Shown one piece after another: positions 1 to 39,421 of a DNA stretch of 39,421 nt. Within the stretch, counting starts at the first letter, position 1. Every line of letters starts with the position of its first letter. Both the position numbers and the translations under genes were made by a program. A model generated the notes under the pieces. The model ran no database searches, was not told the DNA's origin, and saw nothing but the letters and a program-made list of their open reading frames with translations. Location of the stretch: NCBI RefSeq assembly GCF_900162685.1, contig NZ_LT727828.1, positions 1,596,041 to 1,635,461 on the forward strand, read 5' to 3'. The DNA is from Terribacillus halophilus (GTDB taxonomy: Bacteria > Bacillota > Bacilli > Bacillales > Amphibacillaceae).

Positions 1-1
1 A

Positions 2-721
2 AGTCTGACGAATATTTGGATTCCGGATGGTTATAAAGACGTTCCAAGTGACCGATTAACGCCGCGAAAAAGGCTGAAGAATTCGCTTGATCAAGTATTC
101 GCAGTGGAAATTGATGAAAAGTACAATATAGATGCTTTGGAAAGCAAGCTTTTTGGAATTGGTTCCGAGTCTTATGTAGTGGGCTCACATGAATTTTACA
201 TGGGTTACGCTTTGACACGAGGCAAATATTTGCTCATGGACACAGGTCATTATCACCCGACAGAAATGGTGTCGAATAAAATTAGCGGCATGCAAGTTTT
301 TACAGACAAAATTGCACTGCACGTATCCCGCCCCGTACGCTGGGATAGTGATCATGTTGTCACGTTTGATGACGAGCTAAAAGAAATTGCAAACGAGCTT
401 GTCCGCAATGATGCATTAGATACAATCCGAATTGGTTTTGATTTCTTTGATGCCAGTATCAACCGAGTAGCAGCTTGGGTAATCGGTACCCGCAATATGC
501 AGAAAGCGCTTCTTTATGCATTATTAACACCGCATGCAGAGCTGAAAGACTATCAAGAAAAAGGCCAGTTCACAGAAAGATTGATGTTAATGGAAGAATT
601 GAAGAGTTATCCATTTGGTGCCATCTGGGATTATTTCTGCCAAGAGATGAAAGTTCCGCGCGGCACTGCTTGGCTGCAGCATGTTCAAGAGTACGAAAGA
701 AGCGAATTGGCACGCCGGTAA
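2..721 (+). CDS. rhaA: L-rhamnose isomerase, 3' part (5' end outside window)
   Basis: The reading frame is open from base 2 and ends with TAA at 719-721, giving the last 239 codons of a protein of roughly 420 residues. It reads [11 protein letters not shown] at the left edge and contains [28 protein letters not shown] and [16 protein letters not shown], all typical of the metal-dependent aldose-ketose isomerase RhaA, which converts L-rhamnose to L-rhamnulose in the cytoplasm. The His and Asp residues in the DTGHYHPTE stretch are in the metal/substrate site region of the family. An internal ATG at 104 is not the start, because the homologous sequence continues upstream to the edge. The next gene, a DeoR-type regulator, begins 53 nt downstream, and rhamnose-type transport genes follow. 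Identification is confident; only the N-terminal part is missing. Confidence 0.95.
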
Positions 722-774
722 CACGGAAGATTATGCTACACTATAATCAAAACGTGGCAAAGGCAGGAAAAGGT

Positions 775-1536
775 ATGTTAGTTGCAGAAAGACAAAGGAA
801 GATTGTGGATGTTGTAAACGAACGGGCCAGTGTTCGAGTGTCCGAGCTGAGTGCGCTCTTTCATGTGACCGAAGAAACTATCCGGCGCGACTTGGAAAAG
901 CTGGAGAAGGAACAGCTGCTTCATCGTAGTCACGGTGGAGCAGTCCGTATCGAAGAAGGTGCATCCGAGATTGCGCACGAAGCGCGGGAAGTCATGCACA
1001 TGGATGCGAAACAGGCAATCGCGAAGGCTGCTGTTGCAGAGATCCACGCTGGTGAACGTATTATTCTTGATGCCAGTACGACAGCGTGGTACATGGCCAA
1101 GGAATTGCCAAATATGCCGCTAACCATTATCACCAATAGTATTAAGGTTGCAATTGCCTGCAGTACAAAGGACCAAATTCGTGTTATTTCACTCGGCGGT
1201 CAGCTGCTGGCTAAATCGTTATCATTCGTCGGCCCGCTGGCAGAAAGATCGTTGACAACGTATTATGTCGATAAAACCTTCCTTTCTTGTAAAAGCGTGC
1301 ATGTGGAGCATGGTTTGAGTGACTCCAATGAACAACAAGCGATTATCAAGAAACAAATGATCGACATAGCCGGTCAAACTATTTTGCTTGCTGATTCTAG
1401 TAAATTCGGTAAGCGTGCGTTTGCAACCATCACCGAGCTAAATCGAATACAGAAGGTATACACTGATACAGGCATAGATGTTGGTACAAAAACGTATTTG
1501 GAAAAACAGAATATAGAGTTCCAAGCTGTGAACTAA
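775..1536 (+). CDS. DeoR-family transcriptional regulator (probable rhamnose repressor)
   Basis: A 253-residue DeoR/GlpR-type repressor. The N-terminus MLVAERQRKIVDVV leads into a winged helix-turn-helix (VRVSELSALFHVTEETIRRD, about residues 20-40) and the family hallmark LHRSHGGAV. The C-terminal DeoRC sugar-phosphate sensor domain (about 75-235) contains ILDASTTAWYMAKEL and ILLADSSKFGKRAF. The start at 775 is chosen because the AGGAAAAGG ribosome site lies just upstream and the family N-terminus begins there. An in-frame ATG at 733 is possible, but the open frame back to 475 merely runs through rhaA in another frame. DeoR regulators bind phosphorylated sugar intermediates. Next to rhaA this one probably senses a rhamnose pathway phosphate, as the B. 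subtilis rha regulator (YulB) does; that assignment is inference from context. Confidence 0.9.
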   Translation: MLVAERQRKIVDVVNERASVRVSELSALFHVTEETIRRDLEKLEKEQLLHRSHGGAVRIEEGASEIAHEAREVMHMDAKQAIAKAAVAEIHAGERIILDASTTAWYMAKELPNMPLTIITNSIKVAIACSTKDQIRVISLGGQLLAKSLSFVGPLAERSLTTYYVDKTFLSCKSVHVEHGLSDSNEQQAIIKKQMIDIAGQTILLADSSKFGKRAFATITELNRIQKVYTDTGIDVGTKTYLEKQNIEFQAVN

Positions 1537-1544
1537 TCAATTGA

Positions 1545-1565
1545 CCCCGCAGGATTACTGCGGGG
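1545..1565 (+). terminator. GC-rich hairpin between deoR and the lipoprotein gene, weak terminator or attenuator
   Basis: CCCCGCAG (1545-1552) pairs perfectly with CTGCGGGG (1558-1565) around a 5-nt loop. The stem is strong, but only TTGCT follows instead of a T-run, so complete termination is unlikely. It starts 8 nt after the deoR stop and ends 17 nt before the next start codon. It may lower readthrough or protect an mRNA end. Confidence 0.5.
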
Positions 1566-1582
1566 TTGCTAAGGATGGTTTT

Positions 1583-2602
1583 ATGCGCAAGTTACTTCTA
1601 TTTTTGTTATTCTTGTTATTTTTTGTAAGCGCTTGCAATGGAAGTGGTGTCCTTTATGTCCAAAATACTGCATCTTCTGACAAGCAAATTGAACCTAAAG
1701 AGCAAATTGATATTGCGATTGTCCCGAAAGTAATGGAAATACCGTACTTTCAAGCTGTACAAGAGGGGGTAGCTGAGGCAGCAAAATACACTGGAGCAAC
1801 TGTACATTTTGAGGGTCCGACAACAGCAAATGCAGCACAGCAAGAAAAAATTATTCATCGCTTTATCAGCCAAAAAGTGGATGTCCTAGCTGTAAGTGTT
1901 ATTGACCCAGACCGGCTAACGCCAGTTCTTGAAGAAGCTAAAAAGCAAGGCATAACGGTCCTGACATGGGATGCAGATGCGCACCCACAAGCTAGAGACT
2001 ATTTTATAAACATGGTAGATGCAGAAATGCTAGGGCAGCACTTACTGGATAGTTTAGTAGAACAAATCGGCGAAAAGGGGGAGTATGTCATCCTGTCTGG
2101 GTCTGCATCATCGTTGAATCAAGAAGAATGGCTGCATTGGATTAAGCAGCATAATCGCACTTATTATCCGAATTTAGAACTTCGCGAAGTAGCCTATACA
2201 GATGACAGTCCCGTCACAGCTTATCAAGAAGCAAAACGAGTTGTCACCACTTATCCAGAACTGAAAGGCATAATCGGCATTGCCTCCCTTGGCCCGCCAG
2301 CAGCAGCATCTGTTTTGAAAGAAGAAGGATTAACAGACGCTATTGCTGTTGTTGGTTTGGCCTCACCACGTGATATGAATACGCATTTAAAGGAAGGGAA
2401 TGTGCGTACTGTTACATTATGGAGCCCGAAGAAATTAGGGTACTTGACGGTTATGGTTGCAAAACTTTTACGTGATGGAACCGTTATGGACGATGGGATG
2501 CTGATTGATGGGGTCGGGAGAATACAGGTGAATGGAGATCAAATCATTATGGATGAGCCAATTGATTTCACGGTAGAAAATGTGGATCAATATGATTTCT
2601 AA
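1583..2602 (+). CDS. Sugar-binding lipoprotein, probable sensory partner of the YesM-type kinase
   Basis: A 339-residue periplasmic-binding-protein-like lipoprotein. The start at 1583 follows AAGGATGG and gives a type II signal peptide: MRK, a leucine/phenylalanine-rich core, and lipobox VSAC with the lipidated Cys at residue 18. The mature part is a type I sugar-binding fold (Peripla_BP_4, about residues 40-310) with IDIAIVPKVMEIPYFQAV, ISQKVDVLAVSVIDPD and LTWDADAHPQARDYF. The protein is clearly related along its length to the lipoprotein at 9597-10640 (shared QKVDVxAV..DPD..L.P.L..A..QGI pattern). Its 3' end overlaps the kinase gene by 23 nt, so translation is probably coupled. This suggests that it presents the sugar to the kinase while the other lipoprotein feeds the ABC importer. 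Rhamnose as ligand is inferred from rhaA; another deoxysugar is possible. Confidence 0.88.
   Translation: MRKLLLFLLFLLFFVSACNGSGVLYVQNTASSDKQIEPKEQIDIAIVPKVMEIPYFQAVQEGVAEAAKYTGATVHFEGPTTANAAQQEKIIHRFISQKVDVLAVSVIDPDRLTPVLEEAKKQGITVLTWDADAHPQARDYFINMVDAEMLGQHLLDSLVEQIGEKGEYVILSGSASSLNQEEWLHWIKQHNRTYYPNLELREVAYTDDSPVTAYQEAKRVVTTYPELKGIIGIASLGPPAAASVLKEEGLTDAIAVVGLASPRDMNTHLKEGNVRTVTLWSPKKLGYLTVMVAKLLRDGTVMDDGMLIDGVGRIQVNGDQIIMDEPIDFTVENVDQYDF
1623..1637 (+). promoter_or_regulatory. Full-consensus cre (CcpA site) inside the lipobox codons
   Basis: TTGTAAGCGCTTGCA matches the Bacillus cre consensus WTGNAANCGNWNNCW at every fixed position. It lies 41-55 nt inside the lipoprotein gene, where GTA AGC GCT TGC encodes the lipobox residues VSAC. 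CcpA-HPr(Ser-P) bound inside a transcript typically acts as a roadblock. A second cre-like site with the same GTAAGCGCTT core is at 5966-5980. Confidence 0.7.
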
Positions 2603-4361
2603 ACAGATATTCCGTCATTTACCTTTAATGCAAAAGCTGCTGTTCTCTTACACATTGCTGACAATTATCCCCGTTTCCCTGCTAGGATTCTTTATATACG
2701 CGACTTATATGAATGCGGCGGAGGAGCAAATCGGCGCATTAGTACCGCAAATGCTCGAACAGGCAAGTCAGCAAATCGATCGTAATGTACAAGATGTCAC
2801 CATAATGCCGGAAAGGCTATACCAATCACAGCAAACAATTGAGATATTGCGTGCGGATGCATTTCAATCGCACGCAGAGTCAATGCAGCAGCAATATGAA
2901 ATGGAACGCTATTTGTCCAATAGCTTCCTTCACTCCAGCTCATCCGATTTACTCGGTGTATTTGTTTTTTCTAAAAATCGGATATTTGCCGCAACAACGG
3001 AGGATTATCGTGGGTTTTCTAAAACCGAAGCTGCTGTTTATGGACAAAGCTTGGAACTGGAAAAAGGCAGCATGCTCTTGCTTCCGCATGAAACGAACCT
3101 CGTATTCAACAACGGTGCTGACTATTTGTTAATTGGCGTACCACTTCAAGACCGCGACAATCAAACCTATCTTGGTACCATGTTTCTAGCATTAGACGTT
3201 TCGTTTGTGGATCGTATAACAGCATCGATGAAAGACCATCGTGCTGCTCGTATTATGCTTGTAGACAAGATGTCAGGAAGACTTGCTTATGATTCTAGCG
3301 GCAGAGACAATGAATCAGTCGATCTTAGTGCTTATCCGATTGAAAATGGCAGTTTTCTGCAAGACGGGAAGCTTATCGGCATTACACCAGCGATACAGCA
3401 GACGTATGCATTGGTATATGAAGTGCCGACAGAGATACTATTTGCCAAACAGCAGCAAACACGCACGATATCCATTGTTTTATTTCTAGTATTTATTTGC
3501 TTTAGTCTTTTTTTCTATAGTCTTGCTGCCTATAATGTCTCCCATCCAATCAAGCAGCTGATGCAAAATATGCGCAGCGTCCAGCAAGGTGAGTTTCAAA
3601 ATACACTGCCGGTAACGAAGCAGGATGAAGTCGGCAAGCTGACAGAGAGTTATAACATAATGATTGAAGAGATACGAGATCTTATTCAAAAAAACTATAT
3701 GATTAAATTAAAGCAGCAGGAAGCCGAACTATATGCGCTCCAGACCCAAATCAATCCGCATTTTATTTTTAATACATTAGAAACAATCAACTACGCAGTA
3801 GAAGCAGGGGAGCAGGAGGAAGTGATGCGCATTATTACGACTCTCGGCAGAATGCTGCGCTATTCCTTGGATAATGGTGTTAAATTTGTATCGCTTGCTG
3901 AGGAAATTAGACACGTCGAAGACTTTCTCTCTATCCAGCAATTTCGCTTTTTTGACAGACTTACTTGGTCGACAGATTATCCCAATGAAGCAGGGAGCCT
4001 ACAAGTACCAAAATTCATCCTTCAGCCCATTGTAGAGAACAGCATTAAATATGGCCTTGAAGTCCAAACTGCCATTCATATTGGCATCAAGATTCAGCAA
4101 ATCGAAGGCTTACTTGTACTGACAATTAAGGATGACGGACCAGGATTTGATCCGGTCGTAAGAGAAGAACTGGAGAAAGAGCTAGCATTAGAGCCTGGCA
4201 TAACTTCCAAATCAGCTCATTATGGTTTAAGCAATGTTGCAAATAGAATTAAGATGCTGTATGGCGCTGACTATGGTGTATCGTTAGAAAATAATCATCA
4301 AGGAGCGACTGTATTGCTTTATTTGCCGTTTCAACAAGTATCGAGATTGGGGGAATCTTGA
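2580..4361 (+). CDS. YesM-type sensor histidine kinase (sugar two-component system)
   Basis: A 593-residue membrane kinase. Transmembrane segments lie at about 20-42 and 296-318 and flank an extracellular Cache-like sensor (45-290). A HAMP linker (318-370, SHPIKQLMQNMRSVQQGEF) follows, then the His_kinase domain with phospho-acceptor H394 in QINPHFIFNTLE. The HATPase domain has N-box LQPIVENSIKYG and G-box DDGPGF. This is the LytS/YesM class that pairs with AraC-type regulators for carbohydrate control. The first ATG at 2580 overlaps the lipoprotein gene by 23 nt. The ATG at 2592 (MISKQIFRHLP) is equally possible because neither has a strong ribosome site. The stop overlaps the regulator start as TGATG. 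The sensor probably reads the upstream lipoprotein in its sugar-bound or free state; this is inferred from gene order and known binding-protein/LytS three-component systems. Confidence 0.92.
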   Translation: MWINMISKQIFRHLPLMQKLLFSYTLLTIIPVSLLGFFIYATYMNAAEEQIGALVPQMLEQASQQIDRNVQDVTIMPERLYQSQQTIEILRADAFQSHAESMQQQYEMERYLSNSFLHSSSSDLLGVFVFSKNRIFAATTEDYRGFSKTEAAVYGQSLELEKGSMLLLPHETNLVFNNGADYLLIGVPLQDRDNQTYLGTMFLALDVSFVDRITASMKDHRAARIMLVDKMSGRLAYDSSGRDNESVDLSAYPIENGSFLQDGKLIGITPAIQQTYALVYEVPTEILFAKQQQTRTISIVLFLVFICFSLFFYSLAAYNVSHPIKQLMQNMRSVQQGEFQNTLPVTKQDEVGKLTESYNIMIEEIRDLIQKNYMIKLKQQEAELYALQTQINPHFIFNTLETINYAVEAGEQEEVMRIITTLGRMLRYSLDNGVKFVSLAEEIRHVEDFLSIQQFRFFDRLTWSTDYPNEAGSLQVPKFILQPIVENSIKYGLEVQTAIHIGIKIQQIEGLLVLTIKDDGPGFDPVVREELEKELALEPGITSKSAHYGLSNVANRIKMLYGADYGVSLENNHQGATVLLYLPFQQVSRLGES

Positions 4362-5890
4362 TGGAGGATTTACGCGTAATCATTGTGGAGGATGAATACC
4401 GAATTCGGCAAGGACTGGAACGTCTGATTACCAGCCATCCACATTGTACGGTAAACGGGGTATATAGCAACGGACAAGAAGCGATGGATGGCTGGAAACA
4501 CACGAAGGCAGCAGATGTAGTCCTGACGGATATAAAAATGCCGGTGATGGATGGTTTAACATTGATTCAATCTCTCAAATCAGCAGGCTACACAGGTGAT
4601 TATCTTGTATTGAGCGGATTTGATGACTTTGAATATGTCCAACAGGCACTGCGGAATAAAGTAAGTGACTATTTGCTAAAACCTATCGATCGGGAGCAGC
4701 TGCAAAAGCGTCTGCTGGAATTGTATGAAAAGAAGCAAGAAAAACGGAAGCGGCTCGTAACCGAGAAGCAAAAGCAGGAACAGCTGCATTTGCTGCGGGC
4801 GCTTACGGGCGAAAGCAGTCTCGCAGATCAGCAGTGGACCGAGATGTTTCCGGAAGGTATGTATTTCACTTGTCAGCTACATGTACTGGACTTTTATCAG
4901 CAAAAATCCAAGCGTGATCCCGTCCGATTCCATCAAGAGCTGAGCAATGTTATTCGCTTACTAGAAGCGGAATTGTCCGCGCACTGGTCAGATCAAGATT
5001 TTTGGTGGTGGTGGGATCAGGAACGAAGCTTCGGACTGCTTGTTCACAGTGATAATGCAAATTTGTCTCCAAGATTTGAAGGAATCGCAAAAACACTATC
5101 ACATCGAACATTTTTTCAGTTAATTGCTTCCTCTGGACAAGTGCTGCAGGAATTGGAACTGCTGCCTGCTGCTTTGGAAACAGAGCATATCGAGATGAAG
5201 CTTCGCCCCAAATTCGCGGAAATCGCAAGCACAGAAGCATACAGTCAAAGCGTGCAAGATAAATTGAGTACCCTGCGCTTTGCTTTCAAACAACTGTTAT
5301 TTGATAAGCTGGATAGTGCTTTGACGGGCTTGCGAAAAGAGCTCTCATCATTGCAGCAGGTTGAACGGACGGCAGCACTGCTTCAATCAACTGGCATTGA
5401 GATGCTGCATGATGTCAGCAGACGTCTGCCAGTCACAGAGGTAAACAACATGCTGCAACGTTTAGGCAAACTCACCAGCCGTTCACTTCCCGAGATAGAG
5501 TTAGTGCAGGCATTTGAAAACTGGACGAAAACATTGGCATATTTGTGCATACATTCTCAAAAGCAGTCGGACCAAACAGCAGTGGAGCGGGCCAAAGGAT
5601 TCATACAGAATCACTTGCAGGATAGTATAACAATTGAACAAGTAGCTGGGCATGTGTATATGAATCCGACTTATTTTTGTGCTTACTTTAAAAGACATAC
5701 GAATGAAACGGTGCTGCACTATGTAACGAATCAACGGCTGGAACTTGCTAAGCAGCTGTTGGAAAATACCGAGGCAAAAGTGGTAGAGGTCGCGGAAGCT
5801 GTTGGCTATCAGGACCAGAAATACTTTACAAAGCTATTCAAGAAACATACTGGTTTTTCCCCATCCGAATACAGACGTACACGTCGTTAG
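4361..5890 (+). CDS. AraC-type response regulator (YesN family)
   Basis: A 509-residue response regulator. The receiver domain (1-120) has the acidic pocket VEDE (9-12), phospho-acceptor D57 in LTDIKMPVMDG, and K107 in LLKP. A middle linker domain of about 280 residues is followed by an AraC-type double helix-turn-helix (about 405-505: ITIEQVAGHVYMNPTYFCAY, and AEAVGYQDQKYFTKLFKKHT). The start is ATG at 4361, overlapping the kinase stop by one base (TGATG), with GGGGGAAT upstream. A TTG three bases earlier is not needed. The likely role is to activate the ABC importer genes downstream when the kinase is stimulated. A hairpin terminator after its stop separates it from these targets. Confidence 0.92.
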   Translation: MEDLRVIIVEDEYRIRQGLERLITSHPHCTVNGVYSNGQEAMDGWKHTKAADVVLTDIKMPVMDGLTLIQSLKSAGYTGDYLVLSGFDDFEYVQQALRNKVSDYLLKPIDREQLQKRLLELYEKKQEKRKRLVTEKQKQEQLHLLRALTGESSLADQQWTEMFPEGMYFTCQLHVLDFYQQKSKRDPVRFHQELSNVIRLLEAELSAHWSDQDFWWWWDQERSFGLLVHSDNANLSPRFEGIAKTLSHRTFFQLIASSGQVLQELELLPAALETEHIEMKLRPKFAEIASTEAYSQSVQDKLSTLRFAFKQLLFDKLDSALTGLRKELSSLQQVERTAALLQSTGIEMLHDVSRRLPVTEVNNMLQRLGKLTSRSLPEIELVQAFENWTKTLAYLCIHSQKQSDQTAVERAKGFIQNHLQDSITIEQVAGHVYMNPTYFCAYFKRHTNETVLHYVTNQRLELAKQLLENTEAKVVEVAEAVGYQDQKYFTKLFKKHTGFSPSEYRRTRR

Positions 5891-5928
5891 CCAAAGCAGC
5901 AGAAGAATAGACACCATTTCAGAAAGAC

Positions 5929-5955
5929 GTCCCCTTTTCGAAGCGGGACTTTTTT
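5929..5955 (+). terminator. Rho-independent terminator after the response regulator gene
   Basis: GTCCC (5929-5933) pairs with GGGAC (5945-5949). An inner CTT/AAG pairing closes a TTCG loop with one bulged C, and a run of six T follows (5950-5955). It lies between the two-component genes and the ABC importer. Together with the cre-like site just downstream it suggests separate transcription, or conditional readthrough, of the importer. Confidence 0.75.
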
Positions 5956-5965
5956 CATACTCTTT

Positions 5966-5980
5966 ATGTAAGCGCTTTAT
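5966..5980 (+). promoter_or_regulatory. Probable cre (CcpA site) in front of the importer
   Basis: ATGTAAGCGCTTTAT matches WTGNAANCGNWNNCW except at the penultimate C. It sits between the terminator (5929-5955) and the importer ribosome site (GGAGGAGG, 5986-5993). I see no convincing sigma-A promoter between the terminator and the cre, so the promoter probably lies upstream, inside the regulator gene's 3' end or its intergenic tail. Confidence 0.55.
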
Positions 5981-5998
5981 CGATTGGAGGAGGTACTT

Positions 5999-7516
5999 TT
6001 GCTAAATGAATTTGTCCTGGAAATGAAAGGCATAACCAAAGCGTTCCCAGGTGTCAAGGCGCTGGATGATATGCAATTTCAGCTGAAAAAAGGGGAAATC
6101 CATGCGTTGATGGGGGAGAACGGTGCCGGTAAATCAACCTTTATCAAGATTATTACTGGCGTGCACGAGCCTACTGAAGGAGATATGTACCTCTTCGGTG
6201 AAAAGATAAGCTTCCAAAATCCAAATGAAGCAGAAAAGCTGGGTATTGCAGCGATTTATCAGCATGTCACCAGTTACCCGGACCTATCTGTCACCGAAAA
6301 CATATTTATGAATCATGAAATCAGACACCCAACTTGGAAGACGCTGAATTGGCGGGAAATGCATAAACAGGCACGAGAACTTTTGCGCGAATTGGGTAGC
6401 AGCATCGACCCTAAAGCCCAAATGAATACATTAAGCGTTGCCCAGCAGCAAATTATTGAAATAGCGAAGGCGATCAGTACGAAAGCTAAAATTATCATAA
6501 TGGACGAACCGACCGCAGCTTTAACTGCAAGAGAAAGTGAAGAGCTGTACCGCATAACCGAAAAATTGCGTGATGAAGGAACGTCTATTATTTTTATCTC
6601 TCATCGCTTTGAAGATATGTACCGTCTGGCAAGCCGGGTAACCGTACTTCGGGATAGCAAATATATTGGCACTTGGAATGTAGATGAAATTTCGAATGAC
6701 AAATTGATTGTAGCGATGGTTGGAAGAGAGATTAATCAAATATTTCCTGACAAGATAGTGACAGCTGGCGATACCGTTTTGGAAGTAAAAAACTTATCTA
6801 AGCTGGGCGACTTTGAGGATATCAGCTTCTCGGTTAAAAAAGGCGAAATTCTCGGCATGACGGGACTAGTGGGTGCAGGAAGAACAGAGGTATGTCAGGC
6901 TATTTTCGGGATTACACGTTTTGAGAAAGGAGAAATCCTGCTTAACGGCAGTTCGGTTAAAAGTCGTAATCCACAAGAAGCGATGCAGAATGGAATCGGG
7001 TATTTGGCAGAAGACAGGCTGGAACAAGGATTGGTAGTGGACTGGAGTATCGAGAAAAATGTAACACTCGCCAATTTGTCTGAGTTGTCAACGTACACTT
7101 GGCTGCATCGTGCAAAGGAAAAAGAGCAGGCGAAAACATTTGGAGAAAAGGTGCAGATTAAAGCAACAAGTATTTTTGACACCGTCCACTCCCTTTCTGG
7201 CGGTAATCAGCAGAAAGTGGCAGTTGCAAAGCTGCTGACAAAGGACTTGAAGGTCATCTTGCTGGATGAACCGACTAAAGGAGTGGATATAGGAGCGAAA
7301 GCGGCAATTTATGAGATTGTCCAGCAGCTCGCAGAAGCAGGCTATGCGGTCTTGTTTGTATCATCTGAAATGCCGGAAATCCTCGGTATGAGTGATCGAA
7401 TTCTCGTTATGAAAGAAGGCAGAATTGCTGCTGAATTTGTAAATAGGGGAGTAACACAGGAGATGATCCTAGAAGCCGCAATGGGTGAAGAACCAGTGCA
7501 GAAGAAAAGCGGCTAA
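5999..7516 (+). CDS. ABC sugar importer, tandem ATPase subunit (RbsA/RhaT type)
   Basis: A 505-residue protein with two fused nucleotide-binding domains, as in RbsA, MglA and RhaT. Domain 1 has Walker A GENGAGKS (39-46), signature LSVAQQQ and Walker B IIIMDEPTAAL. Domain 2 has the usual degenerate Walker A (GLVGAGRT), signature LSGGNQQK and Walker B ILLDEPTKGVD. TTG at 5999 is taken as the start because GGAGGAGG lies 5 nt upstream; the in-frame TTG at 5984 would bury that ribosome site in coding sequence. It energises uptake through the two permeases encoded next. L-rhamnose is the likely substrate because rhaA lies in the same locus; ribose-type sugars or AI-2-like ligands cannot be excluded by sequence alone. 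Confidence 0.93.
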   Translation: MLNEFVLEMKGITKAFPGVKALDDMQFQLKKGEIHALMGENGAGKSTFIKIITGVHEPTEGDMYLFGEKISFQNPNEAEKLGIAAIYQHVTSYPDLSVTENIFMNHEIRHPTWKTLNWREMHKQARELLRELGSSIDPKAQMNTLSVAQQQIIEIAKAISTKAKIIIMDEPTAALTARESEELYRITEKLRDEGTSIIFISHRFEDMYRLASRVTVLRDSKYIGTWNVDEISNDKLIVAMVGREINQIFPDKIVTAGDTVLEVKNLSKLGDFEDISFSVKKGEILGMTGLVGAGRTEVCQAIFGITRFEKGEILLNGSSVKSRNPQEAMQNGIGYLAEDRLEQGLVVDWSIEKNVTLANLSELSTYTWLHRAKEKEQAKTFGEKVQIKATSIFDTVHSLSGGNQQKVAVAKLLTKDLKVILLDEPTKGVDIGAKAAIYEIVQQLAEAGYAVLFVSSEMPEILGMSDRILVMKEGRIAAEFVNRGVTQEMILEAAMGEEPVQKKSG

Positions 7517-7531
7517 AGGAGGAGGATATCA

Positions 7532-8551
7532 TTGGAGACCAAAGAGGCACATGCTGAAAATCCGAAGAAAAATATGCTGACATTGTTCTATCAATTTCGT
7601 GAGTTAGGTTTGTTATTCTTTATCATTCTTTTATGTATCGGTGTACAGATACGAAATCCCTCTTTTTTAACGGGCGAAAATATCCTTGATTTGGCAACGA
7701 ACACGTCAATCTTAGTAATCCTCTCCTTAGGAATGATGATCGTCCTTATTACAAGAGGTATTGATTTGTCAATAGGTGCTGTCATAGCGCTGTCAGGTAT
7801 GCTCACAGCGCAGCTGGTCGCAGCCAATCCGTCGATCAACCCGCTTCTATGTTTATTATTCGGGACGGTAATCGGTGCTGTATGCGGAATGGTCATTGGC
7901 TTGCTGATCGCAAGGGTAGGCTTGCTTCCGATTATCGCGACGCTGGCATTGATGAATATATTCCGCGGTCTAACATTTTTGGTTAGTGATGGAGAATGGG
8001 TCAGTTCTTATCAAATGTCAGATGGTTTTGTTGCATTAGCGGGAGGATCTTTCTTAGGAATAAATCACCTGATCTGGATTGCGGTCTTTTTCTGCCTCGT
8101 ATTCTTCTACTTCTTGAATTACACGCGCACCGGCCGCCAAATTTATGCGGTCGGCAGTAATCCGCAATCTGCTGCAGTGAGCGGTATTAAACAAGGGCGT
8201 GTTTTGTTACTTGTTTATACAATTATGGGGGGATTATCCGGCTTATGCGGTGTTCTGTGGGTGTCTAAATTTGCCTCTGCCCAAGGCGATACGGCATCTG
8301 GATATGAATTGACTGTTATTGCTGCTTGTATTCTTGGCGGTGTCAGTATTGCGGGCGGTTCCGGGAAGCTTGCTGGTGTCCTGTTAGGTGCAATTTTACT
8401 CGGAATTTTAAATAATGCACTGCCGCTTTTGAATGTTTCACCATTCTGGCAGAACGGTATTCAAGGTTTTATCATTTTACTTGCCGTCATCGTAAATGCC
8501 ATCGTCAAACGGCGTGTTGATCGAACACACTTGCTAAGGAGGGCTGGCTGA
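7532..8551 (+). CDS. ABC sugar importer permease 1 (RbsC/RhaP type)
   Basis: A 339-residue polytopic membrane protein of the BPD_transp_2 family with about eight to ten hydrophobic segments. It carries the family signatures GIDLSIGAVIALSGM, YAVGSNPQSAAVSGI and ILGGVSIAGGSGKLAGVLLG (the ATPase-coupling region). The start is TTG at 7532, supported by AAAGGAGGAGG 6 nt upstream. It begins 15 nt after the ATPase stop and ends in TGATG overlap with the second permease, so the two are translationally coupled. Two different permeases plus one tandem ATPase is the arrangement of rhizobial RhaSTPQ rhamnose and Lsr-type importers, in contrast to the single RbsC of ribose systems. Confidence 0.93.
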   Translation: METKEAHAENPKKNMLTLFYQFRELGLLFFIILLCIGVQIRNPSFLTGENILDLATNTSILVILSLGMMIVLITRGIDLSIGAVIALSGMLTAQLVAANPSINPLLCLLFGTVIGAVCGMVIGLLIARVGLLPIIATLALMNIFRGLTFLVSDGEWVSSYQMSDGFVALAGGSFLGINHLIWIAVFFCLVFFYFLNYTRTGRQIYAVGSNPQSAAVSGIKQGRVLLLVYTIMGGLSGLCGVLWVSKFASAQGDTASGYELTVIAACILGGVSIAGGSGKLAGVLLGAILLGILNNALPLLNVSPFWQNGIQGFIILLAVIVNAIVKRRVDRTHLLRRAG

Positions 8552-9555
8552 TGGAACAGAAAAAACAAACCTATCAACCTCGTACGTTGGAAACGCAGCT
8601 GCCGTTCTCCTGGAAACGCTTGTTTTTTCAATGGGAATGGATGCTTCTGCTCATTTTAGTAGCAGTTCTGCTGTTTGGCAGTTATGTGTCGCCTTACTTT
8701 CTCAATTATCCGAGTTTGCGGGACGGAACGATGGTGTTTTTGGATAAGGCTTTAATTGTTTTCCCAATGGCGATGATTATGATTATGCGGGATATTGACA
8801 TCTCGGTAGGATCTACAGTCGCATTGTCTTCCGTTGTCATGGCATCTCTTTACACAACTGCTGGACTGCCGATGGAAATAGCAATTGTTGCTTGTCTTGT
8901 GACGGGAGCTGTTTGCGGTTTAATCAATGGCCTGTTAATCGTTAAATTCAAAGAACTGTCAGCCGTCATTGTCACGCTCGGCACGATGATTCTTTACCGA
9001 GGTATTGCTTACATTATATTGGAAGATCAAGCAGCAGGAGGCTTTCCAGAATGGTTCGGCTTCTTTGGATGGGGTTATGTATTTGGCATCCCATTTCTGC
9101 TGATTGTTTTCGCAGCTTTGGCTATTGTCTTCGGCATTCTTTTGCACCGAACAACTTTTGGTAGAAAGGTGTTTGCTATCGGTAACAACCCGACTGCGAG
9201 CCGTTTCTCTGGTGTGCGAGTTGATCGGATAAAAGTAATTGTCTTTATGCTGGCAGGACTATTGGCTGCGATTACAGCCATTTTCCTAACTTCCAGAATG
9301 GGCAGTACGAGACCAAATATTGCCACAATGTATGAACTTGATATTATTGCCATGGCTGCACTGGGTGGTGTGAGTACCGCTGGCGGAAAAGGGCGTGTTG
9401 TCGGTGTTGTAATAGCTGTCTTTATTATCGGCTATCTGCAATACGGACTTGGCTTAATCAATATGCCTAGCCAGCTGTTCTTAATCATTGTCGGGGCATT
9501 GCTCATTTTGTCTGTTGCTATTCCAAAGATAGGCAGCTTAATGAAAAGAAAATGA
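8551..9555 (+). CDS. ABC sugar importer permease 2 (RbsC/RhaQ type)
   Basis: A 334-residue inner-membrane permease of the same family as its neighbour, with RDIDISVGSTVALSSVVM, FAIGNNPTASRFSGVRVD and MAALGGVSTAGGKGRVVG. ATG at 8551 overlaps the preceding stop by one base, and a ribosome site (AAGGAGGG) is about 8 nt upstream inside permease 1. It should form a heterodimeric pore with the first permease. The substrate-binding lipoprotein gene starts 41 nt downstream. Confidence 0.93.
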   Translation: MEQKKQTYQPRTLETQLPFSWKRLFFQWEWMLLLILVAVLLFGSYVSPYFLNYPSLRDGTMVFLDKALIVFPMAMIMIMRDIDISVGSTVALSSVVMASLYTTAGLPMEIAIVACLVTGAVCGLINGLLIVKFKELSAVIVTLGTMILYRGIAYIILEDQAAGGFPEWFGFFGWGYVFGIPFLLIVFAALAIVFGILLHRTTFGRKVFAIGNNPTASRFSGVRVDRIKVIVFMLAGLLAAITAIFLTSRMGSTRPNIATMYELDIIAMAALGGVSTAGGKGRVVGVVIAVFIIGYLQYGLGLINMPSQLFLIIVGALLILSVAIPKIGSLMKRK

Positions 9556-9596
9556 GTACTCCAGCTTAGCTGATACTAATAGAAAAAGGGGAGACC

Positions 9597-10640
9597 ATGA
9601 TGAAGAAATTTGCGAAATGGGTAGGAATGTTCGTGTTAGTATGCATGCTGGCTGCTTGCAGCCAAGGAGCACCAGAATCCAACGGTGCATCCAGTAATAC
9701 AGACGATGGACCAAAGAAATATGCTTTTGTGTTTAAGAACACAGGAAATCCTTATGGTGAAAAGATGCAGGAAGGTTTTGAGAGCGCAGTGAAAGAATTG
9801 GGCGGTGAAGTAATTCTAAGATCGCCGGACCAGCCAACTGCTGAAGGACAAATTCAGATTATTGAACAGTTAATTACGCAAAAAGTAGATGTAATTGCAG
9901 TCGCAGGTAATGACCCGGATGCACTTGAGCCTGCGCTGAAAAAGGCGAGAAATCAAGGAATCAAAGTATTGTCTGTCGATTCGGCAGTCAATGCAGCCAG
10001 CCGTAATATCCACGTGAACCAAGCGAACCCAGAACGAATCGGGCGCGTACAAATTGAAGCAGTATCCGAAATGATTGGCGGCGAGGGGCAAATAGCTGTA
10101 TTGAGTGCAACGAGTCAGGCAACGAACCAAAATGAGTGGATCGAATGGATGAAGAAGGAACTGGAGAAAGAGGAATACAAAAATATTGAACTTGTAAAGG
10201 TTGCTTATGGCGACGACTTGCGGGATAAAAGTGTATCTGAAACAGAAGCACTGCTAAAATCTTACCCAGATTTGAAAGCAATTATTGCACCAACCACAGT
10301 CGGTATTGCAGCAGCGGGTAAAGTACTTACTGATAAAGGACTAGAGGGAGAAGTTGCGCTGACAGGTTTAGGGCTTCCAAGTGAAATGGCAACATATATT
10401 GAGAGTGGCGTCAGCCCTTGGATGTACTTGTGGAATCCAATTGATGTTGGAAAGGCAGCTGCGTATACAGCTTATGAACTAGGAGAGGACAACATAAGCG
10501 GCGAACTTGGCGAGAAAGTAGATTTGCGTGACCTCGGAGAAGTAGAAGTTGTGGAAGATGGGGAAGGCACACAGATTATGTTGGGCGATCCGTTTAAGTT
10601 TGATAAAGAGAATATAAACGAATGGAAAGACGTATATTAA
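9597..10640 (+). CDS. ABC importer substrate-binding lipoprotein (RhaS type, probable rhamnose)
   Basis: A 347-residue lipoprotein. A basic N-terminus and hydrophobic stretch end in lipobox LAAC with lipidated Cys21. The mature protein is a Peripla_BP_4 sugar-binding domain starting FVFKNTGNPYGEKMQEGF, with QKVDVIAVAGNDPDALEPAL and GLGLPSEMATYIESG, which resembles RhaS/LsrB-like binding proteins. The start is ATG 9597 or 9600; the AAGGGGA site at about 9586-9592 serves either. As the last gene of the importer operon, with a strong terminator just downstream, it is the transport binding protein. Its homologue at 1583-2602 is more likely sensory. Ligand assignment rests on the rhaA neighbour. 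Confidence 0.92.
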   Translation: MMKKFAKWVGMFVLVCMLAACSQGAPESNGASSNTDDGPKKYAFVFKNTGNPYGEKMQEGFESAVKELGGEVILRSPDQPTAEGQIQIIEQLITQKVDVIAVAGNDPDALEPALKKARNQGIKVLSVDSAVNAASRNIHVNQANPERIGRVQIEAVSEMIGGEGQIAVLSATSQATNQNEWIEWMKKELEKEEYKNIELVKVAYGDDLRDKSVSETEALLKSYPDLKAIIAPTTVGIAAAGKVLTDKGLEGEVALTGLGLPSEMATYIESGVSPWMYLWNPIDVGKAAAYTAYELGEDNISGELGEKVDLRDLGEVEVVEDGEGTQIMLGDPFKFDKENINEWKDVY

Positions 10641-10648
10641 ATAGGCCA

Positions 10649-10679
10649 GCCGAGGAGGTTAACTCCTCGGCTTTTCTTT
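10649..10679 (+). terminator. Terminator of the rhamnose importer operon
   Basis: GCCGAGGAG (10649-10657) and CTCCTCGGC (10663-10671) form a perfect 9-bp stem with a 5-nt loop, followed by TTTTCTTT. It lies 8 nt after the binding-protein stop. Confidence 0.9.
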
Positions 10680-10840
10680 AATTAGGAGCAAATTCTTCAA
10701 CAAGTTGGTTTTAAGAAATCAGATGATTCGAAATGAAGGCATCCATTCGACAATCCCGGCATTACTCTTAAATGCATCAAAATCCATTTGCTCCTTGTTA
10801 AGTAACCTGATAATGCTAATATTATCCATTAAGATTTTGA

Positions 10841-10869
10841 TTGATAAAGATACCTAAATCATGTATCCT
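10841..10869 (+). promoter_or_regulatory. metT: Sigma-A promoter of the SAM riboswitch-metT transcript
   Basis: A -35 TTGATA (10841-10846) and a -10 TATCCT (10864-10869) are separated by exactly 17 bp. The predicted start near 10876 is about 25 nt before the riboswitch P1 helix. The stretch before it (10680-10840) has no convincing gene; it holds an AGGAGCAAAT / ATTTGCTCCT inverted repeat (10684-10693, 10786-10795) and a 22-codon minus-strand frame. Confidence 0.65.
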
Positions 10870-10900
10870 CTTATTTACTGCGACAAAAAAATAATATTAT

Positions 10901-11012
10901 TTTCTTATTAAGAGAGATGGAGGGACTGGCCCAATGAGATCTCGGCAGCGGAACTTAGTAATTAAGTTGCTGTGCCAAATCCAGCAAGCAAAGCTTGTAA
11001 AGATAAGAGAAG
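10901..11012 (+). promoter_or_regulatory. SAM-I riboswitch (S-box leader)
   Basis: The leader has the S-box core: AGAGAGATGGAGGGACTGGC at 10910-10929, then CCAATGAGATCTCGGCAGCG, the conserved GTGCCAAATCCAGCAAG around 10972-10988, and a closing P1 strand AGATAAGAGA pairing with TCTTATT near 10903. SAM binding should stabilise this fold and allow the downstream terminator (11027-11066) to form, turning off the transporter gene when methionine/SAM is plentiful. The signature is strong enough to be confident without a covariance search. Confidence 0.93.
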
Positions 11013-11026
11013 TGTTTTATAGCTAT

Positions 11027-11066
11027 AAGGCCTCTTCTTGTTTATTTGAGAAGGGGCCTTTCTTTG
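11027..11066 (+). terminator. Riboswitch-controlled terminator
   Basis: AAGGCCTCTTCT (11027-11038) pairs with AGAAGGGGCCTT (11049-11060), 12 bp with one G-U, followed by TCTTT. It is placed between the S-box aptamer and the start codon at 11116, as expected for the expression platform. Confidence 0.88.
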
Positions 11067-11115
11067 GTTACAAGTTGGGAAATGACTTGTCGTATTTATT
11101 TTTGGAGGTGGAACA

Positions 11116-12405
11116 ATGAAGAAAGGGAATCCATGGGCACTTATCCCATTTCTTGTTTTTTTGATTTTATTTATTGGTTCAGGAATTATTACAGGCGATT
11201 TTTATGCATTTCCTGTTATTGTGGCTATTACGATTGCAGGGGCTGTCGCTTTGGCGATGAATCGAAAAGAGACATTTGCACGAAAGGTTGATATTTTCAG
11301 CCAAGGAGCAGGCAATTTAAATGTCATGATGATGGTTGTTATTTTTCTTTTAGCTGGGGCATTTTCAGCGACAGCAAAAGGCATGGGAGCTGTGGACGCT
11401 ACAGTTAACTTCGCATTATCATTTGTACCGCAAAACCTGCTTATTGTAGGTCTGTTCATCATTGCCTGCTTTATCTCTCTGGCTATGGGTACATCAGTAG
11501 GCACGATTGCGGCGTTAGCGCCAATCGGTGTGGGAATAAGTGATCAAACCGAACTTTCGGTAGCTTTCGTTACAGCGGCAATAATTGGCGGGTCCATGTT
11601 TGGCGATAATTTATCCTTTATTTCGGATACAACCATCACTGCCGTTCGCTCGCAAGGTGTACAAATGAAGGATAAATTTAAAGTGAATTTTTGGATTGTG
11701 CTTCCAGCAGCTATCGTAACCAGCATTATTCTAGGAGTAATGACAATAGGTGAAACAGGACAAGTAGACCATGTAAGTTTTAATTGGATAAAAATACTGC
11801 CTTACATTTCCGTAATTATATTTGCTTTAGCTGGAATGAATGTGTTCCTTGTTCTAGCATCAGGGATTGTTTTTTCTGGTGTTATTGGCTTGGTCGATGG
11901 CAGCTATCAAGTGATGACGCTTTTCCAAACGATAGGAGACGGAATCGCAGGTATGTATGAAATCGCCTTTCTCGCTATTTTAATAGCAGGAATGGTAGCA
12001 GTTATAAAACATAATGGCGGGATCGACTATCTGCTTCATCTAGCCACACGAAAAATCAAATCCCAAAAAGGTGCTGAATTTAGTGTGGCGGGGCTTGTGG
12101 GCCTTACTAACTTATCGACAGCGAATAATACGATTTCCATTTTAATTGCCGGACCGCTTGCAAAGAATATTGCGGATAAGTATGGAATTGATCCGCGAAA
12201 AACCGCAAGTATCTTAGACATCTTCTCCTGTACCATTCAAGGGCTGATTCCGTACGGCGCACAATTGCTTGCTGCTGCTAGTGTAGCTGGTATTTCGCCA
12301 GTAAGTATCTTGCAATACTCTTTCTACCCTATCCTTATCGGAATCTGCGGAAGCATCGCTATTCTTCTTGGATATCCGAGAAAAAATCACGACAATAAAA
12401 AGTGA
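11116..12405 (+). CDS. metT: NhaC-family transporter, probable methionine transporter MetT
   Basis: A 429-residue polytopic membrane protein of the Na+/H+ antiporter NhaC superfamily with about 10-12 hydrophobic segments. Conserved stretches include SLAMGTSVGTIAALAPIGVG, GDNLSFISDTTITAVRSQGV and LTNLSTANNTISILIAGPLA. The start at 11116 follows GGAGGTGGAAC. The family alone would suggest sodium/proton exchange. However, the SAM-I riboswitch upstream restricts expression to methionine starvation, and NhaC-like genes under S-box control have been assigned as methionine transporters (MetT) by comparative genomics. The methionine assignment is thus regulatory inference; membership in the NhaC superfamily is direct from sequence. 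Confidence 0.85.
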   Translation: MKKGNPWALIPFLVFLILFIGSGIITGDFYAFPVIVAITIAGAVALAMNRKETFARKVDIFSQGAGNLNVMMMVVIFLLAGAFSATAKGMGAVDATVNFALSFVPQNLLIVGLFIIACFISLAMGTSVGTIAALAPIGVGISDQTELSVAFVTAAIIGGSMFGDNLSFISDTTITAVRSQGVQMKDKFKVNFWIVLPAAIVTSIILGVMTIGETGQVDHVSFNWIKILPYISVIIFALAGMNVFLVLASGIVFSGVIGLVDGSYQVMTLFQTIGDGIAGMYEIAFLAILIAGMVAVIKHNGGIDYLLHLATRKIKSQKGAEFSVAGLVGLTNLSTANNTISILIAGPLAKNIADKYGIDPRKTASILDIFSCTIQGLIPYGAQLLAAASVAGISPVSILQYSFYPILIGICGSIAILLGYPRKNHDNKK

Positions 12406-12470
12406 CGCGTACAAGCATATGATAACGAAGAAATGAAGAAGCTTCGGACAAAAGTATTCTAGCAATAATC

Positions 12471-12517
12471 AATCCAAACGATGCTGTATTTTAATAACAG
12501 CATCGTTTGGATTTTTT
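12471..12517 (+). terminator. Strong terminator after metT
   Basis: A perfect 17-bp stem: AATCCAAACGATGCTGT (12471-12487) with its complement at 12497-12513, a 9-nt loop and a T-tail. It lies 65 nt after the metT stop. Confidence 0.92.
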
Positions 12518-12779
12518 ATACTCCAAAATGGAATTAAGAACATTGCTTCGGAAATACGCACTGTTCTAAGTTCCTTTATGTAAGAAGATTGGTAGTTCTA
12601 AATTTGACCATTCTTGAGTGCCAGCCTCTCCTTTACCTTTACTTATAAAATCTTAAATTAGAAACTGAAACCTTTAGAGAAATCGTGCTGCGATTTCCAT
12701 AAAAAAGCCCTAGGAAGAGGGAATGGAATAAAGGTTATCGAAAGAATAGAGATAAAGTTTAAAGAAAAACTGGTGTAGC
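12518..12779. other. Non-coding stretch between metT terminator and DUF1801 gene
   Basis: The gap between metT and the next gene is 374 nt including the terminator. The remaining 262 nt show no gene I can support. There is a small perfect hairpin GAAATCG-TGCTG-CGATTTC at about 12679-12697 and an A-run followed by GCCCTAGG. No clear -35/-10 pair for the DUF1801 gene was found. Confidence 0.4.
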
Positions 12780-13250
12780 ATGGAAACCTTGATAAATACT
12801 AAAAAAGGGAGCGCAACTAATTTGGGCTATGAACTTAAAACGAAGCAAACAGACAATAGCGTGATAGCTTTTATTGAAGCTGTGGAAAACCAAAAAAAGC
12901 GGGAAGATGCTTATAAGCTGCTAGAGATCTTCTCAGAGACTACAGGTTATGATGCCAAAATGTGGGGCACGAGTATAATTGGGTTTGGTTCTTATCATTA
13001 CCGTTATGCGACTGGACATGAAGGAGATGCTCCGCTTGTAGGATTTTCGCCAAGAAAGACAAATTTCAGTCTGTATTTGGCTACTGGTGAACCAGGTAGA
13101 GAAGAGCGTTTGCAAAAGCTAGGTAAGCATAAGGCTGGGAAAGCATGTGTGTACATTAATAAAATAGCAGATATCAATGAAGACAGTTTGAAGCAGCTAA
13201 TCCGAGAATCCGTTACTTTTTTATTGGAAATGTATCCTAATTCAGAATGA
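12780..13250 (+). CDS. DUF1801 domain protein
   Basis: A cytoplasmic protein of up to 156 residues. It has the DUF1801 (YdhG-like) pattern: FIEAVENQKKREDAYKLLEI, MWGTSIIGFGSYHYRYATGH, then GFSPRKTNFSLYLATG and a helical C-terminus. The biochemical function of this family is not established. Start choice is open. ATG 12780 has only a weak ribosome site, whereas TTG 12822 (MGYELKTKQTD) has AAGGGAG 10 nt upstream and begins where family members as I recall them usually begin, which would give 142 residues. No operon partner: terminator upstream and a separate gene downstream. Confidence 0.85.
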   Translation: METLINTKKGSATNLGYELKTKQTDNSVIAFIEAVENQKKREDAYKLLEIFSETTGYDAKMWGTSIIGFGSYHYRYATGHEGDAPLVGFSPRKTNFSLYLATGEPGREERLQKLGKHKAGKACVYINKIADINEDSLKQLIRESVTFLLEMYPNSE

Positions 13251-13497
13251 CATGTTACAGGAAACGATTGTGGGCAAATTTAGTCGATGTCGACCGATTT
13301 AATTAGGACATCCAGTTATTGGACGTAACAAAAAGACATGAACTACACCAAATCAGCACTCAGATTAACTATAATATAATTATGTAAACTATTATCGTCA
13401 CTTTTTTCTCAAAATTATGTCTTTCATCTAGTCAGCGGAAGAAAACCTATGATACTATTTTATCTATGTAAAGAAAAAGCGTAATGGAGAGAGAGAC

Positions 13498-14844
13498 ATG
13501 AAGGTAGCTAAATTTGGTGGTAGTTCAGTAGCAAGTGCGGATCAGCTCCGCAAAGTAGCACAAATCGTAAAAGAAGATATAGAACGTAAATTTATTGTCG
13601 TATCTGCACCAGGGAAACGGGATAATGCAGATACGAAGGTAACAGATTTGCTGATTGCGATTGGCGAGGCGCATCGCAAAGGGGAAGACGTCAGCAAACA
13701 GGTGGAGAAAGTACTAGCACGATTTCGCTCCATCGTCAGCGAATTGGAGCTGGATAACAACTTAATTGAGCAAATAGCTGATCATTTAGAAGGGATACTA
13801 GCTGATACCATTCCTGTTCTGGATAAGATGGACGCTCTGAAAGCAACAGGAGAAGATTCTCTGGCTAGAGTATTCAGTGCATATCTAAACAAAGTGGGCG
13901 TAAAAGCAGCCTATGTAAATCCGCAGGAGGCGGGCCTTCTTGTCAGAGAGGAATTAGGCGGTGCCCGTATACTTGATGAAAGCTTTGATCATTTGTACAA
14001 GCTTCGCGAACGTGAAGGAGTGCTTGTAATTCCGGGCTTCTTCGGCTATACAAAGGAAGGAAAACTGGCTACATTTCCGCGGGGCGGATCTGATATCACG
14101 GGGTCAATTGTAAGTGCTGGTGTAAAGGCATCTTTATATGAAAACTTTACCGATGTAGATAGCGTGTACAGTGTGAATCCAAACATCGTGGATAACCCGA
14201 AAGAAATCCATACACTAACGTATCGGGAAATGCGGGAATTGTCTTATGCAGGTTTTTCAGTATTCCATGATGAAGCTTTAATTCCGGCATTCCAAGCAAA
14301 GATTCCAGTTTGTGTGAAAAACACTAATAATCCGTCTGCGCCAGGTACGATGATTGTAGCGGAGAGGGAAGTGGCGGGCAACCCGGTTATCGGTATTGCG
14401 AGTGATGCAGGTTTCCTAAGTATTTATATTAGTAAATACTTAATGAACCGGGAGCTTGGTTTTGGACGGAAGCTCCTGCAGATTCTTGAAGAAGAGAACA
14501 TTTCCTTTGAACATGCACCATCAGGAATTGATGACATGAGTGTCATTATTCGTGAAAGTCAGCTTCCTGCAGACAAAGAAGCGATTGTTGTGCGCCGGCT
14601 GCAAGAAGAGCTGCAAGCAGATCATGTATCGATTGATCGAGATCTTTCCATGATTATGATCGTGGGAGAAGGAATGATTGAGACAATTGGAGTGTCCAGC
14701 ACCGCTACGAAAGCATTCACAGACGCAAATGTGAATATCGAGATGATCAACCAAGGTTCCTCTGAAGTGTCCTTGATGTTCGGTGTAAAAACGACACAGC
14801 TTCATGATGCGGTAAAATCTTTGTATCACGCATTTTTCCAGTAA
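13498..14844 (+). CDS. Aspartokinase, class III-like with two ACT domains
   Basis: A 448-residue aspartate kinase that phosphorylates L-aspartate as the first step to lysine, threonine and methionine. The amino-acid kinase domain (1-290) begins KVAKFGGSSVAS and contains FPRGGSDITGSIVSAG and YENFTDVDSVYSVNP. Two ACT regulatory domains follow (about 300-370 and 375-445; the second has MIMIVGEGMIETIGVSSTAT). The continuous single-chain form and length match the LysC-III/YclM class rather than the alpha/beta B. subtilis LysC. ATG 13498 follows GGAGAGAGA. The 247 nt upstream show AT-rich stretches with possible -10 motifs (TACTAT near 13454) but no lysine riboswitch or T-box, so feedback is probably at the enzyme. 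A bidirectional terminator follows. Confidence 0.93.
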   Translation: MKVAKFGGSSVASADQLRKVAQIVKEDIERKFIVVSAPGKRDNADTKVTDLLIAIGEAHRKGEDVSKQVEKVLARFRSIVSELELDNNLIEQIADHLEGILADTIPVLDKMDALKATGEDSLARVFSAYLNKVGVKAAYVNPQEAGLLVREELGGARILDESFDHLYKLREREGVLVIPGFFGYTKEGKLATFPRGGSDITGSIVSAGVKASLYENFTDVDSVYSVNPNIVDNPKEIHTLTYREMRELSYAGFSVFHDEALIPAFQAKIPVCVKNTNNPSAPGTMIVAEREVAGNPVIGIASDAGFLSIYISKYLMNRELGFGRKLLQILEEENISFEHAPSGIDDMSVIIRESQLPADKEAIVVRRLQEELQADHVSIDRDLSMIMIVGEGMIETIGVSSTATKAFTDANVNIEMINQGSSEVSLMFGVKTTQLHDAVKSLYHAFFQ

Positions 14845-14846
14845 AA

Positions 14847-14886
14847 AAAATCAGGACAGCGCCTAAAGTTGCGCTGTCCTGATTTT
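14847..14886. terminator. Bidirectional terminator between aspartokinase and the minus-strand exonuclease gene
   Basis: A perfect 16-bp stem, AAAATCAGGACAGCGC (14847-14862) with its complement at 14871-14886, and an 8-nt loop. Flanking runs of A on the left and T on the right give U-tails in both directions. The exonuclease stop codon (14863-14865) lies in the loop, so that gene's last codons are part of the stem. Confidence 0.9.
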
Positions 14887-15612
14887 CTTTTTAATCTTAC
14901 TTAAAGGCAGTTGGAGGCTGGCATAATCACGGATGCCACGATCTGCTGCCATGTCCAGCAGATGAACGAATACGTTTGCCGTCATTTTCGCATCTCCAAG
15001 CGCGTGATGCCGATCGAGCTGCGGCACCTCGAAGCGGCTGATTAAACTGTCCAGACGACATTGCCTTTTTTTGAAAAACATCCTTGCCATTATTTGTGAA
15101 TCCAACGTATAGCAGGATAGGGGAGGCAGTTTGTACATCTTCAGCATTGTCTGAATAAACCGAATATCGAATGATGCGGGATGAGCAACGAGAATGGTGT
15201 CTTTACTATACGCCAAAAAACGTTCCATCACTTCGGTGAATGCTGGTGCATCCTCTATTTCGTTTGGATCTAATTTGGTCAATTTGATAATCTTCTTTGG
15301 TGTTTTCAGCATCGGTTTGGCAACTTCATAAAATGTCTTATCAGATAGTATGCGGTTTCCTTGCACTTGGACCGCTCCAATTGAGATAATTTCATGCCCC
15401 AAGTCGGGGAAGAAGCCAGTAGTTTCTAAATCAAAAACGGTAAATGTCTGGTCTTCGAAAGGTACCTCACGGAGCGATCGGGCAGGCCGATAGTTGATAA
15501 GGACTTCTCGGAGCCGTTCATATGCTGGTGCTTTCATTAGTGCTTTTCGTTTGATATGCTGTATTAATTTCCCATAAAGCATATATCGGAGAAGCTGAAA
15601 ATCGATTATCAT
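14863..15612 (-). CDS. DEDDh 3'-5' exonuclease (DnaQ/PolC-epsilon-like)
   Basis: A 249-residue exonuclease of the RNase T/DnaQ fold. Motif I is FTVFDLETTGFF (D61, E63), motif II LVAHPASFDIRF (D149), motif III HHALGDAKMTA (H202, D207), so all DEDDh catalytic residues are present. About 50 residues precede the domain. Start ATG 15612 follows AAGGTGA and overlaps the stop of the upstream gene by 4 nt (ATGA), indicating translational coupling with the CBS/nucleotidyltransferase protein. It lacks polymerase or helicase domains, so it is a stand-alone nuclease rather than a replicative subunit; substrate (DNA, small RNA or oligonucleotide) is unknown. Confidence 0.9.
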   Translation of the reverse strand: MIIDFQLLRYMLYGKLIQHIKRKALMKAPAYERLREVLINYRPARSLREVPFEDQTFTVFDLETTGFFPDLGHEIISIGAVQVQGNRILSDKTFYEVAKPMLKTPKKIIKLTKLDPNEIEDAPAFTEVMERFLAYSKDTILVAHPASFDIRFIQTMLKMYKLPPLSCYTLDSQIMARMFFKKRQCRLDSLISRFEVPQLDRHHALGDAKMTANVFVHLLDMAADRGIRDYASLQLPLSKIKKKIRTAQL

Positions 15613-17522
15613 CCGTTCACCTTGTTTCTGTTCTGTCTTAGTTCAAGGCCTTGCTGCATCCCTTTTGCAGCAGCTAGCGCATTTTTCAATGTCTGTTTTT
15701 CTGGCTTGTCCAGCTCTTTTACAGAAATTTGGGTTGTTAATGGTTCACCAGCATCCAACTGCTGCAGGTTAAGCTTAAGGCGGAAGAGCAGCAGTTCATG
15801 CAATGCTTGGATGGCCGTTTCACTATCACGTTTAGACATTTGGTTGTTGTCTAAAAGGGAGCGAAGGCGCCGAACGGTATGAACGTTTTCAATACCATAT
15901 CCGACTGCATAAATGCGCACGGCATTAACAATTTGCATCATAGCTGACTGTTTTAAGTTCAGATGCTTGTCCTTTGAACTAGTAGAGATACGGCCAAATG
16001 CTTGCAAAGGTACACGTATCTGAAGTGTGTCGCGAATCAGCATTGGCTGCAGTTTTGGTGCGTGCTGCATAGCATGTGTAAGTTTTTCCCGCAGCTTGTG
16101 AGCAAGATCAAAATCTCCATACACAGGGCGGAAATCAATAAATATAGTGAAATCTCTTACTTCTTGTGCATCCAAATTCCGCAGCCATTGATCAATGGTA
16201 TGAGACCATTGGGACAGAGAATGCCGCCATTTCTTTTCCTTTGCCATAATGCCGCCAGTACAGAGCGGGAAACCGCAGGCGTCGAGCTTAGTATTTATCT
16301 TTTCTGTCAATCTTTCGAAGTAGGTTTCTATTTCTTCTTTATAATTCAATTCATCATAGTCCGCAAGAATAATCCCGTTATCTTGATCTGTGCTGAATCC
16401 CTGTTCTTTCCTGCCTTCACTTCCCATTACGATAAAGCAGTAATTGATCTTTGGCCTGCCGTATCCCTCATGTACCATTTCCCGTTCTGACAGTTCGATA
16501 ATCTGCCTATGCATTCGATCATTGTAGCTTGAAATCAGTTCTACAATGTCATAGCCATACATTCGCTCGTCAATCAGCTGCTGGATGAACAACTGAAATT
16601 GTTTGTTGTGCACCGGACTGAGACTTGCCAGCGTTTCAATTGAATCAGCATTGGCAATTCTGTAAGTGAGCTCAAAGTAAACGCTGTTCGACACACTAAG
16701 GAAAGAGGACTGCCGGATAAAACCGACCGCTCTGCTTCCGTGGAGCACAGGTATGACAGCCGCCGGGTGATGCTTAAGGAAGGAAAGGGCATCATAAATA
16801 AAATCATGCTCCTGCACAAAATAGTAATCTTTGTTCATAATCTGCTCGGCAGGTGCATCTAATCTGCCGGCTTTTAATGCATCAAATATTTGCCGGTACC
16901 CAATCATGCCTTCGATATCCTGTTTATTGGCACTGACCGCTACGCCTTCTGTTTCAGCAGTTTGCAGCAGTTCGGCGGCTGCATAAACGGATTCATCGGG
17001 ATGAATGAATGTTGGCCGCTCCATGAAACTGGATACGCGCTTTTTATAAAGAGCCGGTTCGGTTTGGTCGGATAGGTCACTTGTTTTGTATTTAACCTCT
17101 TCATACAAGCTTTTCATCATCTGACTGACACGTTCGAGAATCGCTTGAGAAAACTGTACATTTTGCTGCATAGCCTGCTGGAAAGAAGCTTTCGGGAAAA
17201 CAATGGATTTCGCTTTCTCTGCCGCTTGCACAGCGATTTGCATATCGCCATTTGCTACTAACGTTAATAAGCCGGCGAAATCTCCGGGATAGTCGTAACG
17301 AACAGCGACTTGCTTTCCGTTCGCTTGATAAATGATATCTTTTGCAACACCTGAGACAAAATAATGCACATGCGCATTTTCCTCGTTTTCTTCGGCTGAG
17401 ACAATATACTCGTTTTCCAAGAATTCCTCGATTTCTGCTTGTTCGAACAGCGCATTGCGCTCTTTGTCGTTCAGCAGGGAGAACGGCATTGTTTTTTCAT
17501 ATAAATTGGTTAATTGTGTCAT
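15609..17522 (-). CDS. cNMP-like / CBS pair / DUF294 nucleotidyltransferase signal protein
   Basis: A 637-residue multidomain cytoplasmic protein. Residues 12-135 resemble a CRP-type cyclic-nucleotide-binding domain, but the phosphate cassette PGDFAGLLTLVANG..QIAVQA lacks the usual Glu and Arg. A CBS-domain pair covers about 165-275. The DUF294 nucleotidyltransferase domain (about 290-430) has the polymerase-beta motif GSEGR (367-371) and TDQD (378-381) with both metal-binding Asp. DUF294_C covers about 450-610. The N-terminal layout resembles GlnD-linked signal proteins. Start ATG 17522 has AAGGAG about 10 nt upstream. It forms an operon with the exonuclease and is divergent from the bkd cluster across 100 bp. 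Nucleotidylylation of a protein or nucleotide synthesis are both possible; no target is known from sequence. Confidence 0.88.
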   Translation of the reverse strand: MTQLTNLYEKTMPFSLLNDKERNALFEQAEIEEFLENEYIVSAEENEENAHVHYFVSGVAKDIIYQANGKQVAVRYDYPGDFAGLLTLVANGDMQIAVQAAEKAKSIVFPKASFQQAMQQNVQFSQAILERVSQMMKSLYEEVKYKTSDLSDQTEPALYKKRVSSFMERPTFIHPDESVYAAAELLQTAETEGVAVSANKQDIEGMIGYRQIFDALKAGRLDAPAEQIMNKDYYFVQEHDFIYDALSFLKHHPAAVIPVLHGSRAVGFIRQSSFLSVSNSVYFELTYRIANADSIETLASLSPVHNKQFQLFIQQLIDERMYGYDIVELISSYNDRMHRQIIELSEREMVHEGYGRPKINYCFIVMGSEGRKEQGFSTDQDNGIILADYDELNYKEEIETYFERLTEKINTKLDACGFPLCTGGIMAKEKKWRHSLSQWSHTIDQWLRNLDAQEVRDFTIFIDFRPVYGDFDLAHKLREKLTHAMQHAPKLQPMLIRDTLQIRVPLQAFGRISTSSKDKHLNLKQSAMMQIVNAVRIYAVGYGIENVHTVRRLRSLLDNNQMSKRDSETAIQALHELLLFRLKLNLQQLDAGEPLTTQISVKELDKPEKQTLKNALAAAKGMQQGLELRQNRNKVNG

Positions 17523-17594
17523 CGTAAAGTCGCTCCTTGCATGTCAAAGATCTTATTATTGCTAATTTCTGCAGACTAGTATACCCTATAAGTG

Positions 17595-17608
17595 TGCAAA
17601 ACTTTGCA
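17595..17608. promoter_or_regulatory. Inverted repeat operator candidate upstream of the BkdR-like gene
   Basis: TGCAAA-AC-TTTGCA is a perfect 6-2-6 palindrome lying 14 nt before the start codon at 17623 and directly after CCTATAAG, a possible -10. The right half contains TTTGCA, like the -12 part of a sigma-54 promoter, but the -24 position reads TGTGCA rather than TGGCAC. It may be an operator for the adjacent regulator or a decayed sigma-54 site. Confidence 0.45.
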
Positions 17609-17622
17609 GGATGTGATCAAAA

Positions 17623-19641
17623 ATGAAAAACCTACTCATTATCGGTGCTGGCGATGAGGCTGTCTTATTTATTAAGCAGTTGCAGCGAATTAAGGAATTT
17701 CGCATCGCTGGGATGCTAGTTAAAAGCCCGAGTGCCATCGTAAAATACCAAGCAGAACGACTGGATATCCCGCTTTGGAAAGATGTGACCGCTGAATCAT
17801 TAGAGCAGGTCGATTTTGTGCTGGAAGTCTCAGGCGAATTAACAGATTTCCTTAATCCTTCGCTCTGTAAGGCAGAGATTATATCCAGACAAAGTGCACA
17901 AATGATGCTTGCATTCGCATCACCAGAAGATACAGAAAAGACTTCTACATATAATAGCCAGCAATTTCGCAGTAAAACGCTGGAATACTTGCATGAGGGG
18001 ATCCTGTGCATGAATCGCCAGGATGAAATTATGTATTTGAACGAAGCAGCAGAGAAGCTGCTTGGCAGCTGCAAACACCAAGTAATCGGGAAACCCATAA
18101 ATACCGTACTACCCGGTTCCAGACTATCTGAAACCATTCGAAAAAGGGAACGTTTTACAGATGAACAATTAAAACTCCCGAATGGGGAGGATGTCGTGTA
18201 CACATGTGCGCCGATTGAAGATGACCAAGAGCGTGTGACTGGCGCATTTGCAGTATTGAAAAAGACGATTGATATAGTGGCGCTGGCAGAAGAGCTAACG
18301 GATGTCCGTGAAGTAAAATCGATGCTGGCAGCAATCATCGATTCGTCACAGGAAGCAATCAGTGTTGTTGACGAAAACGGTATTGGCTTGATTGTTAATC
18401 CTGCTTACACACGCTTGACCGGCTATGAAGCAGACCAGATTGTCGGGAAGCCGGCGATAACGGATATTATGGAAGGAGAAAGCCTGCATATGCAGGTGCT
18501 GCGTACACGCAGACCAGCGACAGGAGCTCGTATGCGAGTCGGGAAGCACGGCAAAGAAATGATGGTTAATGCTGCTCCTATCATCGTTGACGGGAAGCTT
18601 CGCGGCAGTGTCGGTGTGCTGCATGATATATCCGAACTGCATGAACTCCAGGATGAGGTACAGCGCGCTCGGAAGATAATCCGCAGTCTGGAAAATAAGT
18701 ATACGTTAAAAGATGTGATCGCTGACTCTGGTACGATGCAAGTAACGCTTGAACAAGTGAAATTTGCAGTTCATGCAGATGCGCCGTGTCTTTTACGCGG
18801 AGACGCAGGTGTTGGAAAAGGGATGTTTGCTGCAATTATTCATAATGAAAGTAAACGGCGACATCACCCATTTATCCGTGTTGATTGTGCAGCAAATGAT
18901 GAGGAAACATTAGAAAATCAATTGTTTGGTTCTGTTCGCCAGCAGCGTGCTGGTAGTTTAATCGAAAAAAGTAATGGAGGCACCTTGTTTTTGGATGATG
19001 TAGACTTCTTGCCGGTTCGTTTACAGGAGAAGCTTTCAGACTTCATGACAACGGGGAAGCTTCTGCTTCATGCTGGTAAATCAAAACAGATGGATGTGCG
19101 AATAGTTGTCAGCGCGCGTCACCCGCTGGAACGGGCTGTTTTTGAAAAACGATTTCATGAACCCTTATTTGAAAAGCTAAAGCGAATTACGATTTATATC
19201 CCAGACTTAACGGCGCGTCTGGATGATTTTGAAGGGTTATTATCCACAATTATCCACAAGCAAAGGCAGCTCCTGCAAACATCTGTTCAATCCATTTCTG
19301 AATCGTCAATTGATGTATTGAAAGCAAAGAAATGGACCCATAATGTAAAAGAGCTGGAAACAGCTATTGCTCAGGCTATGACTTTTATGGAGAAACATGA
19401 GCGTGTTGTGCAGCCAAAGCATATACAGCAGCAGAGCGCCGATTCTGCACTTTCTGCTTCAAATGGGACGCTGCAGGAGCAAGTGGAGCTGTTGGAAAAA
19501 CAGCTGATAGAAGCTGCTTTACAAGCCAATGATTACAATAAGAAAGCGGCAGCAGATCAGCTTGGTGTATCAATCCGTAACCTTTACTATAAAATGGATA
19601 AGTATAATTTTGATAGAAGTGGCATGCAAGATTTTTCATAA
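17623..19641 (+). CDS. bkdR: BkdR-like regulator with eroded sigma-54 activation domain
   Basis: A 672-residue regulator. Residues 1-100 are a Rossmann-like N-terminus (NLLIIGAGDEAVLF). Two PAS domains follow (about 115-215 and 235-340), then an AAA+ domain (355-590) and a Fis-type helix-turn-helix (620-662, KKAAADQLGVSIRNLYYKMD). Architecture and position before ptb match B. subtilis BkdR, the SigL-dependent activator of the bkd operon. The AAA+ part is unusual. Walker A is GDAGVGKG (393-400) and Walker B FLDDVD, but between LFG (434-436) and GGTLFLDD only 15 residues occur and no GAFTGA. The arginine-finger segment reads FHEPLFEKLK instead of FREDLYYRL, and GNVREL reads HNVKEL. Sigma-54 activation is therefore doubtful; a TyrR-like sigma-A role is an alternative. 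Start ATG 17623 follows GGATGTGA. It is 18 nt from ptb, likely one operon. Confidence 0.85.
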   Translation: MKNLLIIGAGDEAVLFIKQLQRIKEFRIAGMLVKSPSAIVKYQAERLDIPLWKDVTAESLEQVDFVLEVSGELTDFLNPSLCKAEIISRQSAQMMLAFASPEDTEKTSTYNSQQFRSKTLEYLHEGILCMNRQDEIMYLNEAAEKLLGSCKHQVIGKPINTVLPGSRLSETIRKRERFTDEQLKLPNGEDVVYTCAPIEDDQERVTGAFAVLKKTIDIVALAEELTDVREVKSMLAAIIDSSQEAISVVDENGIGLIVNPAYTRLTGYEADQIVGKPAITDIMEGESLHMQVLRTRRPATGARMRVGKHGKEMMVNAAPIIVDGKLRGSVGVLHDISELHELQDEVQRARKIIRSLENKYTLKDVIADSGTMQVTLEQVKFAVHADAPCLLRGDAGVGKGMFAAIIHNESKRRHHPFIRVDCAANDEETLENQLFGSVRQQRAGSLIEKSNGGTLFLDDVDFLPVRLQEKLSDFMTTGKLLLHAGKSKQMDVRIVVSARHPLERAVFEKRFHEPLFEKLKRITIYIPDLTARLDDFEGLLSTIIHKQRQLLQTSVQSISESSIDVLKAKKWTHNVKELETAIAQAMTFMEKHERVVQPKHIQQQSADSALSASNGTLQEQVELLEKQLIEAALQANDYNKKAAADQLGVSIRNLYYKMDKYNFDRSGMQDFS

Positions 19642-19659
19642 CGGGGAAGGAAGAATACG

Positions 19660-20562
19660 ATGCATAAGTTTACCGCTCTTGAAAAAATGTCTGCTGCCAA
19701 GCAAGGGTGCACTATTGCCATTGCAGCAGCAGATGATCCGTCCATTGTGCAAGCTGTAAAGAAAGTAACCGATCAGCAGATGGCGTCCTTTTTATTATAT
19801 GGAGATATTGATCGGCTGAAGCAGTTCATGCAAGAAGAACAGCTTGGAGAGGAAAGTGTAAACTGCGTCCATGCCGAAACAGCAGACAGGGCAGCAGACA
19901 TGGCGATTGAATCCTGGAAGACAGGGAAAGCAGATTTGCTGATGAAAGGGATCGTTAGTACAGATGTACTAGCAGGCAAGCTTTTAAAAGACAAATCTAT
20001 GTTAAAACCAGGTCATCTCTTATCGCAGCTGGCAATTTTCGATATACCATCTTATCATAAGCTCCTTTTTTTGACGGATGCGGGCATTAATATTGCGCCG
20101 TCATTGGAGATGAAAAAGAAGATACTTGCAAATGCTGTCAATGTTTATACGCAAATGCTGCACCAAGAACCGAAAGTAGCTGCACTTGCCGCAACCGAAA
20201 AAGTGAATCCGGTAATGCCTGCTACGACAGATGCTGCGCTGCTTCGCGTCATGCAGGAGCGGGGCCAGCTGGCTGCTTGTGAGCTTGATGGTCCGATTGC
20301 ATTGGATAGTGCGCTGTCGGCACAATCTGCTGCTATCAAGAAGATTGATTCACCTGTCGCAGGAGATGTGGATATTCTATTGGTTCCGGACATTGAAAGC
20401 GGCAATATGTTATATAAATCATTTACCTATGCAGCGGGAGCGGTGAGTGCTTCACTGCTCGTTGGTACCAAAGCACCAGTCATTCTCACATCACGTGCTG
20501 ATGACAGTACAAGTAAATATTATGCAATATGCTTCGCCATTGCGGCAGCATCAGTTGCTTAG
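19660..20562 (+). CDS. ptb: Phosphate butyryltransferase
   Basis: A 300-residue member of the phosphate acetyl/butyryltransferase family. It exchanges the CoA of (branched) butyryl-CoA for phosphate, linking branched-chain acyl-CoA from the BKD complex to acyl phosphate. Recognised stretches are [46 protein letters not shown] and [24 protein letters not shown] sequence near the C-terminus. ATG 19660 follows GGGAAGGAAG. It lies 18 nt after the regulator gene and 11 nt before bcd. The gap before it is too short for an own sigma-54 promoter. Confidence 0.93.
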
Positions 20563-20573
20563 GAGGAAGAAAC

Positions 20574-21668
20574 ATGAAAATCTTCGAAACTTTAGAACAA
20601 TATGATTACGAACAGCTTGTCCTTTGCCAGGACAAAGAATCTGGCTTGAAAGCGATTATTGCTATTCACGATACAACATTAGGACCAGCACTAGGCGGCA
20701 CGAGAATGTGGACATATGCTTCGGAAGAGGATGCCATTGTCGATGCGCTTCGTTTGGCAAAAGGCATGACGTATAAAAATGCAGCGGCTGGACTGAATCT
20801 TGGCGGCGGTAAAACAGTTATTATCGGTGATCCGAAAAAAGATAAAAACGAAGCAATGTTCCGCGCATTTGGACGTTACGTACAATCTTTAAATGGCCGT
20901 TATATTACAGCAGAGGACGTAGGAACAACGGTAGAAGATATGGAACTAATTCATACAGAAACTGATTTTGTTACAGGAATTTCTGCCGAATCCGGTTCAT
21001 CGGGAAATCCTTCTCCTGTCACAGCTTATGGTGTGTACAAAGGAATTAAAGCAAGTGCGAAGGAAGCATTTGGAGATGACAGTTTGGAAGGCAAGACAAT
21101 TGCTGTACAAGGTATTGGGAACGTTGCTTATGCTTTATGTGAACACCTTCATGCGGAAGGCGCCAAACTGATTGTAACGGATATTAACAAGGAAGCTGTT
21201 CAGAAAGCGGTGGAAGCATTCGGTGCAACTGCAGTTGATCCAGAAGAGATTTACAGCGTCGATTGTGATATCTTCGCTCCATGTGCACTTGGTGCAGTTA
21301 TCAATGATGACACATTGCGTGTTTTAAAAGCGAAAGTAATTGCTGGAGCAGCTAATAACCAGCTGAAAGAAGAACAGCACGGACAGATCTTGTACGAACG
21401 CGGCATTGTTTATGCGCCAGACTACGTAATCAACTCAGGCGGTGTTATTAACGTAGAGGACGAATTGCATGGCTACAATCGCGAACGCGCGCTTCGTAAA
21501 GTAGAAACAATTTATGACAGCTTGCAGCGCGTGTTCGAAATTGCGAAACGCGACAACATCCCGACAAGTATTGCAGCAGATCGAATGGCCGAAGAAAGAA
21601 TTGAAACAATGCGCCGATCCAGAAGCCAATTTTTGCGTAACGGCCACCATACATTAAGCAGAAGATAA
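20574..21668 (+). CDS. bcd: Leucine / branched-chain amino acid dehydrogenase
   Basis: A 364-residue NAD-dependent amino-acid dehydrogenase, the length of B. subtilis Bcd. It deaminates leucine, valine and isoleucine to 2-keto acids for the BKD complex. The catalytic domain has LGGTRMW and [15 protein letters not shown] with catalytic K80. The Rossmann domain has [16 protein letters not shown]-terminal [11 protein letters not shown] is conserved. The start is ATG 20574 with AGGAGGAAGAA upstream; the in-frame extension to 20529 overlaps ptb and lacks homology. Confidence 0.96.
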
Positions 21669-21686
21669 TATCGAGGGGGAAACCGC

Positions 21687-22769
21687 GTGCATACTGTTGA
21701 AAACCGTATTTTAGCGATAAATCCAGGTTCTACTTCCACTAAAATTGGTGTGTTTGATGATGAGCATAACATTTTTGAACGAGTTATCCGGCATGATTTG
21801 GAAGATATCGGCGGATACGCAAAAGTAATGGATCAATATCCTTTTCGGAAACAAATCATCTTGGATGCATTGGATTTTGAAGGCATCAATGTTTCCAAGC
21901 TAACTGCAGTCTGTGCACGCGGCGGACTGCTCAGACCGCTTGAAGGCGGGACTTATCAAGTAAATGAAGCGATGCTTGCTGACCTAAAGGCAGGTTATAA
22001 TGGCGAGCATGCCTCCAATCTTGGCGGACTGATTGCTTATGAGATTGCCAGCAGTCTCGGAATTCCAGCATTCATTACCGATCCCGTTGTTGTGGATGAA
22101 TTGGATCCGCTGGCGCGTCTATCTGGTTTACCAGGTGTGGAACGGAAAAGCATCTTTCACGCGTTGAACCATAAGGCGATTGCCCGTAAAGCTGCTGCAG
22201 CGAAAGAGAAGCCATACGAGGAAGCGAATATAATCGTTGTTCATCTCGGAGGCGGTATTACCGTTGGCGCTCATCGGCAAGGATTTGTAATTGATGTGAA
22301 TAATGGTTTGAATGGAGAAGGTCCGTACACACCGGAAAGAGCGGGAACCGTACCAGCTGGTGATTTAATCGAACTGGCATTAAGCGGCGAATACACAAAG
22401 GATCAGCTGATGCGTATGCTGACGACAAAAGGCGGGTTCATGGGTTATCTCGGAACAAATGATGGACGGCTTGTCGCCGATAGAATTAAGAAAGGCGACG
22501 AAAAGGCAAAGTTCATTTTCGAAGGGATGATTTATCAGACTGCCAAAGAAATTGGTGCGATGAGTGTCGTTCTGACAGGTGAGGTAGATGCGATAGCCAT
22601 CACCGGCGGACTGGCACATGATGAATTGTTCATCTCCATGCTGAAAGACAGGGTAAGCTGGATAGCGGACGTGCTTGTATATCCAGGTGAAAATGAGCTT
22701 CGTGCCCTGACAGAAGGTGCGCTTCGCGTTATGCGGAAAGAAGAAGCGGCGAAAGTTTATGCCGTATAG
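21687..22769 (+). CDS. buk: Butyrate kinase
   Basis: A 360-residue acetate/butyrate kinase-family enzyme that makes (branched) butyrate and ATP from the acyl phosphate produced by Ptb. ASKHA-type motifs are [16 protein letters not shown] at the N-terminus, the central [18 protein letters not shown], and [13 protein letters not shown]. It uses GTG at 21687, with GAGGGGGA 6 nt upstream. Genes bcd, buk and lpdV are closely spaced, so buk is internal to the operon. Confidence 0.95.
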
Positions 22770-22781
22770 GAGGCAATAACA

Positions 22782-24203
22782 ATGGTTAGAGAATACGACA
22801 TTGTCATCTTAGGAGGCGGTACGGGCGGTTACGTTGCCGCCATCCGTGCTTCCCAGCTAGGATTGAAAACGGCAATTGTAGAAAAAGCAGAACTTGGCGG
22901 AACGTGCTTGCACCGCGGATGCATTCCATCAAAGGCATTGCTGCGGTCGGCAGAAGTTTACCGGCAAACAAAGGAAGCGGCAGCTTTCGGTATACATACA
23001 ACAGATGTGCGCCTTGATTTTGAAGGGGTACAAAAGCGAAAAACAGCAATCATTGACCAGCTGCACCGCGGTGTGCAGCATTTAATGAAAAAAGGAAAGA
23101 TTGATGTATTTCAAGGATTGGGCCGTATTTTAGGACCATCTATCTTTTCTCCGACAGCAGGAACAATATCAGTTGAATTTGCTGATGCTAGTGAAAATGA
23201 AATATTGCTGCCGAAGAACGTCATCGTAGCAACCGGTTCTTCTCCGCGTTCACTTCCGGGAATCGAATTTGATGAAAACAGAATTCTAAGCTCAGAGGGT
23301 GCTTTGGCGCTAACAGAGCTGCCGGAAACAATGACAATTATTGGCGGCGGTGTGATTGGGATTGAGTGGGCGTCCATGCTTCAGGATCTTGGTACAAAAG
23401 TGACGGTGCTTGAATATCAAGATCGTATTCTTCCGACAGAAGATGAACAAATCAGCAAAGAAATGGAAAAACAGCTCAAAAAACGCGGCATTACTATCCA
23501 TACAAATGTGCAAGTAGAAAGCAGTACTGCGGATGACAGCAAGGTAACGGTAACAGCGCAGATGGATGGAGAAAAACAAGAATTTGTTTCTGATAAAATT
23601 CTCCTATCTGTCGGGCGTGCTGCTAATGTAGCAGATATTGGCTTGAAAAATACGGAGATCCAGCTCACAGAGCAAGGTTATATCGCCACAAATGCATACT
23701 ATCAAACAAACGAATCCCACATTTATGCAATTGGTGATGTAATCGGCGGCATGCAGCTCGCGCATGTTGCGTCACGTGAAGGCATCGTGGCAGTCGAGCA
23801 TATTGCAGGCGTGCAAACAGAAGAATTGGACTACAGTGCTGTGCCCGCTTGTGTATACAGCTACCCGGAAACAGCCAGTGTCGGGATGACAGAAGCCCAA
23901 GCGAAGGCAGAAGGCTACACTGTTAAAACAGGTAAAATGAGCTTCCAGGCGATTGGTAAAGCGCTAGTTTACGGAGAAACAGAAGGATTCGTCAAAGTAA
24001 TTGCTGATGAAAAGACAAATGACTTACTAGGCGTTCATATGATTGGTCCGCATGTGACAGATATGATTTCTGAAGCAGGGCTTGCGAAGCTGCTTGACGC
24101 TACTCCGTGGGAAATTGGACAATCCATCCACCCGCATCCGACTTTATCGGAAATTATCGGGGAAGCTGCTTTAGCAGTTGATGGAGAGCAAATACATGGC
24201 TGA
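22782..24203 (+). CDS. lpdV: Dihydrolipoyl dehydrogenase, E3 of the branched-chain keto acid dehydrogenase
   Basis: A 473-residue FAD/NAD disulfide oxidoreductase. The FAD Rossmann motif is ILGGGTGGYVAA (9-20), redox disulfide C42/C47 in GGTCLHRGCIPSKAL, NAD motif IIGGGVIGIEWASML, and the dimer-interface His/Glu in HPHPTLSEIIGE. It reoxidises the lipoyl group of BkdB. ATG 22782 follows GGAGGCAATAAC. The 3' end is 25 nt before the bkdAA start. Confidence 0.95.
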   Translation: MVREYDIVILGGGTGGYVAAIRASQLGLKTAIVEKAELGGTCLHRGCIPSKALLRSAEVYRQTKEAAAFGIHTTDVRLDFEGVQKRKTAIIDQLHRGVQHLMKKGKIDVFQGLGRILGPSIFSPTAGTISVEFADASENEILLPKNVIVATGSSPRSLPGIEFDENRILSSEGALALTELPETMTIIGGGVIGIEWASMLQDLGTKVTVLEYQDRILPTEDEQISKEMEKQLKKRGITIHTNVQVESSTADDSKVTVTAQMDGEKQEFVSDKILLSVGRAANVADIGLKNTEIQLTEQGYIATNAYYQTNESHIYAIGDVIGGMQLAHVASREGIVAVEHIAGVQTEELDYSAVPACVYSYPETASVGMTEAQAKAEGYTVKTGKMSFQAIGKALVYGETEGFVKVIADEKTNDLLGVHMIGPHVTDMISEAGLAKLLDATPWEIGQSIHPHPTLSEIIGEAALAVDGEQIHG

Positions 24204-24228
24204 GACAATGAAGAAAGGGGGAGCGGCG

Positions 24229-25221
24229 ATGTCAGAATCAAGACATGCTTCTCTTGGAATATCAGATGAAAAAGTAGTAGAAATGTATAGGTGGATGCTT
24301 TTGGCTAGAAGAGTTGATGAACGGATGTGGTTATTGAATCGCGCTGGTAAAATTCCGTTTGTTGTATCTTGTCAAGGGCAAGAAGCAGCGCAGGTTGGCG
24401 CTGCGATGGCATTAGATAAGGATATTGATTATTTGCTGCCTTATTATCGTGATTTAGGCATGGTGCTTCCATTCGGGATGACAGCAAAGGATTTAATGCT
24501 GTCTGCATTCGCTAAAGCGGAAGATCCAAACTCTGGCGCAAGACAAATGCCGGGACACTTTGGCAAGAAGTCTTCCCGAATTGTTACTGGTTCTTCTCCT
24601 GTAACAACACAAGTTCCGCATGCAGTTGGCTTCGCGCTTGCAGCTAAAATGGAGAAAAAACAGCTTGTCAGCTTTGTAACACTTGGAGAAGGTTCTTCTA
24701 ACCAGGGTGATTTTCATGAAGGTTTGAATTTTGCTGGTGTTCATAAATTGCCAGTAATAACAATGGTCGAAAACAATAAATATGCCATCAGTATACCGCA
24801 GGAAAGACAGCTCGGCTGTGTTAATGTATCTGACCGCGCGCAAGGCTATGGTATGCCTGGTTTCACAGTTGATGGGAATGATCCGCTAGCTGTTTATCAA
24901 ACGGTAAAAGAAGCGCGGGAGCGTGCGCTGAATGGGGAAGGACCGACGCTAATCGAGACAGTGTCTTACCGCCTAACACCGCACTCCAGTGATGATGATG
25001 ATATGACCTACCGAGAAAAGAAAGAAGTCGAAGAAGCGCGCAAAAAAGACGGCGTGCTGACATTCGCTGCTTACCTTCGAGAAGCAGGTGTGCTCACAGA
25101 GGAAGCAGAAAAACAATTAGAAGAAGAAATCAAGCAAATCGTAGATGAAGCAACAGACTATGCTGAGCATGCTGAAGACCCGGAACCGGAATCCGCATTG
25201 CTTCATGTGTATGCCGATTAA
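24229..25221 (+). CDS. bkdAA: Branched-chain 2-oxoacid dehydrogenase E1 alpha
   Basis: A 330-residue thiamine-diphosphate enzyme subunit, identical in length to B. subtilis BkdAA. It decarboxylates branched 2-keto acids together with BkdAB. The TPP/Mg motif is LGEGSSNQGDFHEGLN (about 152-167) ending VENNKYAIS; GEG in place of GDG is the usual variant here. The phosphorylation-loop equivalent YRLTPHSSDDDD is present. Start ATG 24229 follows AAAGGGGGAG. ATG 24195, overlapping lpdV, is an in-frame alternative but adds unrelated residues. Confidence 0.95.
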   Translation: MSESRHASLGISDEKVVEMYRWMLLARRVDERMWLLNRAGKIPFVVSCQGQEAAQVGAAMALDKDIDYLLPYYRDLGMVLPFGMTAKDLMLSAFAKAEDPNSGARQMPGHFGKKSSRIVTGSSPVTTQVPHAVGFALAAKMEKKQLVSFVTLGEGSSNQGDFHEGLNFAGVHKLPVITMVENNKYAISIPQERQLGCVNVSDRAQGYGMPGFTVDGNDPLAVYQTVKEARERALNGEGPTLIETVSYRLTPHSSDDDDMTYREKKEVEEARKKDGVLTFAAYLREAGVLTEEAEKQLEEEIKQIVDEATDYAEHAEDPEPESALLHVYAD

Positions 25222-25233
25222 GGAGGAAAAACA

Positions 25234-26217
25234 ATGCCAGTAATGTCTTATATCCAAGCGATCACGCAAGCAATGCGTGAAGAAATGGAAGCAGATGAAA
25301 AAGTATTTGTATTAGGAGAAGACGTCGGAAAGCGGGGCGGCGTATTCCGTGCTACCGATGGATTGTATGATCAATTCGGGGAGGAGCGTACACTGGATGC
25401 ACCGCTCGCTGAATCAGCCATCGCTGGTGTAGCAATCGGGGCGGCTATGTACGGTTTGAAGCCGATTGCGGAAATGCAATTCGCTGATTTTATTATGCCA
25501 GCAGTAAACCAGATTGTCTCGGAAGCAGCTAAAATCCGCTATCGTTCCAATAATGACTGGACTTGCCCGGTAACCATTCGTGCTCCATATGGCGGTGGTG
25601 TACACGGCGCGTTGTATCATTCGCAATCTGTAGAGGCGGTATTTGCCAACCAGCCAGGCTTGAAAATAGTTATGCCTTCTACACCTTATGATGCAAAAGG
25701 ACTTCTAAAAGCAGCAATCCAAGATCCCGATCCGGTCTTGTTCTTTGAACATAAACGAGCTTACCGCCTCATTAAAGGGGAGGTACCAGCAGAATCCTAC
25801 ACGCTGCCGATTGGAAAAGCAGACGTAAAGCGGGAAGGTTCTGATATTACGGTCATCACCTACGGATTATGTGTTCATTTTGCACTGCAGGCAGCTGAAA
25901 AACTAGCAGCTGAAGGCATTGAAGCGCATATTCTTGATTTGCGGACCGTTTATCCACTTGATAAAGAAGCGATTATTGAGGCTGCTTCTAAAACAGGAAA
26001 AGTGTTGCTAATCACAGAGGATAATAAAGAAGGCTCCATTATTGGAGAAGTTGCAGCAATTATCGGTGAAAATTGCCTCTTCGACTTGGATGCACCGATT
26101 CAGCGATTAGCTGCACCAGACGTACCTGCTATGCCATATGCGCCTAGTACGGAAAAATACTTCATGGTTAATCCTGCCAAAGTGGAAGCTAGCATGCGAG
26201 AACTAGCGGAATATTAA
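25234..26217 (+). CDS. bkdAB: Branched-chain 2-oxoacid dehydrogenase E1 beta
   Basis: A 327-residue transketolase-like E1 beta subunit. It has VFVLGEDVGKRGGVFRAT, AESAIAGVAIGAAMYGLKPI, EMQFADFIMPAVNQI and the GGGVHGALYHSQSVEA loop, plus the transketolase C-terminal domain with DLRTVYPLDKE. Start ATG 25234 with AAGGAGG upstream, 12 nt after bkdAA. It forms the E1 heterotetramer with BkdAA. Confidence 0.96.
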   Translation: MPVMSYIQAITQAMREEMEADEKVFVLGEDVGKRGGVFRATDGLYDQFGEERTLDAPLAESAIAGVAIGAAMYGLKPIAEMQFADFIMPAVNQIVSEAAKIRYRSNNDWTCPVTIRAPYGGGVHGALYHSQSVEAVFANQPGLKIVMPSTPYDAKGLLKAAIQDPDPVLFFEHKRAYRLIKGEVPAESYTLPIGKADVKREGSDITVITYGLCVHFALQAAEKLAAEGIEAHILDLRTVYPLDKEAIIEAASKTGKVLLITEDNKEGSIIGEVAAIIGENCLFDLDAPIQRLAAPDVPAMPYAPSTEKYFMVNPAKVEASMRELAEY

Positions 26218-26230
26218 ACGAGGTGTAATG

Positions 26231-27502
26231 ATGACGATAGAAAAGATATTGATGCCAAAGCTTGGCGAGAGTGTAACAGAAGGCACGATCAGCACATGGC
26301 TCGTCCAACCTGGTGACAAAGTCAGTAAATACGATGCCATTGCAGAAGTGATGACCGACAAAGTGAACGCGGAGATTCCCAGCTCTTACACAGGTGTCAT
26401 CAAAGAATTAACAGTAGCAGAAGGTGACACCGTTGAAGTAGGAGCACTCATTTGTTCAATCGAGACAGAGGATGCAGGAGAGGCACCGAAACAAGAAACT
26501 GATTCTGTTGCCTCTGGCAGCGCTGCTCCTGCTGAGTCAGAAAAGCAAACGACTGGAGAAACAGCGATGAAAGCAAGGTATTCACCTGCTGTTATGCGGC
26601 TCGCACAAGAACATGACTTGGATCTCTCCGCTATAAACGGCAGCGGAAAAGGCGGCCGCATCACGAGAAAAGACGTGGAAGCAATTATTGCCTCCGGTGA
26701 GAAACCGCAAGCACAAACGAAATCACAGCCAGAAACGCAAACTGCTGCACCGGCAGCCGCAGAACAGCAAGCAGCACCAGCGCCAATGAGAGAAGCAGCT
26801 GCTTCAGGTGCGGCAATTCCAGTTACAGGTGTGCGCAAAGCAATTGCTAACAACATGGTAAAAGCTGCGACAGAAATACCGCATGCATGGATGATGGTAG
26901 AAGTAGACGTGACGGAATTGGTTAAATATCGAAACAAAGTAAAAGATGCGTTTAAAGCAAAAGAAGGTTATTCGCTTACGTTCTTCTCCTTCTTCGTCAA
27001 AGCAGTTGCACAAGCGTTAAAAGAATTCCCGCAGCTGAATAGTTCTTGGGCAGGAGATAAGATTATTCAGCATGATGAAGTGAACATTTCTATTGCTGTA
27101 GCAAAAGAGCAAGAGTTGTTCGTTCCGGTCATTCAATCAGCAGATGATTTAAGTGTAAAAGGGATAGCGAAACAGATTACTTCTCTTGCAGGAAAAGCAC
27201 GAAATGGCAAGCTGACAGCAGCTGACATGCAGGGCGGTACATTTACCGTTAATAATACAGGCTCCTTCGGTTCTGTACAAAGCATGGGAATTATTAATCA
27301 TCCGCAAGCTGCCATTCTGCAAGTAGAATCAATCGTAAAACGTCCGGTAATTATCAATGATATGTTTGCAGCGCGCGATATGGTGAATTTATGTTTGAGT
27401 CTTGATCACCGCGTGTTGGACGGACTTGTTTGCGGTCAATTTATGGCAAGAGTGAAAGAGATTCTCGAGAACATATCTGAATCTACTATGCCTGTCTATT
27501 AA
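26231..27502 (+). CDS. bkdB: Branched-chain 2-oxoacid dehydrogenase E2 (dihydrolipoyl acyltransferase)
   Basis: A 423-residue E2 core. The lipoyl domain (1-80) has lipoylation K44 in MTDKVNAEIP. Ala/Pro/Gln-rich linkers flank a peripheral-subunit-binding domain (about 115-155, YSPAVMRLAQEH...GRITRKDV). The acyltransferase domain (about 195-423) has catalytic H393 and D397 in DHRVLDG. Two adjacent ATG codons exist (26228, 26231); the second is preferred because the GAGGTG site then has 5 nt spacing. It is the last gene of the bkd operon; 73 nt separate it from brxB. Confidence 0.95.
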   Translation: MTIEKILMPKLGESVTEGTISTWLVQPGDKVSKYDAIAEVMTDKVNAEIPSSYTGVIKELTVAEGDTVEVGALICSIETEDAGEAPKQETDSVASGSAAPAESEKQTTGETAMKARYSPAVMRLAQEHDLDLSAINGSGKGGRITRKDVEAIIASGEKPQAQTKSQPETQTAAPAAAEQQAAPAPMREAAASGAAIPVTGVRKAIANNMVKAATEIPHAWMMVEVDVTELVKYRNKVKDAFKAKEGYSLTFFSFFVKAVAQALKEFPQLNSSWAGDKIIQHDEVNISIAVAKEQELFVPVIQSADDLSVKGIAKQITSLAGKARNGKLTAADMQGGTFTVNNTGSFGSVQSMGIINHPQAAILQVESIVKRPVIINDMFAARDMVNLCLSLDHRVLDGLVCGQFMARVKEILENISESTMPVY

Positions 27503-27575
27503 GTGAGTCTTTAGAAATTGAAAGAAGCTAAATTTGCTGATACACTTGAACTAGTGTAAAAGGGGAGGAATAGCG

Positions 27576-28010
27576 ATGGCTGATTTCAGAATGTTTATGA
27601 ACGATATCGTAACAACAGCGAGAAAAGACCTGACAGATGCAGGCTATGTCGAATTGACGACGCCGGAAGAAGTGGACAGTACCTTGAAGAAAGAAGGCAC
27701 AACACTTGTTATGATCAATAGTGTCTGCGGCTGTGCTGGCGGCATTGCACGTCCTGCAGCAGCACATAGTCTTCACTATGATAAACGCCCGGATCAGCTT
27801 GTGACTGTATTCGCAGGTCAAGACAAAGATGCGACGGCAAAAGCGCGTGGATATTTTACAGGATTCCCGCCAAGTTCTCCATCCTTTGCTTTCATGAAAG
27901 ACGGCGAAATCGTCACGATGATTGAGCGTCATGATATCGAAGGTCATGAACCGATGGAAGTTGTCAATAAATTGCAGTCACTGTTCGACGAGCACTGCAA
28001 AGAAGTATGA
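27576..28010 (+). CDS. brxB: Bacilliredoxin (YqiW/BrxB family)
   Basis: A 144-residue DUF1094 protein with the characteristic CGC motif (51-53, [15 protein letters not shown]), followed by [16 protein letters not shown] and [17 protein letters not shown]. Bacilliredoxins remove bacillithiol from S-bacillithiolated proteins in the cytoplasm. Start ATG 27576 follows AGGGGAGGAATAG. Placement after bkdB is like that of yqiW in B. subtilis. A hairpin terminator follows its stop. Confidence 0.93.
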
Positions 28011-28053
28011 GCAGTAGTCCCCATCCTAAAGGATGCGGGACTATTCTGCTTTT
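28011..28053 (+). terminator. Terminator after brxB
   Basis: TAGTCCC (28015-28021) pairs with GGGACTA (28037-28043), CATCC with GGATG around a TAAA loop, and outer GCAG with CTGC. The tail is TTTT. It starts directly at the brxB stop. Confidence 0.85.
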
Positions 28054-28079
28054 GATTATTTTAAACGAGGAGCACCAAA

Positions 28080-29063
28080 GTGAAAATAGGCTATCGTACA
28101 ATTAAGACTGCGGTAGGAACACCCCTTGCGATTTGGATAGCGGAACTGCTGCAGCTGGATAACAGCGTATCGGCAGGAATACTCACAATACTATGCACAC
28201 AAATCACAAGAAAGAAATCCTTCCTAGCCGCTTGGCATCGCATAGCGGCTTGTCTGCTGGCGATTGTGCTTTCATTTCTGCTATTCGAGTCAATCGGATT
28301 CTATCCATACAGTATTGGCATCTTGCTGCTTCTATTTATTCCGATAACGGTTACGCTGCGCGTTTCACCTGGTATTGTATCCAGTTCTGTTATTATTCTG
28401 CATTTATACAGTGCCGGTAATATTACCATTGATTTGGTTATAAATGAACTTATCTTAATAGCAGTGGGTATCGGAATTGCGTTACTTGTAAACCTTTATA
28501 TGCCAAGTTTAGAAGCGACTATTCGGCGAAAACAAATTGCGCTGGAACGTAATTTCGCCAAAATACTGAAAGAGATTGCGACGTACTTAAAAGAAGGAGA
28601 CCAAGCGTGGTCTGGCGAAGAAATTGCTAAGACGGAGAAGATTCTCAAGGAAGCGAATCAGCTCGTGGGACGTGACGTTGAAAATCATGTACTGCGGTCG
28701 GAGCATCCGTATTATGATTATTTTGAAATGCGTACTAACCAATTTGCCATCTTAAAACGAATCCTGCCGCTAGTCAGCCGGCTTCCAGAAACGTCGTATT
28801 CACAATGCGATCGATTAGCTCACTTTTATTTTGGATTGGCAGACTCTGTGCATCCGGGAAATACGGCAGTTCTATTTCTAGAAGAATTAGAATCGTTACG
28901 ACAGTCCTTCGATAAAGATCCGCTTCCAAAATCAAGAGAAGAATTTGAGACAAGGGCACACCTATTTCAGTTGCTGTACGAAATGGAAAATTATTTAAAA
29001 TTAAAGCAAGCATTCAAAGACAGCGATCTGCAACATAGAAATAGACGGATAGAGCAACAATAA
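28080..29063 (+). CDS. YqjA-like membrane protein (aromatic acid exporter family, DUF939)
   Basis: A 327-residue protein. The N-terminal half holds five to six hydrophobic segments (about 10-145). It begins KIGYRTIKTAVGTPLAIWI and contains LTILCTQITRKKS. The C-terminal half is a charged cytoplasmic alpha-helical region (ArAE_1_C-like). This is the arrangement of B. subtilis YqjA, found at the same chromosomal position. GTG at 28080 is used, with GAGGAGC upstream. The substrate is unknown; 'aromatic acid exporter' is a family label rather than a demonstrated role. Confidence 0.88.
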   Translation: MKIGYRTIKTAVGTPLAIWIAELLQLDNSVSAGILTILCTQITRKKSFLAAWHRIAACLLAIVLSFLLFESIGFYPYSIGILLLLFIPITVTLRVSPGIVSSSVIILHLYSAGNITIDLVINELILIAVGIGIALLVNLYMPSLEATIRRKQIALERNFAKILKEIATYLKEGDQAWSGEEIAKTEKILKEANQLVGRDVENHVLRSEHPYYDYFEMRTNQFAILKRILPLVSRLPETSYSQCDRLAHFYFGLADSVHPGNTAVLFLEELESLRQSFDKDPLPKSREEFETRAHLFQLLYEMENYLKLKQAFKDSDLQHRNRRIEQQ

Positions 29064-29095
29064 AAGCATCATCACCTAGAAGGGATTGTGCTTTT

Positions 29096-29635
29096 ATGCG
29101 TGCGCTTCTGCTGGCTTTTACTTGTGTATCAATCTTGTCACCGTTATGGCCGTTTGGCGAAAATCCAATGCCGGGCAGGCCGCTTATCATTGTAAACAAA
29201 ACGACGAACCAGCTTGCACTTGTAGACGAGGGAGAGATTGTAAAAATCTACCCAGTAGCTACTGGCAAAACAGCGGAGTCAACACCCGAAGGATTATTCA
29301 TGACTTTGTTCAAGACCGAGTACCCTTCGTATACGAAAAAGGGAATAGCCGGCGGTGACGAAGATAATCCGCTCGGAAGCCGATGGATTGGTTTTAATGC
29401 AAAAGATACACAAGGCCGGACCTACGGCATTCATGGAACGAACAGGCCAGAATCAATTGGAAGAAGTGTATCGGCGGGCTGCATCCGGATGCAAAATAAA
29501 GATGTGGAAGAATTGTATGAACAAATACCCGTCGGTACAAAAGTACACATTGTTACAGATGGAAAATCATTTGAAGAGATTGGAAGAGAAGATGGAGCTA
29601 TTTTGTCTCCTAGAAGACAAAATAGCTCATTGTGA
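29096..29635 (+). CDS. Secreted L,D-transpeptidase (YkuD domain)
   Basis: A 179-residue exported enzyme. A short hydrophobic signal segment (1-20) precedes a YkuD catalytic domain (about 30-160). It has the motif IHGTNRPESIGRSVSAGCIR: catalytic Cys in SAGCIRM with the HGT histidine. It has no LysM or PG-binding domain. L,D-transpeptidases make or remodel 3-3 cross-links or attach proteins in peptidoglycan. The start ATG 29096 is the best-supported methionine, but the ribosome site (AAGGG) is about 12 nt away. Its 3' end overlaps the antisense small gene prli42 by 26 nt, and its last codons form one arm of a hairpin. Confidence 0.9.
   Translation: MRALLLAFTCVSILSPLWPFGENPMPGRPLIIVNKTTNQLALVDEGEIVKIYPVATGKTAESTPEGLFMTLFKTEYPSYTKKGIAGGDEDNPLGSRWIGFNAKDTQGRTYGIHGTNRPESIGRSVSAGCIRMQNKDVEELYEQIPVGTKVHIVTDGKSFEEIGREDGAILSPRRQNSSL
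29595..29628. repeat. Inverted repeat at the convergent ends of the transpeptidase and prli42 genes
   Basis: GAGCTATTTTGTCT (29595-29608) and its exact complement at 29615-29628 make a 14-bp stem with a 6-nt loop. It lies within coding sequence of both genes near their stops. No T-run follows, so it is a weak terminator at most, but it could fold in both transcripts. Confidence 0.7.
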
Positions 29636-29732
29636 TTGCTAAAGTGGAGATAAGCATCGTGAATATCATCAAGTAAACCATGAATTTCATGGCAATACTT
29701 TGCTTGGATCTTTTTTTCTTTTGATTAGCCAA
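29610..29732 (-). CDS. prli42: Prli42-like stressosome-associated membrane miniprotein
   Basis: A 40-codon gene on the minus strand with a TTG start at 29732. The start is decided by AAGGGGG 10 nt upstream and by the Prli42-type N-terminus. The protein begins MANQKKKRSKQSIAMKF and continues into VYLMIFTMLISTLAITM, one transmembrane helix of about 18 residues after a strongly basic head. This is the architecture of Prli42, which anchors the stressosome to the membrane in Listeria and is widespread in Firmicutes. A promoter with 17-bp spacing lies just upstream (29764-29792). The 3' end overlaps the transpeptidase gene. Family assignment rests on pattern recognition, not a database search. In my recollection prli42 neighbours this gene region in other Bacillaceae. 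Confidence 0.75.
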   Translation of the reverse strand: MANQKKKRSKQSIAMKFMVYLMIFTMLISTLAITMSYFVF

Positions 29733-29763
29733 TGTCGTATAGCCCCCTTATCTGTTTATGTAC

Positions 29764-29792
29764 ATTGTACAGGGAAGCGGGTAAGGGGACAA
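29764..29792 (-). promoter_or_regulatory. prli42: Sigma-A promoter for prli42
   Basis: On the minus strand TTGTCC (29792-29787) and TACAAT (29769-29764) are separated by 17 bp, 31 bp before the TTG start. TGTACATTGTACA (29759-29771), two copies of a self-complementary hexamer, overlaps the -10. Confidence 0.6.
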
Positions 29793-29826
29793 GGAGAAAC
29801 CAACAGACAGATAGGAGTACATAACC

Positions 29827-30954
29827 ATGATAAAAGTAAACAAAGATCGTTTGATTGAAACATTCTTAGAACTTGTTCAAGTGGATTCCGAAACAGGCGA
29901 AGAACAAGAGATCGCAAAAGTACTGAAAAAAAAATTCACGGATTTAGGCGTACACGTTCAAGAAGATAATTCCATGGAGAAGACGGGTCACGGAGCAAAC
30001 AATCTGATTTGCACATGGGAAGGCACTGTTGATGGAAAAGAAGACATCTACTTTACCTCTCATATGGATACTGTTGTACCTGGCAAAGGCATTAAACCGC
30101 AAATCAAGGACGGCTATATTACGAGTGACGGTTCCACGATTCTAGGCGCAGATGACAAAGCTGGTCTTGCAGCAATACTTGAAACAGTGCAAGTGTATAA
30201 TGAACAGAAGCTGCCGCATGGCACTGTTCAATTTATTATTACAGCAGGTGAGGAGTCTGGCCTTGTTGGCAGCCGTGCGCTTGATCCGTCCTTGGTGAAG
30301 GCATCATTCGGTTATGCAATCGATAGTGACGGTTCTGTAGGGGATATTGTCGTGGCAGCACCAACACAAGCAAAGCTGCTTGCGAAAATCCATGGCAAAA
30401 CTGCACATGCAGGAGTGGCGCCAGAAAAGGGTATTTCCGCAATCACATTGGCAGCCAAAGCGATCTCAAAAATGCCGCTTGGCCGCATTGATGAGGAAAC
30501 GACAGCGAATATCGGCAGCTTTGCAGGCGGGAAGCAAACAAATATCGTATGCGATTATGTGGAAATCTTAGCAGAAGCTAGATCATTAGAGACGAGCAAG
30601 ATGGAAGCACAAGTACAAAAAATGAAGCAAGCATTTGAACAAACTGCTGAGGAGTTTGGGGGACATGCAGATGTAGATGTCAAAATCATGTACCCAGGCT
30701 ACAAGCAGCAAGCAGGTGACCGTGTTGTCGAAGTTGCGCGCAGTGCAGCAAAGACAATCGGCCGGGAAAGTAAACTGACACAAAGCGGCGGTGGAAGTGA
30801 TGCCAATGTTATTGCTGGATTTGGCATTCCAACAGTAAACTTGTCTGTCGGTTACGAAGAGATTCACACGACAAATGAACGGATACCGGTAACAGAGTTG
30901 GTTAAGACCGCAGAAATGGTTGCGGCAATCATCCAGGAAGTTTCCAACAGCTAA
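29827..30954 (+). CDS. M20 metallopeptidase, PepT/YqjE-like
   Basis: A 375-residue zinc-dependent peptidase of the M20 family. Metal ligands and catalytic acids are visible in FTSHMDTVVPG, STILGADDKAGLAAIL and FIITAGEESGLVGSRA; the dimerisation insert runs about 180-290, and the final ligand region is SVGYEEIHTTNERIP. It is close to tripeptidase PepT and to B. subtilis YqjE, at the same position. Start ATG 29827 follows AGGAG. Substrate is probably small peptides, not determined. A terminator follows. Confidence 0.9.
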   Translation: MIKVNKDRLIETFLELVQVDSETGEEQEIAKVLKKKFTDLGVHVQEDNSMEKTGHGANNLICTWEGTVDGKEDIYFTSHMDTVVPGKGIKPQIKDGYITSDGSTILGADDKAGLAAILETVQVYNEQKLPHGTVQFIITAGEESGLVGSRALDPSLVKASFGYAIDSDGSVGDIVVAAPTQAKLLAKIHGKTAHAGVAPEKGISAITLAAKAISKMPLGRIDEETTANIGSFAGGKQTNIVCDYVEILAEARSLETSKMEAQVQKMKQAFEQTAEEFGGHADVDVKIMYPGYKQQAGDRVVEVARSAAKTIGRESKLTQSGGGSDANVIAGFGIPTVNLSVGYEEIHTTNERIPVTELVKTAEMVAAIIQEVSNS

Positions 30955-30959
30955 TTAGG

Positions 30960-30988
30960 ATAGGGGGCACATGCCTCCTATTTATTTT
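30960..30988 (+). terminator. Terminator after the YqjE-like peptidase gene
   Basis: ATAGGGGGC (30960-30968) pairs with GCCTCCTAT (30973-30981), 9 bp with one G-U and an ACAT loop, followed by TTATTTT. It abuts the DNA polymerase IV promoter. Confidence 0.8.
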
Positions 30989-30995
30989 GCAAACA

Positions 30996-31004
30996 TGCTA
31001 TAAT
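30996..31004 (+). promoter_or_regulatory. dinB: Extended -10 promoter of DNA polymerase IV gene
   Basis: TGCTATAAT is a perfect extended -10 (TGnTATAAT). The -35 position 17 bp upstream is poor, as is common with extended -10 promoters. The expected start near 31011 falls inside the SOS box. Confidence 0.7.
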
Positions 31005-31005
31005 A

Positions 31006-31017
31006 GAACGACAGTTC
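31006..31017 (+). promoter_or_regulatory. LexA (SOS, Cheo) box
   Basis: GAAC-GACA-GTTC matches the Gram-positive SOS box GAAC-N4-GTTC exactly, with a following G that extends the right half (GTTCG). It overlaps the predicted transcription start of the dinB gene, so bound LexA would block it. Confidence 0.75.
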
Positions 31018-31037
31018 GCATCGAGAGGAGGAGCAGC

Positions 31038-32270
31038 ATGCAGAGTAAAGGAAGGGCGATATTTCATGTAGATATGAATAGCTTTTATGCTTCGGTTGAG
31101 ATGGCTTTTGATCCATCGCTTCGCGGCAAGCCATTAGCTATTTGCGGTAATCCAGCTGAACGGAAAGGCATAGTCGTAACAAGCAGTTATGAAGCAAGAA
31201 AGAAAGGCGTACGTACGACAATGCCGCTGTGGGAAGCTCGTCGCTTATGTCCTGATTTACTTGTCATGCGCCCCAATTTCGATCGCTATCGGAAAGCTTC
31301 CAGTGAAATGTTTAAACTCTTGCAAGAGGTAACACCAATTATTCAGCCCGTTTCTATTGATGAAGGCTATATGGATGTAACGGATTGTTCTCATTTAGGT
31401 TCCACCTTAGAAATTGCCCAAAAGCTTCAAGAACGTATTTTACAAGAATTGGATCTTCCTTGCAGCATAGGCATAGCACCTAACAAGTTTTTGGCTAAGA
31501 TGGCTTCAGATATGAAGAAACCGCTTGGCATTACCGTCTTAAGAAAAAGAGATATTTCTTCTATACTGTGGCCGCTTGCGATAGAGGAGATGTACGGAGT
31601 CGGAGCCAAGACAGCAGAGAAGATGCGGACACTTGGTATTAAGACGATTGGAGATTTAGCACATAAAGATAAATACCAATTAAAACGGATCTTCGGCGTG
31701 AACGGTGAACGGCTTGCCAATCGGGCAAATGGAATAGACGACCGACCTGTTGATCCCGAAGCTGTACACAGCTTTAAAAGTATCGGCAGTTCCCAAACGC
31801 TGCCGCGTGATACAACGGATGATAAAGAGCTGGATAAGTTATTAAGCCAATTGAGTAAAAGTGTAGAAAAACGGATGCACCGAAAAGAAGCCATCGCAAA
31901 AGGCATTCAGCTAATGATTCGTTACCACGACCGCAAAACCATTACCAGAAGCATGAAGCTGCAGCATTTTCTGGAGTCGGCAGATGAAGTATTCCAGTAT
32001 GCCCAAACGCTGCTGCAAAAGCATTGGAACGGAGAGCCGATCCGGCTGCTCGGTGTCAGTGTATTCGATGTGGCAGAGAAGAAGGAAGTTGGTAAACAAC
32101 TGGATTTGTTTACTTATGAAAAAGAAGCCGAAAAAGAGGGGCTATATAAAGCAATCGACGACTTAACCTCCAAATTCGGCAAGAATCCTTTCCGCCGCGT
32201 ACAAACTAGTACATCAGATGAAGTTCGCACAAGTTTTCAGAAGGATTTTTTGGATGATTATAAGAAATAG
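31038..32270 (+). CDS. dinB: DNA polymerase IV (Y-family, YqjH/PolY1-like)
   Basis: A 410-residue translesion polymerase. Catalytic acids are in FHVDMNSFYASVEM (D12) and PVSIDEGYMDVTD (D108, E109). Palm/fingers motifs include SSYEARKKGVRTTMP and CSIGIAPNKFLAKMASDMKK. The little-finger domain is C-terminal, and QLDLF (354-358) is a beta-clamp binding motif. Start ATG 31038 with GAGAGGAGGAG upstream; the upstream in-frame extension lies in the promoter. A LexA box overlaps the promoter. The position after yqjE matches B. subtilis yqjH, which is not known as a LexA target in that species, so regulation may differ here. Confidence 0.93.
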   Translation: MQSKGRAIFHVDMNSFYASVEMAFDPSLRGKPLAICGNPAERKGIVVTSSYEARKKGVRTTMPLWEARRLCPDLLVMRPNFDRYRKASSEMFKLLQEVTPIIQPVSIDEGYMDVTDCSHLGSTLEIAQKLQERILQELDLPCSIGIAPNKFLAKMASDMKKPLGITVLRKRDISSILWPLAIEEMYGVGAKTAEKMRTLGIKTIGDLAHKDKYQLKRIFGVNGERLANRANGIDDRPVDPEAVHSFKSIGSSQTLPRDTTDDKELDKLLSQLSKSVEKRMHRKEAIAKGIQLMIRYHDRKTITRSMKLQHFLESADEVFQYAQTLLQKHWNGEPIRLLGVSVFDVAEKKEVGKQLDLFTYEKEAEKEGLYKAIDDLTSKFGKNPFRRVQTSTSDEVRTSFQKDFLDDYKK

Positions 32271-32665
32271 AGCTGCTATTCCATAAATATGCGGTACGTT
32301 AGAACAGAGATGAACTTTCTGTTAAAGCGGTACTTTAACTCTATAGATATGGTGAAAACATACCATAAATAGCTCTTGTTCAAGAAGTGTAATAACAGCT
32401 TAACCTCTTATTTTCTTGTCTCTCATTAATTTGTGAGCATAGTACTTCCAATACTTGCGGTTTTTGGTAAAGAAAAATGCAGAGGAGTAGCAGTGATACT
32501 AGACTGATTAGCAATGTTCTTCATTATCTGAAAAGTGTACTTTATTGAACGTTGACTTTGTACTTAAACTCATAGATTTTATGGTAACCAAATGCACTTT
32601 CTCAGTGGATTTATCATTGTCTAAACTTCTTGCAAGTAATGATAAAAAACAGATTAAACATACTA
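32271..32665. other. Non-coding stretch after dinB
   Basis: About 395 nt without a supportable gene. It carries small hairpins (for example TATGGT...ACCATA near 32348-32368) and an imperfect direct repeat: GTACTTTAACTC...TAGAT..ATGGT at about 32330-32354 resembles GTACTTAAACTC.TAGAT..ATGGT at about 32560-32585. It ends in a long terminator. Genes found here in B. subtilis (gndA, zwf) are absent. Confidence 0.4.
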
Positions 32666-32718
32666 AAAAAAGTGGATAAGGTCATCGACGGATGACTTTA
32701 CCCACTTTTTTCTTTTTT
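32666..32718. terminator. Long bidirectional terminator in the 886-bp gap
   Basis: AAAAAAGTGG (32666-32675) and TAAGGTCATC pair with GATGACTTTA and CCACTTTTTT (ending 32711), interrupted by one A-C mismatch and one G-U, around a GACG loop. It is followed by TCTTTTTT on the plus strand, and the A-run at its left edge gives a T-tail on the minus strand. It would serve the decayed minus-strand gene at 32845-33051 and any transcript from the left. Confidence 0.85.
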
Positions 32719-32844
32719 GAGTTTTAGTGAAAGATGAAAGAAAACTCGAACGGCCTCAGAATCTCTTTTAAATGTAATCCTCTGTCGGCCGCTTCGGCAG
32801 AATACTGATACATTTTTAGAACATACGGATCTTATTTTTCCGAC

Positions 32845-33051
32845 TTATGCTTCTTTTAACATACAGTAATTTCGATATGCTTTATAGAAACTGATACTAG
32901 TTAAAGCAAGAATTATGAGAGGAAGATTGCTTAAAATCAGAAATGGAATTTCGAAAATAAACCCTATCCAGAATAATGTACCACTTGAGTCTAAAAGACC
33001 TTCAGCAAAATAGAAACCTGTATCTTGGTAAATTAAATATGAATAGGTATA
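32845..33051 (-). pseudogene. 3' remnant of a membrane-protein gene
   Basis: A 68-codon minus-strand frame with no usable start codon: a TGA (33054-33052) precedes it directly and no ATG, GTG or TTG occurs until near its end. The translation looks protein-like: FYFAEGLLDSSGTLFWIGF, then a long hydrophobic run ending LIILALTSISFY and a basic tail KAYRNYCMLKEA with TAA stop. One or two membrane segments are evident. A matching terminator lies 127 nt downstream on the same strand. This fits a gene that lost its 5' part. I do not recognise the family. Confidence 0.45.
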
Positions 33052-33095
33052 TCAGCACATTGTCGGCGATTGACTACACAGTTTTTTAAAATAAA

Positions 33096-33142
33096 AACCC
33101 AAGCTATACTAGTCCATAAAAGACTTCGCTATAGCTTGGGTT
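33096..33142 (-). terminator. Terminator of the glpQ-namA-rnz operon
   Basis: AACCCAAGCTATA (33096-33108) pairs with TATAGCTTGGGTT (33130-33142), 13 bp; AGTC/GACT pair again inside the loop. On the minus strand a T-rich tract follows (TTTTATTTT). It lies 14 nt past the rnz stop. Confidence 0.85.
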
Positions 33143-33156
33143 ATTTACTTATCATA

Positions 33157-34080
33157 TCATTTTTTCATCACTTCAAAAACGCACATATCCTCGGCAAGTT
33201 CAGTTGCTGGGAAAATAGTTTGCGCTTGTTCGGCTAAGATTTCTGCTTCATCTTTGTGGTAACGAGCAGAGATATGAGTAAGAATCAGCTTTTGTACGTT
33301 TGCTTCTTTTGCCAACGTGGCGGCTTGCAGGGCAGTAGAGTGGCCGTATGCTTTGGCCATTTCCGGTTCGTCTGATGAAAAAGTCGCTTCATGCACAAGA
33401 ATATCGGCATCTTGCAGTACTTCTTTTAACTCCGGTAAATAGGTTGTGTCTCCGAGTATTGCCAGCTTGCGGCCAGGTTTATCGGGTCCGAGAAAGTCAT
33501 CTCTTTTGATTAGCTGTCCATCAGGCAATTTCGTTACTTCCTGATTTTTAATCTCCCGGTAAATGGGGCCTGGCGTAATGCCCAATTCTCTAAGTTTATC
33601 TACCCGCAACTCTCCAAGTGTATCCTTTTCTTTGACAATATAGCCAAAGCAAGGGATTCCATGTGACAATGCAATCGCTTCTACTGTCCAGCCTTCGTCT
33701 TCAAAAATACGGCCCGGTTCAATTTCATGTATGATCAAGCTGTTCGCTGTGCTGCTCCCGCTTATATTCAATGAAACTTCAATATATTGCTTTATGCCGC
33801 GAGGACCGTAAATTTCGAGCTGTAAATCAGATTGCTGAAAAGAACGCGTCGATAATAAACCAGGCAATCCGTATATATGGTCACCGTGAAGATGTGTGAT
33901 GAATATCTTTTCAATTTTTCCAGCTTTCAGCGGGGAATAGAGCATTTGATGCTGTGTAGCTTCCCCGCAGTCAAACATCCATACGGCTTGCCTTTCTTGG
34001 GGCATTGAAAGGCAAATGCTCGTTACATTGCGATCCTTTGAGGGGAGACCGGCACCGGTCCCGAGAAAATGTAATTCCAT
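33157..34080 (-). CDS. rnz: Ribonuclease Z
   Basis: A 307-residue zinc endonuclease, the exact length of B. subtilis RNase Z, which cuts the 3' trailer of CCA-less tRNA precursors. The metallo-beta-lactamase motif THLHGDHIYGLPGL gives the HxHxDH zinc ligands. Further conserved parts are ELHFLGTGAGLPSKDRNVTS at the N-terminus, LAILGDTTY and LVHEATFS, and LTHISARY near the end. The start ATG at 34080 has AGGAGG 9 nt upstream; the open frame further upstream overlaps namA and is not homologous. It lies 19 nt after namA. Confidence 0.95.
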   Translation of the reverse strand: MELHFLGTGAGLPSKDRNVTSICLSMPQERQAVWMFDCGEATQHQMLYSPLKAGKIEKIFITHLHGDHIYGLPGLLSTRSFQQSDLQLEIYGPRGIKQYIEVSLNISGSSTANSLIIHEIEPGRIFEDEGWTVEAIALSHGIPCFGYIVKEKDTLGELRVDKLRELGITPGPIYREIKNQEVTKLPDGQLIKRDDFLGPDKPGRKLAILGDTTYLPELKEVLQDADILVHEATFSSDEPEMAKAYGHSTALQAATLAKEANVQKLILTHISARYHKDEAEILAEQAQTIFPATELAEDMCVFEVMKK

Positions 34081-34099
34081 GTTAAAATGCCTCCTGCTA

Positions 34100-35122
34100 T
34101 TACCAGCCGCGCTTATAAGGGACTGGTGCTTCCAAACTATAATGCAGCTGTTCTGCTGCTTCGAGCGGCCAATACGGATTTCGCAGCATGGCACGGGCAA
34201 CAAAAACAAGATCAGCGCGTCCATTCTGGAGAATCTCTTCGGCTAATGGACCGTTCGTGATCAAACCAACCGCAGCCGTGTCGACAAGCGCATGCTTGCG
34301 GATTCGTTCAGCGTGAACCACTTGATAACCAGGATAGACGATGTCCGGACCTTGTGCTACAACGCCGCCAGTACTGCAATCAATTAAATCGACGCCTTGT
34401 CTTTTCATTTCGATGCTATAGTAAATGAATGCATTCATATCATTGCCATCTTCTGCGTATTCATTTGCCGATATACGGACAAACAAAGGGCCATCCCAAA
34501 CTTGTCTCACAGCGTCAATAACTTCTCGAAGAAAACGGTAGCGGTTTTCACGGGCGCCTCCGTACATATCAATTCGTTTGTTTGTTAGCGGAGAGAGGAA
34601 TTGATTAATCAAATACCCATGCGCAGCATGAATTTCAATCACGTCAAACCCTGCTTCTTTCGCGCGAAGCGCTGCCTGGCGGTACGCCTCGACTAGTTCT
34701 TTTATTTTGTCTATCGTTAATGGTGTTGGTTCAGCTGATTCTCCGTCCCATGGCACATTGCTTGGTGCTACAATTGGGTCGCTGGCTCTGGATTTCCTGC
34801 CCGCATGTCCAAGCTGAATACCGCTTTTAGCGCCGTGTGCTTGAATACGGCTGCTGATGGTGCGGAGGTCTTCAATATGTTCATTAGACCAGATACCAAG
34901 GTCGTTATTGGATATTCTTCCTTCCGGTGTAACAGCTGTTGATTCCACGAATACAAGGCCTGCTTGGCCGATTGCTCTGCTTTCATAGTGGGAGACATGG
35001 AAAGTTGTTGCTTTCCCATCTTCCTCTTCCACTGCATACATACACATAGGAGATACAACAATACGGTTCTTTAACGTACAATCTCTGTAAGTAATAGGTT
35101 GAAATAATTTAGGTGTAGCCAT
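34100..35122 (-). CDS. namA: NADPH dehydrogenase, old yellow enzyme (YqjM)
   Basis: A 340-residue FMN-dependent ene-reductase. It has IVVSPMCMY (the Cys and Tyr next to the flavin), [20 protein letters not shown] with both substrate-binding His residues, NRYRFLREV, and the C-terminal YKRGW whose Arg reaches into the neighbouring subunit in YqjM. It reduces activated C=C bonds of electrophiles in the cytoplasm. Start ATG 35122 follows GGAGGT. It is 22 nt after the phosphodiesterase gene and co-transcribed with rnz; in B. subtilis yqjM also lies near rnz. Confidence 0.95.
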
Positions 35123-35144
35123 TGTAGGACCTCCGTTTGTTTGA

Positions 35145-35882
35145 TTAACTAGTTATATAGCTTTTGCGCAACTCCAGTGCTCTGTCTGGAACGTCACTGA
35201 TGATTGTATCGCATGCTGCTTCGAGTGCTTTTAAGATATACATCGGCTGATTGACGGTGTACACACGAATCGGTATGTGCCGCTGCTGGCATTCATTAAG
35301 CAGCTTTTTATTCAGCAAGCGAAATTTTGGATGCAAAGCTTTAGCACCAATCTCTTCCATGAGGGAAAACAGCTCCCTTGGCCGTTTCGACGTAAGGAAC
35401 CCTGTATCAATAGCAGGGTCAAGAGCAGCGGTTCTGCGGATGCTATCTGGATTAAAGCTAGATATCGTTGTCCTGTCTGTCATCTGATGTTCTTGAAGTC
35501 GCTGCAACACTATTTCCTCAATGCCCGGGTAAGGAAACTGGTTTGTTTTTAGCTCTATATTCAAAAGCAGTGATGTTTGTTTGATCCAAGAAAGAAAAGA
35601 ATCAAGCGAAATAATTTTTTCGCCCGCATAATCACGATGAAACCAACTGCCTGCGTCTAACTGTTGTAATTGTTCGTAAGTAAGACTGCGGACCAATCCG
35701 CGTTTGTTCGTCGTACGATTAATGCTTTCATCATGAATCAGCACGGGAACTTGGTCTTTCGTCAGTTGTACATCGGTTTCAATTCCGTCCGCCTGCATTC
35801 TTTCAGCCATTTGAAAAGCAGCCATTGTATTTTCCGGTGCATAATTACTTGCACCGCGATGTGCAAATATTTTAGTAGACAT
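35145..35882 (-). CDS. Glycerophosphodiester phosphodiesterase (cytosolic, YqiK/UgpQ-like)
   Basis: A 245-residue GDPD TIM-barrel. The catalytic loop [18 protein letters not shown] and metal-binding [19 protein letters not shown] are present, as are LLNIELKTN and the C-terminal YTVNQP. There is no signal peptide, so it acts in the cytoplasm, releasing glycerol-3-phosphate from glycerophosphodiesters. Start ATG 35882 has GGGGTGAAAAC upstream. It is the first gene of a minus-strand operon with namA and rnz, with a sigma-A-like promoter at 35914-35942. Confidence 0.92.
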
Positions 35883-35913
35883 GTTTTCACCCCGAACTTA
35901 TACGTATAGTAGA

Positions 35914-35942
35914 ATTGTGCGAGAAAAACCGGCAAAAGTCAA
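35914..35942 (-). promoter_or_regulatory. Promoter of the glycerophosphodiesterase-namA-rnz operon
   Basis: On the minus strand -35 TTGACT (35942-35937) and -10 CACAAT (35919-35914) have 17-bp spacing, about 32 bp before the start codon. A TATAGT on the plus strand at 35905-35910 could be the -10 for the divergent peptidase gene. Confidence 0.55.
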
Positions 35943-35962
35943 TTTGAAAAGGGAGTGCTAGA

Positions 35963-37582
35963 ATGAAACAGTGGCAAACAGTTGAAGAATTGGTCGCATT
36001 ACTAGCAGAACTGGTGGAAATTGAAAGCATTACAGGTTCGGCCGAGGAAATACGTTTTCCGGAACATGTGTACAGTTTACTTGAACAAAAGCCATACTTT
36101 CAGCAGCACCCTGATTATGTAGCGCTGCATCCCTTGCAAGACGGAAGACAGCTGCTCACTGCATTGGTAAAGAAAGCTGATAAAAAAGACACCATTATTC
36201 TTCTTAGCCATTTTGATGTGGTAGGAACAGAAGATTTCGGCACGTTACAGCATTTGGCCTGCAAGGTAAGCGATTTGACAGCAGCTTATCAAAATGGGGA
36301 TGTAGAGCTGCCGCAAGCGATCAAAACAGAAATACAGCATGGCGAATGGCTGTTTGGACGTGGAACAATGGATATGAAAGCGGGATTGACTGTTCATCTT
36401 TCTATGCTGGAGCGAGCCATGGATGGAGTTTTTGACGGCAATATTCTGTTATTGTCAGTTCCGGATGAGGAAGTGAACTCTGCGGGAATGCTGTGTGCTT
36501 TAGAAGTGCTGCAGCAGCTGCAGGATAAGGAAAGGTTGAATTATAAGTTATGCATGAATGGAGAGCCTGTTTTCAGTAAGTACCCTGGGGATACGGGAAA
36601 CTATTTATATACTGGTTCCATCGGTAAAGTACTTCCCGGCTTTTTCTGCTACGGAAAAGAGACGCATGTGGGAGAGCCGTTTGGCGGACTTAATGCTAAT
36701 TTGATGATCAGTTATTTGTCACAGGAACTCGAGCTGCAGGAAGCATTTATCGAAGAAGTGTACGGAGAGGTGACGCCGCCGCCAGTCAGTTTGATGCTGC
36801 GTGATTTAAAGGAAGCGTATTCCGTTCAAACGCCTGTTTCTGCAGTAGCGATGTATAATGTTCTGTTCCTGGAGCAGTCCATTCAAACGATTAATGATAA
36901 ATTAAAAGTCGCTATGAATCAGGCAGCCAGTAAGATAGAAACACATTACCAAGAAAAAGCGAAGGCGTCGGCTGCCAAATCCCATGCATTTCAGCCAATT
37001 GGCTTCCAAGTAAAAACGATACTTTATGAAGAGCTTTATGACTATGCAGTCAACCGGTTTGGCAGAGCCGAAGTGGAAAGAAGACAGAACTGGCTAATAA
37101 CGACAAGAAAAGAAGGGGACAGAGACTTCTCGACGAAGCTTGTTAAAGAATTGGTGAGCATGTGTCATGAGCTGGCACCTGTTATCGTGCTTTTTTACAG
37201 TCCGCCGTTTTATCCTGCGGTTTCTTCGAAGAAAGATCCGTACGTACAGAAGCTTGTTAAGGAGATCCAAACGGAAGCAAAAAAGGATTTTGATGCGGAT
37301 TTGACGGAAGTGCAGTTTTTCCCGGGTTTGTCTGACTCGAGTTTTATTGGCAAACCAACATCACCGACAGCTATTCAAGACTTGATTTCTAATATGCCGT
37401 TGCAGGAGAAAGGATTTACACTTCCGGCTGACTTAATGGAAGGGCTGCAGATGCCCGTCTTACATTTAGGTCCGTACGGCAAAGATGCACATCAATGGAC
37501 AGAGCGTCTGGAAGTAACCTATAGTTTTGGCAAACTCCCTGATTTGATGGAACAGACAATCCAGTATGCATTTCGTACATAA
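35963..37582 (+). CDS. M20 family metallohydrolase (YqjN/RocB-like)
   Basis: A 539-residue M20 peptidase-type protein, longer than the usual 370-450 residues because of inserts, like B. subtilis YqjN and RocB. Metal-site motifs are ILLSHFDVVGTEDF, LFGRGTMDMKAGLTVHL, SVPDEEVNSAGM and the late His in PYGKDAHQWTERLE. Start ATG 35963 follows AAGGGAGTG. Substrate unknown; an arginine- or amino-acid-derived amide is plausible from RocB. It is followed at 39 nt by the SDR gene. Confidence 0.88.
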   Translation: MKQWQTVEELVALLAELVEIESITGSAEEIRFPEHVYSLLEQKPYFQQHPDYVALHPLQDGRQLLTALVKKADKKDTIILLSHFDVVGTEDFGTLQHLACKVSDLTAAYQNGDVELPQAIKTEIQHGEWLFGRGTMDMKAGLTVHLSMLERAMDGVFDGNILLLSVPDEEVNSAGMLCALEVLQQLQDKERLNYKLCMNGEPVFSKYPGDTGNYLYTGSIGKVLPGFFCYGKETHVGEPFGGLNANLMISYLSQELELQEAFIEEVYGEVTPPPVSLMLRDLKEAYSVQTPVSAVAMYNVLFLEQSIQTINDKLKVAMNQAASKIETHYQEKAKASAAKSHAFQPIGFQVKTILYEELYDYAVNRFGRAEVERRQNWLITTRKEGDRDFSTKLVKELVSMCHELAPVIVLFYSPPFYPAVSSKKDPYVQKLVKEIQTEAKKDFDADLTEVQFFPGLSDSSFIGKPTSPTAIQDLISNMPLQEKGFTLPADLMEGLQMPVLHLGPYGKDAHQWTERLEVTYSFGKLPDLMEQTIQYAFRT

Positions 37583-37621
37583 CTGGCGCGTTAGTTGGGT
37601 AAACAGAAAGAGGTACGTCAC

Positions 37622-38410
37622 ATGAAAGTAGCTAAAAAGAATGTCTTAATTACCGGTGCATCCAGCGGTCTCGGCAAGGCACTTGCGATTGAAGCGGCTG
37701 CAGCTGGGCACAAATTGCTGCTAGTCGCTCGGTCACTGGATAAACTGAATCAGCTTGCTGCAGAGTTAGAAGAACGTTTTCGTGCAGATGTTTCTGTATA
37801 TCGCGCAGATTTGAACGCAGCAGCAGAGTGGCGTGCCGTGCTAGAACAAATGCAGCAGCAAGAGCAGCGAATTGATGTGTTGATCAACAATGCTGGTGTT
37901 GGCTATTTTCGTTATTTTACAGAAACAGAACCTGGGCAGCTGGCAACAACGATGCGTGTCAATGCACTTGCTGGGATGGAAGCCACAGCAGCGGTTCTGC
38001 CAGGCATGCTAAAGCAGCAGAGCGGACATATTATGATGATTGGTTCAATGGCTGGTAAGGTGGCCACCCCGAAAGCGGCTATTTACGCCGCTAGTAAGCA
38101 TGCCGTCATTGGTTTTAGCAACGGATTGCGCCAGGAGCTGAAGCCTTATGGAATTTATGTGACAGCAGTCAATTTAGGACCAATGGATACAAACTTTTTC
38201 GATACAGCAGATCCGAGCGGACGTTATCGTGAAGCAAGTTCCCGTTATATGCTGGCGCCTGAGCAAGTTGCAAGGAAAGTTGTGGCAAGCATCGGCAATC
38301 CGAAGCGTGAAATCAATCTGCCAGTCTGGATGGGCGCAGGCAGTAAACTGTTTCAGCTCTTCCCCGCATTCATGGAGAAGCTGCTTGGCAGTCAGCTTAG
38401 CAAGAAATAA
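37622..38410 (+). CDS. Short-chain dehydrogenase/reductase (YqjQ-like)
   Basis: A 262-residue classical SDR. The NAD(P) motif is TGASSGLGKAL (11-21), NNAGVGYF follows at 89-96, catalytic S142 in GSMAG, and YAASK with Y155 and K159. The Arg after the cofactor site (VARSLDKL) suggests NADP(H). ATG 37622 with GAGGT 8 nt upstream is preferred over the in-frame codon at 37595. It sits between the YqjN-like and YqkB-like genes, the order of B. subtilis with intervening genes lost. The substrate is unknown. Confidence 0.9.
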   Translation: MKVAKKNVLITGASSGLGKALAIEAAAAGHKLLLVARSLDKLNQLAAELEERFRADVSVYRADLNAAAEWRAVLEQMQQQEQRIDVLINNAGVGYFRYFTETEPGQLATTMRVNALAGMEATAAVLPGMLKQQSGHIMMIGSMAGKVATPKAAIYAASKHAVIGFSNGLRQELKPYGIYVTAVNLGPMDTNFFDTADPSGRYREASSRYMLAPEQVARKVVASIGNPKREINLPVWMGAGSKLFQLFPAFMEKLLGSQLSKK

Positions 38411-38424
38411 AGGAGGAATATGTT

Positions 38425-38793
38425 ATGAAATTAACCGTTACCGAAACAGCGTTAGAGAAGATTAAAGCACTGCAGGATGAGGCACATCGTTATCTGGTTT
38501 TATATTACGATACAGAAGGGATCGGCTGCAAAGTGAATGGCATTCCGACGGTGCGATTGGCGGAAGAACCGCGTGCGAAGGATGTGGAGGTAGAAAGCGA
38601 TTCTATCCCGGCCATAATTGATGTGCATCAAGAGGTGTTTTTTGCAGATGAAGTGAAACTGGACTTTAGCAATAATGTTTTCCGCTTATCAAGCAAAGAA
38701 GGTTACTTGAATGCCTTGATTCCACAGACGCATTTGACACAAACAGATTTTCGGGAGAAAAAAACGGAACCTAGCAGGGGAGATGCCTGCTAG
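38425..38793 (+). CDS. HesB/IscA-like protein YqkB
   Basis: A 122-residue protein of the Fe-S biosynthesis (HesB) domain family: KLTVTETALEKIKAL at the start, LVLYYDTEGIGCKVNG, and FFADEVKLDFSNNVFRLSS. It has one Cys in GIGCK and one as the last residue, but not the C-terminal CGC of IscA-type scaffolds, so classical Fe-S assembly is unlikely. Start ATG 38425 with AAGGAGGAATATG. Its final codons and stop lie within the terminator hairpin, and the C-terminal SRGDAC is encoded by that stem. Confidence 0.85.
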   Translation: MKLTVTETALEKIKALQDEAHRYLVLYYDTEGIGCKVNGIPTVRLAEEPRAKDVEVESDSIPAIIDVHQEVFFADEVKLDFSNNVFRLSSKEGYLNALIPQTHLTQTDFREKKTEPSRGDAC

Positions 38794-38799
38794 GTTCCG
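38765..38799. terminator. Terminator shared by yqkB and the aldo/keto reductase gene
   Basis: CGGAACCTAGCAGG (38765-38778) pairs exactly with its complement at 38786-38799, 14 bp. Seven A residues at the left make a good T-tail for minus-strand transcription; the plus-strand tail is weak (GGTTTAC). The yqkB stop (38791-38793) lies inside the stem. Confidence 0.85.
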
Positions 38800-38807
38800 G
38801 GTTTACT

Positions 38808-39421
38808 CTATCGGTGATTTTCATAGGTTATCGGTTTGGTGATTTGCTGAAGTTGTGCATATAAACCATCTGGCAGCCGATCGGTTGATAAAGCGGCGTT
38901 TTGCTTCACTTGCTCCAAGGAGCTTGCGCCCATTACTGCGCTGGCTAGAGCTGGGTGCTGCAAGATATAGCAGACTGCTAAATCAGTGACAGATGCTTGT
39001 TCGTTTTTTGCGAGCAGCTGCAGTTTTTCACTTGCCGCCAGCAATTCTTCATAACTGTAAGTCAAAAGGCCGTCGCTGCCTTTTTGCTTCACTTTTTCAG
39101 CTGTCTTGTCACTCAGCATACCTTTTGCCACACTTCCGCGTGCAAACACACTTATCTTGTTTTTGGCAAGCAAATCAAGTGTTTGTTCTTCTGGTCTGCG
39201 GTCTAATAAACTGTACTGCATCATGACGCTGACAATATTTGACCGCTTCACATACTCCCGGATGACATTTGGGCGAATGGATGAAATGCCGTAATAACGG
39301 ATTAACCCTTCTTTTTTTAATGTTTCGAATGCATCAATGGTCTCGTCAATATTATCTTCCATTGTACCGCCGTGCAGCTGGTAAAGATCAAGATAGTCTG
39401 TTTGCAGCCGCTGCAGGCTCG
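38808..39421 (-). CDS. Aldo/keto reductase (YqkF-like), 5' end outside window
   Basis: The frame stays open to the right edge, so only the C-terminal 204 codons are seen. The edge reads SLQRLQTDYLDLYQLHGGT, the typical AKR strand with catalytic-site His. An in-frame ATG at 39362 is internal. Downstream motifs are ALKKEGLIRYYGISS-like (ETLKKEGLIRYYGISS), VMMQYSLLDRR, FARGSVAKGML and the NADP-binding AVMGASSLEQVKQNAAL. Such enzymes reduce carbonyls with NADPH. B. subtilis has yqkF just downstream of yqkB, matching this order. It converges with yqkB on a shared terminator. Confidence 0.9.
   Translation of the reverse strand, partial: SLQRLQTDYLDLYQLHGGTMEDNIDETIDAFETLKKEGLIRYYGISSIRPNVIREYVKRSNIVSVMMQYSLLDRRPEEQTLDLLAKNKISVFARGSVAKGMLSDKTAEKVKQKGSDGLLTYSYEELLAASEKLQLLAKNEQASVTDLAVCYILQHPALASAVMGASSLEQVKQNAALSTDRLPDGLYAQLQQITKPITYENHR

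Follow-up and report, generated by a model that had tools for sequence, protein, structure and literature searches.

The regulation of the bkd genes in Bacillus subtilis was reportedly described by Debarbouille in 1999, with BkdR as a sigma-54 activator. In this study, we considered a stretch of 39,421 nucleotides from Terribacillus halophilus (assembly GCF_900162685.1, contig NZ_LT727828.1; hereafter the window), in which the gene heading the bkd operon encodes a BkdR-like protein devoid of the GAFTGA loop. This raises the question of which promoter such a protein may serve, and in what manner.

The bkdR gene and its AAA+ domain

The open reading frame at 17623-19641 (Table 1) is a BkdR orthologue heading the bkd operon. 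The orthology is taken because all 105 relatives of the family (159 genomes were searched, and the 105 that matched BkdR at E 1e-60 or below were all examined) immediately precede ptb (61) or bcd (44); in these 44 genomes, bcd and not ptb is the first operon-like gene. The names ptb-bcd-buk-lpd-bkdAA-bkdAB-bkdB for the genes that follow in the window are presumptive and follow the operon order of B. subtilis. The six named relatives of the reading frame at 80-95% identity comprise five from Terribacillus and one filed as Virgibacillus sp. The protein displays the BkdR order of domains, namely a Rossmann-like N-domain, PAS1, PAS2, a degenerate AAA+ domain and a Fis-type HTH, and the Pfam search detected two PAS domains, HTH_8 and PF00158 (Sigma54_activat), the last at 113.7 bits (cut-off 20.2) versus 230.8 bits in a typical BkdR of the family. 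No other protein in the assembly of the window matches PF00158 strongly, three further matches being weak (22-38 bits). The Rossmann-like N-domain showed weak DapB_N and CoA_binding matches in the canonical protein.

Table 1. Features of the bkdR region, in positions of the window
Feature	Position	Strand	Remarks
Box 1, TGCTAATTTCTGCA	17560..17573	+	overlaps the putative -35 TTGCTA (17559-17564); placed by the aligned footprint
Putative -10, TACCCT	17582..17587	+	17 bp after TTGCTA; placed by the aligned footprint
Alternative -10, TATAAG	17587..17592	+	candidate
Box 2, TGCAAAACTTTGCA	17595..17608	+	just downstream of the -10, near the start codon
bkdR	17623..19641	+	672 aa, ATG start; ORF list and domain profile search
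Rossmann-like N-terminal domain	17623..17937	+	aa 1-105; poorly conserved in Terribacillus
PAS2	18304..18657	+	aa 228-345; profile search
Walker A, GDAGVGKG	18799..18822	+	aa 393-400; kept, Lys included
Site of the lost L1/GAFTGA loop	18931..18975	+	aa 437-451; 15 residues between LFG and GGTLFLDD
Walker B, TLFLDD	18982..18999	+	aa 454-459; Asp in place of the catalytic Glu
Former arginine-finger segment, FHEPLFEKLK	19153..19182	+	aa 511-520; canonical FREDLYYRL
Degenerate sensor II, HNVKEL	19339..19356	+	aa 573-578; canonical GNVREL
Fis-type HTH	19483..19605	+	aa 621-661; profile search
Gap between bkdR and ptb	19642..19659	+	18 nt; without the UAS boxes and the -24/-12 promoter usual in relatives
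bkd operon: ptb, bcd, buk, lpd, bkdAA, bkdAB, bkdB	19660..27502	+	ORF list

The initial annotation of this locus had described the shortened LFG-GGTLFLDD spacing without GAFTGA, and this was seen again in both the reading frame and the alignment, while the changes that it had pointed out at the arginine finger and at GNVREL were recovered by comparison with canonical members. Its further statement that both Walker motifs are kept stood for Walker A and only by half for Walker B, which has lost its catalytic Glu; the gap before ptb, which it had given as free of a -24/-12 element, proved too short to hold one. In addition, sensor I, which reads ATN in canonical BkdR, has become SAR in the protein of the window. 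The survey of the genus for GAFTGA loss, which the same annotation had proposed, found the motif missing in all ten Terribacillus genomes. In each of these the first finger Arg is replaced by His or Tyr and the catalytic Glu of Walker B by Asp, and the second finger Arg has become Lys in five and is still Arg in the other five. A displaced functional L1 loop, for which a check by alignment had been suggested, was detected neither in the family alignment nor in an AlphaFold model of the protein (mean pLDDT 73, pTM 0.36); with moderate confidence, the model places a coil at residues 436-445, where the L1 helix-loop would be expected. The Foldseek search mostly retrieved AAA+ structures of known EBPs, including VpsR, and offered no clue to the ligand. 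In our reading, the AAA+ domain no longer remodels sigma-54 and would serve as a scaffold that probably binds ATP and oligomerises, without hydrolysing ATP.

Loop, promoter and rpoN among the relatives

Among the 105 family members, 71 keep GAF[TS]GA (the DAFSGA of G150 being scored as intact) and 34 do not. The gap that follows bkdR contains a -24/-12 element, called at a score of at least 13 of 15, in 67 of the 71 loop-intact members versus none of the 34 loop-less ones, and Terribacillus showed none before ptb in all ten genomes. Two of the loop-less members (L109 and L124, from G010 and G026) have only 28-32% identity and were left out of the trees; excluding both here too makes the count 0 of 32. 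Of the 34 loop-less members, 24 have 15-76 nt between bkdR and the next gene, versus 64-277 nt in the loop-intact ones. The same association was noticed in the other families of the order, where the element accompanies all 82 BkdRs with GAF[TS]GA versus none of the 11 without it, GAFEGA and GAFVGA being scored here as lost. With a threshold of E 1e-150, 94 of the 110 genomes sampled from the order gave a match. Two of these 94 are Terribacillus; the other 92, from outside the genus, supplied all 93 matches of the set used, G214 having two. Overall, 45 of the 198 BkdRs are loop-less.

A FastTree tree of 193 rows, computed with the loop columns removed and without three of the order-set matches, requires at least nine changes of loop state, or seven when seven rows on long branches are not counted, and since so many changes are needed, the coupled loss of loop and promoter appears to have recurred. 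In eight independent pairs differing in the loop, the promoter followed the loop in 7-8 and never ran opposite to it (sign test, p 0.008-0.016), the promoter state of the order-level rows having been entered from the association found in 90 order-set BkdRs. The family-only tree (103 rows), which came from a short search and warns of long branches meeting, gave at least six loop changes and four independent pairs, too few for significance. Both trees were midpoint-rooted for drawing only, so the counts cannot separate gain from loss, and several loop-less rows lie on long branches and are of unsure placement. Four loop-intact family genomes without a -24/-12 element (G149, G150, G018 and G023) look like intermediates in which the promoter is gone and the loop still present, and in g34 and g35 the loop is gone with the motor residues intact. 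Together with Terribacillus, where loop and motor are both eroded, these look like a graded series, which from the loop-less BkdRs with an intact motor would lead to a pseudo-ATPase in Terribacillus.

Concerning the sigma factor itself, the genome check for an intact sigL/rpoN that the initial annotation had put forward turned out as it anticipated. The assembly of the window (3.45 Mb in 13 contigs, estimated to be 100% complete) gave no match to PF04552 (Sigma54_DBD) or to TIGR02395, and with these two profiles the idea of a missed rpoN was rejected for the assemblies searched. In the genus, rpoN is absent from six of the ten genomes, one of these a single contig, and present in four. Across the family, rpoN is retained in 19 of the 34 loop-less genomes, the four Terribacillus among them, so loss of rpoN is not required for loss of the loop. 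As a general cause it was discarded on these figures and on those of the other families of the order, where 5 of the 11 genomes with a loop-less BkdR have rpoN. In the four rpoN-bearing Terribacillus (L016-L019; G005, G006, G008 and G009), rpoN lies close to an EBP with an intact GAFTGA, which from its size and place would be LevR-like, and rpoN may have been kept, or regained, for this regulator only. One member of the family (L103, in G146) has an intact loop and a perfect -24/-12 element, and no rpoN was found in its assembly, which is 99% complete in 150 contigs; rpoN either fell into a gap of this assembly or was lost recently.

The boxes before bkdR and the control they suggest

Directly before bkdR, we observed a rigid footprint of 50 bp, in which two TGC-N7-TGCA boxes flank a promoter of the sigma-A type. 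It consists of TTGCNAAANNNTGCA as box 1, which includes a -35-like TTGCYA, then TANNNT 17 bp further on, and TGCA-N6-TGCA as box 2. A score of at least 17 of 22 was reached in 92 of the 105 upstream regions of the family (63 of 71 loop-intact and 29 of 34 loop-less), versus a top score of 16 in the control of 20 mononucleotide shuffles per region. All ten Terribacillus score 20-21, one of them with an altered base in box 2. The footprint is missing from 13 of the 105, five loop-less ones among them, and occurs at the same score in at least 21 of 90 BkdRs of the other families, a lower bound, as start codons were estimated there. Autoregulation therefore does not apply to every loop-less BkdR. 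Searched across the genome, the pattern of paired boxes matched once, at bkdR, and a reversed control pattern also matched once, so the weight of the footprint rests on its conservation and not on its rarity.

The same box is found in the gap between bkdR and ptb or bcd in loop-intact species, mostly 56-59 and 74-77 nt before the TGG of the -24 element, and of the 66 gaps in which a -24/-12 element had been called, 55 hold at least one box (one further element was found later with the full gap). This is the place where the UAS of a sigma-54 promoter is expected. As a control, 28 of the 54 family genomes lacking a BkdR match at E 1e-60 were considered, 20 of which also lack a bcd match; in the remaining eight, neither boxes nor a -24/-12 element occurred in the 1500 nt upstream of bcd. 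CodY and cre sites were considered as a new means of regulating the operon and set aside, since the CodY-like sites in 17401-20700 all had at least four mismatches and one cre-like pattern had no match in 17001-20700. In most of 25 loop-intact gaps inspected, such as those of L024-L062, a cre-like site resembling AAGCGCTTTCA was noticed between the boxes and the -24 element.

We consider it fairly probable (roughly 0.7) that in Terribacillus the sigma-54 promoter was lost, that the operon became an extension of the sigma-A promoter of bkdR, and that BkdR is the regulator of this promoter, probably as a repressor. This reading draws on features read directly from the sequences, namely the lost loop, first finger and promoter, the conserved boxes, PAS2 and HTH, and the undetected rpoN. 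The ancestral BkdR, as typical relatives still appear to do, would have used one and the same box for two jobs, in that it activated the sigma-54 promoter and also controlled the sigma-A promoter of its own gene. Once the UAS and the promoter between bkdR and ptb had disappeared, ptb to bkdB would be read from the bkdR promoter, and the autoregulatory job alone would remain. More specifically, and only as a tentative proposal that we would put at somewhat less than even odds, BkdR was a sigma-54 activator at ptb or bcd and an autorepressor at its own promoter, so that loss of the promoter fused the operon to the latter and inverted the logic of control. A metabolite would be sensed through the PAS domains, PAS2 above all, and this ligand would relieve the repression. 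Repression is favored as the most probable mode of control because BkdR, if it binds these boxes and if transcription starts where the aligned footprint would place it, would cover the start region from box 2 and the -35 from box 1. The step from activator to repressor is likely. The initial annotation had proposed a sigma-A regulator or a repressor of the TyrR kind; its shift to sigma-A is supported by the joint loss of loop and -24/-12 element together with the footprint on the bkdR promoter.

The weak -10 of Terribacillus would in fact fit an activator, which argues against repression. At the conserved spacing the genus shows poor hexamers (TACCCT, TACGCT, TAAGCT, TAGTCT) in all ten genomes, while its relatives mostly show TATGAT, and a generic sigma-70 scan called no site at the footprint, so an activator-dependent or a shifted promoter is possible. 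BkdR might then be a conventional sigma-A activator, like NtrC of Rhodobacter capsulatus, that recruits or stabilizes RNA polymerase from box 1, and ATP binding without hydrolysis may help. In line with this, Walker A is kept, and GAFTGA-less NtrC proteins activate sigma-70 promoters, as stated in the portion of PMC10274813 covered. Nevertheless, box 2 just past the -10 and box 1 over the -35 favor occlusion, and we regard an activator as unlikely.

Another reading would have the operon constitutive or under CodY or CcpA alone and BkdR a decaying remnant. The Terribacillus branch is indeed very long (5.1 changes per column versus a median end branch of 0.15), and the mean identity of Terribacillus to the 69 canonical members is low in the AAA+ domain (0.36, versus 0.78 among canonical members between genera), PAS1 (0.29 versus 0.61) and the N-domain (0.23 versus 0.54). 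It is higher in HTH (0.49 versus 0.61) and highest of the five domains in PAS2 (0.62 versus 0.80). Of the near-invariant canonical residues, all ten Terribacillus keep 49 of 62 in PAS2, 13 of 15 in HTH (counted over aa 618-664) and 54 of 139 in AAA+, and the recognition-helix residues SIRNLYYK are also found in canonical BkdRs of the family. Pairwise dN/dS within the genus, taken from seven pairs with one AAA+ value not computable and some dS saturated, was 0-0.03 in PAS2, 0.01-0.09 in HTH and 0.06-0.09 in AAA+, and rose to 0.09-0.24 in PAS1 and 0.09-0.38 in the N-domain, its upper value coming from one pair. Against decay stand the low values in the first three of these domains, the reading frame open in all ten genomes and the footprint kept in all ten; likewise, the CodY and cre scans speak against control by CodY or CcpA. 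Since the whole genus sample shares the change, with open frames and dN/dS well below 1, sequencing error and a pseudogene were also ruled out. Evidently, bkdR is under selection, but not for sigma-54 remodelling, and a mere remnant seems to us quite improbable.

It would be more improbable still that some other regulator uses the upstream boxes and that BkdR acts elsewhere; the 13 members without the footprint would agree with this, but the box is also found with mostly constant spacing ahead of the -24, at the expected place of a UAS, and is lacking upstream of bcd in the eight genomes without a BkdR match. That BkdR continues to activate with sigma-54 through a displaced loop, rpoN having escaped the assembly, is hardly credible: four of the ten Terribacillus do have rpoN, but six lack it, one of them in a single contig, the loop is in neither alignment nor model, none has the -24/-12 element before ptb, and the rpoN-bearing ones have the separate loop-intact LevR-like EBP near rpoN.

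Relation to known regulators

In domain order and in its position at the head of the bkd operon, the Terribacillus protein resembles the BkdRs of B. subtilis and B. thuringiensis; for the latter, the portion of PMC4428206 covered presents BkdR and sigma-54 control of bkd as demonstrated, with two PAS domains in the regulator. Unlike both, Terribacillus is without GAFTGA, the first arginine finger, the -24/-12 element and a detected sigL. In the part of Francke et al. 2011 (PMC3162934) covered, the Thr-to-Ser change in the GAFTGA of B. subtilis BkdR is placed among those of validated activators, and TyrR, DhaR, HupR, VpsR and YplP are given as EBP relatives with a defective GAFTGA, of which TyrR, DhaR and HupR were shown to be sigma-70 dependent. 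The covered portion of PMC10274813 adds NtrC of Caulobacter and of R. capsulatus as further loop-less cases. From these two sources, as far as covered, GAFTGA-less relatives reported to act with sigma-70 include TyrR and DhaR of Escherichia coli, HupR and NtrC of R. capsulatus, and likewise VpsR of Vibrio cholerae and NtrC of Caulobacter. They differ from Terribacillus BkdR in family and pathway, and in the latter the motor residues are eroded too; its target, moreover, would be a promoter that once served autoregulation and now extends into a catabolic operon. YplP of B. subtilis, an EBP relative from Bacillus whose GAFTGA carries a deletion according to the same part of PMC3162934, differs by its other regulon (cold shock).

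A precedent for repression of the own promoter is offered by the sarcosine regulator SoxR of B. thuringiensis HD73, an EBP which, in the portion of PMC4941409 covered, negatively regulates its own non-sigma-54 promoter; it is a PAS-containing EBP as well (PMC4428206, in the portion covered), and unlike Terribacillus BkdR it still activates sigma-54 promoters according to these portions. BkdR did not appear in the portion covered of PMC6615313, which surveys sigma-54 regulons in Clostridiales, and our literature search, which took in titles and abstract openings with most subscription papers outside its scope, returned no report of a loop-less BkdR.

Single EBP relatives that left sigma-54, such as TyrR, DhaR and VpsR, are thus already known. 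What is new is that one orthologous regulator in one conserved operon changes repeatedly, with apparent intermediate stages, and because of this recurrence the order of events and the role of an AAA+ domain without sigma-54 become directly testable. If our reading is true, one regulator was turned from a remodelling activator into a repressor, with its control logic inverted. With 45 of 198 members loop-less, calling BkdR homologues sigma-54-dependent from their domains alone would mislead. Two of the Terribacillus without rpoN (L015 in G004 and L020 in G007) also harbor EBP-like frames of 588-594 aa with Walker A and no GAFTGA, which are possibly further sigma-54-free relatives.
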